A stretch of 48,804 bases of DNA. Origin: Thermoplasmata archaeon (GTDB lineage: Archaea > Thermoplasmatota > Thermoplasmata > Thermoplasmatales > ARK-15). Both the position numbers and the translations under genes were made by a program. The notes under the pieces are model-generated. The model was given only the letters and a program-made list of their open reading frames with translations. It had not been told where the DNA came from and made no database searches. The stretch is taken from contig JAGDXS010000016.1 of NCBI GenBank assembly GCA_023261755.1, positions 1-48,804 of the forward strand. The letters are read 5' to 3'. Positions 1 to 48,804 of the stretch are shown one piece after another. The stretch's first letter is position 1, and each line of letters starts with the position of its first letter.

Positions 1-52
1 AGCGTGGGGGACTGTGGATCCCCAGATTCGGGTTCAAATCCCGGCCCTGGCA
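1..52 (+). tRNA. tRNA-His (GTG anticodon), 3' part only
   Basis: The window opens inside a tRNA gene at about tRNA position 21. The anticodon stem is GGGGA (7-11) pairing with TCCCC (19-23). The seven-base loop CTGTGGA puts anticodon GTG at 14-16, which reads histidine codons. The T arm (TCGGG-TTCAAAT-CCCGG) and the 3' acceptor strand CCCTGGC (45-51) follow. The discriminator is A at 52 and CCA is not encoded. A short T-rich run follows, then hisS. The 5' acceptor strand and D arm lie outside the window. A73 is unusual for an archaeal tRNA-His. Confidence 0.85.
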
Positions 53-77
53 TTTCTCTTAAAATGGAGGATATAAA

Positions 78-1451
78 ATGGTTAGAGAATCCAAAAAGTA
101 TGAAGAATTGAGAGGTTTCAGAACACTCTTTCCAGATGATTTATTAATTTACAAGTTCATTTCAGATAGTATTGAAGATGTTGTTAAAAAATGGGGATAT
201 TTGCCTATAGAGCCACCATCTTTAGAATATGGTGAAGTGCTCACAGCTAAGGGCGGCCTGAGCCCTGAACAGGCTAAGGAACTTTTTATCTTTAAGGACC
301 ATGATGATAGGTGGATAGGTCTAAGATTTGATCTCACTACACCAATTGCAAGGATTGTTGGCTATAATTATGAATCATTTGTTACAAAAATGCCCTTAAG
401 ATGGTACTATTTTTCAAAGATGTGGAGATACGAGAATGATCCTAAGAAGGGTAGATACAGGGAATTTTGGCAGTTTGGTATTGAGCTTATAGGATCATCA
501 TCACATCTTGCAGATGCAGAAACAATATCGATTGCAATTAAAAGTCTTTTATCCTTGGGATTCAAGCCAGAGCAAATAAAAATATTCATTTCTCACAGGG
601 AAATTCTTTGGGGAATTATTTCAAATTTTATTGAAGATCAAGAAAAGATATTGGAAATAATAAGGCTTATAGATAAAAAGGATAAAATGACCATGGAGGA
701 GATAATTTCAAAAATTAAAGAAATAGATGAAAATGAAGAATTAGAAAAAATCCTTAGTGAAATTCTTTCCCTGGAACCAATGGAATTTCAGAAATTATAT
801 GATAATTTTCTTGTTAAAATAAAAGATTTGAACGATAAAACTAAAAAAGCGGTGGAAAATCTTAATGATCTTTTCAATGATTTGAATATAATATTGAATG
901 AATATGAAATGTCCTTTGTTCTATTTGATATGAGCATTGCCAGGGGTTTTGATTATTATACAGGAATAATTTATGAAGTTTACATTTATAAAAATAATAA
1001 GAGAGATGGAGGAAGCATACTTGGTGGTGGAAGATACGACAGATTAATAGACCTTTATGGAGGTCTTAACACCCCTTCAATTGGTTTTGCTTTAGGTGTA
1101 GATAGATGCGTTGAATCCATGAAGGAACTTGGAATAAAAATTGAGAATTTGAAAAACAGGCCCGATGCTCATATAATTGTTGATATATCAATTAATGAAT
1201 ATCTTAAATCTGCTTTTAAAATATCTGAAATTTTAAGAAATGAAGGCATTGTCTGCACAATTACCCTAAACAAATATTCAAGCTGGAGAAAAATGCTAAA
1301 GAGCGAGCTTGAATATGCAGATGCTAATAAAATACCATATACAATTATCATCGATGATAGCATAAAGCAAGGGAAAGTGATTTACAAGGATATGAATAAA
1401 AGATCCCAGGAAACTATTTTCATAGAAAATATTAAAAACATATTTAATTAG
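78..1451 (+). CDS. hisS: Histidyl-tRNA synthetase
   Basis: Class II aminoacyl-tRNA synthetase that charges tRNA-His with histidine in the cytoplasm. The 457 residues show class II motif 1 near 45-55, motif 2 around 112-136 (FSKMWRYEN to RYREFWQFG), the histidine-specific signature RGFDYYTG at 289-296, GGGRYDRL near 316, and motif 3 GFALGVDR at 336-343. An anticodon-binding domain fills roughly 360-457. The start is set by a GGAGG ribosome site at 66-70, seven bases before ATG. The gene lies 25 bp downstream of tRNA-His, so enzyme and substrate are probably made from one transcript. Length and motifs are normal for the family. Confidence 0.97.
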   Translation: MVRESKKYEELRGFRTLFPDDLLIYKFISDSIEDVVKKWGYLPIEPPSLEYGEVLTAKGGLSPEQAKELFIFKDHDDRWIGLRFDLTTPIARIVGYNYESFVTKMPLRWYYFSKMWRYENDPKKGRYREFWQFGIELIGSSSHLADAETISIAIKSLLSLGFKPEQIKIFISHREILWGIISNFIEDQEKILEIIRLIDKKDKMTMEEIISKIKEIDENEELEKILSEILSLEPMEFQKLYDNFLVKIKDLNDKTKKAVENLNDLFNDLNIILNEYEMSFVLFDMSIARGFDYYTGIIYEVYIYKNNKRDGGSILGGGRYDRLIDLYGGLNTPSIGFALGVDRCVESMKELGIKIENLKNRPDAHIIVDISINEYLKSAFKISEILRNEGIVCTITLNKYSSWRKMLKSELEYADANKIPYTIIIDDSIKQGKVIYKDMNKRSQETIFIENIKNIFN

Positions 1452-1454
1452 AAG

Positions 1455-1528
1455 CGGGCTCGAGGGGATTTGAACCCCCGACCATTCGGTTAAGAGCCGA
1501 ACGCTCTACCGAGCTAAGCTACGAGCCC
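1455..1528 (-). tRNA. tRNA-Lys (CTT anticodon)
   Basis: A complete 74-nt cloverleaf on the minus strand: acceptor GGGCTCG/CGAGCCC, D arm, anticodon stem TTCGG/CCGAA with loop CTCTTAA (anticodon CTT, codon AAG), a five-base variable loop, T arm GGGGG-TTCAAAT-CCCCT, and discriminator G73. There is no intron and no encoded CCA. It lies four bases beyond the hisS stop codon in the opposite orientation, with its own promoter at 1551-1558. Confidence 0.97.
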
Positions 1529-1550
1529 TAATACTTGAATGTACAATACC

Positions 1551-1558
1551 TTTAAAAA
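1551..1558 (-). promoter_or_regulatory. TATA box for tRNA-Lys
   Basis: The minus strand reads TTTTTAAA, centred about 27 bp upstream of the tRNA-Lys 5' end (1528). This is the expected archaeal TATA spacing if the RNA starts near the mature 5' end. Inferred from spacing and composition only. Confidence 0.5.
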
Positions 1559-1575
1559 GATTTTCTTCTAAAAGA

Positions 1576-1583
1576 ATTAAATA
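1576..1583 (+). promoter_or_regulatory. TATA box for purB
   Basis: ATTAAATA lies 23-30 bp before the chosen purB ATG (1606), the spacing expected for a transcript that starts at or very near the start codon. A short GGAG at 1597-1600 could also serve as a ribosome site if transcription starts slightly upstream. Confidence 0.45.
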
Positions 1584-1605
1584 CCCTTATAATATTGGAG
1601 TATTG

Positions 1606-2940
1606 ATGATCTGTCCATTAGATTTCAGATACGGTAGAAATGTAGTAAAAAATATCTTTACAGAAGAGGAAAGATACAGAAAAATGGCAAAAGTGGAAGA
1701 GGCTTTGGCATATGCATATTTTAAAATAAATAAAATAAAAGAAGATGATTTTAAAAATATTAAGGATGCTTGTTTAAAATTAAATATAAATAGAGTAAAG
1801 GAAATTGAAAAGGAAACAAAGCATGATGTAATGGCAATGGTAAGGGCAATCACTGAATTAGCAGGTGAAAGTGGTAAGTATGTTCATTTGGGTGCAACAT
1901 CCAATGATATAGTGGATACTGCAGTTTCACTGCAGCTTAAGGATTTTTATAGCATACTTGAAGAAGATATTACAAAATTAAAAATAGAATTAAAAAATCT
2001 TGCTTTAAAATACAAGGATACTATAATGCTAGGAAGAACACATGGACAGCATGCCTTGCCAATAACATTTGGATTAAAGATGGCGGTTTATCTTGCTGAA
2101 GTTAACAGGCACCATGAAAGAATAAAAGAATCCAGAAAGAGAGTACTTGTTGGCAAAATGATGGGTGCTGTGGGAACAGGCGCAGGTTTTTCTGGAAAAG
2201 CATTAGAAATAGAAAAATATACCATGGAATATCTTGGATTGGGAATAGAGGAGGGGCCAACTCAGATTATAGGTAGGGATAGGTATATTGAATATATGAG
2301 CATAATTTCTAATTTGGCAACAACATTAGAAAAAATTGCAACAGAGATAAGAAACCTTCAAAGACCGGAAATTAATGAAGTAAGTGAATATTTTGATATT
2401 GAAAAGCAGGTTGGATCAAGCACAATGGCACATAAAATGAATCCTATCACATCAGAAAATATATGCAGTCTTTCAAGAATAATAAGATCTTTTATTATTC
2501 CTACATACGAGAATAACATACTCTGGCACGAAAGGGATTTGACAAACAGTGCAGGTGAAAGGTTCACGATTCCACACGCTTCAGTATTAATAGATGATAT
2601 AATGAATAAAATGGTATGGGTATTAAGCACATTAAAAGTAAATGAAAAAATTATGGAAAAGAATTTAGAGAGCGTAAAATACTTTATAATGGATGAGAGA
2701 ATTATTTTAAAGTTAGTGGAAAAGGGCTTGGGAAGACAGGAGGCTCATGAATTGGTAAGGAAATATGCTATAAAATCCCAAACTGAAGGATTGGATTTTA
2801 AAAATATATTCCTTAGTGATGAGAAAATAAATAAATTAATTGATGCAAAGGAACTTGACGAAATTGTTGATCCCAAAAAATATTTAGGCGAATACGACAA
2901 GATCATTGATAGAATAATAGAATCATCTTTTAAAAAATAA
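1606..2940 (+). CDS. purB: Adenylosuccinate lyase
   Basis: Fumarase/aspartase superfamily enzyme that releases fumarate from SAICAR and from adenylosuccinate in purine and AMP synthesis. The roughly 444-residue protein has the flexible catalytic-loop signature GSSTMAHKMNP near residues 269-279. It also has the family's TSNDIVDTA and GRTHGQHALP segments in its first half. ATG at 1606 is preferred over the TTG one codon earlier: GGAG at 1597-1600 and a TATA-like box at 1576-1583 are correctly spaced for it. It diverges from tRNA-Lys and converges on tfb. Another purine gene, purF, lies 14 kb away, so the pathway is not clustered. Confidence 0.96.
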   Translation: MICPLDFRYGRNVVKNIFTEEERYRKMAKVEEALAYAYFKINKIKEDDFKNIKDACLKLNINRVKEIEKETKHDVMAMVRAITELAGESGKYVHLGATSNDIVDTAVSLQLKDFYSILEEDITKLKIELKNLALKYKDTIMLGRTHGQHALPITFGLKMAVYLAEVNRHHERIKESRKRVLVGKMMGAVGTGAGFSGKALEIEKYTMEYLGLGIEEGPTQIIGRDRYIEYMSIISNLATTLEKIATEIRNLQRPEINEVSEYFDIEKQVGSSTMAHKMNPITSENICSLSRIIRSFIIPTYENNILWHERDLTNSAGERFTIPHASVLIDDIMNKMVWVLSTLKVNEKIMEKNLESVKYFIMDERIILKLVEKGLGRQEAHELVRKYAIKSQTEGLDFKNIFLSDEKINKLIDAKELDEIVDPKKYLGEYDKIIDRIIESSFKK

Positions 2941-2945
2941 AAAAT

Positions 2946-3893
2946 TTATATTTCCACTGTAAGGCCCAGTTTATCTGTTATTTCTTTATATCTGTTCCTT
3001 ATTGTTACTTCTGTGACTCCAGAAACCTCTGCAACTTCCCTCTGTGTTCTTCTTTCACCATTCATTACGGCAGCAATGTAAATTGCAGCAGCTGCAACAC
3101 CTGTGGGCCCCCTTCCAGATGTGAGGCCTCTTTCTTCTGCTTCCTTTAGAATTTCAAGTGCTTTTTTCTTCACTTCACCTGAAAGGTTAAGTTTTGAACA
3201 AAATCTGTCAAGATAGTCCTCTGGCTTAGAAGGAAACAAATTTAATTTTAACGTCCTGCTCATGATCCTGAATGTTCTACCAATATCTTTTTTCTTTATT
3301 CTTGTTACTGCAGCTATTTCTTCAAGAGTTCTCGGTATATTTAACATCCTGCATGCTGCATAAATGGATGCTGCAACAACGCCTTCAATAGATCTGCCCC
3401 TTATCATGTTTTCTTTGACAGCTTTTCTGTAAATTACTGCAGCAGTTTCCCTAATATCCTTGGGAATGTTTAAATTCGAAGCCATCCTTTCCATTTCCTG
3501 CAGGGCCTGAGAAAGGTTCCTTTCTGCCGCATTTGAAACTTTAATCCTTCTCTGCCATTTTCTCAATCTGTATAATTGAGCTCTATTCCTTGTTGGAATA
3601 TTTTTTCCATATGAATCCTTGTTCTTCCACGATATTTCAGTACTTAGACCCTTATCATGAATTGTATAAGTCATTGGAGCTCCAGTTCTAGCCCTTTCTT
3701 CCTTCTGCTCAGCATCAAATGCGCGCCAATCAGGTCCTTGATCTATGTAACTTTCATCAATAACAAGACCGCAATCTTGACAGATTAATTCTCCTCTATC
3801 ATAATCCCTAACAAGGTGTGTTGAGCCACATTCTGGACATTTTTCAATTTCATCTATCCAAGCCTTTTTATCTTTTTTCTTATCATCTACCAT
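2946..3893 (-). CDS. tfb: Transcription initiation factor B (TFB)
   Basis: Archaeal homologue of TFIIB. It binds TBP-TATA-DNA and recruits RNA polymerase. The 315-residue protein starts with a zinc ribbon (Cys19, Cys22, Cys38, Cys41), then the B-reader segment (DWRAFDAEQ) and linker, and two cyclin-like repeats. The second repeat ends in a helix-turn-helix-like segment ([20 protein letters not shown]) that normally reads the BRE. ATG at 3893 is chosen because GAGGTG (3901-3906 on the minus strand) sits seven bases upstream. A GTG nine codons earlier lacks such a site. The start overlaps the end of gar1 by 11 bp, so the two are co-transcribed, a linkage common in archaea. Confidence 0.96.
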
Positions 3894-4113
3894 ATTTTTC
3901 ACCTCTAAACAGATAACCACTAATCTTTCTTTCCCTGTCCAATTTTACTCTAAAGTACGGTGCATTTACTGGCCCAAAAATAGAAGATATTTTGCCAACA
4001 TAATTACCCTGTGAATCAAAAACCTCTTCACCAACCCTTGGAGGTTGTAAAGATTTTGCAATTAAGGTATTTTTTCTGATATTTATGATGATCCCTAATT
4101 TTTTAAGATCCAT
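3883..4113 (-). CDS. gar1: H/ACA RNP subunit Gar1
   Basis: Small six-stranded beta-barrel protein of the H/ACA pseudouridylation complex, where it binds Cbf5 and controls substrate loading and release. The 76-residue product contains the Gar1 pattern: a VGEEVFD segment, [16 protein letters not shown], and a basic C-terminus ([10 protein letters not shown]). Its enzyme partner Cbf5 is at 18.9-19.8 kb. ATG at 4113 is used. A GTG at 4119 is equally possible, because the TATA box (4141-4148) predicts transcription starting near 4119-4121. The gene overlaps tfb by 11 bp. Confidence 0.88.
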
Positions 4114-4140
4114 TTTCACATTAATGATAATATTATATTA

Positions 4141-4148
4141 TATTTAAA
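4141..4148 (-). promoter_or_regulatory. TATA box for gar1-tfb
   Basis: The minus strand reads TTTAAATA preceded by ACC, a good match to archaeal BRE-TATA. It is centred about 26 bp before the GTG/ATG start region of gar1, which predicts a leaderless or six-base-leader mRNA. Confidence 0.6.
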
Positions 4149-4241
4149 GGTTTCGAAAATCTATTATTATTAATTCAAAAAAGTTCACCAAAAAGTTAAA
4201 TTAATCAATTTTCTTTAAGCATTAAACAGGGATGGTGTTTC

Positions 4242-6914
4242 ATGACATTTGAAAACATAAAAGAGAGCATCAAAATTGGAAAAAAGAACTATGATATTTA
4301 TAGAATTAGCAAATTGAAGGAATATGGTTATGATATTGAATCTTTACCATATTCATTAAAAATAATCCTTGAAAATGTAATAAGAAGGTATGATGAAAAT
4401 ATTGTCAAAAAAGAGCATATAGAAAATATAATTAAAAGAAAGGATTCAGAAATTCCATTTTTCCCTGAAAGAATCATTCTTCAGGATTATACGGGCATTC
4501 CAGTGGTACTGGATTTAATTGCAATGAGGAATGCATTGCAGAGAATAAGCAAAGATCCTGAAATGGTTAATCCTGTAATACCTGTTGAACTAGTCATAGA
4601 TCATTCTGTCCAAGTGGACAAGTTTGGAACTGTTTATTCAATGAATGAGAACATGAAACTAGAATTTGAAAGGAACAGTGAAAGATATGCTGTTCTAAAG
4701 TGGGCAACAAAGAACTTTAAGAATTTTAGAGTAGTTCCACCTGGAAATGGTATAATTCATCAGGTGAATACAGAATATCTTTCATCCGTTGTAATGGAAA
4801 AGGATGGTATATTATTCCCTGAAACTTTGCTTGGAACGGATTCACACACAACAATGATAAATGGTCTAGGTGTAGTTGGCTGGGGTGTTGGCGGTCTCGA
4901 GGCAGAATCTGTTATTGTGGGAGAACCAACATACATAAGCGTCCCTCAGGTTGTTGGAGTAAAATTAATAGGTAAGCCAGGTCCAGGGATTACTTCAACA
5001 GATATCGTTTTAAGTATAACACAGATGCTTAGAGAAAAGAAAGTGGTAGGTAAATTTGTGGAGTTCTTCGGTCCCGGACTTAAAAGCCTTTCTCTTCAGG
5101 ATAGATCAACAATTGCTAACATGGCACCAGAATATGGTGCCACAATGGGTTATTTCCCTGTTGACGAAACAACATTAAAATATCTTGAATTGACAGGTAG
5201 GGATAAAAATAAAATAAAGATAGTGGAAAAGTATCTTAAAGAGGAGGGCCTATTTTATAATGAAAACTCCAAAATAAATTACAATGAGATTATAGAATTT
5301 GATTTATCAAATGTGGAACCAAGTATTGCAGGGCCTAAGAATCCTGATGAAAGGATTCCATTAAGTAAAGCAAAGGAAACTCTCCATAAAATTGTTAAGG
5401 ATTTGAATATGGAAAATAGAGAAAAATCGATCATAAAAATCAAGGATAATGATGTTGAATTTGGTAATTTTTCAGTTGTAATTGCAGCAATCACTAGCTG
5501 TACAAATACTTCAAATCCTTATGTTCTCATAGGTGCAGGCTTAATAGCAAAAAAGGCCGTTGAACTTGGTTTGAAGGTCAAGCCCTATGTTAAAACAAGC
5601 TTAGCTCCTGGTTCTGTTGTAGTAAGCGAATATTTAAAAAATGCAAATCTTTTACCATATTTGGAGGCATTAGGTTTCCACATAGTTGGTTATGGATGCA
5701 CCACCTGCATAGGGAACAGCGGGCCTTTGATACCTGAGGTAGAGAAGGCAATAAAAGATCATGATTATTATACAGCAGCAATACTTAGCGGAAATAGAAA
5801 CTTTGAGGGTAGGATAAATCCATTTGTTAAAGGTGCATTCATTGGTTCACCAATGCTCGTTGTAGCATATGCAATAGCGGGAAGGATTGATATAGATTTC
5901 AATTCTGAGCCTATAGCTATAGATCCAAATGGAAACCCTGTTTTCCTGAAGGATATATGGCCTGATGATCATGAAATAAGAAATCTTATTGAATCATCCA
6001 TGAATCCAGAACTTTACAGGGAAAAATATTCAAAAGTTTTTGAAGGAAATGATCTATGGCAGAACTTGGAAATACCAAGCGGAAAGATGTACACATTTGA
6101 TGAAAAATCAACATACATTAAGGAACCGCCTTGGTTTGAAAATTTTTCACTTAATGTAAATGGTATTGATGATATAACAAATGCGAGGGTTCTTGCAATA
6201 TTTGGAGATAATATTACCACTGACCATATTTCACCTGCGGGAGTAATTTTGCCAGATATTTCTGTTCTAAAGAATGTGGATCTTAACAGGCCTGAAACAT
6301 ATAGGATGATTCCACCTGCTGCAATTTACTTGTTAAAGAAAGGTGTAAAGCCAGAGGATTTTAACACATATGGATCAAGAAGAGGTAACCATGAGGTGAT
6401 GGTAAGGGGTGGATTTGCAAATGTTAAAATTAAGAATAAAATGGTGGATGTTCTGGGTGGATTTACAAAATATTATCCTCCAGGAGAATTGATGTCCATA
6501 TTTGATGCATCAATGAAATATCAGAGCGCTAATGTTCCTCTCGTGATATTTGCTGGGAAAAGGTACGGTCAGGGAAGCAGTAGGGATTGGGCCGCAAAGG
6601 CAACAGCACTTCTAGGTGTTAAGGCAGTAATTGCAGAGAATTTTGAGAGAATACATAGGAGCAACCTCATTGACATGGGTGTAATTCCAATACAGATAGA
6701 TTTCCCTGTTGATTCATTGAATTTGAAAGGTGATGAGATCATTGACATAATTGGATTAAAGGATCTGGCACCAAATAAAAAGGTAAGGATCATTGTAAAC
6801 AAGGGAAAGGAATTTGAAGCCACATTAAGGTTAGATACGCATTCCGAAATAGAATATATCCTTCATGGAGGTATCTTGAATTACACATTAAGAAAAATGT
6901 CGACAAAACCATAA
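4242..6914 (+). CDS. acnA: Aconitate hydratase (AcnA/IRP type)
   Basis: [4Fe-4S] hydro-lyase interconverting citrate and isocitrate in the TCA cycle. At 890 residues it matches the long AcnA/IRP1 class. The three cluster ligands are Cys420 (TSCTNTSNP), Cys486 and Cys489 (GCTTCIGNSGP), with the 66- and 3-residue spacing of that class. The swivel domain includes YGSRRGNHEVM and GKRYGQGSSRDWAAK, which hold substrate-binding arginines and serine. GGTG (4234-4237) precedes the ATG by four bases. Because prpD and prpB lie in this window, the enzyme might also act on 2-methylaconitate, as some AcnA/AcnD relatives do. That is inference. Confidence 0.96.
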   Translation: MTFENIKESIKIGKKNYDIYRISKLKEYGYDIESLPYSLKIILENVIRRYDENIVKKEHIENIIKRKDSEIPFFPERIILQDYTGIPVVLDLIAMRNALQRISKDPEMVNPVIPVELVIDHSVQVDKFGTVYSMNENMKLEFERNSERYAVLKWATKNFKNFRVVPPGNGIIHQVNTEYLSSVVMEKDGILFPETLLGTDSHTTMINGLGVVGWGVGGLEAESVIVGEPTYISVPQVVGVKLIGKPGPGITSTDIVLSITQMLREKKVVGKFVEFFGPGLKSLSLQDRSTIANMAPEYGATMGYFPVDETTLKYLELTGRDKNKIKIVEKYLKEEGLFYNENSKINYNEIIEFDLSNVEPSIAGPKNPDERIPLSKAKETLHKIVKDLNMENREKSIIKIKDNDVEFGNFSVVIAAITSCTNTSNPYVLIGAGLIAKKAVELGLKVKPYVKTSLAPGSVVVSEYLKNANLLPYLEALGFHIVGYGCTTCIGNSGPLIPEVEKAIKDHDYYTAAILSGNRNFEGRINPFVKGAFIGSPMLVVAYAIAGRIDIDFNSEPIAIDPNGNPVFLKDIWPDDHEIRNLIESSMNPELYREKYSKVFEGNDLWQNLEIPSGKMYTFDEKSTYIKEPPWFENFSLNVNGIDDITNARVLAIFGDNITTDHISPAGVILPDISVLKNVDLNRPETYRMIPPAAIYLLKKGVKPEDFNTYGSRRGNHEVMVRGGFANVKIKNKMVDVLGGFTKYYPPGELMSIFDASMKYQSANVPLVIFAGKRYGQGSSRDWAAKATALLGVKAVIAENFERIHRSNLIDMGVIPIQIDFPVDSLNLKGDEIIDIIGLKDLAPNKKVRIIVNKGKEFEATLRLDTHSEIEYILHGGILNYTLRKMSTKP

Positions 6915-6930
6915 ATTTTTTTCAAGAATT

Positions 6931-6938
6931 TTTAAATA
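6931..6938 (+). promoter_or_regulatory. TATA box for the P-loop/TPR protein
   Basis: TTTAAATA is centred about 29 bp before the ATG at 6964, in the 49-bp gap after acnA. The spacing predicts a leaderless mRNA independent of acnA. Confidence 0.6.
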
Positions 6939-6963
6939 ATATGATTGTAATTTACCTACTGTA

Positions 6964-9537
6964 ATGGAAAGAAATGAGATGAAGATACTCGAAACATTGT
7001 TCGATTCTTTGGACAATGGTATGAAAGTAGCGTTTATAGAGGGAGAAGAAGGGGTTGGAAAAACAGATTTTATACAAAAATTTTGTAGCAAAGTTTCAGA
7101 GGAATCCATCTGCACATATTCAAGCATAAAAGAGTTAAGGGATGATTTTCTTTATCAGCTAACAAACGATTTCATAAATAATATTAAGAAGAAGTTTCAG
7201 CCAGGAAGGCTAAGCATGATAGAATCACTAGGTAAAAATGTAAATGAGAATGAAAAATTTCTATTCTTTCTGAGTTTAATTTCATCTTTAACTAAAACTG
7301 TAATAATATTGGATGATATAGAATATGGTTCTGCATCATTGTTCAACATAATCATGTACATCTTAAAAAATCATCAGGATAAGAAAATTTTATTAGTTTT
7401 AACTTACAATCCATTAAGAGAAAATCCAAGTTTTAAAGAATTTTTATTGAGAATTGAGGAAATACCTGGTAAAATAATAAAAAAGTTTAGGCTTGAAAAT
7501 TTCAACCTTAATGATGTAATTAATTTAATCGCAGACATGAATTATCAATTGCCAAAATATGTTATTGAAAAAATTTATGAATCTTCCAAAGGAAATTCAA
7601 AAAAAATCGTGCAAGTTTTAGAGTATTTGAAGATGAGCGGTCTTATAGATGAAAATAATTATTGGGTAGGATCTTTTGAGGAAATACCTAAAATAGAGCT
7701 TCCATCAATTAGGTCATATTTTTATTCTGTATACAATAAATTGAATGATGATGAAAAAAGGGTCCTTACTTCATGTTCAATAATAGGGCAAACATTTTCC
7801 ATAGAAGAATTAATGGCTTTGGAAAATTTATCACAAAATGATTTGTATGCTATCTTAGACAAGTTCATACAAATTCATATATTGGAAGAATATGAAAATA
7901 ATTTTAAGTTCAAGGAAATAGAATACAGGGAAATCATTTATAATGAAGAGATATCCAATATAAGGAGAAGATTTTTGCACAGGAAGCTTGCCGAGTATTA
8001 TGAAAGTAAGAATGAAGATCCATACAAAATAGGAATGAACTATTTCTTGGCGGGAGAGGCTGAAAAGGCCATAAAATATTTGGAAATCGCAGGAATGAAA
8101 TTTTATGATAAATGTAGATACAAGGAAGCTCTTGACATTTTTCTTAAAATATACGATATTGGAAAGAAAGAAAATTATGATCTAATAATTGGTGACTGTT
8201 ATTTCAGGCTTGGGAATTTCAAAAATGCGAGGAATTATTATGAAAAAGCATTAGAAAAAAATAACATTGATGCAAAATTGAGATTGGCAGAGCTAGAATA
8301 TACGTTAGGAAATATAAATGAAGCTGATAATCTTTTAAATGATATTAAAAATGCAAATTTAAATGATGAACAAATTTTCTATTTAAATTATCTTAAAGGA
8401 TCAAATTTGGCAAGGAAATTTCTTCTGAAAGAATCACTTGATTATTATAATGAAGCACTAAAAACTGCACAGAAACTAAATAGAATTAATTATTTAGCAT
8501 TAATATACAAACAGATTGGCATTTCATACTTTTATAATGGTGATTTTGAAAAGGCTGAAAATCTATTTAAAAAAAGCCTTGAATATTATGATCAAATTTC
8601 AGACTATGAAGGTATGGCAAGGATTTACAATAATCTGGCTCTCATTGAAGCTGGAAGGGATTTTGGAAAAACACTTGATTATTATGAACTTTCTTTAAGC
8701 TATGCAAATTTATCAGGCAATATATATTTATTGATAATATTACAGTATAATATGGCGCAGATTAATTTTTGGAATAGCAAAATTGACGAGGCCGAAAGGG
8801 GTATAAAAATTGCAAAGAACCTTTCTGAATTAATAAATGAAGTAGATGTAAGACATTCAATTCTGTCATTTTTAAGCGATGTGGAAAAGATAAAGGGTAA
8901 TTTTACAAATTCCATTGAATATATAGATAGAGCTATTTCATTATCATCAAGGATAGGGTCCGATTTCTATACCTTTTCTTATATGCTAAAAAAATATGAA
9001 TTATATTCAATAATTGGAAAAAATGTAAGTAATGAGGAAATAGAAAATGTTATAGAGAGTATTAAAAAAATAAATCCTGAGGTATACGAACCATACGCAT
9101 TTGCAGCTTTGGGTAAAATAAACATTTACAATGGTAATTTTAAGGATGCATCTAAATATTTTGTAAACGTTTACGATAAGGCAATCAAACTTATTTCATT
9201 TTCAGATTATGTTGACATGATAGGAAATATACCATATATATTTGCATTGGAAAAAGATTTGGAAAATTTTAAAAAATACCTAAATGAATTAATTTCATTG
9301 TCAAAGAGATTGAATGGTGATATTTTGCATATAAAAATTTATACGCCATCGATTGATAAAAATGAGTTTAACAAACAAGAAAAATTCTTTCAGGAAAATA
9401 ATTTAAAATTCCTGCTCTTGAAAATGTATATATGCTATTACATATTCAATGGAGATGAAAATATCAAAAATAAAATTATTGAACTTTCAAATGAACTTAA
9501 TATTAGAAAGGATTTTATCACTAATTTATTAAAATGA
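6964..9537 (+). CDS. Large P-loop ATPase with C-terminal TPR-like repeats (STAND-like)
   Basis: An 857-residue protein without a specific assigned function. Residues 1 to about 240 form a P-loop NTPase: Walker A GEEGVGKT at 27-34, Walker B VIILDD at 113-118, and a sensor-like segment LLVLTYNP. A winged-helix-like region follows (about 240-330). From roughly 340 to 830 there are repeated helical pairs with TPR spacing and composition (A-Y-F-G and NLALIEAG patterns). This is the layout of STAND ATPases such as MalT/AfsR relatives, but no obvious terminal DNA-binding or enzymatic effector domain is visible. It is transcribed alone from its own TATA box. It could be a sensor-regulator, a scaffold or a defence-type switch. 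The function is unknown. Confidence 0.75.
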   Translation: MERNEMKILETLFDSLDNGMKVAFIEGEEGVGKTDFIQKFCSKVSEESICTYSSIKELRDDFLYQLTNDFINNIKKKFQPGRLSMIESLGKNVNENEKFLFFLSLISSLTKTVIILDDIEYGSASLFNIIMYILKNHQDKKILLVLTYNPLRENPSFKEFLLRIEEIPGKIIKKFRLENFNLNDVINLIADMNYQLPKYVIEKIYESSKGNSKKIVQVLEYLKMSGLIDENNYWVGSFEEIPKIELPSIRSYFYSVYNKLNDDEKRVLTSCSIIGQTFSIEELMALENLSQNDLYAILDKFIQIHILEEYENNFKFKEIEYREIIYNEEISNIRRRFLHRKLAEYYESKNEDPYKIGMNYFLAGEAEKAIKYLEIAGMKFYDKCRYKEALDIFLKIYDIGKKENYDLIIGDCYFRLGNFKNARNYYEKALEKNNIDAKLRLAELEYTLGNINEADNLLNDIKNANLNDEQIFYLNYLKGSNLARKFLLKESLDYYNEALKTAQKLNRINYLALIYKQIGISYFYNGDFEKAENLFKKSLEYYDQISDYEGMARIYNNLALIEAGRDFGKTLDYYELSLSYANLSGNIYLLIILQYNMAQINFWNSKIDEAERGIKIAKNLSELINEVDVRHSILSFLSDVEKIKGNFTNSIEYIDRAISLSSRIGSDFYTFSYMLKKYELYSIIGKNVSNEEIENVIESIKKINPEVYEPYAFAALGKINIYNGNFKDASKYFVNVYDKAIKLISFSDYVDMIGNIPYIFALEKDLENFKKYLNELISLSKRLNGDILHIKIYTPSIDKNEFNKQEKFFQENNLKFLLLKMYICYYIFNGDENIKNKIIELSNELNIRKDFITNLLK

Positions 9538-9590
9538 ATATATTTTTTAAGAATTAAAAAATTTAATATTCTATATCAATATACCCCTTT

Positions 9591-10871
9591 ATGGAGGAAA
9601 AGGAATTATCTCTTACTCGGGAATTAAAATTAAGTGCTCTTTTTGTTTCCTCAGGCGGCTTTTTCCTCGATGGTTTTGATCTTACAATTATATCGTTTGC
9701 CATATTATCCATAAAGGATCAGATGAATCTCAATATATACCAAATAGGCATGGTAACATCTGCTGCTTTACTGGGTGCAGTATTTGGCGCACTAATTTTT
9801 GGATATCTTTCTGATAAAATGGGCAGAAAGGCACTAATGGGTATTGATCTCATATTTTTGTTTATTTTTGGAATAATATCGGCTATTTCAAATAATTTCA
9901 TTATTCTCTTTATTTCAAGGCTTTTATTAGGCTTTGGCATAGGTGGTGATTATCCTTTAAGCAGTACACTTATTTCTGAATTTACTCCAGCCGAATCTAG
10001 GGGAAAGTATCAGGCAGCCGGGCTATCACTTTACTGGGTAGGAAACCTTGTTTCCGCAATTGTCACTATACCACTGCTCTCACTTGGAAATGATTGGTGG
10101 AGGTATCTTTTCTTAACTGGTGCTTTGTTAAGCATACCAATAATTACTTTAAGGATAAAAATGGCAGAATCACCAAGGTGGTTGATTTACAAAGGAAGGT
10201 TAGAAGTAAGCGATGAAAAATTAAGATACGCTCAAATTAAACATGCAAGTAAATATTCGGACCTTTTCAAGGGAAATTTACTAAAGCCAACAATTTTTGT
10301 AACATCCGTATGGTTTTTGTTTGATGTTGCAGCATACGGTATAGGCATGTATTATCCATATACAATAAAACAATTTGCCTTTTCATCTAATTATACCACA
10401 ATATATGCTCTAATTTTAATATCAATTGCAGCTATACTTGCTGGTTATGTATTATCTCTATTCCTAATTGATTCATTAGGCAGAAAGAAACTTCTTTTAC
10501 TTGGCCTGGGTTTAATGTCCATATTCCTCATACTAGGGGGATTTATTAAAATAACCGGAGAATGGCTAATAATATATTATATGAGCTTTGTATCCATTGA
10601 ACAGTGGGCTGGCATTGTAACGCTCTTCTATCCAACAGAGCTTTTTCCAACAAGTATTAGAGCATCCGCCCAAGGGCTTGCTACATCAATATCAAGAATT
10701 GGAAGTGTTATAGGTACATTTTTCTTTCCTTCAATGATCGCTTTCCTAGGGTTCTCACATTCATTATTCACATTTGGCATATTATCTTCAATTGGTTTTG
10801 CAATAACAATTTTTCTTGCTAAAGAAACGAAAAAACAGACACTGGAGGAAACTTCTTACCAATTAAATTAA
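9591..10871 (+). CDS. MFS transporter, sugar/metabolite:H+ symporter type
   Basis: A 426-residue integral membrane protein with about 12 hydrophobic segments. Family marks are DGFDLTIISFAI in the first helix, the loop motif DKMGRKALMG after helix 2, RLLLGFGIGGDYPLS in helix 4, FTPAESRGKYQAAG, and the second-half repeat DSLGRKKLLLLG. The acidic first helix resembles phosphate or aromatic-acid:proton symporters, which suggests proton-driven uptake. The substrate cannot be fixed from sequence. A TATA-like TTTAATATT about 30 bp upstream of the ATG predicts a leaderless mRNA. It does not appear to form an operon with folP. Confidence 0.85.
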   Translation: MEEKELSLTRELKLSALFVSSGGFFLDGFDLTIISFAILSIKDQMNLNIYQIGMVTSAALLGAVFGALIFGYLSDKMGRKALMGIDLIFLFIFGIISAISNNFIILFISRLLLGFGIGGDYPLSSTLISEFTPAESRGKYQAAGLSLYWVGNLVSAIVTIPLLSLGNDWWRYLFLTGALLSIPIITLRIKMAESPRWLIYKGRLEVSDEKLRYAQIKHASKYSDLFKGNLLKPTIFVTSVWFLFDVAAYGIGMYYPYTIKQFAFSSNYTTIYALILISIAAILAGYVLSLFLIDSLGRKKLLLLGLGLMSIFLILGGFIKITGEWLIIYYMSFVSIEQWAGIVTLFYPTELFPTSIRASAQGLATSISRIGSVIGTFFFPSMIAFLGFSHSLFTFGILSSIGFAITIFLAKETKKQTLEETSYQLN

Positions 10872-10948
10872 CTAAAAAAGAAAATCTTTTAATCTCCTTT
10901 AACATTTTCAAATGTGTGGATTGATGGTTCGAAACTTAAATCCGCAAT

Positions 10949-12136
10949 ATGAATATGTTTAATGCACATGCAAGAGTGCTTTCGGAAGATCTTTTAAACG
11001 AAGAAATGAGAAGAATTGGCGTAGCGAAAGAGGGACAAGAAATAATGTACCCTAAAATGAAATTTTACATTCTAAAATTAGAAAATGTACCATTAAAAGA
11101 TGCCATAATCTTAAAGCAGGAAGCATTGAGCTCAGGTATGGATTGCGCAGTTGCTTGGAACGTTGTTTCCCTAAAAGTTGAAAAAACTGATGCATTACTT
11201 TTTGGCACAAAAAAGCAATTTGATCATCTTACAAAAAAGATGTTCATACAGCCTTTCAATGGCAGGGAAATATCTGAGGAGATTCAGGAAGCTATAACAA
11301 ACTTTGATTCCAACGATTACATATGGAAATTTTGCAATGATTCGTTGGATTTAAAAAATATAAGGATCATGGGCATATTGAATGTTACACCAGATTCATT
11401 TTCTGATGGTGGTAAATATTTTAAGAAAGAGGATGCAGTAAAGCACGCTAAATACATGATAGATAATGGTGCGGACATAATTGATGTTGGAGCTGAAAGC
11501 TCAAGGCCCGGTTCATTGCCAATATCAAAGGAAGAGGAATTATCAAGGTTAGACCCGATAATCGATGATCTAGTCTCATTACCAGTAGCAATTTCAGTGG
11601 ATACATACAAACCAGAAGTTGCAGAATTTGTTCTCGAAAAAGGTGCAAAGATCATAAATGATATTTACAGTCTTGGTAAAGAGGGCATGCTTGAAATAAT
11701 TAAAAGATACAACGCAGGTATAATCTTAATGCATATGAAAGGAGATCCATCAAATATGCAGGAAAATCCTGTATATGTTAATGTTGTTTCTGAAATAATC
11801 AATTTTCTAAGGGAAAAGGCATATTATGCTATTGGAAACGGAATAAAAAGGGATCAGATAGCGATTGATCCAGGTATAGGATTTGGAAAAAAGCTTGAAC
11901 ATAATGTTGCAATATTAAGGGAGCTTCAATCTTTTAAATCTCTTGGATTTCCAATTGTAATAGGTGTTTCCAGGAAGAGGTTTATAGGTGATATATTAAA
12001 TAAAAATGTGAATGAAAGATTGGTAGGGTCAATTTCTGCAGCTCTATATGCTGCATTTAATGGTGCGAAGGTATTAAGGGTACATGATGTTAAGGAAACA
12101 AAAGAGGCATTGGAAATATTAGAGGCAATAAAATGA
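10949..12136 (+). CDS. folP: Dihydropteroate synthase with N-terminal extra domain
   Basis: Joins pABA to 6-hydroxymethyl-dihydropterin diphosphate in folate-type cofactor synthesis. Residues from about 130 to the end hold the full set of DHPS marks: MGILNVTPDSFSDGG, DVGAESSRPGS, SVDTYKPEVA, INDIYSLG, LMHMKGDPSNMQ, IDPGIGFGKK and GVSRKRF. The first 130 or so residues form a separate domain that I do not recognise. They give 395 residues against roughly 270 for bacterial DHPS. The start is uncertain: ATG at 10949 is first, another lies two codons later, and no clear ribosome site is visible. The stop overlaps the start of the next gene (ATGA), implying translational coupling. Confidence 0.92.
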   Translation: MNMFNAHARVLSEDLLNEEMRRIGVAKEGQEIMYPKMKFYILKLENVPLKDAIILKQEALSSGMDCAVAWNVVSLKVEKTDALLFGTKKQFDHLTKKMFIQPFNGREISEEIQEAITNFDSNDYIWKFCNDSLDLKNIRIMGILNVTPDSFSDGGKYFKKEDAVKHAKYMIDNGADIIDVGAESSRPGSLPISKEEELSRLDPIIDDLVSLPVAISVDTYKPEVAEFVLEKGAKIINDIYSLGKEGMLEIIKRYNAGIILMHMKGDPSNMQENPVYVNVVSEIINFLREKAYYAIGNGIKRDQIAIDPGIGFGKKLEHNVAILRELQSFKSLGFPIVIGVSRKRFIGDILNKNVNERLVGSISAALYAAFNGAKVLRVHDVKETKEALEILEAIK

Positions 12137-12540
12137 TGAAATGTCCTGTATGCTTTGCTTCTCAGGAAAGCATTCCCAATGAAAAGGTTCATGTATGCCC
12201 ATACTGTGATTCAATTTTAATACCATATGAGAATGGATACAGAACAGTTGATCAATTTCCTTGGTGGATAAAGAAGAATTTTGACCTAGGCAATAAGGTA
12301 GGTATTGTCATCACGGAAAAAAGAATATTATTTTTTAGTTATGGAAAAAATTGGATTTTAAATGATAAATATGTTCTTGAAAACAATATTGAAAATAATG
12401 CAGAAAAAAATGAAAAAGTAACATACATTTATGGATCTATACCAATTTTTACCCTTCCAGGGCAAAGTATATCCATCGTTGAAAATGAAGGTATTAAAAT
12501 TTACCATCAGAAGGGTTTAGCAATCTTTAATCCCATTTAA
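12133..12540 (+). CDS. Zinc-ribbon protein, function unknown
   Basis: A 135-residue protein whose N-terminus carries a four-cysteine zinc ribbon: Cys4, Cys7 (KCPVC), Cys22 and Cys25 (VCPYC). The rest looks like a small beta-rich domain (GIVITEKRILFFSYG) with no recognised family. Its start overlaps the folP stop by four bases (ATGATG, with a second ATG at 12136), so it is translated from the folP transcript. It could be an accessory to pterin metabolism, but nothing in its sequence shows this. Its last 24 bases overlap the convergent kinase-like gene. Confidence 0.7.
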   Translation: MMKCPVCFASQESIPNEKVHVCPYCDSILIPYENGYRTVDQFPWWIKKNFDLGNKVGIVITEKRILFFSYGKNWILNDKYVLENNIENNAEKNEKVTYIYGSIPIFTLPGQSISIVENEGIKIYHQKGLAIFNPI

Positions 12541-13053
12541 GAAATCTTCCACCTTTTTTCTGAATTCTTCAAGATCACTCTCATTAATTATGAAATGGTC
12601 AGCCAAAGCAATTACATTTCCCAAGCCCCATGAAAGTTCTCTCCTCTCTCTTTCAACAAATTCTTCCCATGTTCTTGCATCATCCTTCCTTTTCCTTTTC
12701 ATAATTCTTTCAAACCTTACCTGTTCTGATGATAGAATTGCAGTCACAATGATCCTGTTTTTGAGATTTTGTTTAAAAAAGTCTATTTCCTCCTTATTTC
12801 TAATTCCGTCTATTATGCACTTTTCACTTTTTATTTTATCCAGAGTTCTTTTTGCCCATATATCCATGCCATGTTTTTTTCTTTCTTCATTCGCTATCTG
12901 GCCCACATTTTTATCATTTAATTCTAGGCCTAATGATTCCGTGTATTCCCTTACAACATCACCCATGCTCACTACTTGAATTCCCATCTCCTTAGCTTTT
13001 TTTATGAATTCTTCCTTTCCTGCCCCGGGCATTCCAACTAAAAGTATTATCAT
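12517..13053 (-). CDS. P-loop nucleotide kinase-like protein (UPF0200 family)
   Basis: A 178-residue protein with an N-terminal Walker A (LLVGMPGAGKEEF, residues about 4-16) and an adenylate-kinase-like fold pattern: VSMGDVVRE, a CIIDGIRN strand, and a lid-like basic region RIMKRKRKDDARTW. It resembles the archaeal UPF0200 group often annotated as dephospho-CoA-kinase-like or nucleoside-monophosphate-kinase-like. Substrate assignments in that group are uncertain, so none is given here. The Walker A has GK followed by Glu-Glu rather than the usual Ser/Thr, which would remove the Mg-coordinating hydroxyl. It is convergent with the preceding zinc-ribbon gene (24-bp overlap). Confidence 0.8.
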   Translation of the reverse strand: MIILLVGMPGAGKEEFIKKAKEMGIQVVSMGDVVREYTESLGLELNDKNVGQIANEERKKHGMDIWAKRTLDKIKSEKCIIDGIRNKEEIDFFKQNLKNRIIVTAILSSEQVRFERIMKRKRKDDARTWEEFVERERRELSWGLGNVIALADHFIINESDLEEFRKKVEDFLNGIKDC

Positions 13054-13132
13054 TTAAATTCATAATAAAAATGAAATATTTTATTCCTTTGTTTAAAAAA
13101 TTTTATTTAATATTGAAAATATATAGAAAAGA

Positions 13133-13140
13133 TTTAAATA
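13133..13140 (+). promoter_or_regulatory. TATA box for the secreted hydrolase
   Basis: TTTAAATA is followed about 26 bp later by the AGGTGAT ribosome site (13162-13168). The predicted mRNA has a leader of only about 10 nt, made up almost entirely of the ribosome binding site. Confidence 0.55.
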
Positions 13141-13171
13141 TTGTTATGATCATATATAGATAGGTGATAGC

Positions 13172-14032
13172 ATGCCAGATAATAAGAAAATATTAATATT
13201 AGTGATATCTATTTTTTTGATAGGATTATCTTTTTCAGGCATGGCAAGAGGTGATACAACACAGACATTTGTGATACTCGTGCATGGATATTCAATAACG
13301 GGAACAGAGGGATCTGATCAATGGCAAATGGGCGTAAACATCTACCAGCAGCTCGTGGATTCTGGATATATTGTAGGTGTAGTTCAATACTATGGTGAAT
13401 TCCAGGTAAGTTATAGCAACGGTTATGTATTTTCAGATCCAAACTTTTATGGCACTTCAAACACACCTATTGAAAATATTGCACAGGAACTTGCATATTC
13501 TATAGAAAATTTGGCTAATACATATGGAAATGTGAATCTTGATATTGTAGCCCACAGCATGGGCGGTCTTGTTACAGCATACATGCTTGAAAATTATGTG
13601 TTACCAGTTAACTTGGAGAATGTGATTTATATAGCATCACCATTCAACGGCTCACCATTCGCAAATATTGCATCTTATCTTGGATTGGATATTATGGTTG
13701 GATACCAGGTTGATGAAATGCTTTCAGGATCATCATTTTTGTCAAATCTCCAAAATAACTATCAGAATATTATAAATAATTATGGTAGCACTACATTCAT
13801 TGTGTATCAGGGTACATATGATCCATGGTGGGGATATTTATTCTTTAACAGCGATAATGATGGCGTTGTGAGCATTAATTCTGCAACATCAACATATTAT
13901 GATTATCTTTACACCTTTCCGAACGATGTGCATACACAATGGCTTGACCAATTCACAGCATACGGAATAAGCTATTTTGAAGATCAGAGCGTAGCGAATC
14001 AGATAATTTATAACCTTGGGGGTAACTATTGA
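13172..14032 (+). CDS. Secreted alpha/beta-hydrolase (lipase/esterase-like)
   Basis: A 286-residue protein predicted to act outside the cell. Residues 1-27 are a signal peptide: Lys-rich start, hydrophobic ILILVISIFLIGLSF, then a small-residue cleavage region. The oxyanion-hole segment FVILVHGY (33-40) and nucleophile elbow AHSMGG with Ser129 follow the lipase/PGAP1-like pattern. An Asp in NSDNDGVV (228 or 230) and His254 (NDVHTQW) complete a plausible triad. The mature chain is rich in Asn, Gln, Tyr and Ser and poor in lysine, typical of exported proteins of acidophiles. AGGTGAT at 13162-13168 sets the start. The substrate is unknown. Confidence 0.85.
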   Translation: MPDNKKILILVISIFLIGLSFSGMARGDTTQTFVILVHGYSITGTEGSDQWQMGVNIYQQLVDSGYIVGVVQYYGEFQVSYSNGYVFSDPNFYGTSNTPIENIAQELAYSIENLANTYGNVNLDIVAHSMGGLVTAYMLENYVLPVNLENVIYIASPFNGSPFANIASYLGLDIMVGYQVDEMLSGSSFLSNLQNNYQNIINNYGSTTFIVYQGTYDPWWGYLFFNSDNDGVVSINSATSTYYDYLYTFPNDVHTQWLDQFTAYGISYFEDQSVANQIIYNLGGNY

Positions 14033-14033
14033 A

Positions 14034-14300
14034 TTAGCCTCCGGCAACAGGGGGAAATATTGATACTATGTCATTATCTTCAAGCTTTGTATTCAAGTTA
14101 TCTAAATAAATTACATTCTTACCATTTTTTAATATTATTACACCTTTTTTAAAGTTCTCACCCGAAAAAATTGAATCATGGAATTCTTTACCATACTTTC
14201 CTTCTATTATTTCTAGAAGCTCACCCACTGTTTTTGCATTTATATTCTCTTCCTGAACGCCAGTAATTTTTCTCAGTGTTGCGAAGTATTTAACGATCAT
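14034..14300 (-). CDS. moaD: MoaD/ThiS-family ubiquitin-like sulfur carrier
   Basis: An 88-residue beta-grasp protein ending in VAGG. The exposed C-terminal Gly-Gly is adenylated and thiocarboxylated when it delivers sulfur to molybdopterin. In some archaea the same fold serves as a protein modifier (SAMP). MIVKYFATLRKITG at the start and DIVSIFPPVAGG at the end are typical of MoaD. The gene follows the tungsten/molybdenum-pterin aldehyde oxidoreductase with an eight-base gap, so a role in making that enzyme's pterin cofactor is likely. No MoaE, MoaA or E1-like MoeB is in the window. Confidence 0.88.
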   Translation of the reverse strand: MIVKYFATLRKITGVQEENINAKTVGELLEIIEGKYGKEFHDSIFSGENFKKGVIILKNGKNVIYLDNLNTKLEDNDIVSIFPPVAGG

Positions 14301-14308
14301 AAAAAAAA

Positions 14309-16108
14309 TTAAAGATCGAGGGATTTTAATTTTTCCTTTGTTGGTCTTCCTTCTTCATCCCATCCTCTTGCTTTGTAATAATCCTTCAAAAGAATATCTA
14401 AAGGTAGAACACTTCCTTTGTTAGGACCATCTGGCATTGGCTCCTTAGTCAACCTTGGTGGTAATGAATCATCATTTTTTGTAAAGCCTGCGTTTAGATC
14501 ATATATTCTTTCAAGGTTCCATATTCTCTCTCCGGCAAGCATTATTTCCTCTGTTGTGTAATTAAAACCAGTTACTGCATTCAATAGATCCTTATAATCA
14601 TCAGCCCCAAGGGCAAAGGATGTAAATAGGCATAATCCTGAAGAATCAATAACTGCAGTGAGGTCCTGGAACATTTTTGTATATGCTCCTTTTCCCTCTA
14701 TTTTCAATGGATCAAGCTTTTCTGGCAAACCAAGGATCTCAGGTGAAATCATGTAACCTCTCACATGGCAGCCTCCACGATTGCTCGTAGCATATTCAAG
14801 ACCATGGCCATAGGCACCCCTTGGATCATATGCAGGAAGTTCCTGCTTTTTTGCACTCATTGAAAATTCAGGATGGCCGTATGAGCTTGCTAATCTATAC
14901 GATCCCTCAGCAAGTTTATTGCCGAAACCCTTCCTGAATGCAATCAATTCAGGTGCTTTCACAAGAGCTTCAGCATTTCCAAATTTAAGCTTAATTCCAT
15001 CCAATTCTGAATCCTTTATAAACCCCTTTTCATACAATTCCATTGCTGCTGCAAGTGTGCCACCAAAAGAAATTGTATCAAGGCCATATTTATCGCAGTA
15101 GTAGTTTGCCTCTATTACCTTCTCAAAATCCTTTATATCAAGGTCAGCGCTCATGGTCCATAGCGATTCATATTCAGGGCCTTCACTATCAAGGTCATCA
15201 AGTTTTGTTATTCTTCCACATGCAATTGGGCATGCGAAGCAGGCTTTGTTTTTTATCAAGTATTTTTCTGACATAGATTCACCGCTCAATTCATTGGCAT
15301 GTTCCCACTGCCCAAATTGGAAGTTCTTTGTTGGATAGAGGCCCTGTGAATTTATTATGTTTACAAGTACAGCTGTACCGTATGTTGGCAGACCCTGAGC
15401 AGTTACAGAATTTTCTTTAATCTTTTTTAGCTTATCCTTTAAAACATTTGTAAAACCAGATTTATCTGCAATCTGTATTTTACCAGTTCCCCTCACTGCT
15501 ATTGCCTTTAATTTTTTAGAGCCCATTACAGCCCCAACGCCTGTCCTTCCCGCAGCCCTGTGCTTATCATTTATTATTGCAGCAAACCTCACAAGGTTTT
15601 CACCTGCTGGACCTATACATGCTACTTCTATTTTATCATCACCAAGTTCCTTATGTATCATGTCTGTAGTTTCATGAGTATCCTTTCCCCAAAGATGTGA
15701 CGCATCCCTGAGCTCCACCTTTCCATCCTTTATAAATAAATATACTGGTCTATTTGCCTTTCCTTCAACAATTACCATATCAAAACCAGCAAATTTTAGT
15801 TCAGGACCGAAAAAACCACCAGAATTGCTTCCAGCTATGGCGTTATTTAAATATCCTTTTGTCACTACCATATACCTGCTTGCAGAAGGTGAAGGTGTTC
15901 CTGTTAATGGGCCTGTTGCAAAAATAATGGCATTTTTTTCATCCAGAGGATCTATTTTTGCATCCTTTACAATATCCATGTAATACTTTGTTGCTAGACC
16001 TCTACCGCCAATATATTTTCTGGCATAATTTTCATTTAATGGTTCAATATTAATTTCTTCATCTGTAAGATTTACTCTCAAAATTTTACCTGTATATCCT
16101 CCTATCAT
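14309..16108 (-). CDS. aor: Aldehyde:ferredoxin oxidoreductase, tungstopterin type
   Basis: Oxidises aldehydes to acids with ferredoxin as electron acceptor, using a bis-pterin tungsten site and one [4Fe-4S] cluster. The 599-residue length and ligand spacing match the family: Cys290, Cys293, Cys297 (ACFACPIACG) and Cys493 (SSGLCLFTS). The N-terminal domain carries the pterin-binding marks GGRGLATKY and AGRTGVGAVMGSKKLKA. In acidophilic heterotrophs such enzymes can work in sugar or amino-acid breakdown, but the substrate cannot be read from sequence. GGTGAT (16115-16120) lies six bases before the ATG, and a TATA box at 16141-16150 predicts a very short leader. It heads an operon with moaD. 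Confidence 0.95.
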   Translation of the reverse strand: MIGGYTGKILRVNLTDEEINIEPLNENYARKYIGGRGLATKYYMDIVKDAKIDPLDEKNAIIFATGPLTGTPSPSASRYMVVTKGYLNNAIAGSNSGGFFGPELKFAGFDMVIVEGKANRPVYLFIKDGKVELRDASHLWGKDTHETTDMIHKELGDDKIEVACIGPAGENLVRFAAIINDKHRAAGRTGVGAVMGSKKLKAIAVRGTGKIQIADKSGFTNVLKDKLKKIKENSVTAQGLPTYGTAVLVNIINSQGLYPTKNFQFGQWEHANELSGESMSEKYLIKNKACFACPIACGRITKLDDLDSEGPEYESLWTMSADLDIKDFEKVIEANYYCDKYGLDTISFGGTLAAAMELYEKGFIKDSELDGIKLKFGNAEALVKAPELIAFRKGFGNKLAEGSYRLASSYGHPEFSMSAKKQELPAYDPRGAYGHGLEYATSNRGGCHVRGYMISPEILGLPEKLDPLKIEGKGAYTKMFQDLTAVIDSSGLCLFTSFALGADDYKDLLNAVTGFNYTTEEIMLAGERIWNLERIYDLNAGFTKNDDSLPPRLTKEPMPDGPNKGSVLPLDILLKDYYKARGWDEEGRPTKEKLKSLDL

Positions 16109-16140
16109 TTTATTATCACCATATAATCTATGCTATAATA

Positions 16141-16150
16141 AGATATAAAT
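16141..16150 (-). promoter_or_regulatory. TATA box for aor-moaD
   Basis: The minus strand reads ATTTATATCT, centred about 25 bp before the GGTGAT ribosome site of aor. It shares a 112-bp intergenic region with the divergent Sm-like gene, whose own TATA-like TTTTAATAC is at 16192-16200. Confidence 0.5.
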
Positions 16151-16220
16151 ATTATTATGCTTTATTAAACATAACAAAAAAATACGATACATTTTAATAC
16201 ATAATATAATTTCCATTATT

Positions 16221-16448
16221 ATGGATCAAGTAGCTAAACCATTACAGATATTACAGAATGCATTAAATAAAAATGTATTAGTATGCGTTAAAGGTAATAA
16301 GGAATACAGGGGTATTTTAACAGGATACGATCAACACATGAATTTAGTTTTAAAAAATGCTGAAGAGTTTTCTGATAACCAATCTAAGGGAACTTATCCA
16401 ATAGTTGTGGTTAGAGGAGATAATGTAATATATATTTCTCCATCATAA
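16221..16448 (+). CDS. Sm-like archaeal protein (SmAP/Lsm)
   Basis: A 75-residue Sm-fold protein that is expected to form heptameric rings binding U-rich RNA. Sm1 motif residues are visible (VLVCVKGNKEYRGILTGYD, with HMNLVLKNAEE following) and Sm2 is VVVRGDNVIYIS. The TATA-like box at 16192-16200 is about 25 bp before the ATG, predicting a leaderless mRNA. The L37e gene starts 17 bp after its stop. An Lsm-L37e pair is a conserved archaeal linkage, and purF follows here. Confidence 0.93.
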   Translation: MDQVAKPLQILQNALNKNVLVCVKGNKEYRGILTGYDQHMNLVLKNAEEFSDNQSKGTYPIVVVRGDNVIYISPS

Positions 16449-16465
16449 GAATGAGGTGAATTGAA

Positions 16466-16630
16466 ATGGGATCTGGCACCCCAGCAATGGGTAAAAAAAA
16501 TAAAAATAAAACTCATATAGTTTGTAGAAGATGTGGTCATAAAACATACAATGTAAGGGAAAAGAGGTGCTCACACTGTGGATTTCCCGCACCCAGAATA
16601 CGCCATTATTCCTGGGCAAAGAAAAAATGA
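16466..16630 (+). CDS. rpl37e: Ribosomal protein L37e (eL37)
   Basis: A 54-residue large-subunit protein with one zinc ribbon: Cys20 and Cys23 (VCRRCGHK), Cys35 and Cys38 (RCSHCGF). It has the family's N-terminal MGSGTPAMGKKN and C-terminal RIRHYSWAKKK. GAGGTGAA at 16453-16460 sits five bases before the ATG. Its last 53 bp also encode the start of purF in another frame, so two proteins share this DNA. Confidence 0.95.
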   Translation: MGSGTPAMGKKNKNKTHIVCRRCGHKTYNVREKRCSHCGFPAPRIRHYSWAKKK

Positions 16631-18014
16631 TCACTGTGGTGTAGTAGGATTTGCAGGGAAATCAAATGTATCTCTATACCTCTACTATTCATTAAGGGCA
16701 TTACAGCATAGGGGCCAGGAATCCGCAGGTATTGCTGTTTTTAACAATAAGATTGTTGTTACAAGGGGCATGGGGTTAGTAAATGAAGTATTTTCAGTGG
16801 ACTCACTTAAAAAATTGAACTCTAATATAGGTATAGGCCATGTGAGATATTCAACTGCAGGATCTTCTACAATAAATAATGCTCAACCCTTCCTAATACA
16901 TGGATCAATGGGAGATATGGCAATTGGCCATAATGGTGAAATATCAAATGCACAGGACCTTAAGGAATTTTTGGAAGCCCAGGGAATCTCATTCAACACT
17001 GAATCTGATAGTGAAGTAATCATTAGATTACTTTCCTATAATATAAGCAGGATAGGTAATATCATAGAGGGAATTAAGAAAACCATGTCCATGCTAATAG
17101 GATCTTATTCCCTTGTTTTAATGATTAACAATAGACTTTTTGCAATTAGAGATCCATATGCAATTAGGCCGTTAATTTTTGGTGAAGCAGATGGTATATA
17201 TGGAGTGGCCTCAGAAAGTGTAGCATTCGATGCATTAAATGGTAAAATTATAAGGGATCTTAATCCAGGTGAAATTTTAGAAATAACTGAAAATGGCCCC
17301 ATTTCTTATGGTAATACAACAGAAAAGCACACCGCCCATTGCATGTTTGAATATGTTTACTTTGCAAGGGCAGACAGCATCATTGATGGTAAATCAGTCT
17401 ACGAGGTAAGAAAAGAACTTGGAAAAACACTGGCAAGGGAAAGTCCTGTGGATGCGGATATAGTTGTTCCAGTTCCAGATTCTGGAAGAACACACGCTCT
17501 CGGTTATGCAGAAGAATCAGGCATACCATTTGTGGAGGGTTTAATGAAGAATAGGTATGTGGATAGGACATTCATAATACCTGATCAGATGGGAAGGATT
17601 CAGGAAATACAATTGAAATTGAACCCTGTTAAGGAAGTTATAAACAATAAAAGAATAGTTCTAGTTGACGATAGCATAGTAAGGGGAAATACAATGAAAA
17701 AGATTGTTAACCTGCTCAAGGCCTCTGGAGCAAGGGAAGTGCATGTTAGAATAGGATCACCTCCCATAGTTGCACCATGCTATTTGGGAATAGACATGAA
17801 AACAAGAAGTGAATTCATAGCTTCAGGAAAGAGCATCGAAGAGATTAGAAAGATAATTAATGCAGATTCACTTGCTTATATTAGCATTGACGGTCTCATT
17901 AAAGCAATAGGGTTTCCAAAGGAAGACTTATGCCTTGGTTGCCTTACAGGCATATATCCAGTTAAAATTAAAGGTGAAAAATTTAGGGATCAGCATTCAC
18001 TTGATAGTTTTTGA
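16578..18014 (+). CDS. purF: Amidophosphoribosyltransferase with propeptide and Fe-S site
   Basis: First committed enzyme of purine synthesis, making phosphoribosylamine from PRPP and glutamine. The only ATG/GTG/TTG start in frame before the conserved N-terminal nucleophile is GTG at 16578. A GAGGTG site (16564-16569) lies eight bases before it, inside the L37e gene. This gives a 19-residue propeptide before Cys20 (HCGVVGF), to be removed for activity, as in the Bacillus subtilis enzyme. Cys255, Cys401, Cys452 and Cys455 match the [4Fe-4S] ligands of that class (146-residue and three-residue spacings conserved). The PRPP motif is VLVDDSIVRGNT. The 3' end overlaps nop5 convergently by 18 bp. 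Confidence 0.94.
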   Translation: MDFPHPEYAIIPGQRKNDHCGVVGFAGKSNVSLYLYYSLRALQHRGQESAGIAVFNNKIVVTRGMGLVNEVFSVDSLKKLNSNIGIGHVRYSTAGSSTINNAQPFLIHGSMGDMAIGHNGEISNAQDLKEFLEAQGISFNTESDSEVIIRLLSYNISRIGNIIEGIKKTMSMLIGSYSLVLMINNRLFAIRDPYAIRPLIFGEADGIYGVASESVAFDALNGKIIRDLNPGEILEITENGPISYGNTTEKHTAHCMFEYVYFARADSIIDGKSVYEVRKELGKTLARESPVDADIVVPVPDSGRTHALGYAEESGIPFVEGLMKNRYVDRTFIIPDQMGRIQEIQLKLNPVKEVINNKRIVLVDDSIVRGNTMKKIVNLLKASGAREVHVRIGSPPIVAPCYLGIDMKTRSEFIASGKSIEEIRKIINADSLAYISIDGLIKAIGFPKEDLCLGCLTGIYPVKIKGEKFRDQHSLDSF

Positions 18015-18863
18015 AAAATTCTTTTTTGCCTTCTCAATGAAATCTTTGTTTTCTGATCCTCTGTAATAATCGATCCTTGCAGCTATGGCTATTTTTCCTG
18101 CCAAAATTCTTGCCCTTTTTCCCCTTTCTTTTGAAGAATGAACAAAAGGATGTTTAAATATTATTCCATGCTTCGGTCCTGGGACATTCTTTTTTCTTGA
18201 AATATAAAATGCTTTTCCTGCACCAAGTATTTGTATTCTCCCAGCAGGTGAATTTGCAAGATTTTTAATACCATTTGAAAGTAGAATAAGTTCAGCGCCA
18301 AGAATCGGGCCAGCAATGCTCTCTAAGTTAGGGTACTTAATTTTCATGACAGTTTCAATATAATTTTCAATGCCCTTTTTCAATGATTCAAGGTTCTTGT
18401 AAATTTTAATCATTTCAGAAATTATATTTTTATCATTATCCTCCATATTTAAATCATTCTCCAATATCTTTTTTAGATATTTATCTTCCTGATACAAAAA
18501 TTTTGAATAGGGATCAAATACTTCATACCAGTCCTGCAAATGATTTTTATAATCGTTTATGATCTTTTCCAAAGAATGGTAAAACTTCACAGATTCCATG
18601 ATCTTAAGCTCACTCTTATCAAATGAATTCAATAAATACTTTCCATAATTAATTAGAATTTTCTGGAATTTATCATCCATAATAGAAGTTTTTAATTCTA
18701 TATCAGGTCCGTATTCATTTAAAAATTCACCTAAAAATGAAAAATCACCATTTCTTAAATTCTGAAAAATTTCTATTAATTTTTCCTCATTTTCAGGAAA
18801 TTTTAAAATTTCAGATTTTCCATCTTTTATGCCTATTGCCCTATTCCAGTATATTTCAATCAT
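17997..18863 (-). CDS. nop5: C/D box RNP protein Nop5 (Nop56/58 family)
   Basis: Scaffold of archaeal C/D box methylation complexes, bridging L7Ae-bound guide RNA and fibrillarin. The 288-residue protein has a central coiled-coil-like region (about 110-185) and the conserved NOP domain from about 190 on: SIAGPILGAELILLSNGI, SPAGRIQILGAGKAFY, KHGIIFKHPFVH and RGKRARILAGKIAIAARIDYY. It is shorter than most archaeal Nop5 proteins because the N-terminal fibrillarin-binding part looks reduced. Fibrillarin is not in the window. The gene follows cbf5 by 36 bp, so it may be the last gene of the ribosomal superoperon or have a weak own promoter. Confidence 0.92.
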   Translation of the reverse strand: MIEIYWNRAIGIKDGKSEILKFPENEEKLIEIFQNLRNGDFSFLGEFLNEYGPDIELKTSIMDDKFQKILINYGKYLLNSFDKSELKIMESVKFYHSLEKIINDYKNHLQDWYEVFDPYSKFLYQEDKYLKKILENDLNMEDNDKNIISEMIKIYKNLESLKKGIENYIETVMKIKYPNLESIAGPILGAELILLSNGIKNLANSPAGRIQILGAGKAFYISRKKNVPGPKHGIIFKHPFVHSSKERGKRARILAGKIAIAARIDYYRGSENKDFIEKAKKNFSKTIK

Positions 18864-18899
18864 ACATTAAAAGCAATGATCTTAAAGATATGAAATTTT

Positions 18900-19787
18900 T
18901 CATGGATTTTTCCATACCTTTGGATATTTGCCCTTTTCCATTAAAACACTCAACATTTTTGCAATAGGTTCTTTACCCTCCTCTGGAAATTTAACTATTT
19001 TTGCAACAGCAATCAATTCATTATTTCTAGAGAAAATTGAAACAAGGTCATTGTTTTTCATTTTTCCTTCAACATGATCTATACCGTTCTTGTAAAGAGG
19101 CGCACCATTTGCAAGAGCTTCAACTGCAGTGTCCTTAACAATTATCTTTGGTAAAAATGAAACAATTTCATCACCAGGTCTTAATATCTTTAAAATATAT
19201 TTTTCATTCCCTTCCTTGTAAAATTCTATTGCATCTTTAATATCCTGAAGTGTGTATGAATCATATTCAGAATAAGGGCCCGTTCTTGTCCTTCTTAGTT
19301 CAACCATGTTTCCACCAGTTCCTATTGCATCTCCAATGTCTACGCATAAGGTCCTTATGTATGTTCCAGATTCTGTGGAAGCCCTAAATAATATTTCTCT
19401 ACCCTCAATTTCCAGAATTTCAAGAGAATGTACTGTTCTAATTCTTTGCTTTCTTGAGACAGCTGCCCTTACAGGTACTGTCTGGTATATCTGGCCTTGA
19501 AATTCAGAGAAAACCTTTCTTATTCTTTCCTCATCAGCATTAGCGTGAAGGTACATTAAAGCAACATATTCCTTATCCTGAAGATGTAAAATATTTATTA
19601 TCTTCGTTGCCTTGTTAAGGCCTACAGGTAGAACCCCTGTTACATGTGGATCTAGCGTTCCTGCATGGCCCACCTTTTCTACTTGAAACATGTCCCTTAC
19701 CCATGCACTCACCTGGTGGCTGGTAGGCCCGTATGGCTTATCCACCAAAACGAAACCAAACCTTTTTCTTTTTTCTATTTCGTCCAT
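18900..19787 (-). CDS. cbf5: tRNA/rRNA pseudouridine synthase Cbf5 (archaeal TruB)
   Basis: Catalytic subunit of H/ACA pseudouridylation particles, and in archaea also a tRNA U55 enzyme. The 295 residues show the catalytic aspartate in HAGTLDPHVTGVLPVG, the YIRTLCVDIG segment, and a C-terminal PUA domain (GDEIVSFLPKIIVKDTAVEA onwards). The N-terminus GFVLVDKPYGPTSHQV is the usual TruB start. It overlaps cmk by 13 bp and is probably the end of the long ribosomal transcript. Gar1, its partner, is at 3.9-4.1 kb. Confidence 0.95.
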   Translation of the reverse strand: MDEIEKRKRFGFVLVDKPYGPTSHQVSAWVRDMFQVEKVGHAGTLDPHVTGVLPVGLNKATKIINILHLQDKEYVALMYLHANADEERIRKVFSEFQGQIYQTVPVRAAVSRKQRIRTVHSLEILEIEGREILFRASTESGTYIRTLCVDIGDAIGTGGNMVELRRTRTGPYSEYDSYTLQDIKDAIEFYKEGNEKYILKILRPGDEIVSFLPKIIVKDTAVEALANGAPLYKNGIDHVEGKMKNNDLVSIFSRNNELIAVAKIVKFPEEGKEPIAKMLSVLMEKGKYPKVWKNP

Positions 19788-20299
19788 TTATTTACACTTT
19801 CCATTATCTTATCAACTATTGATTCTGGTGTTAGATTATCTGTATCCAATACAAGATCATATATGGAAAGGTCTCTGAAATCTATGCCATATATTTTTTT
19901 GTATCTATTAATTTCACTCTCTTCCCTCAATATTAGATTTTGCATTGATGTTTTTTCCCTTTTATTTATTCTTTCTAACCTTTTATCTCTACTAGCATTT
20001 AAAAATATTTTAAAAGCATCTATGCCATTCTTTTTTGCAAACCAGGCCGCAAGCCTTGAATCTATTACAAGATTTTCATCTCTTTTCATAATTTCAAGTA
20101 TCCTCTCATCTATCTTTTTATCAAATGAATAGTCCTTTTCTGCCAGTTTAGAAAAATCTTCAACAGTCATGTTATGCTCCTTTGCCATGGATCTGAATAT
20201 ATCCCCGCTTGAAATTAAAGGATAATTCAATTTTTGTGAAACAATCCTCGCAACTGTCGTTTTTCCAGATCCTGGTGGACCGCTTATAATTATGATCAT
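19775..20299 (-). CDS. cmk: Cytidylate kinase, archaeal type
   Basis: P-loop kinase that phosphorylates CMP/dCMP with ATP. The 174-residue protein has Walker A ISGPPGSGKTT near residues 5-15, a SSGDIFRSMA NMP-binding segment, DSRLAAWFA and a basic lid (RDKRLERINKREK). Its length matches the short archaeal Cmk. The position between the EMC3-like gene and cbf5 is the standard archaeal gene order. In many archaea L34e and L14e flank cmk, but neither is found here. Confidence 0.94.
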   Translation of the reverse strand: MIIIISGPPGSGKTTVARIVSQKLNYPLISSGDIFRSMAKEHNMTVEDFSKLAEKDYSFDKKIDERILEIMKRDENLVIDSRLAAWFAKKNGIDAFKIFLNASRDKRLERINKREKTSMQNLILREESEINRYKKIYGIDFRDLSIYDLVLDTDNLTPESIVDKIMESVNKWTK

Positions 20300-20302
20300 A
20301 CT

Positions 20303-20959
20303 TTAACCTTTAATTTCCTGCAGCCTTTTTCTAAATTCATAAAGTTTGAATAGATAGGTTATAAAATAGCCCAATGGAAATGTAAAGAATGTGTAAAGTA
20401 TTAACCAGTATGGAAACATGGATATGCCACCTGTAATATCTATACCACTTGGCCATGTCCAAGGCATTGCAAATACTCTCAAGGCACTCGGAATTGAATC
20501 AAGAAAGTAGTACAGCCAGGAGAATATGGCAATAACAATTATAAGGGTAACAACCATCGGTTTCATTTGATCCTGTGATATTTTCATCTGATCCATCATG
20601 AGTTTTGACTGAACTTTCTGGTATTTCTGTATTTTGCCCATATCCCTGTTCCTGTATGCATCTCTTATCTTTCTTGAAATGTACCTTGCCTTTTCCTGAA
20701 CCCTTGCAACTTCGTACCAGTTTACAAAATAATGCCTTGCATACATATTTATTATTGTGAGTAAAAGACCCGCAAATATCATTGTAAGTACAGGAAATTT
20801 GCCTCCAAATCCTAGCAGGGGTGTGAAAACAAAACCTACACCTGTGGCTAGCGTATTCCTGAAATCTGGAAAGATGAATATCATCAAAATTACCATTAAA
20901 AAAATGAAATAAAGGCTTGTCATCGAGCCTGCAGGATTTGCCTGTTTTTGTTCAGCCAT
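20303..20959 (-). CDS. EMC3/DUF106-family membrane insertase-like protein
   Basis: A 218-residue membrane protein of the archaeal DUF106 group, which is related to EMC3, TMCO1 and bacterial YidC. Hydrophobic segments lie near 14-32, 45-70, 130-155 and 178-205. A cytosolic charged helical region (KARYISRKIRDAYRNRD, about 88-125) follows TM2, as in the Oxa1 superfamily. The gene is co-transcribed with secY and adkA and overlaps adkA by eight bases, consistent with membrane protein insertion next to the translocon. Functional assignment rests on the family. Confidence 0.85.
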   Translation of the reverse strand: MAEQKQANPAGSMTSLYFIFLMVILMIFIFPDFRNTLATGVGFVFTPLLGFGGKFPVLTMIFAGLLLTIINMYARHYFVNWYEVARVQEKARYISRKIRDAYRNRDMGKIQKYQKVQSKLMMDQMKISQDQMKPMVVTLIIVIAIFSWLYYFLDSIPSALRVFAMPWTWPSGIDITGGISMFPYWLILYTFFTFPLGYFITYLFKLYEFRKRLQEIKG

Positions 20960-21500
20960 TTTTTATCATCCTGGATAGTAATTCTACAGCTTCATTAACT
21001 TTTCCTTCTTCATTTTTTATTATAACAACCGTAGCACCGGTGATTACTGAGCAGGCTGCTGCAAAATATCTATTCATGTTCTGATGCATTTCAATGCCCT
21101 TTGATCCTTCATCATCCCTGTACCTTGTTGAATCTTTTTTTCTCCTGTTCTCTATGTTCTCAGGATCAGCTTCTATCAATACAAGCATTGATGGCCTTAT
21201 TGCCATCAATACCCATTCAGGCAGTCCGGGAAGAAAGCCAGATGGTGTTTTTATGCTCATATGAGTGTCAATAATAATGTTATCTAGAGTTCCTAGGTAC
21301 TCTCCTGCCATTTTTTGCAATTCTCTCTGTTTCTCAGAGGGCAATTTCCTTATCTCATCCCTATTCTTTATACCTAATTCCTTTGCCTTTTCAAGCATTA
21401 TGTCCCCGAAGTTCACCACCCTATAGTTTAAATTTTCACACACACCATTCATTATTGTGGATTTACCCACTCCAGGAACACCAGTTACTATAATTTTCAT
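20952..21500 (-). CDS. adkA: Adenylate kinase, archaeal AdkA type
   Basis: Interconverts 2 ADP with ATP + AMP. The 182-residue protein begins MKIIVTGVPGVGKST (Walker A), has a NFGDIMLEKAKELG NMP-binding segment, and the archaeal AdkA DTHMSIKTPSGFLPGLP and RRRKKDSTRYRD-like lid region, unlike bacterial Adk. ATG at 21500 is chosen because the GAGGG site in the secY end is six bases upstream. An ATG two codons earlier overlaps the secY stop (ATGA). Its place after secY is typical for the spc operon. Confidence 0.95.
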   Translation of the reverse strand: MKIIVTGVPGVGKSTIMNGVCENLNYRVVNFGDIMLEKAKELGIKNRDEIRKLPSEKQRELQKMAGEYLGTLDNIIIDTHMSIKTPSGFLPGLPEWVLMAIRPSMLVLIEADPENIENRRKKDSTRYRDDEGSKGIEMHQNMNRYFAAACSVITGATVVIIKNEEGKVNEAVELLSRMIKNG

Positions 21501-21502
21501 AT

Positions 21503-23311
21503 TCATCCCTCGAAGAATTGCCTTATTACAGGATGCATTTCCATTAACTGCTCCCTACCCATTGCCTCGTAGAATTGTATTACTATACCTACAGTAAGCA
21601 AAACGCCTGTACCAGTGGTATTGCCTACAGTACCTATGAGGCCTGCAAATGCAGCCAAAGCTCCTACTGCAGCACCGCTGAATGTTGTAATTGGAGGAAT
21701 GTATTTATTGAGGACACTCTCTATTACTTTTGGTTCTCTCCTAAAACCAGGAATCTGCATACCACTGCTCAAAATCTGCTTTGCAACAGATTCAGCATTC
21801 ATGTTGGTTGTTTCAATCCAGAATTTTGCAAATAGAACGCTCATTCCTATCATAAAAAATGTAAAGGCTAATACATGAATAACAAATTGTAGTTCCGAAT
21901 GACCTAGAAATGCTGAAGAATATGTAGAAGGTTCCATCAATGGAAGAAGCCATTGGCCAAGACCATTAATGTTGCTTAAATAATAAGCTAAACCACCTAT
22001 GGGTGTGGAAGTCTGTATTCCGTACAATGCCGCCTGCGTAGAGTTTGGATAAACACCAAACCATGGGTCATGACCTAGGATTGGAACATGCGCCAAAGCT
22101 GGATTTGTCCAGAATATTAGCGACCACATGGTAATGTTTGCCATTAAAGCAGATGTTAATATTACAGGTATGTTTGATGCGTACAACAATTTAATAGGAT
22201 ATCTTCCCCTGGCACCTCTTACCCTTTCATGTGCAAGAGGAAGCTCAATTTTTGTACTCTCAGTCCAAGCAACAAGGAAGAAAACTATCAAAGTACCTAT
22301 TAAAGCAACAATGCCATTTGGCATTCCAAATAAAACTGTCTCAATCCTTCCATTGTAAAGGTCTGCTGCAGAAAAATGCGTTAAAAGATAATATGTTCTT
22401 GGTATCGTTCCACTAGGTGGATTCAAAACTGATACAGGTTGAGTTGGCGTACCGGGTATCCAGTTAATTGTACCAGTTATCAATGCCTGCGATACACCTG
22501 CTGCAATGAATAAAGAAACTCCAGATCCAATGCCCCATTTACTCACAAGTTCATCCATCATAAAGAGCAAATATGAACCGAAGAATAACTGAAGAACAAT
22601 AAACGTATCAGCAAGGAAAGTTCCATGCCCCGGCCAAACACCATTTAACATTGAAACGAATGATGAATCCGGTGTTAAATATCCAAATACCTGTGGAATT
22701 GCTTCCACAAATATCATTATAATTACAAGGAGTTTCTGAACCCCCTGGTAAAGGGACCTGTCCTCTTCATTGCCAAGATCCAGGTTAAGTAATTTCGCAC
22801 CAACAAATAGTTGCATTATGATACTTGCAGTAACTATAGGCCCTATTCCCAAGTCAAGAATAGATCCTTCAGCTCCAGCCATTATTGCCCTGAAAGATGA
22901 GAATACATCCACCATGTTTGTTGTGTTCAGGCCATAAATGTATATATTTGTCATAACGAAGTAAAGAACAAGGATCAAACCTGTCCAGAATAATTTCTCC
23001 CTGAACCTAACATGCCTTTGAGGTTTCCTTATTACTGGAAGCCTTTCCACTAGAGGCAATAAACCGTACAACTTACTTTTTTTCGATCCTCTGTAGGAAG
23101 CAACAAGATATATTAAATAGAATAACGGCCCTACGAGTAGAATAAATATGAGAGTATCTATCCAATCCTTAATTAGGCCATTCCAAAAGGCCTGTATTGA
23201 TAATACAGCGCCTGCTTGGTAAGCCTTGTAGGCATAAATGGTGAATAAAAAAATTATAAATAATACTATCCCTACTGACCTGTTCCTTGGAATTTCCTCA
23301 TCTTCAGGCAT
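21503..23311 (-). CDS. secY: Preprotein translocase SecY with N-terminal two-helix extension
   Basis: Channel subunit of the Sec translocon. The canonical part starts near residue 83 (LLPLVERLPVIRKPQRHV) and carries about ten membrane segments, the plug region after TM1, and the cytosolic basic loop (SNIPVILTSALMAN preceded by VRGARGRYPIKLLY). The protein is 602 residues, about 120-150 longer than most archaeal SecY. The first 82 residues contain two additional hydrophobic stretches (about 13-31 and 51-72). Two external loops (about 285-330 and 400-470) are also long and rich in Pro, Ser, Thr and Asn. It overlaps the L15 gene by eight bases. Confidence 0.95.
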   Translation of the reverse strand: MPEDEEIPRNRSVGIVLFIIFLFTIYAYKAYQAGAVLSIQAFWNGLIKDWIDTLIFILLVGPLFYLIYLVASYRGSKKSKLYGLLPLVERLPVIRKPQRHVRFREKLFWTGLILVLYFVMTNIYIYGLNTTNMVDVFSSFRAIMAGAEGSILDLGIGPIVTASIIMQLFVGAKLLNLDLGNEEDRSLYQGVQKLLVIIMIFVEAIPQVFGYLTPDSSFVSMLNGVWPGHGTFLADTFIVLQLFFGSYLLFMMDELVSKWGIGSGVSLFIAAGVSQALITGTINWIPGTPTQPVSVLNPPSGTIPRTYYLLTHFSAADLYNGRIETVLFGMPNGIVALIGTLIVFFLVAWTESTKIELPLAHERVRGARGRYPIKLLYASNIPVILTSALMANITMWSLIFWTNPALAHVPILGHDPWFGVYPNSTQAALYGIQTSTPIGGLAYYLSNINGLGQWLLPLMEPSTYSSAFLGHSELQFVIHVLAFTFFMIGMSVLFAKFWIETTNMNAESVAKQILSSGMQIPGFRREPKVIESVLNKYIPPITTFSGAAVGALAAFAGLIGTVGNTTGTGVLLTVGIVIQFYEAMGREQLMEMHPVIRQFFEG

Positions 23312-23732
23312 TAAGTTCTACCCCACCGCCTGCTTCCTCTAGTTTTTTCTTTGCAATCTTTGATGCTTTAGCAACTTTGACAACCATTTTTTCTGAAACT
23401 TTTCCATCCCCAAGAAGCTTTGTTATATTGGCTTGAGATAAATCAACATACCATAGATCATTTTCTTTCTTGGCTATGCCCATATCAGCAAAGAATTGAA
23501 GATTCTCTTGCAAATCTACCAGATTAATTGGCACATCATCTCTTGAAGGATGGTGACTTGTGAAACCATGCCTGCCCCAGTGATCCCTGTAATATTTGTT
23601 CAGCCATATCCATTTATGTTTTCCAAGTCCAGCAAAGCCTTTGCCACCCTTCAGGCCATGACCTCTCCTTCCTTTCATGCCATGGCCATGCCTTCTATAT
23701 CCTCTGAATTTTCTTCCTCTGCTGTAAGACAT
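23304..23732 (-). CDS. rpl15: Ribosomal protein uL15
   Basis: A 142-residue large-subunit protein. Its first 40 residues are the typical glycine/arginine/histidine-rich tail (SRGRKFRGYRRHGHGMKG) that threads into 23S rRNA. The globular part ends with the dibasic ASKIAKKKLEEAGGGVELN region seen in archaeal L15. It begins one base before the end of uL30 and overlaps secY by eight bases, as is standard for the spc operon. Confidence 0.95.
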   Translation of the reverse strand: MSYSRGRKFRGYRRHGHGMKGRRGHGLKGGKGFAGLGKHKWIWLNKYYRDHWGRHGFTSHHPSRDDVPINLVDLQENLQFFADMGIAKKENDLWYVDLSQANITKLLGDGKVSEKMVVKVAKASKIAKKKLEEAGGGVELNA

Positions 23733-24197
23733 TTAAATCACCATCATTCTTTTTATTAATTTATTAATTTCCTTTTGCCTATAACCCAAATCCCCATTCT
23801 CCTTAACAGATCTTTTTGTATTTTTATAACCACCACGTGGAGGATTTAGTCTAAATATGGGTTTTATATCCGGAAGCTTAGAATAATTTACTTTCTTTTC
23901 AAGTATAGCATTTGCAAGATCTTCAAATGTTTCGAAATTTATTTTTTTAAGGTATTCAGCATCAATGGGTCTGTTTCCCATCAATCTACCTCTTTTTTTA
24001 AGCAATTCCACAAGCGTTTCCTTGTCTATTTCTCCCCAAGTTATATAATCCTTGGCCTTTTTTAACATTCCTTCTATATATTTATTTTTAGGAAGCAATA
24101 CCAAATGGTTTACCCTTGTTAACCTTAGATATTTTAAAGTCATTGCAACATCCTTGTTTACGCCTGCCCTGCCCCTAATCCTGATCGCTGCGTACAT
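23733..24197 (-). CDS. rpl30: Ribosomal protein uL30
   Basis: A 154-residue archaeal/eukaryotic-type L30. [17 protein letters not shown] and [13 protein letters not shown] are the conserved strand and helix that bind rRNA, and the C-terminal [16 protein letters not shown] is archaeal-specific. ATG at 24197 is preceded by GGAGGTG six bases upstream, which rules out the upstream in-frame start at 24224. The gene overlaps the end of uS5 by 23 bp. Confidence 0.94.
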
Positions 24198-24846
24198 TCG
24201 TTCCACCTCCTTTGTATATTGCAAGATTTAAAGTTATTTTTTCATTGAGCTTAACAACAGCTGTTTCCTTTAGGGCGTTATATGTTGCAATAGCATAATT
24301 CACCGTAGTTTTTGTATGCCCCTCTGTGAAGCCCCAGGCATCTTGAATGCCCGCCAACCTAAGAACATCTTTTGCCACATCTCCAACAGCGAGACCTACG
24401 CCCCTAGGTGCAGGTTTCAATATTACCCTTACAGATCCTGAAGATCCCTCTACCTTGAATGGCAATGAGTGTGGTCTGTTGCATCCGCATTCCCAGGAAC
24501 CGCAGCCTCTCTTAATTTCAATCATATTCAATTTTGCATTGTCAATTGCCTTCTTTATAATAGGGCCTACTTCTTTTCCCTTTGCCCTTCCAATGCCAAC
24601 AAAACCATCCTTGTTTCCTATTACAACTGTTACAGCAAATTTTGTTCTTCTTCCTGAATCAGTCATCCTCTGTACCATTTTGATGTCAACTACCTTCTCT
24701 TCAAGATTTGGTAAAAGGATATCCACTATCTCAGGCTCTTTTAATGGAAGCCTTGAAGCCAATGCTTCAGACATGCTTGTAATTTTACCCTCAAGAACAA
24801 GCTTTCCAAGCTTTGTTTTAGGTGTCCAGTTTTGAACTTCAGCCAT
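24175..24846 (-). CDS. rps5: Ribosomal protein uS5
   Basis: A 223-residue small-subunit protein with the double-stranded RNA-binding domain and the archaeal/eukaryotic cysteine segment [15 protein letters not shown], a form seen in eukaryotic RPS2. The C-terminal S5 domain includes [18 protein letters not shown]. The start at 24846 is favoured because GGAGG sits seven bases upstream. An ATG at 24852 overlaps the uL18 stop codon and lies only one base from the same site. Confidence 0.95.
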
Positions 24847-24848
24847 GA

Positions 24849-25346
24849 TCATACCTCCATCTTAGATTTAATTTCATCCATTTTGGATTCAATCTCTTCA
24901 TGCAAATGCTTACCTTTTATTCTGTCCTCATCAGGTAGAATGTCTTCATTAAAAGGAATTTCTAAACCTGCATCCACAAGGCCCTTTAATGCAGCAAATA
25001 CCCTGCCACCCTTTGTTGGTCTCTGCATGCCTATATCGAGCACAGCATTATCTATTTTATTTTTTATAGCTCTCTTTCCTGCTAAATATCCAGTTAGATA
25101 GGCAGCAGGTACAGTTTTAGTTGAAAATTCCCAACCCATTTTCTTTAGCTCTCTTGAATTTGCGCTTGCTATTATCTGGTCACCTTTTTCATTGTATAGT
25201 GCAATTTGAACTATTATATTGTTGGATGTTTTTCTAACAATAGCCCTTGGGCTACCTGACTTAAGCAAATTTAGCCTTTTTCTATAATCAGTTTTATTTT
25301 CCCTTCTTCTTCTGAATTTAACATGATATCTTGGACCTGAACTCAT
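24849..25346 (-). CDS. rpl18: Ribosomal protein uL18
   Basis: A 165-residue protein that binds 5S rRNA with uL5. [21 protein letters not shown] at the N-terminus and [16 protein letters not shown] in the middle are typical of archaeal L18. The C-terminus ([17 protein letters not shown]) is a charged helix. One base separates it from the L19e stop. Its end encodes the ribosome site of uS5. Confidence 0.94.
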
Positions 25347-25347
25347 A

Positions 25348-25788
25348 TCACTTCACCACTTCCTTTAAATGTATTAGGAGGTGAGCTCTGTTCTTGAACA
25401 TGCCACCTTTAGCATACCTGTAATATTTTCTGTACGTTTTTTTATCTATTTTTCCATCCTTTTTGAGGTTTCTCAATTCCCTTCTTATGGCTCTTATTGT
25501 TTTTACCCATCTTCTTTTTCTTGGCAACCTTGCATATTTTGTGCCTTTTCTAGATCCCTGGCCATTCCTTAATCCCTTCTTTTTCTGAGCCATATTCTTT
25601 CTTATCCTTGACCTTGAGTTGCCCTTTTTGGGTAATTTTTTAATCAAACCCCTTTTTATTAAATTTCTAACATCGTCCCTTGTAATGGCCTCTGAAACAT
25701 CATCTAATGCTTTTGGATCTATGTATATTCTTGAAACGCCACATTTCAATATTTTTGCGGCAAGATTCTTTTGAAATGAAACATCCAT
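25348..25788 (-). CDS. rpl19e: Ribosomal protein L19e (eL19)
   Basis: A 146-residue, very basic, mostly helical protein found only in archaea and eukaryotes. Marks are FQKNLAAKILKCGVSRIYID near the start, the SRSRIRKNMAQKKKGLRNG linker and KGTKYARLPRKRRWVKTIR. It follows L32e with a three-base gap, the normal archaeal order. Confidence 0.95.
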   Translation of the reverse strand: MDVSFQKNLAAKILKCGVSRIYIDPKALDDVSEAITRDDVRNLIKRGLIKKLPKKGNSRSRIRKNMAQKKKGLRNGQGSRKGTKYARLPRKRRWVKTIRAIRRELRNLKKDGKIDKKTYRKYYRYAKGGMFKNRAHLLIHLKEVVK

Positions 25789-25791
25789 AAC

Positions 25792-26193
25792 CTATTGCAC
25801 CTCCCTGTAATTCAAAACCTTTAAGCCCAGTTCTCTTGCCCTGTTGTAAATCTCTTCTTTCTTTTTCCTTCCAACAGAAGATGCAATCCTTACAGCATCA
25901 TTTTCAGGATTAAGTGATTCAAGCTCCTTAATATTATGAACAAGTACATCCCTATAACCTGAAGGGTGAAGATACCTTACAGCCTTAGGTCCCCTGTAGC
26001 CTGAATCTACAATAGGAGGCCTGTAACCACGGTGTTCCCTCATTTTAGAATGTTTACCCTTTGGTTTTCTCCAAGCATCGCCTAGCTTTTTATACCTGAA
26101 CCATTCCTGTCTTCTGAATAGTGGCCTTCTTCTTGAAAGGTCGAGCTTCATTTTAAACTGTTTTAACATTGATGGATCCATTTTCCTCATCAT
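25792..26193 (-). CDS. rpl32e: Ribosomal protein L32e (eL32)
   Basis: A 133-residue archaeal/eukaryotic large-subunit protein. [20 protein letters not shown] and [19 protein letters not shown] are the conserved core, followed by the [18 protein letters not shown] helix. ATG at 26193 overlaps the uL6 stop by four bases (ATGA), so translation is coupled. An in-frame ATG follows directly. Confidence 0.95.
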
Positions 26194-26732
26194 TCATCAC
26201 CCTTACTGATTATGTAAATACCATCCTGAAAAACCCTAGGGTCATAATTTTTAATTTTTGTAGCCCTCTCTATATTTGCTGCAGTCTGGCCTACCTCTTC
26301 TATATTTATTCCAGTTACGGTCACAATATCATTTTTCACTTCAACCTTAACATCTCCAAAGATCTCTGCCTTCCTGGGTGTTTTTTCTCCTAGGAAATTT
26401 TCTATTATTACCTCTTTTCCTTTTATGTTTACTTTCATCGGGAAGTGAGCATAAACTATTTTCAATTTGTATACATACCCTTCCTGGACACCTTTAATCA
26501 TATTTCTTATATGTGCATTCCAGGTACCTGCCAGTGCAAGGTCTTTCCTATCGGGGAGAGAAACATTAATAATGATTTTGTTACCTTCCAAGGACATATG
26601 AACACGATCATCAAGGAATGTCCTTTTTAATTGACCCTTAGGTCCTCTTATTGTAAGGAGTCCATTAACTAGGGTTGCACTAACGCCTTGGGGAAGATCT
26701 ATTTTATATTCCAATGTTTCAGTTATGGTCAT
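26190..26732 (-). CDS. rpl6: Ribosomal protein uL6
   Basis: A 180-residue protein made of two related alpha/beta domains that bind 23S rRNA near the sarcin-ricin loop. [14 protein letters not shown]-like repeat 1 (here [16 protein letters not shown]) and [19 protein letters not shown] of repeat 2 are visible. GGTGAT lies just before the ATG. The gene sits 11 bp after uS8. Confidence 0.95.
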
Positions 26733-26743
26733 TTTTTATCACC

Positions 26744-27133
26744 TCAATATACATAAGCGACAAGCTTTCCCCCCAAGCCATTTTTCTTTGCTTCTGAATG
26801 CGTCATAAGGCCTCTATTTGTTGAAATAATTATTATACCAAAATCTTGAGCAGGAAGATACCTTGATTCAAATTTTTCAATATCTTCCCTTTTAACTGAA
26901 AATCTAGGTTTTATGGAACCACAGCTATTTATTGCAGGCTGGAGCTTTACCTTGAAATAGCCCCCCTTCATGTTATCCACATATTCGAATTCTTTAATGT
27001 AATTATAATCTTGCATTATTTTTAGTATTCTACCTATTAACTTGCTTGCAGGTCTAATCTCTACCTCAAGCTTTCCAGTTTTTACCGAATTTTTTATTAT
27101 GCTCAATGCATCACTGAGCGGATCATTTTGCAT
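26744..27133 (-). CDS. rps8: Ribosomal protein uS8
   Basis: A 129-residue small-subunit assembly protein that binds helix 21 of 16S rRNA. It starts [18 protein letters not shown] and ends with the signature [28 protein letters not shown] ribosome site inside the end of the S14 gene sets the start at 27133. In bacteria S8 also represses its own operon; no such element is visible here. Confidence 0.95.
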
Positions 27134-27145
27134 TTATTCATCACC

Positions 27146-27307
27146 TCAGGAATATTTTTTGAAACCAATATCATTAGCAACTTCTCTGAAGCATTGCCTG
27201 CAAAGGTGCAGGCCATATCTTCTTACTATGCCTCTCTTTCTTCCACATCTTTCACAGCCTTCAACTCTACCGTATTTTTTCTTTGGTCTTAGCTTTGGTT
27301 GTGCCAT
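27146..27307 (-). CDS. rps14: Ribosomal protein uS14, zinc-binding short form
   Basis: A 53-residue protein. Four cysteines form the zinc site: Cys18 and Cys21 (GCERCGRK), Cys36 and Cys39 (LCRQCFRE). The GFKKYS ending is characteristic of archaeal S14. The start ATG (27307) directly abuts the uL5 stop codon (27308), with an SD-like sequence in the uL5 end. Confidence 0.95.
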
Positions 27308-27835
27308 TTACTTCACCTCCAGAATTTCTATGCCAAAATTCTTTTTCATAAATTCAATTACCTCTTCTCTTTTTATTCTGTGCCTTTGTGGTATTTTTTT
27401 GAAGCCTATCTCTCTCTCCTGAACTCTCTGCCCTCCCTTTCTTTTGAATTTTACATTAACATCGAAGCCAAAGATGCCTATTTCTGGATCGTACTTTATA
27501 TTTGGGAAACTTGTATAATCCCTTATGCCAAAACTCAAATTTCCATTAACATCAAATGAGTATTGGGGCAATTTTGAATTTTTAACCCAAAGGGCCTTCT
27601 TAAGGAATTCCTCAGCATCCTTCTTCCTAAGGGTAACCTTCGTGCCAATTGGTTGCCTTTTCCTTATGTTAAAATCCCTTATGGTAGTCTTTGCTATTGT
27701 TTCAACAGGCTTCCTTCCTGTGAGTATTTCAATTACTTTTTCAGCTTTCTTCAACTTTTCTCCGCCCTCTCCTACTCCAATATTTATGACTACCTTATCT
27801 ATAACAATTTCCCTCATGGGGTTTTCACTGTTCAT
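27308..27835 (-). CDS. rpl5: Ribosomal protein uL5
   Basis: A 175-residue protein of the central protuberance that binds 5S rRNA and contacts P-site tRNA. KVVINIGVGEGGEKLKKAE and RKPVETIAKTTIRDFNIRK are family marks, and FGIRDYTSFPNIKYDPEIG is the conserved loop. GGAGGTGA lies six bases before ATG 27835, within the end of the S4e gene (11-bp overlap). Confidence 0.95.
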   Translation of the reverse strand: MNSENPMREIVIDKVVINIGVGEGGEKLKKAEKVIEILTGRKPVETIAKTTIRDFNIRKRQPIGTKVTLRKKDAEEFLKKALWVKNSKLPQYSFDVNGNLSFGIRDYTSFPNIKYDPEIGIFGFDVNVKFKRKGGQRVQEREIGFKKIPQRHRIKREEVIEFMKKNFGIEILEVK

Positions 27836-28550
27836 TTAAGTTCACCTCCGGAAGCTGGATTAAAGGTTTTATTACACCTACTGGAAATACATAACCCTTT
27901 TCTGTTTCAAATCCCTCTTTGAATTTAACCATATTTGGTGTAACTGCATTTACTATTTTGTAAGATTCAATTTTAGCTATTTTACCAACGTTCTTTCCAC
28001 CTGTAATGAATGCAAAATTGTTTTCAGAAAGGGGTATGTGGTCTATTACCTTACCCGTGGAAAGATCTATTTTGAGTGAATCACCAGTATTGTAAATTTT
28101 CTCATTCAATATAATATTCCTTCCGTCATCAAGGTTGTACTGAAACTTCTTTCCCTTAAGAATCTGAATGTTCTCTATTCTTGATAATTTCCATGAAGCA
28201 TCTTCACGTGGAATTTCAACAAGCCTAAGTTTTCCCTTTGTATCATAGAGGACCCTGTAATGTTTGTTCAAGTCCTCTATGGAAATTACATCCATAAAGC
28301 TAATTGGAAATTTATGATCTGTAACAACTCTACCGTTTACCTTGATTTTTCTCTGAGAAAGTATCTTTTTAACTTCCCAGAGCGTGTCTGAATAACCAAG
28401 GTAATCCCTTAATATTAGTGCCAACGCCAAACTATCATCATTTGAGTGTGGGCCAGCCCTTGGTTTTACTGAGAATTTATGCTCCTTTCTATGGATTTGC
28501 GTTACCTTGCTCAGGTTTAATCTCTTCAGATGTTTGCTCAACTTTCTCAC
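27825..28550 (-). CDS. rps4e: Ribosomal protein S4e (eS4)
   Basis: Archaeal/eukaryotic small-subunit protein of about 241 residues. It has the KHLKRLN and KFSVKPRAGPHS N-terminal marks, an S4-type RNA-binding domain (about 45-105), and a KOW-like C-terminal segment (FITGGKNVGKIAKIE). No ATG is available. The first start is GTG at 28550 with GAGG three bases away. A TTG three codons later (28541) has a better-spaced GGTGA. Either start lies 53-62 bp inside the uL24 gene, so the overlap is unusually long for this operon. Confidence 0.92.
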   Translation of the reverse strand: MRKLSKHLKRLNLSKVTQIHRKEHKFSVKPRAGPHSNDDSLALALILRDYLGYSDTLWEVKKILSQRKIKVNGRVVTDHKFPISFMDVISIEDLNKHYRVLYDTKGKLRLVEIPREDASWKLSRIENIQILKGKKFQYNLDDGRNIILNEKIYNTGDSLKIDLSTGKVIDHIPLSENNFAFITGGKNVGKIAKIESYKIVNAVTPNMVKFKEGFETEKGYVFPVGVIKPLIQLPEVNLNEQ

Positions 28551-28929
28551 CTTCCTCTTCTATTACCTTATTTTTTATTTTAGCTATATTCCTAATTTTT
28601 TCCAGCCTTACCTTATCAGATAGATCAAGTTTTGTGATCATAACATTTGAAGCATCTATCCATCTGGGTACCTGCTTCTTATCCGCCTTGTTTATTAATA
28701 CACCTTCAATACTTATTTTCATTTTTTTAAGATCAACATTTGAAACTTTACCTTCAAACCCTTTGTAAAGGCCGCGCATAACCTTTACAGTATCTCCTTT
28801 CCTCACCTGCAGTGATCTTACTCCATACCTATTATAGAGATCCTTGCTTAAATGTGAGGAAATTATCTTTCTCCTTACATGCTTTGGAGCATTGTAAAGA
28901 GATTTTCTTACCTTTGTTGGTTTAACCAT
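28489..28929 (-). CDS. rpl24: Ribosomal protein uL24
   Basis: A 146-residue assembly-initiator protein of the large subunit. The KOW motif (KGDTVKVMRGLYKGFEGKV) follows the conserved RKIISSHLSKDLYNRYGVRS segment. ATG at 28929 is set by GAGGTG six bases upstream; a GTG three codons before has no such site. The last 30 or so residues form an acidic Glu-rich tail (EEEGEKVEQTSEEIKPEQ) beyond the usual domain, and this tail overlaps the S4e start. Confidence 0.94.
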   Translation of the reverse strand: MVKPTKVRKSLYNAPKHVRRKIISSHLSKDLYNRYGVRSLQVRKGDTVKVMRGLYKGFEGKVSNVDLKKMKISIEGVLINKADKKQVPRWIDASNVMITKLDLSDKVRLEKIRNIAKIKNKVIEEEGEKVEQTSEEIKPEQGNANP

Positions 28930-28939
28930 TTTATTCACC

Positions 28940-29338
28940 TCAAATTATGGAAGAAGCTATTGCAGCTATCCTTGGCCACCTTTCTGCAGCTTCCTTTGCA
29001 ACTGGTCCTTTAATCTCAGTACCTTTTGTTTCACCTGTTTCTGTAACTATAACTGCTGCATTGTCTTCAAAGAAAACCATTGTTCCATCTGGTCTTCTGA
29101 ATGGTCTTCTCTGCCTTATTATTACTGCCCTCATTACCTTCTTCCTGGTATCCGGTGTACCTCTTTTTACGCTTACTACAACAACATCGCCTACGCCTGC
29201 GGCAGGCTGCCTTTTCTTGGTGCTGTGGTATGCAAGAACTGTTATTATTTCAACTACCTTTGCACCAGTATTGTCAGCGCAATCTATTTCAGCACCCGTT
29301 GGCAGACCCCTTGTCTGTCTTCCAGCCAGAGCTTTCAT
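28940..29338 (-). CDS. rpl14: Ribosomal protein uL14
   Basis: A 132-residue beta-barrel protein at the subunit interface that contacts 16S helix 14. It carries the L14 signature [16 protein letters not shown], the [13 protein letters not shown] hairpin, and the [21 protein letters not shown]-terminus. Its start overlaps the uS17 stop by four bases. Confidence 0.96.
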
Positions 29339-29667
29339 TCTTCAGCACCTCCTAAGTTTTCGACGACTACGAATGAGACAGTTTTTGAAATTGGCCTGCA
29401 TTCCATGAATCTTATCTTGTCCCCCTCTTTTACTTTGATGCAGTCTGGAACATGAACATGATATTTGCTCATTCTCTTCTCATATCTTTCATATTTTTTA
29501 TTATAGTACAAATAATCCCTTCTTACTACAACTGTCCTTACCATTTTAGCACTGACCACTTTTCCCTCTATTATTTGACCCCTTACCTTCAATTCACCGT
29601 GGAAGGGGCAGTTGCGATCATTACATTCCGCTTCAGGTGCTTTAACATCAATTCCAATATTTTTCAT
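29335..29667 (-). CDS. rps17: Ribosomal protein uS17
   Basis: A 110-residue OB-fold protein binding 16S rRNA. The archaeal/eukaryotic N-terminus carries [10 protein letters not shown], and the core includes [19 protein letters not shown] and [17 protein letters not shown]. Its start lies six bases after the rnp1 stop. Confidence 0.95.
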
Positions 29668-29673
29668 TTTGAA

Positions 29674-29904
29674 TCACCTTCTTGAAATCCTATCAATGGG
29701 TCTAAATTTTATCTCTTTACCGTAAACTATTTTACCATCGACAAGCATATTTATTGAATCCTTTGCTACCTTTATTTCCCTTTTGCCTTTTATTATGATC
29801 ATATTTTTTGTTTCATCCATCACTTTTCCCTTAGCACCAACCAGTTGAGGATTTGAAGATTCTATTATTTCAATTTCCTTTCCAATTAAATTGACCCATG
29901 TCAT
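29674..29904 (-). CDS. rnp1: RNase P protein component 1 (Pop4/Rpp29)
   Basis: A 76-residue Sm-like beta-barrel subunit of RNase P, which trims tRNA 5' leaders. NLIGKEIEIIESSNPQLVGA and GKVMDETKNMIIIKG are the conserved core. The gene's place between uL29 and uS17 is the standard euryarchaeal order, tying tRNA processing to ribosome synthesis. It overlaps uL29 by four bases and is slightly shorter than many archaeal versions. Confidence 0.93.
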   Translation of the reverse strand: MTWVNLIGKEIEIIESSNPQLVGAKGKVMDETKNMIIIKGKREIKVAKDSINMLVDGKIVYGKEIKFRPIDRISRR

Positions 29905-30107
29905 AGATTAACACCTTTTTCTTTCAGGACAGTTTTAAGCCTTGCGATCTGTCTTCTCAGGGACTTTACTCTTCCTGGATTATGGGGTGCTCCTCCCATG
30001 GAAGATAAACCCCTCTCATTTAAAAGTTCAGAACCAAGCTCGTCCAGCTTTTTTATAAGTTCTTCATTGCTCATTGTCCTCAGTTGTTTTGCCTTTAGTT
30101 CCTTCAT
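29901..30107 (-). CDS. rpl29: Ribosomal protein uL29
   Basis: A 68-residue two-helix protein near the exit tunnel, where SRP and trigger-like factors dock. MSNEELIKKLDELGSELLNE and RVKSLRRQIARLKTVLKE are typical. ATG 30107 is preceded by AAGGAGG nine bases upstream, so the gene starts 44 bp inside the uS3 gene. A shorter start 11 codons later would lose the first basic helix turn. Confidence 0.92.
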   Translation of the reverse strand: MKELKAKQLRTMSNEELIKKLDELGSELLNERGLSSMGGAPHNPGRVKSLRRQIARLKTVLKEKGVNL

Positions 30108-30711
30108 TTACAACATCCTCCTTAGGTTCAACTATTCCCACTTCATCAGGCAATTTTGCATCTGGTGGTAAAATTTTTACAGTAACACCTATTATTCCAG
30201 GTTTAGTTTTAGCCACGGCATAACCAACCCTTACAAGTTCCTTTGGCTTACCAGAGTATTTAATTTTACCTGCAGTTATCTTTTCTCTCTTTGCCCTGTC
30301 CCCACCTAGTTTTCCGCTTATAATTATCTGGGCACCCTTTGCTCCAGAATCCAAAATTCTTTTTAACGTTGAATGAGCTGCTCTTCTAAAATGCCATCCA
30401 GATTCAAGCGCAACTGCAAGTTTCTTTGCCATAATATTTGCATTCAAATTTGGATTTGGATCATCTTTTACTTCAATCTGTGGATTATCAATACCAAATT
30501 TTGTAGTCATCAAATCTGTAAGGTCCTTTATTTTTGACCCTTTCTTACCTATTATTAAGCCAGGTTTTTCAACTTGCAAAATAATTCTAGTACCCATAGG
30601 TGTTCTTTGAATATCTAAGCCTCCAAAACCTGCACTATCTGAGAATTTTTTAATGTATTCCTTTAAGAGTAACCTTTTTACATTTTCCTGTACAAACTTT
30701 TTCTCATCCAT
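30064..30711 (-). CDS. rps3: Ribosomal protein uS3
   Basis: A 215-residue small-subunit head protein at the mRNA entry site. The N-terminal KH domain has LIIGKKGSKIKDL (GxxG loop), and the C-terminal S3 domain includes DRAKREKITAGKIKYSGKP. It ends in a charged tail (GTKGKTTEDNEQ) whose coding DNA also contains the uL29 start. ATG lies two bases after the uL22 stop. Confidence 0.96.
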   Translation of the reverse strand: MDEKKFVQENVKRLLLKEYIKKFSDSAGFGGLDIQRTPMGTRIILQVEKPGLIIGKKGSKIKDLTDLMTTKFGIDNPQIEVKDDPNPNLNANIMAKKLAVALESGWHFRRAAHSTLKRILDSGAKGAQIIISGKLGGDRAKREKITAGKIKYSGKPKELVRVGYAVAKTKPGIIGVTVKILPPDAKLPDEVGIVEPKEDVVNEGTKGKTTEDNEQ

Positions 30712-30713
30712 GT

Positions 30714-31157
30714 TTATGCCTCCTTAACTATTATTTCAAAATGCACCCTTTCCTTGTAGAATGGAGTGCTTCTTCCCTGGGCTCTTGGTATGTGCTTTTT
30801 TACAGTTATTCCTTTTTTAACAAGAATTGAATGAATGACCAAATTATCAACATCAAGGTCCTGGTTTTCAGCATTTGCTTCAACATTTGCAATTAGTTCA
30901 AGAATATATTTGGAAACTTTAACAGGGTACCTGCCAGGCCCCATACCTTTTCTATGGGATACAGAATCAAGATGGTTTTTAAAAGGAATTGCAGCCTTCT
31001 TTTCAACTACCTTTTCAAGATATTCCTTTGCATCTTGAAGTTTCATTCCTCTCAAGAACCTGCAGACTTCAATTGAATCTTTAACAGATACAGGTACATC
31101 TACAAGCCTTGCCTTTGCATGTTTTTTAGGAAGATCCTGAACAGTATATTTCATCAT
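30714..31157 (-). CDS. rpl22: Ribosomal protein uL22
   Basis: A 147-residue protein whose beta-hairpin lines the peptide exit tunnel. ARLVDVPVSVKDSIEVCRFL, KVSKYILELIANVEANAEN and HIPRAQGRSTPFYKERVH are characteristic. Two adjacent ATGs follow GAGGGAT; the first is used. It lies 10 bp after uS19. Confidence 0.95.
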   Translation of the reverse strand: MMKYTVQDLPKKHAKARLVDVPVSVKDSIEVCRFLRGMKLQDAKEYLEKVVEKKAAIPFKNHLDSVSHRKGMGPGRYPVKVSKYILELIANVEANAENQDLDVDNLVIHSILVKKGITVKKHIPRAQGRSTPFYKERVHFEIIVKEA

Positions 31158-31167
31158 ATTTTATCCC

Positions 31168-31626
31168 TCACTTCAACGGCACATATTTGGATGACCTGGT
31201 AGCTCCTACACCAGGGCTTGAGTGCTTAACCTCTTTTCTAGTTAGAACAAATTCACCTAAATAATGGCCAATCATTTCTGGTTTAATTTCAAATTCCTGG
31301 AATTCTTTACCATTATGAAGCTGAACTTTCTTACCAACAAACTGTGGTAAGATTACCATGTCCCTGACGTGAGTCTTTACTACCTCCACATCAGGATCGG
31401 ATAATTCTTCAAATACCTTTGTCTGCTCACTATTCCATTCCCTTTTTAATGATCTTCTTACCCTTGAAGGCATTATTGGAATTAATTCATCTAACTTCAT
31501 ATTCATTAGTTCATCTAAAGAATATCCTCTGTAGGTGAACTCCTTTGCCCTTTCCAAGGCCAATTTCTGTGATTTCCTTCTTTTTCTTCTTGCACTTTTT
31601 TCTGATGTTACCATCTTTTTTGCCAT
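31168..31626 (-). CDS. rps19: Ribosomal protein uS19
   Basis: A 152-residue head protein of the small subunit. An archaeal N-terminal extension of about 45 residues (KKMVTSEKSARRKRRKSQK) precedes the core, which ends FEIKPEMIGHYLGEFVLTR and SSPGVGATRSSKYVPLK. Five bases separate it from uL2. Confidence 0.96.
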   Translation of the reverse strand: MAKKMVTSEKSARRKRRKSQKLALERAKEFTYRGYSLDELMNMKLDELIPIMPSRVRRSLKREWNSEQTKVFEELSDPDVEVVKTHVRDMVILPQFVGKKVQLHNGKEFQEFEIKPEMIGHYLGEFVLTRKEVKHSSPGVGATRSSKYVPLK

Positions 31627-31631
31627 TCAAA

Positions 31632-32327
31632 TCACCTCTTCTTTCTCTTAGGAGCAAACCTTCCTACTTTTCTTCCTGGCGGTGCATTCTTTGATACTGT
31701 GCTTGGCCTTCCTATATGCTGATGGTTTCCACCACCATGTGGATGGTTCACAGCATTCATCGCAACGCCTCTAACTGTGTACGGCTTTTTAGCCCTGCTC
31801 TGCAATGCGTGAATCTTATTTCCGGCCTTTAGGAATGGTTTATCCGTTCTACCAGATCCAGATACAACACCTATAACGGCTCTGCACCTTGGATCTATTA
31901 ATTTAAATTTACCTGATGGAAGCTGAACAGTTGCCATTTCTCCATGTGATACTATTGTTGCATATGTTCCAGCTGCCCTTACAAGCTTGCCACCATCCTT
32001 TGGCTGCAATTCTATATTGTGAATAGGTATACCTTCTGGTATACTACCCAATGGTAAAATATTTCCATCCTTAATGGGTGCATTAGGGCCAATATCTATT
32101 TTTTCACCAATTGTCAATCCTGACGGTGCAAGCATGTAATAATAATCTTCGCCTATTTTTACTACTGCCACTGGAGAAGTATGGCTTGGATCATTCATAA
32201 TATCCAAAATAATACCTTCTCCATTCTCTATCTTAGGATGTATTATATCCGCTACATATCTATGGGATGGAGCCCTGTAAACAGCTGTACCCGACCCGCG
32301 CCTTCTTGATCTAATCCTCTTTCCCAT
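31632..32327 (-). CDS. rpl2: Ribosomal protein uL2
   Basis: A 231-residue core large-subunit protein needed for subunit joining and peptidyl transfer. VAMNAVNHPHGGGNHQHIG contains the conserved histidine region. GKRIRSRRRGSGTAVYRAPS begins the protein. Its ATG follows the uL23 stop by 11 bp with a GAGGTGAA site. Confidence 0.97.
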   Translation of the reverse strand: MGKRIRSRRRGSGTAVYRAPSHRYVADIIHPKIENGEGIILDIMNDPSHTSPVAVVKIGEDYYYMLAPSGLTIGEKIDIGPNAPIKDGNILPLGSIPEGIPIHNIELQPKDGGKLVRAAGTYATIVSHGEMATVQLPSGKFKLIDPRCRAVIGVVSGSGRTDKPFLKAGNKIHALQSRAKKPYTVRGVAMNAVNHPHGGGNHQHIGRPSTVSKNAPPGRKVGRFAPKRKKR

Positions 32328-32338
32328 TTTTATTCACC

Positions 32339-32596
32339 TCAGAATACTCCCATTCTAGTTGCAATTTCATCAGCACTATATCCTTGCTTCAACTTTACCA
32401 ATGCTTTTTTACCTTCCTTCGTATATACAATATTAATATTCTCTACCTTTACATTGAATATTTTTTCAATTGCCCATTTTATTTCCTTTTTTGTTGCATT
32501 TCTGTGTACTATAAATGTTAATTTATTCTCCTTTTCAATCATGAACATTGCTTTTTCTGTTATGTAAGGTTTTACAATTATATCATATTCATTCAT
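32339..32596 (-). CDS. rpl23: Ribosomal protein uL23
   Basis: An 85-residue protein by the exit tunnel that docks SRP and the translocon. DIIVKPYITEKAMFMIEKEN and IKWAIEKIFNVKVENINIVY are diagnostic. ATG at 32596 overlaps the uL4 stop (ATGA); an upstream in-frame start at 32605 is unlikely because GGTGGAT lies directly before 32596. Confidence 0.95.
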   Translation of the reverse strand: MNEYDIIVKPYITEKAMFMIEKENKLTFIVHRNATKKEIKWAIEKIFNVKVENINIVYTKEGKKALVKLKQGYSADEIATRMGVF

Positions 32597-33357
32597 AGTA
32601 TCCACCCTCTTACTTCTTCTAAAGCATTTTCAGAAAATACAGTCAACCTTCCAGGATTTGCTCCAGGGGCTAAGATTTCCGTATTAATTTCATTTGGAGT
32701 AATAACCTCAACGCCTGGCAGATTCTTGAATGATTTCTCTACCTTTTCCTTATTTTTTACAACTATTAGAATGCTCTTAGGAGTGTAATATTTCCTTCCC
32801 CTGAGCTTTCCCTTGCCTGCCCTAATTTTTGTGCCATTTTTTGCCCTTTTAATATCGCCGTCTAAACCAAGTTTTTCAATGAACTTAAGTGCGTCTTCCA
32901 AATTGTCAATACTTTCCAGGGCATTTTCAACAACAACAGGTAATGTTAAATCATTCTTGAATACATGGCCCCTATTCTTTACCATTTCTTTGTTTGATGT
33001 CATGGATAATGCTGATAACTTTGAAAGAAGCTTCTCTTTTTTGTTTATTTTTCTGTACCAGATGCGCTGTGTCGTAGGAGCGAAGGCTGTTCTACCTCCT
33101 ACCATGTTATTCATTATTACACCTCTATCCCCATCTGGGCGCCTCATTACCCTTGCCCTTCCATGGTTCGGGCCCCAGTTATGGCCTACCCTCCTTAGAC
33201 CTGCAGTTGGGGAAACACCATACGGTTGCCTTGAATTTGATTGGAATGCATGAATTACCTTTTTTATAATATCAGGTCTGTATGGATATTCAAATGCTTT
33301 TGGGAGATTTATTTGGGATTTTACATTTCCTTCAAGATCATACAAATTTACCTTCAT
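32593..33357 (-). CDS. rpl4: Ribosomal protein uL4
   Basis: A 254-residue protein with a long loop that lines the exit tunnel: PYGVSPTAGLRRVGHNWGP and GRARVMRRPDGDRG. The archaeal C-terminal part contains GRKYYTPKSILIVVKNKEKV. In E. coli L4 represses its own operon by binding the leader, which makes it one candidate ligand for the structured leader upstream of uL3. It lies three bases after uL3. Confidence 0.96.
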   Translation of the reverse strand: MKVNLYDLEGNVKSQINLPKAFEYPYRPDIIKKVIHAFQSNSRQPYGVSPTAGLRRVGHNWGPNHGRARVMRRPDGDRGVIMNNMVGGRTAFAPTTQRIWYRKINKKEKLLSKLSALSMTSNKEMVKNRGHVFKNDLTLPVVVENALESIDNLEDALKFIEKLGLDGDIKRAKNGTKIRAGKGKLRGRKYYTPKSILIVVKNKEKVEKSFKNLPGVEVITPNEINTEILAPGANPGRLTVFSENALEEVRGWIL

Positions 33358-33360
33358 TTT

Positions 33361-34377
33361 TTATACCCCCTGCTTCGAATTTCTAGAAACATAAACAAGC
33401 TTTATTTCATTCTCTTCAATGTTAACATCTGTAGGTCTTATTGGATCCCTGAACCTGATCAATCTTTTTGTTGTACCAGGTATTGATCCATGCACAAGGA
33501 TGTATGGATTTCTTACAAGGCCGTAATTAAGAAAGCCACCCTCAGGATTAACATCCTCTTTAGGTTTGTTATTTTCAACGTTCACAAATTTAATAATTCT
33601 TTTATTATATTCCGTTCTTTGCTGATTTCCCAACTGGCCAGCCATGGGTACAGTAAACATTATCCAGTTAGGATGCCATGGGCCCAGTGTTCCTATCATC
33701 CTCCTGTGCTTTCTATTTTTTCTTGGAAGAAGCTTTACACCAAACCTTTTTATATGTCCTTGAAAGCCCTTTCCCTTTGTTACCGCTATAACATCAACAA
33801 GCTTACCTGGTGAAGAAAAATCCTTAAAAGTTATTTCTTTACCAAGTTTTCCAAGGGCATAATCAATGCGCTGTTCTATAGTACCACCACCAACTCTCAT
33901 TTCCATGATTTCAGGTTTCTTCTTTGGAACACCTGTTACCTTGGAAGGCTTAGTATAAACTATCAATCTAACTTCGTCAATATCAGATTTATTGAGCTTT
34001 TCAATTTTTTCTTTTTGATCTTTTTTTGGTATTGATATAATTCTTGAAAGCTCCTTTTCAAGGTTATTTGACCATATTTCACTATAGACCTGAAGGCCGT
34101 ATGTACTCTTCCTGTAGAACCTTATACCGGCCACGCCAAGTGGTGGTACCTCAACAACCGTTACAGGTATGCTTATTTCTTGACCAGCTGTTTCACTCTT
34201 TTTTCTCCAATCTACCATTAAAACATGTGTCATTCCAACTTTGTAACCAGCAAAACCTTGTACTTTAGGTCCTTCATCTATTTCCGGCCAGCTGTCCACA
34301 TGTGGTACCAAACTTTTAGCTCTTCTCCTTGGATAATAGGCCATAGAGCCATGCCTCGAATGATGCGGTGTCGCCAT
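33361..34377 (-). CDS. rpl3: Ribosomal protein uL3
   Basis: A 338-residue archaeal-type L3, the first gene of the superoperon. The N-terminal HHSRHGSMAYYPRRRAKS stretch and VTKGKGFQGHIKRFGVKLLP reach toward the peptidyl-transferase centre. GGAGG lies upstream of the ATG (34386-34390 on the minus strand). The 224-bp gap before it holds a predicted promoter and a foldable RNA element. Confidence 0.97.
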   Translation of the reverse strand: MATPHHSRHGSMAYYPRRRAKSLVPHVDSWPEIDEGPKVQGFAGYKVGMTHVLMVDWRKKSETAGQEISIPVTVVEVPPLGVAGIRFYRKSTYGLQVYSEIWSNNLEKELSRIISIPKKDQKEKIEKLNKSDIDEVRLIVYTKPSKVTGVPKKKPEIMEMRVGGGTIEQRIDYALGKLGKEITFKDFSSPGKLVDVIAVTKGKGFQGHIKRFGVKLLPRKNRKHRRMIGTLGPWHPNWIMFTVPMAGQLGNQQRTEYNKRIIKFVNVENNKPKEDVNPEGGFLNYGLVRNPYILVHGSIPGTTKRLIRFRDPIRPTDVNIEENEIKLVYVSRNSKQGV

Positions 34378-34406
34378 ATTTTTTTCCTCCAGTTTTTATT
34401 TCTTTC

Positions 34407-34498
34407 TCCTACCCGTGACACTTACTTAGTGCCCAAAAGCAAGTTCAGGCACTGAGAACGGGATCCATCATGGATTTTCCCTCTGTGTCTGGGTAAGA
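34407..34498 (-). ncRNA. Predicted three-way-junction RNA in the leader of the ribosomal operon
   Basis: On the minus strand, just before uL3, base pairing by eye gives a closed three-way junction. P1 pairs 34491-34498 with 34407-34414 (eight pairs, one G-U), then after a one/two-base internal loop 34485-34489 with 34417-34421 (five pairs). P2 pairs 34478-34481 with 34460-34463 and 34471-34474 with 34464-34467. P3 pairs 34448-34453 with 34428-34433 (six pairs) around a 14-base loop. Junction strands are zero, one and six bases. It starts about 10 nt after the predicted transcription start and ends about 30 nt before the L3 ATG. It could be an operon-control leader or a separate small RNA. No known family was recognised. 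Confidence 0.55.
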
Positions 34499-34530
34499 TA
34501 CTCCTTAAGGTAAAAAACAAGAATTCAGAC

Positions 34531-34540
34531 ATATATAAAA
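34531..34540 (-). promoter_or_regulatory. TATA box for the ribosomal superoperon
   Basis: The minus strand reads TTTTATATAT. Standard spacing places transcription start near 34510, which would give a leader of about 130 nt before uL3. That is far longer than the leaderless or 10-nt leaders elsewhere in this window. Confidence 0.5.
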
Positions 34541-34572
34541 ATGTTACCTTTTTATATTGTAAAAGCACAGAT

Positions 34573-34580
34573 TTTTATAC
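34573..34580 (+). promoter_or_regulatory. TATA box for the small helical protein / SPFH operon
   Basis: TTTATAC-type box about 26 bp before ATG 34602, predicting a leaderless mRNA. It lies back to back with the ribosomal superoperon promoter, 33 bp away. Confidence 0.45.
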
Positions 34581-34601
34581 TATTATAATATATGATAATC
34601 T

Positions 34602-35078
34602 ATGGGGAATGAAAATTTATCTCCATTGGAAAAATTGGAACTTTTGTTACCAGGGTTCAAGTTTTACAAATCAATGGATCTTATTAGGCAAGATGATGCT
34701 CTAGTTAGGTATGCATTAAAAAATAATTTGGAAAAATTGAGAGAGCTCATAGAACTTAAGGAGGAGGAAATTGCATCGAAGAATCCTATGGATGATAGAA
34801 TACATGGATATGAATCATTACTTGTTTTATTAAGATCTTTTATACAGGAAATATTTGCAGCACAAAGTGGAATGTATATAATCTATTCAAGGTACAAAAT
34901 AGATGAAAATGATCTTAAAAATATATTAAACCATGATTATTCATTAATATCAAATTCAAAGGATATATTGAATAACTTTAATAGGATGGATATTGAAAGT
35001 ATAATTGAAAATATAAGAAATCTTAGAAAGACATTTTTAGAAAGGGAAAAATATTTTAACCCAGAAAATATTAGATAA
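34602..35078 (+). CDS. Helical protein of unknown function, partner of SPFH protein
   Basis: A 158-residue soluble protein that I do not recognise. It is rich in Leu, Ile, Glu, Lys and Asn and looks entirely alpha-helical. A region around 45-65 (EKLRELIELKEEEIASK) and one near 130-150 (IENIRNLRKTFLEREKY) could form coiled coils. No signal peptide, cysteine motif or membrane segment is seen. It is followed 14 bp later by the SPFH-domain gene with a strong ribosome site, so the two form an operon and the products may act together. Its own start is predicted leaderless. Confidence 0.7.
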   Translation: MGNENLSPLEKLELLLPGFKFYKSMDLIRQDDALVRYALKNNLEKLRELIELKEEEIASKNPMDDRIHGYESLLVLLRSFIQEIFAAQSGMYIIYSRYKIDENDLKNILNHDYSLISNSKDILNNFNRMDIESIIENIRNLRKTFLEREKYFNPENIR

Positions 35079-35092
35079 ATAAGGAGGTAAAA

Positions 35093-35956
35093 ATGGCAAC
35101 TTCTGTAGTTTTTAGAACAGTCGTTAGAACTCTACTTGAAAATGGCCAGGATGTTATGGCTCCAGGAGTTATGGTATGGCGTGATCATAACGTGGATATC
35201 AGAACAAGATCAAGATTAATTGTTGAATCTAATCAAAAGGCCATTGTTAGAATACAGGGGCAAATTACACAGGTTTTTGAACCAGGATTTTATGATTTGA
35301 GTACTCCAAACACTCCTGTTGCTAATTTCTTCTCTAGGCTGGGATACGGAGGTAATGTTCCTTGGACTGTGGAAGCAATATTCTTTTCACTTTCTAGGTT
35401 CGAGGCAAGAACAAATGGTGTTTCTCAGACATCAGAATTAATTCCTCTAATATATCAGGTGGCATACTATTTCCAGATCACTGACCCTGTTAAATTAATA
35501 CAGGCAGTCCAGCTTAACGGGGCCTTTTATACAGTAAATGATCTTTCAGTTTATGTATCACCCATTATAGATCAGGCAGTGTCACAGGTATTGAATGCAG
35601 TATCAATAAAAGATTTGTATTCAAACCTGCAGAAAATAAGTGAAAGTGTATCTGCATCTCTTAGAAGCATTCTGAATGAATTAGGTATAAATTTGATAAT
35701 AAGCAGGGTCATTAGAATTGAACCTGAAGATGAAACAATGAGAAGGATAGTTCAATTAACAGGCATGGGCATAGATATGAATACAGCAATAAGGGCTAGA
35801 TTATCAGAAATAATGGCATTGAAATCTGATCCTGCTGCAACGAATATGTTTTTAGGAACACCTTATTTCAATATGTATATTCTTCCAATGGGACAGAGTC
35901 CTCAGGTACAGGCTGTTCAACAAAGTACTGATAATAAACAGAAAAAACAGCCTTAA
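35093..35956 (+). CDS. SPFH/band-7-like domain protein
   Basis: A 287-residue protein with an SPFH-like core: GVMVWRDHNVDIRTRSRLIV, a strand-rich region with SNQKAIVRIQGQITQVFEPG, YYFQITDPVKLIQAV, and a helical stretch 160-245 (LYSNLQKISESVSASLRSIL). It resembles soluble SPFH proteins of the YdjI/virion-core-like group more than flotillins, and no N-terminal membrane anchor is visible. SPFH proteins form oligomeric rings or scaffolds. The job here is unknown. The start is fixed by AGGAGGT (35082-35088) four bases before ATG. The tail (residues 265-287) is Gln-rich and likely disordered. Confidence 0.8.
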   Translation: MATSVVFRTVVRTLLENGQDVMAPGVMVWRDHNVDIRTRSRLIVESNQKAIVRIQGQITQVFEPGFYDLSTPNTPVANFFSRLGYGGNVPWTVEAIFFSLSRFEARTNGVSQTSELIPLIYQVAYYFQITDPVKLIQAVQLNGAFYTVNDLSVYVSPIIDQAVSQVLNAVSIKDLYSNLQKISESVSASLRSILNELGINLIISRVIRIEPEDETMRRIVQLTGMGIDMNTAIRARLSEIMALKSDPAATNMFLGTPYFNMYILPMGQSPQVQAVQQSTDNKQKKQP

Positions 35957-35992
35957 CAAAAATTTATATATCAGAAAAATTAGCAATAGACA

Positions 35993-37015
35993 ATGAAATG
36001 CATAATATGCGGAAAAAGGGAAGCATTAGTTGGCGGTATGTGCCCTGAATGCTTCCTAGAAAGTAAAAAGTTCGTAAATCCACCCAAAAAGGTTGAATTA
36101 TCTATATGCCCAAGATGCGGTGCTATAAAATTGGGTAATAACTGGAATTACGATTTGAATAGGGATAAGGGAATTGATAAGATCATTTTAAAGGAAACTT
36201 CATTAGAGGATGATAGGGTGAATTTCACATTCTCCTGGAAAATTATAGAGAACCAGAATTTATTGGAATTAATTTATAATATAAAATTTAATGAATCTGA
36301 GAAAAGTGAAATGTATCAAGTTCCATTAATTATTAAGATTCAAACCTGTCCAAGGTGCAGTAAATTCTCTGGTGATTATTTTGAATCAATATTGCAGATT
36401 AGATCATCGAGAAAGCTCACTAGATCCGAATTGGATGATATAAAAGATTTTGTTTTAAAAACTATTGAAAGGGAGATGCTAAAAAATCCAGAATTGTATA
36501 TCTTGAAACAAGAATTTAAAGATAGTGGATTTGATCTTTATCTGAGTGCAAATAACAGTGCAAAAATAATATCAAAAAAAATTTCTGAACGGTATGGAGC
36601 AACTGTTAAAGAATCACCACAGTTAGCGGGAGTAAAGGATGGTGAAAAATTCTATAGGGTTACATATTCAGTGAGAATGCCAGATTATGCTGAAGGTGAT
36701 TTTATTAAATTGAAAAATGAAAGGTTCAAAATACTTGCAATAAAAAAGGGGCAGATTAAGGTAAGGAACATAGAAAATGGGAATATAGGAAGCATTACTC
36801 AAAAGGATTTCATAGATAAGGAATATTCCATTTTTGCACGAAAAGATGATGTTGAAAATGCCATAGTTCTTTATGAAAAAAACAATGAGATAGCTATCAT
36901 GGAGACTAAAAATTACGCTACAACTATTGTAAAAAAACCACCATTTAATGTATCAAAAGAGGTACTGATCATTAAGGATGGAGAAAATGTTTTCATAGTC
37001 GATAATAAAATTTAA
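35993..37015 (+). CDS. nmd3: NMD3-family protein
   Basis: Archaeal relative of the eukaryotic 60S export adaptor Nmd3. In archaea it probably binds late large-subunit particles. The N-terminus has the paired zinc-binding cysteines: Cys3, Cys6, Cys17, Cys20, then Cys39, Cys42 (ICPRCG), with another CPRC in QTCPRCSKFSG. The C-terminal half is a beta-rich eIF5A/L21-like region (GDFIKLKNERFKILAIKKG). A TATA-like box at 35961-35970 about 30 bp upstream predicts an independent leaderless transcript. Confidence 0.88.
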   Translation: MKCIICGKREALVGGMCPECFLESKKFVNPPKKVELSICPRCGAIKLGNNWNYDLNRDKGIDKIILKETSLEDDRVNFTFSWKIIENQNLLELIYNIKFNESEKSEMYQVPLIIKIQTCPRCSKFSGDYFESILQIRSSRKLTRSELDDIKDFVLKTIEREMLKNPELYILKQEFKDSGFDLYLSANNSAKIISKKISERYGATVKESPQLAGVKDGEKFYRVTYSVRMPDYAEGDFIKLKNERFKILAIKKGQIKVRNIENGNIGSITQKDFIDKEYSIFARKDDVENAIVLYEKNNEIAIMETKNYATTIVKKPPFNVSKEVLIIKDGENVFIVDNKI

Positions 37016-37039
37016 TAAATTAATCAATATGTAAGAAAT

Positions 37040-38005
37040 GTGATTTCAAAGGCAATCAAGGTAGAATTAAGGTATCTTAATGAAACTCTTAATTTTTTAA
37101 AAGAAAAAGGAATTCTGAATAGAAATTTAAAAATAAGAAAAGATGGCAATATTGCATATATACCTGTATTAAATGAAATAGAAGGAATGGAAACATTAGA
37201 AATGGATTTTGAAACAATAGAAAAAATTAAATCCTACAGGGAATTTTTAAATTTATCAAAAGAAATAATAGATGAATTGCCTAAATCTTACGATATTATA
37301 GGTGATATTATAATAATAAAATTGAAGAATGATTTTTTAAAGTATTCAAATGAAATAGGTGAAGCATTATTGAAATTTCATAAAAACATGAAAACTGTTG
37401 CACTGGACTTAGGTGTTCAGGGTGAACTAAGGATAAGAAATCTTAAGGTTATAGCGGGGGACGGTTTAGATACAATTCACAAAGAAAATGGAATAAGGAT
37501 TTTTGTTAACCCTGGTGAATCATATTTTTCACCAAGACTTGCAAGTGAAAGAATGAGGGTATTAAATAAAGTAAAAGATGGTGAAACAATCATAGATATG
37601 TTCTGCGGTGTTGGACCATTTTCAATTCTCATAGGAAAAAATAGAAATGTGAAAATATATGCTATAGACAAAAATGAAAAAGCAATAGGATATTTAAAAA
37701 AATCAATTGAAATCAATAAAATAAACAATGTTTTTCCCATAGCTGGTGACGTAAAAGAAAAAATAGATGAATTGCCTTTGGCAGATAGAATAATTATGGA
37801 TCTTCCCTTCTATTCAATGAATTTCCTTGACCTTGCGTTAAAAAAATCCAAGAAGGGAGGTATTATTCATATTTATGTTATCACAGAAAATGAAGATGAA
37901 ATATTAGAACAGTTTAAAACTAAGTTTAATATTATGGAAAAAGGCATAGTTCATGGATATTCGCCAAAGGAGAATCTGTTTTATTTCGATTTGCAGGTGA
38001 AGTAG
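37040..38005 (+). CDS. trm5: tRNA (guanine37-N1)-methyltransferase Trm5
   Basis: Methylates N1 of G37 next to the anticodon, preventing frameshifting, and belongs to the class I SAM-dependent Trm5 family. The 321 residues show the Trm5 N-terminal domain, the VNPGESYFSPRLASERMRV hinge and the SAM motif IDMFCGVGPFSI. A DLPFYSMNF segment stands where relatives have NPP/LP motifs. The start codon is GTG (37040) with a TATA-like TTTAATAA at 37011-37018, predicting a leaderless GTG start. Four bases separate it from a hairpin-free stretch, and its stop directly abuts the next ATG. Confidence 0.9.
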   Translation: MISKAIKVELRYLNETLNFLKEKGILNRNLKIRKDGNIAYIPVLNEIEGMETLEMDFETIEKIKSYREFLNLSKEIIDELPKSYDIIGDIIIIKLKNDFLKYSNEIGEALLKFHKNMKTVALDLGVQGELRIRNLKVIAGDGLDTIHKENGIRIFVNPGESYFSPRLASERMRVLNKVKDGETIIDMFCGVGPFSILIGKNRNVKIYAIDKNEKAIGYLKKSIEINKINNVFPIAGDVKEKIDELPLADRIIMDLPFYSMNFLDLALKKSKKGGIIHIYVITENEDEILEQFKTKFNIMEKGIVHGYSPKENLFYFDLQVK

Positions 38006-39214
38006 ATGAATATACCAGTTTTCAGGGATATAATTTCATTTAAAAAATTTTCCAGAGATGTTAAACTTTTGATATTATCTTCACTTGTTTTAAGTTTCAA
38101 CATGGGTTTCATGTATGTTGATTTTCCTGTTTATTTGAGCCAGGTAGGTTACAATGCTTACATAATAGGAATTATTCTTTCATTGCCAACACTCGTTGGA
38201 GCATTGCTCATGATTCCAATGGGATCACTATCAGATAGATATGCTAGAAAAAAATTCATTCTCATATCAAGGGCATTTTCTCTCATTGGAGGAATCATTT
38301 ATTTTTTTACTTACCAATTTTATATGATCATTATAGCTGGAATTCTACAGGGCATTGCTTTTGCAAATGTATCATCAAGCTATAATGCCCTGCTAGCTGA
38401 AAAAACGGACGCAGGGAACAGGAATGTTATATTTGCATCAAACAGCTTCATTTCTGGTATTTTTATGGCTGTGGGAATGATCATAGGCGGTTTGCCACCC
38501 TACATCGAAGAAATTTACCATTTAAATATTTTTAACTCATACAGATATCTTTTTTTAATGGGTATTTTAGGATATATCATATCAACAGTTCTTATCTTCT
38601 ACGTTCATGAGGATTATAAAGGATCTAAAAAAGTGAGATTGGTTCCGGAAAAATCCAAAAAAATAATAATAAAATTATCTGTACTCGGTTTAATTGGTTT
38701 AGGTGCAGGCGTTATTGTAAGATTATTTCCTTACTGGTTCTACCTTAAATATGGAATAAATGTGAACGTTCTGGGACCAATATTTGCTATTTCTCAAATC
38801 GTTACAGCATTTGCCACCATGGCATCTCCATGGATAGCTACAAAGATGGGAGAAATAAAAACGATAGTTTTTACGGAAGCAGCCTCTGTAATTATTTTAA
38901 TTACAATGCCTCTTCTTCCATTTTATTATTTGGCAGGGTTGTTTTTAATAACAAGGAATGCCCTAATGAACATGTCTGGACCCATAATGACAAGCTTTAC
39001 CATGAGTATCATACCCCCAGAGGAAAGAGCACTTGGATCCGCAATTATACAATTTTTTGATGCAATTCCAAGGTCATTTGGCCCGGCACTCGGTGGTTAT
39101 TTCATTTACCTTGGTTATTTGGATCTACCTTTTTATTTCACAGGTTTATTATATTCAATATCAATAATAATGTTTTATCTATTCTTTAAAAACGTAAAAA
39201 TAAAAAGATCATGA
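38006..39214 (+). CDS. MFS transporter
   Basis: A 402-residue membrane protein with about 12 hydrophobic segments and the loop 2-3 motif GSLSDRYARKKFIL. It resembles drug/metabolite exporters of the DHA group, and the second-half loop APWIATKMGEIKT-like segment (PWIATKMGEIKT) is weaker. Its ATG directly follows the trm5 stop codon, so it is co-transcribed. There is no functional link to trm5 visible. The substrate is unknown. Its end overlaps prpB convergently by six bases. Confidence 0.85.
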   Translation: MNIPVFRDIISFKKFSRDVKLLILSSLVLSFNMGFMYVDFPVYLSQVGYNAYIIGIILSLPTLVGALLMIPMGSLSDRYARKKFILISRAFSLIGGIIYFFTYQFYMIIIAGILQGIAFANVSSSYNALLAEKTDAGNRNVIFASNSFISGIFMAVGMIIGGLPPYIEEIYHLNIFNSYRYLFLMGILGYIISTVLIFYVHEDYKGSKKVRLVPEKSKKIIIKLSVLGLIGLGAGVIVRLFPYWFYLKYGINVNVLGPIFAISQIVTAFATMASPWIATKMGEIKTIVFTEAASVIILITMPLLPFYYLAGLFLITRNALMNMSGPIMTSFTMSIIPPEERALGSAIIQFFDAIPRSFGPALGGYFIYLGYLDLPFYFTGLLYSISIIMFYLFFKNVKIKRS

Positions 39215-40111
39215 TTTTTTTAAATCAATCTTTTTCATGGACAGTATCTTGTCCTCTTCCTCATAATCCTTGTAACCAATTATTTCATAGAATCTTTCCC
39301 TAGACATTAATTTATCAATGAATGATGTTTGTGATTCTTTTTCCTTAAGCTCTGAATATATGTTTTCCATGGTGAGTAAAGATGCCCTGAATGCAGTTAA
39401 TGGAAAAATAATTATTTTGTACCCCATTTCTCCAAGCTCCTTGGCACTCAATAAAGGGCTTTTACCAAATTCTGTCATATTTGCAAGAAGAGGTGAAACT
39501 TGCTTTGCATATTCAATAAATTCATCCCTTGTTTGAAGTGCTTCAATAAAGATCATGTCAGCGCCTGCTTCAAGGTATAATTTTCCCCTTCTTACTGCAC
39601 CTTCAAACCCTTCAACAGCTCTTGCATCTGTCCTTGCTATGATCATAAAATCTGGATTTTTTCTTGCTTCAGTGGCAGCTATTATCTTTTTTACCATTTC
39701 CTCTTCAGGAATTAATTTTTTGCCTGGAAGATGGCCGCATTTCTTTGGAAGTTCCTGGTCTTCAATGTGGATTGCTGCAGCTCCATTGGATTCCATGGCC
39801 CTTACTGTTCTTATTACATTTATTGTTTCACCAAAACCTGTGTCAACATCAACTATTATGGGCAATTTTGAAATTGAAACTATTTTTTTAAGATCAGAAA
39901 TCACCTCGTCCATTGTTGTAACTGAGAGATCTGGTAAGCCCATTACACCTGCAACACCAGATCCTGAAAGATAACCTGCCTGAAATCCTGCCCTTTCAGC
40001 AATGATTGCTGAAATGCCATTGAAAACGCCCGGGGCCATTACATATTTTTGTTTCAAAAGATCCCTCAAGCCTTTTGGGCCCAAATTAACATTATCTCTT
40101 AGCCTTGACAT
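39209..40111 (-). CDS. prpB: 2-Methylisocitrate lyase
   Basis: Isocitrate lyase/PEP mutase family enzyme that splits 2-methylisocitrate into succinate and pyruvate, the last step of the methylcitrate cycle for propionate. The 300 residues contain the diagnostic KKCGH at 123-127, the metal site Asp88/Asp90 (VDVDTGFGE), and the EEEMVKKI and FIEALQTRDEF segments. It overlaps prpD by 20 bp and is translated after it. Family members also include oxaloacetate decarboxylases and PEP mutase, but KKCGH and the prpD neighbour favour PrpB. Confidence 0.93.
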   Translation of the reverse strand: MSRLRDNVNLGPKGLRDLLKQKYVMAPGVFNGISAIIAERAGFQAGYLSGSGVAGVMGLPDLSVTTMDEVISDLKKIVSISKLPIIVDVDTGFGETINVIRTVRAMESNGAAAIHIEDQELPKKCGHLPGKKLIPEEEMVKKIIAATEARKNPDFMIIARTDARAVEGFEGAVRRGKLYLEAGADMIFIEALQTRDEFIEYAKQVSPLLANMTEFGKSPLLSAKELGEMGYKIIIFPLTAFRASLLTMENIYSELKEKESQTSFIDKLMSRERFYEIIGYKDYEEEDKILSMKKIDLKKS

Positions 40112-41429
40112 TGTTCACCACATCTAAAAATTCTTTTACACTTATTTTTTCTAGCCTCTTTCCAGCATTTAAGATTTCTCTTGCTTGATCTTCATCATTC
40201 ATTATTTTTGTCCCTTTTTTCAAAAGGTCATCCCAGTCATAGGGTGATTTGAAATGTCCCTTTGGAAAGAGAACTTCCTCATTGTACTTCCCCATATCAG
40301 TTATTACTGAAATCTTCACCGGAAGATATTCAGGATACATTTTATCATATTCAGGGTTAATATTAACTTTCATTTTATCTATCAAATCAAGAATCTTTCT
40401 ATCTTCCAGTTTTTCTTTTGTATATGATAATAGATTAGGCTCACCATACAACAATGTGTAAGCTATGATATACGGCATGCTATGGTCAGCTGTTTCCTTT
40501 GTTTTAGGTCTCAATTTCTCAGGGTCCTTGACTATTATTTTATAGGCAACAGAGAATGTTTCAACATCTATACTCTCAATCCTGTTTCCTTTCATTTTGT
40601 TATGGATCTTCAATGCGGCATCCACAGCGCTCATTGCATGGTATTCCACAGGATAATTTTTTATCATTGTTTTTAGGACCCTATTTTCTTCAAGGTTAAG
40701 ATCAAATTCACCAGATACCTGTTTGAAAAATCCCATCTCACCTTCAAATATGGGTCCAGGACCTGTGAAACCGTTCTCCGCAAGCATGGTAGCGAAAACG
40801 CTGTTTCTGGTTGCATTTGCAGCTGTGCAACCTTTCCACATGCTCAGTTCACCTGCCCTGGTTTGCCTTAAACTAATATTATTGTTTATTGCAAGGTTCA
40901 AAGCATTTACAAATTTTTTATTATCAAGAGTATTCAGAGCAGCTAAACCAGCTGCAGATGAAATTGAAATATACGTAACATGGTCCCATCCCCTGTCCCT
41001 TATTGAAACAGCATCAGAAAGAGCACCAACTACTTGATATGCAACATAAATTGCTTTTATAGCATCAATACCATTTTTTTCCTTTGCATGTGAATATGCA
41101 ATGATCGGAGGTATATTATCAGAAGGATGCAAAGCTTCTTTGCTGAGATATGTATCATTATAATCTAGATATCTTGTCATGCATCCATTCAAGAAAGTTA
41201 CAACATCAACCGAACCCTTTTTGTTGTAAAAATAAACAACTGAATTGAGTTTTCCTTTGCTTGGCAATAACGTATCCAAGGATATTTTAACAGGCTCAGC
41301 CTTTCTTGCCCCGTATGATACATAAATGGAATCAACTACCCTCTTTTTTATTTCATCCATCGTCTTTGTATCAATTTCCTTTTCCATAGAATCAGAAGCA
41401 AATTCATAAATTTTATCTGCTAGGGTCAT
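40092..41429 (-). CDS. prpD: 2-Methylcitrate dehydratase
   Basis: MmgE/PrpD family enzyme that dehydrates 2-methylcitrate to 2-methylaconitate. The 445 residues have the family marks MTRYLDYNDTYLSKEALHPSDN and GLAALNTLDN in the first half and YPVEYHAMSAVDAALKI in the second. ATG at 41429 follows GGTG by six bases; a GTG three codons upstream is within the ribosome site and is rejected. It is the first gene of a prpD-prpB operon. The synthase PrpC is not in the window. The aconitase at 4.2 kb could carry out the hydration step between PrpD and PrpB. Confidence 0.92.
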   Translation of the reverse strand: MTLADKIYEFASDSMEKEIDTKTMDEIKKRVVDSIYVSYGARKAEPVKISLDTLLPSKGKLNSVVYFYNKKGSVDVVTFLNGCMTRYLDYNDTYLSKEALHPSDNIPPIIAYSHAKEKNGIDAIKAIYVAYQVVGALSDAVSIRDRGWDHVTYISISSAAGLAALNTLDNKKFVNALNLAINNNISLRQTRAGELSMWKGCTAANATRNSVFATMLAENGFTGPGPIFEGEMGFFKQVSGEFDLNLEENRVLKTMIKNYPVEYHAMSAVDAALKIHNKMKGNRIESIDVETFSVAYKIIVKDPEKLRPKTKETADHSMPYIIAYTLLYGEPNLLSYTKEKLEDRKILDLIDKMKVNINPEYDKMYPEYLPVKISVITDMGKYNEEVLFPKGHFKSPYDWDDLLKKGTKIMNDEDQAREILNAGKRLEKISVKEFLDVVNNVKAKR

Positions 41430-41451
41430 AATATGCACCTACCTTTTTTTT

Positions 41452-41465
41452 GATGTTTTTTCATC
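41452..41465. repeat. 14-bp inverted repeat in the prpDB leader
   Basis: GATG, six T, CATC form a perfect four-base inverted repeat between the predicted TATA region and the ribosome site of prpD. It may be an operator half or chance in AT-rich DNA. The 156-bp gap between prpD and the zinc-protein gene shows nothing else clear except their two promoters. Confidence 0.25.
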
Positions 41466-41553
41466 ATTATGAATTAAATGAATTCCTGTTTATTATTTTT
41501 TCTTTCATTAATTTTCAAAATTTTTTAAGGCATGGAAAAAAGCTCAAGAAAAA

Positions 41554-41563
41554 TATTTATAAA
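41554..41563 (+). promoter_or_regulatory. TATA box for the zinc protein / aEF1B operon
   Basis: TATTTATAAA is centred about 27 bp before the GGTGAT ribosome site at 41586-41591, predicting a leader of about 10 nt. Confidence 0.5.
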
Positions 41564-41594
41564 ATTAATCATTAACCTAAGAAAAGGTGATTAA

Positions 41595-41759
41595 ATGGAA
41601 GTAGAATTTTGCATTTCATGTGGTAAGGGTCTGGTGGAAGAAGGATCCGTAATATTTAAATGTCCAAATTGCGGTGAGTACACCATTGGTAGATGCAGGA
41701 ATTGCAGGGAAATGGGTGTAAAATATAAATGCCCAAAATGCGGTTTTGAAGGCCCATAG
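41595..41759 (+). CDS. Small four-CxxC zinc-ribbon protein (CPxCG type)
   Basis: A 54-residue protein with eight cysteines in four pairs: FCISCG, KCPNCG, RCRNCR and KCPKCG, enough for two zinc ions. Small archaeal proteins of this kind (HVO_2753-like) are widespread and are often encoded directly before elongation factor 1-beta, as here: nine bases separate its stop from the aEF1B ATG. GGTGAT at 41586-41591 precedes its ATG. A translation-linked or RNA-binding role is plausible but unproven. Confidence 0.9.
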   Translation: MEVEFCISCGKGLVEEGSVIFKCPNCGEYTIGRCRNCREMGVKYKCPKCGFEGP

Positions 41760-41768
41760 GTGATTAAA

Positions 41769-42035
41769 ATGGGCGAAGTGGGCATTATTTACAAGATTCT
41801 TCCTAGGGACCTTGAAATTGATGTTAATGATTTGAGTAAAAGAATAGAAGAAAATTTAAAAAATATTTGTAATGTTAAAGGTGTTCAGATAAAACCTATA
41901 GCCTTCGGTCTTCAAGCAATATTAATGTTTGTTTCAATAAAGGATGAAGGTAATGCATCAGAAATAGTTGAACAAAAAATAAGGGAAGTGGAGGGTGTAG
42001 GAGAAATAGATATTGAGGAAATGAGCCTTCTATAA
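41769..42035 (+). CDS. ef1b: Elongation factor 1-beta (aEF1B)
   Basis: GDP-GTP exchange factor for EF-1A. The 88-residue protein matches the short archaeal form: VGIIYKILPRDLEIDVNDL start, KGVQIKPIAFGLQAILMFV core and the acidic EQKIREVEGVGEIDIEEMS end. ATG at 41769 has GGTGAT in the preceding gene's end. A GTG three codons upstream is less likely. It forms an operon with the zinc protein and converges on dys. Confidence 0.94.
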   Translation: MGEVGIIYKILPRDLEIDVNDLSKRIEENLKNICNVKGVQIKPIAFGLQAILMFVSIKDEGNASEIVEQKIREVEGVGEIDIEEMSLL

Positions 42036-42044
42036 TTTTTTTAT

Positions 42045-42953
42045 TTAAATTAAATAAGAGATAAGCAAAGGAACGAGTACTGTTGCATCACCTTCTACAG
42101 TGATGTGGTTCGCCTTTGGTTTTATTTTTCCCCATGAAATGGCTTCCCTTGTTCTAGCTCCTGATAGGGATCCATCCCATTCAACAGCAGTTGTTATATA
42201 AACAGCATAATCTAGGCCACCCCTGAACTGGTTCCACCAAATTGTATGGTGCTTTGAAATTCCGCCGCCAAGCATGAGAGCACCGGTCTTTTTTGCTGTA
42301 AAAACAATATCGGAGAGCATATGCTCATCCTGAAACATATTTATTCCAAAGTTTCTGTTCATTTCCCAGAATGTCCAGAGTTGTGAGCCAACTGCACCAT
42401 CAGTGATTCCAGGAACAATTATTGGTATTTTATTTTTATATGCCCAGTAAAGTATGGAATCCTTTTTGTTTATAAATTTTCCAAGTTCCCATATTAATTC
42501 ATATGTGCTCCACTGTTTGATTTCAATGTTTGAAAGGAATTCCTGCATCTTTTCTTCTATTATTTTTCCATAGTTATCTCTTGGAATTATTACGTTTCCG
42601 AGCCTGTATATGCCTTTTTTGCTCAATTCAATATCGTCCATTTCAAAGGCACCGTGATAATATTCACTGAATGACCTTGCAATGTCATGATCCAAAGTAC
42701 CGCAAGTGGTGATCACAACATCAAATAATTTTTTTTCAATCGCCTGTCTAATCGGGCCTCTTAAACCCGTTGATATGATATCAGCTGGAAAGGAGAAAAA
42801 TTTTACAGTTCCCTTATCATCCTCCATTTTTTTAAGCATCTGTGCTGCATCGGCCAGCTTCTTAGCTGTAAAGCCACCCGATGTTGAAAAATATTTAATG
42901 AGATCTACTACTTTCAAATCACTGCTTACTGAAATATCCTGAACTTTTTTCAT
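42045..42953 (-). CDS. dys: Deoxyhypusine synthase
   Basis: Uses spermidine and NAD to modify one lysine of aIF5A. The 302 residues include FSTSGGFTAKKLADAA, VITTCGTLDHDIA, the GGGISKHHTIWWNQFRGG segment whose lysine is the catalytic residue, and AVEWDGSLSGA. AGGGTGA lies five bases before ATG 42953; an upstream GTG sits inside that site. It is translated from the tyrS transcript, with tyrS ending at 42959, a translation-related pairing. Confidence 0.95.
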   Translation of the reverse strand: MKKVQDISVSSDLKVVDLIKYFSTSGGFTAKKLADAAQMLKKMEDDKGTVKFFSFPADIISTGLRGPIRQAIEKKLFDVVITTCGTLDHDIARSFSEYYHGAFEMDDIELSKKGIYRLGNVIIPRDNYGKIIEEKMQEFLSNIEIKQWSTYELIWELGKFINKKDSILYWAYKNKIPIIVPGITDGAVGSQLWTFWEMNRNFGINMFQDEHMLSDIVFTAKKTGALMLGGGISKHHTIWWNQFRGGLDYAVYITTAVEWDGSLSGARTREAISWGKIKPKANHITVEGDATVLVPLLISYLI

Positions 42954-42958
42954 AATGT

Positions 42959-43975
42959 TCACCCTATTTTGTTTATCATTTCCTGTAATTCTGGATGGTT
43001 ATTAAAATGCTTTCTTACAGGTTCAAGAATTTCAATGAGAATTTCAGATATGTTTTCCTTAAGGTCTAAAGGATGAATTTCCCTTTTTGAATAAAATTCT
43101 TCCAACTCTTTGTAATTTTTTACTATTATATCGCCACCATACTTTTTTTCTATTTTAATTTCATTCTTGTAGTAAGGGAATATAATATATCTATAAATAT
43201 CAAGAATGGGGTTATTTTCAACATCACCCTCAGGGCAAAATGCTCCCTTTATTTTTGATTTTATCTTTTCTGGTGAATCCGTCACGAATATTGCACTGTC
43301 TGCTTTACTCTTGCTCATCTTTGAAGTAAAATCCATCCTATTTCCTCCCTTGAGGCCTGTCAACAATGGAGTGTGAATTGCGACTGGCTTTTTAAATCCC
43401 AATTTTGGTGCAAGTTCTCTTGCAAGCATATGCGCATGCCTTTGATCCATACCACCCAGTGCAATATCTAAATCCATGTGAAAAATGTCCGTTACCTGCA
43501 TAAAAGGATAGATAATTTTTGATGAATCAAGATCCATGTCGGTATCCTTTCTGCCCATAATGTCCATGGCCCTCCTTACCCTGTTGAGAGTGGTATTTTT
43601 TGCTACCTTTATTATCTTTTCCCAATATTGTTTGGAATCAACAAGGTCATCGGCATAAACAAAATCCACACTTTCTGGAACACCAATAGCAAGGAATGAT
43701 TGTTTCATAATTTCTGCAGATAACCTAATCTTTTCCATATCCCCGCCAAATTTATCATTTATATATGCGTGCCAGTCAGCCAATAAAATGCGCATATTAA
43801 TTCCTGATTCAACAAGGTCTTTAACCTTGTTACCGCAAATAAGGCCGGTTCCAAGGTGAACAAGCCCAGAAGGTTCAAAGCCTATGTACCCTTTTAAATT
43901 TTTACCTTCAAGCGATTTTAAATCTTCCAAGGTCACTATTTCTTCAGCATTCTTAATCACTTTTTCTATATTCAT
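42959..43975 (-). CDS. tyrS: Tyrosyl-tRNA synthetase
   Basis: Class I synthetase that charges tRNA-Tyr. The 338-residue archaeal-type enzyme has the HIGH-like site GYIGFEPSGLVHLGTG near 29-44, the ALGGMDQRHAHMLARE segment, and KMSKS in SKMSKSKADSA. There is no C-terminal S4 domain, as expected for archaea. It is the first gene of a tyrS-dys pair, with ATG at 43975 and an AT-rich 41-bp gap to fen. Confidence 0.96.
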   Translation of the reverse strand: MNIEKVIKNAEEIVTLEDLKSLEGKNLKGYIGFEPSGLVHLGTGLICGNKVKDLVESGINMRILLADWHAYINDKFGGDMEKIRLSAEIMKQSFLAIGVPESVDFVYADDLVDSKQYWEKIIKVAKNTTLNRVRRAMDIMGRKDTDMDLDSSKIIYPFMQVTDIFHMDLDIALGGMDQRHAHMLARELAPKLGFKKPVAIHTPLLTGLKGGNRMDFTSKMSKSKADSAIFVTDSPEKIKSKIKGAFCPEGDVENNPILDIYRYIIFPYYKNEIKIEKKYGGDIIVKNYKELEEFYSKREIHPLDLKENISEILIEILEPVRKHFNNHPELQEMINKIG

Positions 43976-44016
43976 CTGTTATGTTAATTTTTAACAAATA
44001 TAAAAATTATTTGAAT

Positions 44017-45036
44017 TCAGAACCACTGATCAATACTTTTCTGTGATCTTACTTTTTTAAAAGCTTTAAGTTTTTCTATTGCTGATATTACCCTTTCTTC
44101 AGAAAAATCGTGAAGGTTTACCATAAAATTGATAAGTTCCTTTTCATTCACATCCTTCCATTCAAGTATGTAATTATCTGTAACATCAGGCTTCAAGAAA
44201 ATTTTTCTAATAATATCATAATTTTGTATTTCAATTTTCAATGATTCCATTACTTTTTCCAAAGATCCATAAGTTTTTATATATTTTAATGCTTTTTTGG
44301 GGCCAATGTTTTTAACGCCCTCATTAAAGTCTGTTCCAATTAGAATACCTATGTCTATCAATTGCTCTCTTGATATTTCCAATTTGTTCAGAACAGAATT
44401 GAGTTCAATAATTTCAGGCTTTATTTCTTTGTAAATGTTCTTCCTTGGTATTTTTCTTTTTCCAGTTATTGTTAAATTTCTTATCAATTTTGGTGCGCCA
44501 AAAAGTAAAGAATCAAAATCCTGCGATGCAGATGCATAAACAGACCCTTTCATAGCCATGTATGCTGCCTGGGCTTCACCTTCACTCGGTGCCTGTACCC
44601 AGGGTATACCCATAAATGTGAGCAACTGTTTTGATTCTTCAACCATGTCTTTTGTTAATTTACTGGATTGCTGTGACATCACCCTTGCTTTTTCCATGTC
44701 ACCTGATTCAAGTGCCTCTTTCCATTCCTGTTCAGCCTTTTCCCTTCTTTCTATTCTTTCTACAATTGTTCTACCTTTTAACTCAGGAGGCTTTCCATCA
44801 AAAATAAATGCAGGTTTAATACCTAATTCTATTATGTTTACTGTTCTGTAAAATAATCCAGAAAGGTGTGAAGTAATTCTTCCATTTTTGTCCATTAATG
44901 GTGTGCCGTCAGATTGCCTTATAATGCTCAAAAATTGGTATAATGTATTATAACCATCTATTGCAATACTTTTGCCTTTTAATTCCTCAAATTCTATCTC
45001 CTTCGATTCAACAATGTCTGAAATATCTACACCCAT
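44017..45036 (-). CDS. fen: Flap endonuclease 1
   Basis: Structure-specific 5' nuclease that removes flaps in Okazaki fragment maturation and repair. The 339 residues have the N domain (SIAIDGYNTLYQFLS, FIFDGKPP), the I domain (SEGEAQAAYMA, ASQDFDSLLFG, TDFNEGVKNIGPKKAL), and a C-terminal PCNA-binding box KSIDQWF. Its ATG directly follows the radB stop codon, so the two repair genes form an operon. Confidence 0.97.
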   Translation of the reverse strand: MGVDISDIVESKEIEFEELKGKSIAIDGYNTLYQFLSIIRQSDGTPLMDKNGRITSHLSGLFYRTVNIIELGIKPAFIFDGKPPELKGRTIVERIERREKAEQEWKEALESGDMEKARVMSQQSSKLTKDMVEESKQLLTFMGIPWVQAPSEGEAQAAYMAMKGSVYASASQDFDSLLFGAPKLIRNLTITGKRKIPRKNIYKEIKPEIIELNSVLNKLEISREQLIDIGILIGTDFNEGVKNIGPKKALKYIKTYGSLEKVMESLKIEIQNYDIIRKIFLKPDVTDNYILEWKDVNEKELINFMVNLHDFSEERVISAIEKLKAFKKVRSQKSIDQWF

Positions 45037-45702
45037 TTATTCAACCTCCCTTAAACCATCATCCAATATAATAAAATTTGCTGATTTCCCAACATTTATT
45101 GATCTATGTTTTTCCAATATGGCAGTTCTTAAATCATCTTTTTTCTCCAATCTTATTATTGTTTTTATTGCGGGATTGATGTAAAAACCACCAACATCCT
45201 TCATCTTATCATCTCTGAAACTGTAATATACTCTAGATGTTATAATTACAACCATATTATTATTTTTTGCCATTTCCTCTAAAAGACCCAATTGTTTGGA
45301 TAATGATGCAATTAGATCATTTTTATTTAATTCTAGGCCATAATATTCAGTGAATGAATCTATTACAATTATTTTTATCTCTTTATCCATACTTACTAGA
45401 TTGTAAATGTTTCTTAACCTTTCCTCCTGATCCAAAAAACTCTTTGGATTGTAAAAAATAATTTTTTTAGCTAATTCTTTATCACCATTTGTCATCTTGT
45501 ATAGCCTTTCGGGAGAAACTTTTTCTGTATCCAAAAAGACCGTTTTATTACCTTTTCTTGCCTGGTATATTGAAAAATACAAAACAAAATTTGTTTTTCC
45601 TGTACCAGGCTCGCCATAAATTTCTGTTATTGAACCTACCTCTATACCACCTTTTAACATTTTATCTATTGAAAGGATTCCGGTTTCCAATCTTTCTACC
45701 AT
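45037..45702 (-). CDS. radB: DNA repair and recombination protein RadB
   Basis: A 221-residue RecA/RadA paralogue of euryarchaea thought to help RadA in recombination. Walker A is GEPGTGKT at 30-37, with a strand IIVIDSFTEYYG as Walker B. The short length lacks the N-terminal HhH domain of RadA, which identifies it as RadB. It precedes fen directly. The TATA-like box at 45728-45735 predicts a leaderless mRNA. Confidence 0.94.
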   Translation of the reverse strand: MVERLETGILSIDKMLKGGIEVGSITEIYGEPGTGKTNFVLYFSIYQARKGNKTVFLDTEKVSPERLYKMTNGDKELAKKIIFYNPKSFLDQEERLRNIYNLVSMDKEIKIIVIDSFTEYYGLELNKNDLIASLSKQLGLLEEMAKNNNMVVIITSRVYYSFRDDKMKDVGGFYINPAIKTIIRLEKKDDLRTAILEKHRSINVGKSANFIILDDGLREVE

Positions 45703-45727
45703 TTCAATATTAATAAATATTTTTGGG

Positions 45728-45745
45728 TAAATAAACCTTTAATAA
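45728..45745. promoter_or_regulatory. Abutting divergent promoters of radB-fen and the TraB gene
   Basis: The minus-strand box TTTATTTA (45728-45735) lies 28 bp before the radB ATG. The plus-strand box TTTAATAA (45738-45745) lies about 26 bp before the TraB-family ATG. Only two bases separate them, so TBP binding at one may exclude the other. Confidence 0.45.
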
Positions 45746-45767
45746 TTGATCAATATTTGGAATTTAA

Positions 45768-46439
45768 ATGATAAAGATAGTTGGAGTGGCACATGTAATT
45801 AATTTAAGAAATAAGATATATGCATTGATGGATTATGAAATGCCAGATGCAGTTGCTTTGGAGTTGGACCAATATAGGTTAAATGCACTTTTGAATAAAG
45901 TTCACGAAAGCAAAGGAATCTCCATGTTCAATATACTCGGAATAATTCAAAAAAGAATTGCAAGCTTTCAAAACGTTTCTCCAGGTGAAGAAATGCTTGC
46001 GGCTTATGAAAAGGCCTCTTTACTCAATAAACCAGTTTTTTTAATTGATATGGACATTAAGCAAACTTATTATAAATACAAAAAAGAGGTAAGGTTAATT
46101 GAAAAAATAAAATTATTCTTTTCAATATTTTTTTCATTCATTCCGAGAAAATCAAGTTCAATATCTTTGGAAGAAGTTTTACAGAATGAATCTAAATTTA
46201 TAGAAGGTTTTAGAAAAAGTTATCCATCATTTGTTAAGGTTCTTCTTGATGACAGGGAAGAATACATGGCAAGGAATCTTGCCAATTTGGAAAAGTATGG
46301 AAAAGTGCTTGCATTCGTAGGTGATGGTCATTTAAATGGTCTTAAGAAAAGATTGCCAGATGCTGAAACTATCCCACTGAAAACCTTTTTGGAACTCAAT
46401 TTACCAAACAATGAATTCAGGATGACAATAAAATTATGA
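45768..46439 (+). CDS. TraB/PrgY-family protein, short form
   Basis: A 223-residue protein with TraB/GumN marks: GVAHVINLRNKIY, AVALELDQYRLNALL and VLAFVGDGHLNGLKK, including the conserved GxxH and GxxH-like (VGDGH) pair thought to form a metalloprotease-type site. Longer archaeal TraB proteins carry a C-terminal membrane domain, which is absent here; one moderately hydrophobic stretch lies near 120-133 (IKLFFSIFFSFIP). Function in archaea is unknown. Predicted leaderless. Confidence 0.82.
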   Translation: MIKIVGVAHVINLRNKIYALMDYEMPDAVALELDQYRLNALLNKVHESKGISMFNILGIIQKRIASFQNVSPGEEMLAAYEKASLLNKPVFLIDMDIKQTYYKYKKEVRLIEKIKLFFSIFFSFIPRKSSSISLEEVLQNESKFIEGFRKSYPSFVKVLLDDREEYMARNLANLEKYGKVLAFVGDGHLNGLKKRLPDAETIPLKTFLELNLPNNEFRMTIKL

Positions 46440-46483
46440 AAAATTTAATAATATAATTGCATTGAGCATTTTGGTGATAAATC

Positions 46484-47494
46484 ATGCCCATTAAACTTGA
46501 GGAAGTTAGGTACGGAACAGATCTTATAAAAAGAGGATTTGCCAAGATGCAGAAAGGGGGCGTGATAATGGATGTTGTTAATGCCGAGCAGGCAAAGATA
46601 GCTGAGGAAGCAGGTGCCGTTGCAGTAATGGCATTAGAAAAGGTACCCGCTGATATTAGAGCGGCGGGAGGTGTAGCAAGAATGGCAGATCCTGTAAAAA
46701 TTCAAGAAATTATGGATGCAGTATCAATACCCGTTATGGCTAAGGTCAGGATAGGCCATATTTCTGAAGCAAGAGCTCTTGAAGCAATGGAAGTGGATAT
46801 GATTGATGAGAGTGAGGTTCTAACACCGGCAGATCCATTTTTCCATATAGATAAAAGAGAATTTGTTGTTCCTTTCGTATGTGGTGCTAGAAATTTAGGT
46901 GAAGCAGTAAGGAGGATATGGGAAGGGGCTGCAATGATAAGAACAAAGGGAGAGGCAGGAACAGGGAATGTTATAGAGGCAGTTAGGCACATTCACCTTG
47001 TAAATAGAGCAATAGAATCTTTAAAATTAAAGAATGATGCTGAATTATTCTCTATTGCAGAAAAATATGCTCAGAGTTATACAGAATTATATTTGCAAAT
47101 AAAGGAAATAAATGGGGAAGAAAAGAAAATAGGAAAGAAGGAAATAATCTATTCTAAATACACATATGATGAAATAATAAATGGTTTATACAAGGAAATT
47201 AAAGAAATAAAGAGACTTGGAAGATTACCTGTGGTGAACTTTGCAGCAGGTGGTGTTGCAACACCTGCAGATGCTGCTCTAATGATGCAGATGGGTATGG
47301 ATGGTGTATTTGTTGGTTCAGGAATATTCAAATCACCAAATCCAAAGGAAATGGCAAGGGCTATTGTTGAAGCAGTATTGAATTATGATAAACCAGAGGT
47401 AGTTAAAGAGGTATCAAAAAATCTTTCAGGAATGAAGGGTACAGAAATATCATCAATACCTCAGGAACAGCGTTTGCAGGAAAGAGGATGGTAA
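46484..47494 (+). CDS. pdxS: Pyridoxal 5'-phosphate synthase lyase subunit PdxS
   Basis: Builds PLP from ribose 5-phosphate, glyceraldehyde 3-phosphate and ammonia, normally with glutaminase PdxT. The (beta/alpha)8 protein shows catalytic Lys87 ([10 protein letters not shown]) and Lys155 ([10 protein letters not shown]), with Asp30 in GGVIMDVV. The 336 residues include an insertion of about 40 residues near 178-215 ([16 protein letters not shown]), seen in archaeal members. GGTGAT (46473-46478) precedes ATG by five bases. No pdxT is in the window. tRNA-Arg begins one base after its stop. Confidence 0.96.
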
Positions 47495-47495
47495 A

Positions 47496-47570
47496 GGGCT
47501 CGTGGCCTAGTTTGGACAAGGCACTGGCCTTCTAAGCCAGGGATCGCGGGTTCAAATCCCGCCGGGCCCG
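47496..47570 (+). tRNA. tRNA-Arg (TCT anticodon)
   Basis: A complete 75-nt cloverleaf: acceptor GGGCTCG/CGGGCCC with one T-G pair, D arm, anticodon stem CTGGC/GCCAG with loop CTTCTAA (anticodon TCT, codon AGA), variable loop GGATC, T arm GCGGG-TTCAAAT-CCCGC, discriminator G73. CCA is not encoded. It begins one base after pdxS and is followed 51 bp later by an integrase, so its 3' half is a likely attachment site. Confidence 0.97.
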
Positions 47571-47574
47571 TTAA

Positions 47575-47590
47575 TATTCATAAGTGAATA
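47575..47590. repeat. 16-bp inverted repeat between tRNA-Arg and integrase
   Basis: TATTCA, a four-base TAAG spacer, and TGAATA form a perfect six-base inverted repeat directly before the integrase TATA box (47592-47599). It could be an operator for the integrase or part of the recombination arm. It is too AT-rich to be a strong terminator. Confidence 0.45.
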
Positions 47591-47591
47591 C

Positions 47592-47599
47592 TTTAAATA
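47592..47599 (+). promoter_or_regulatory. TATA box for the integrase gene
   Basis: TTTAAATA lies 23-30 bp before ATG 47622, predicting a leaderless transcript. The upstream inverted repeat would overlap the BRE region. Confidence 0.55.
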
Positions 47600-47621
47600 A
47601 GAGCAAGTGTTACTATCAACC

Positions 47622-48804
47622 ATGACATTTGAACCTAAATACAAAATTTTGTTAGAAAATAATTTTGTGAGAAGATGGTATGAAAATGTTAGTGCAGGAT
47701 CAAAGATTACGGCTGATGTTTATTTAAGAACTTTAGGGTTATTTTGTGAATTGAATAATACAGAACCAGATGAAATTGTTAAACTTGCAAAGGATGAACC
47801 AAGAGAGTTCAAGAATAAATTTCTTGATTTTGTAAGATCTTTGGAAAAACAAGGTAAGGCAGGATCGTATATTGTGAGATTTAAAAAGGCACTGAAATCT
47901 TGGCTAAAATTCAACGATATAGATTTAAAATTAGATGTTAAGATAAAAAGTGAATATGAAACGCCAAGGATAGCAAACGAAAGGGTACCCAGCAAGGAAG
48001 AACTTTCAAGGATAATAAGGAAAGCATCATCGAGGGGAAGGGTAGCAATAGCGCTGATGGCTTTCTCAGGATTAAGGCCAGAATCCTTAGGAAATTACGA
48101 TGGAACAGATGGCATAAGGCTCGGTGATCTCAAGGAACTTAACCTTGATACCCTAGAATTTGAGAAATCCCCTACAATATTAATTGTGAGAGCCTCTCTG
48201 AGCAAGGCCAGGCATCAGTATTTTACTTTTATTCCTGAGGAAGGAATCACATATATCAAAGAATACTTGATTGAAAGAAAAAACAAGGGAGAAAAATTTT
48301 CCCATGACACACCTTTATTAATATTTGAAGGGAAGGGAGTTAAATCACACAGCATGTTAAGGACACAGTTAATAACCAGGGATATCAGAGAAGCAATACG
48401 TAATGCTGGACTTAATATGAGACCATATGTTTTAAGAGGATACTTTGCCACAGCTCTGGACATTGCTGAATCAAAGGGCTTGATATCACATCCATGGAGG
48501 ATGTTCATAATGGGTCACAAGGGTGATATTGAGGCGAGGTATTCAACAAACAAGAGATTACCACCAGATATGATTGAGGAAATGAGGGAATCCTATAAAA
48601 AATGCACAAAATACATTGAAACAGTGGTAAGAGAACCAGGAGTGAATGATGCAAAGATATTCTTCATGAAACAGTTATTGCTTGCCGTAGGCTATAAAGA
48701 AGATGAGATAGAAAGGATCGATCTCGAGCACATATCAGACGAGGATTTTCAGAAGATATTGAGGGACAAGGTAGTGGGGGCAATGACGAACAACGGGAAT
48801 AAGC
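47622..48804 (+). CDS. int: Tyrosine recombinase (integrase), runs off the window
   Basis: An open frame of 394 codons without stop before the window ends. Catalytic residues of the phage-integrase family are visible: Arg152 (FSGLRPESLG), Lys195 (LSKARHQYF), the second Arg272 in RPYVLRGYF, where the usual His is Tyr269, His299 (IMGHKGD), and the nucleophile Tyr307 (EARYST). Residues 1-120 look like a core-binding SAM-like domain. At least 87 residues follow the tyrosine, more than in compact recombinases. It starts 51 bp from the tRNA-Arg 3' end, the usual arrangement for an element that integrated into that tRNA. The partial 3' end is a window limit, not a truncation. Confidence 0.93.
   Translation, partial: MTFEPKYKILLENNFVRRWYENVSAGSKITADVYLRTLGLFCELNNTEPDEIVKLAKDEPREFKNKFLDFVRSLEKQGKAGSYIVRFKKALKSWLKFNDIDLKLDVKIKSEYETPRIANERVPSKEELSRIIRKASSRGRVAIALMAFSGLRPESLGNYDGTDGIRLGDLKELNLDTLEFEKSPTILIVRASLSKARHQYFTFIPEEGITYIKEYLIERKNKGEKFSHDTPLLIFEGKGVKSHSMLRTQLITRDIREAIRNAGLNMRPYVLRGYFATALDIAESKGLISHPWRMFIMGHKGDIEARYSTNKRLPPDMIEEMRESYKKCTKYIETVVREPGVNDAKIFFMKQLLLAVGYKEDEIERIDLEHISDEDFQKILRDKVVGAMTNNGNK

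Follow-up and report, generated by a model that had tools for sequence, protein, structure and literature searches.

The window, by which we mean the whole stretch of DNA analysed (48,804 nucleotides of a Thermoplasmata archaeon contig), carries on its minus strand a ribosomal-protein operon in the order L3-L4-L23-L2-S19-L22-S3-L29-Rpp29-S17-L14-L24-S4e. The 5' untranslated region of this operon contains, on the same strand, an RNA element with a three-way junction (Table 1); that the element belongs to the transcript is inferred from the position of a TATA box. On the other side of the promoter lies a divergent gene (34602-35078, plus strand, 158 aa) without a Pfam match, which adjoins an SPFH/Band 7 gene at 35093-35956.

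Table 1. Features of the leader region and of the genes discussed, in window coordinates.
Feature	Position	Strand	Evidence or remark
Three-way-junction leader RNA (P1/P1' closing stem, P2, P3)	34407..34498	minus	fold, covariance model, covariation
P1 5' strand UCUUACCC	34491..34498	minus	8 pairs with 34407-34414; covarying pairs in alignments A1 and A2
P1 3' strand GGGUAGGA	34407..34414	minus	covariation in A1 and A2
Internal loop, 5' side, A34490	34490..34490	minus	A in 97/100 sequences
Internal loop, 3' side, AC (A34416-C34415)	34415..34416	minus	invariant, 100/100 sequences
P1' 5' strand GACAC	34485..34489	minus	5 pairs with GUGUC 34417-34421; fold and covariation
P1' 3' strand GUGUC	34417..34421	minus	fold and covariation
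P2 hairpin	34460..34481	minus	fold, covariation, column conservation
P3 hairpin AGUGCCU...GGGCACU	34428..34453	minus	sequence variable, hairpin kept
TATA box TTTATATA of operon promoter	34532..34539	minus	position-specific across the order
Shine-Dalgarno GGAGG	34386..34390	minus	sequence; 8 nt before ATG
rpl3 (uL3), first operon gene	33361..34377	minus	Pfam PF00297, E 1.4e-88
rpl4 (uL4), candidate ligand	32593..33357	minus	Pfam PF00573
rps4e (eS4), weaker candidate ligand	27825..28550	minus	Pfam PF00900, PF08071

The first-pass annotation, made from the sequence alone, had proposed that the minus strand of 34407-34498 forms a 13-pair closing stem (8 + 5 pairs with a small internal loop) enclosing two further stems. 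Both parts held, with P2 and P3 folding as the two inner hairpins. The proposed junction strands of 0, 1 and 6 nt are unsupported, these lengths depending on non-conserved pairs; in the fold they are 3/3/3, or 3/6/6 if a weak extension of 2 pairs is left out. The element scores 48.5 bits against the covariance model. When the window leader (151 nt) is folded alone, its z is -1.92 and 4 of 200 dinucleotide shuffles are equally stable; such a single-sequence fold is weak evidence, only marginally above chance.

The conserved structure of the element is supported by covariation, which was scored in two alignments with different weaknesses. A1 is a MAFFT alignment of 85 sequences, in which 18 proposed pairs were scored; its cores were trimmed at matching motifs before alignment, but the alignment of its stems took no account of the structure. 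It contains 197 double-changed cells versus 88.8 +/- 7.9 in shuffles, and 84.4% of its pair cells are paired versus 31-38% for slid structures. A2 is a model-fitted alignment of 100 sequences across the phylum and is by construction biased towards the structure; here 315 double-changed cells were counted versus 96.4 +/- 14.8 in shuffles (0 of 500 shuffles for all five measures) and 92.6% of pair cells are paired versus 31-43% for slid structures. In P1', for example, G-C is exchanged for U-A and A-U for G-C among relatives. Compensatory changes in related genomes had been proposed as the check, and their absence as a refutation; covariation is strong, so that refutation failed.

The core consensus reads RCC-A-N-AC..., followed by the P2 hairpin, a variable P3 hairpin and ...GU-N-ACGG, and the two N's pair with each other (G-C in the family of the window, U-A in the largest one, C.A in one family). 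P2, which like the A/AC loop is near-invariant, starts with GGG, or GGC in one family, and in other genomes takes the form GGG-CAA-UGC...GCA-W-CCC with a 3x1 internal loop. P3 is too variable in sequence to be aligned and is present as a hairpin nearly everywhere, with a mean z of -2.57 over 100 sequences (86/100 below -1; window -2.43). Among unpaired columns, the A and AC of the closing-stem loop are nearly or fully invariant over 100 sequences (Table 1) and the C-A-A of P2 is kept in 94/85/94% of them. The near-invariant A/AC loop fits the expectation for a binding site, for which we have no binding data. One genus, g29 (L054, L068, L069, L073, L074), has an extra hairpin directly 5' of P1, for example GGUGCU...AGCGCC.

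The TATA box begins 47 nt before the core CC in the window. Across the order a TTTAWATA-like box (at most one mismatch) was found upstream in 81 of 93 leaders, 76 of these having it 30-44 nt before the core CC; the control stretch has one in 12 of 89. With the usual archaeal spacing between TATA box and transcription start, the mRNA would begin at P1 or just before it. It is therefore plausible that, as had been suggested, a TATA box, now placed at 34539-34532, directs a transcription start some 10 nt before the stem. An rpl3 mRNA start downstream of 34407, which would have refuted the leader, is unlikely because the boxes sit at a fixed distance, an argument that remains an inference from TATA position.

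Is the element then a leader, or is it a small RNA in its own right (guide or trans-acting) that lies between promoter and rpl3 and is released by termination or processing? The second possibility had also been raised by the first-pass annotation, and the element is indeed compact (~90 nt), with ~75 nt between it and the start codon in some families. Against it, in the order the core is only 13-35 nt from the ATG (median 19), an SD-like motif adjoins the stem in 90/91 members, and T-runs between leader and start codon occur in merely 2/91, leaving 89/91 without one. Besides, every examined match with a continuing contig is tied to rpl3, and no Rfam guide-RNA match was found. Since there are hardly any T-run terminators and the SD-like motif comes right after the stem, we disfavour the small-RNA reading and regard it as unlikely.

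The preferred reading, a structured leader of the rpl3 mRNA, is strongly supported by the covariation, the position after the promoter and the distribution of the element. A protein search of the order found rpl3 in 104 of 117 genomes, and comparison of their upstream regions placed the element directly before rpl3, on the same strand, wherever the contig extends far enough, with G023 as the sole exception. The covariance-model search of archaea that had been suggested at the outset was run and gave matches across class and phylum: model R1 matches 243 of 400 genomes of the class and 205 of 293 of the phylum (70%), usually as a single copy per genome. Among the matches whose surroundings were inspected, those at class level lie upstream of a co-directional rpl3 ORF in 39 of 40 cases, the fortieth (L190) being at a contig end with no rpl3 sequence, and those at phylum level do so in 20 of 20. 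Named records with the element are a Poseidoniales MAG (L005) and Thermoplasmata and Thermoplasmatales MAGs (L002, L003, L004), from which we take the phylum to be Thermoplasmatota.

One genome, G048, has two different leader copies (L123/L190; G048:C20:7-98), the second at a contig end; a strain mixture in the MAG is possible.

Twelve genomes without a listed R1 match were examined at rpl3 and scored without filters. Five do carry the element (G139, G117, G425, G422 and G127, the last two weakly); on this rescoring it is absent upstream of rpl3 in five genomes of family f15, in G023 and in G420. In f15 (L220-L223, L225) a TATA-like motif is found merely ~40-60 nt before the rpl3 ATG, so close to the start codon that the leader was apparently lost along with its space. 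In the phylum of L006, model R2, built from R1 matches, gave no match among 394 genomes; without a positive-control genome this is weak evidence, but R1 itself matches 70% of the home phylum. The single genome of L007 was empty as well; searches beyond the home phylum were limited in breadth.

Some families carry additional elements between the leader and the start codon. In 14 relatives in f24, f32 and f33, a few of them possibly from neighbouring families, nearly invariant blocks GAGAG...UCUC...GAGGG are found between element and ATG, with competing hairpins (L152, L153, L155, L157, L161, L163, L173-L175, L178, L179, L186, L188, L189). CUCUCUC is complementary both to the upstream GAGAGUG, leaving the SD free, and to the SD GAGAGGGAGA, which would then be hidden, and single folds of these relatives show both alternative hairpins. 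Family f24 has a further block, ACACUCUU, able to pair with the first block in an attenuator-like manner. These blocks support translational control in f24, f32 and f33 as an inference; the switch is unprovable by covariation because the block pairs hardly vary. The GAGAG/UCUC/GAGGG blocks are missing from the families of the window's order. A general switch in the order, in which the SD would pair with the transcript's 5' end, was also considered; its p was 0.006 over all genomes but the median p rose to 0.16 with one genome per genus, and the idea was dropped. As a separate observation, family f11 (L151, L154, L156, L158, L160 and others) has a second sequence-conserved hairpin, GCGAGGUUAGCGAAGA.ACCCUCGC, after the three-way junction, between the leader and the rpl3 ATG just before the start-codon region.

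The element could also be a purely structural 5' cap, which needs no protein ligand and either keeps the mRNA from being degraded at its 5' end or exposes the SD. Its placement at the predicted 5' end of a presumably highly expressed mRNA and the variable sequence of P3 speak for this. However, a generic stem would need neither an invariant unpaired AC nor a P2 with a conserved CAA, and the switches that could sequester the SD in f24, f32 and f33 point to regulation, so that a cap appears unlikely.

Returning to a regulatory leader, what would it sense? R-leaders often, though not necessarily, resemble the rRNA site of their ligand. Comparison with rRNA sites, a check proposed together with the leader, revealed no convincing mimicry: no site in 23S or 16S rRNA resembles the P1 core, and the CAA/W loop of P2 resembles 16S helix 15 only, with 53-79 of 1000 shuffled rRNA sets (5-8%) matching as well. 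Helix 15, with h17, is bound by bS16 (PMC5591316), and the N-terminal domain of eS4 takes the position of bS16 (PMC11354259), so the likeness is a faint pointer to eS4. As a mimic of h15, P2 was rejected, since shuffled sets match too and family f4 has no P2 loop; it remains a lead only. An upstream ORF in P2/P3 of the window genome (AUG AUG GAU CCC GUU CUC AGU GCC UGA) was rejected as well, being missing in the congeners G001 and G002. The lack of rRNA mimicry in the P1 core and the weakness of the P2/helix 15 likeness would favour a leader that responds to a non-operon signal, such as some other part of the ribosome, a factor of initiation or assembly, or a small molecule. Against this stands the exclusive tie to the ribosomal superoperon, which agrees with autoregulation, the way in which such leaders usually work, and we consider a non-operon signal improbable.

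The best explanation is thus a ribosomal-protein leader (r-leader), an autoregulatory 5'-UTR element bound by a protein of its own operon. We consider this likely, with binding and repression being inferred. It rests on the covariation, the position after the promoter, the phylum-wide conservation upstream of rpl3, the position of the SD and the complementarity of the switch blocks, and meets two of the defining criteria of r-leaders, namely a covarying structure and a same-strand 5'-UTR position before a ribosomal-protein operon; the other two, specific binding by a protein of the operon and lower operon expression upon binding, are inferred. The protein ligand, the direction of feedback and the translational level of control are inferences without binding or expression data. 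Among ligands, uL4 has a precedent, L4 being the protein to which an established r-leader of bacteria responds (PMC7247131); by this analogy it ranks first, though it is less likely than not to be the ligand. Binding of uL3 is less likely still and of eS4 doubtful, with the remaining probability spread over other candidates. The first-pass proposal of an autoregulatory leader sensing L3, L4 or another operon product is therefore strongly supported as to the structured leader; autoregulation is the best inference and the ligand cannot be named.

In the mechanism that we propose, the operon mRNA would begin with the three-way-junction RNA, which an operon protein would recognise whenever its amount exceeds that of rRNA. 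By contacting the conserved junction, the internal loop and P2, the protein would stabilise the closing stem just 5' of the ribosome-binding site, and the stabilised stem would block 30S loading on rpl3. In the window's order the block may be achieved simply through the closeness of the core to the start codon, while in f24, f32 and f33 a switch would be added, with CUCUCUC pairing either with GAGAGUG or with the SD. A bolder reading, which we consider slightly less likely than not, is that of a phylum-wide r-leader class, inherited from an ancestor of most of Thermoplasmatota, whose ligand and mode of binding, without rRNA mimicry, would differ from those of all described leaders. Its outputs would be exchangeable: in one order the start region would be occluded directly, and in other families a sequestor/anti-sequestor switch would hide the SD.

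Searches of Rfam 15, including known r-leaders, gave no family above the curated gathering cut-off for the window or 13 relatives, and no description of the element was found in the literature searched, most subscription papers being outside its scope. Four archaeal leaders, for eL15, two for S15 and a borderline one for L4 in Archaeoglobi, were described by Eckert and Weinberg, 2020 (PMC7247131); none is assigned by name to Thermoplasmatota, the eL15 leader being listed for Euryarchaeota at large. The L4 candidate is likewise an archaeal, predicted 5'-UTR element and precedes rplC, rplD, rplW and rplB; however, it is reported from Archaeoglobi only and rated borderline by its authors, and its consensus structure was not compared with ours. 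The eL15 and S15 leaders are also covariation-predicted 5'-UTR elements, in other operons, and their authors report possible resemblance to rRNA binding sites, which the P1 core of the window leader lacks. For L7Ae, an RNA-binding ribosomal protein, RIP-seq has suggested a role in regulating translation in Archaea (PMC5539422); that control rests on kink-turns, whereas inspection of the window leader revealed no tandem G-A pairs and a kink-turn was rejected. The S10-operon leader of E. coli is known to autoregulate its operon. It responds to L4 and heads the homologous operon, but is bacterial, and no direct structure comparison was made. Compared with these systems, the element is likely, by structure and position, to be a new archaeal r-leader, with protein binding and repression inferred, through which the cell most likely throttles its ribosomal-protein production. 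As it precedes the main ribosomal operon in most sampled genomes of the phylum and has a precise consensus, the way in which Archaea balance the supply of ribosomal proteins and rRNA can be put to a direct test on a single RNA and some dozen candidate proteins.
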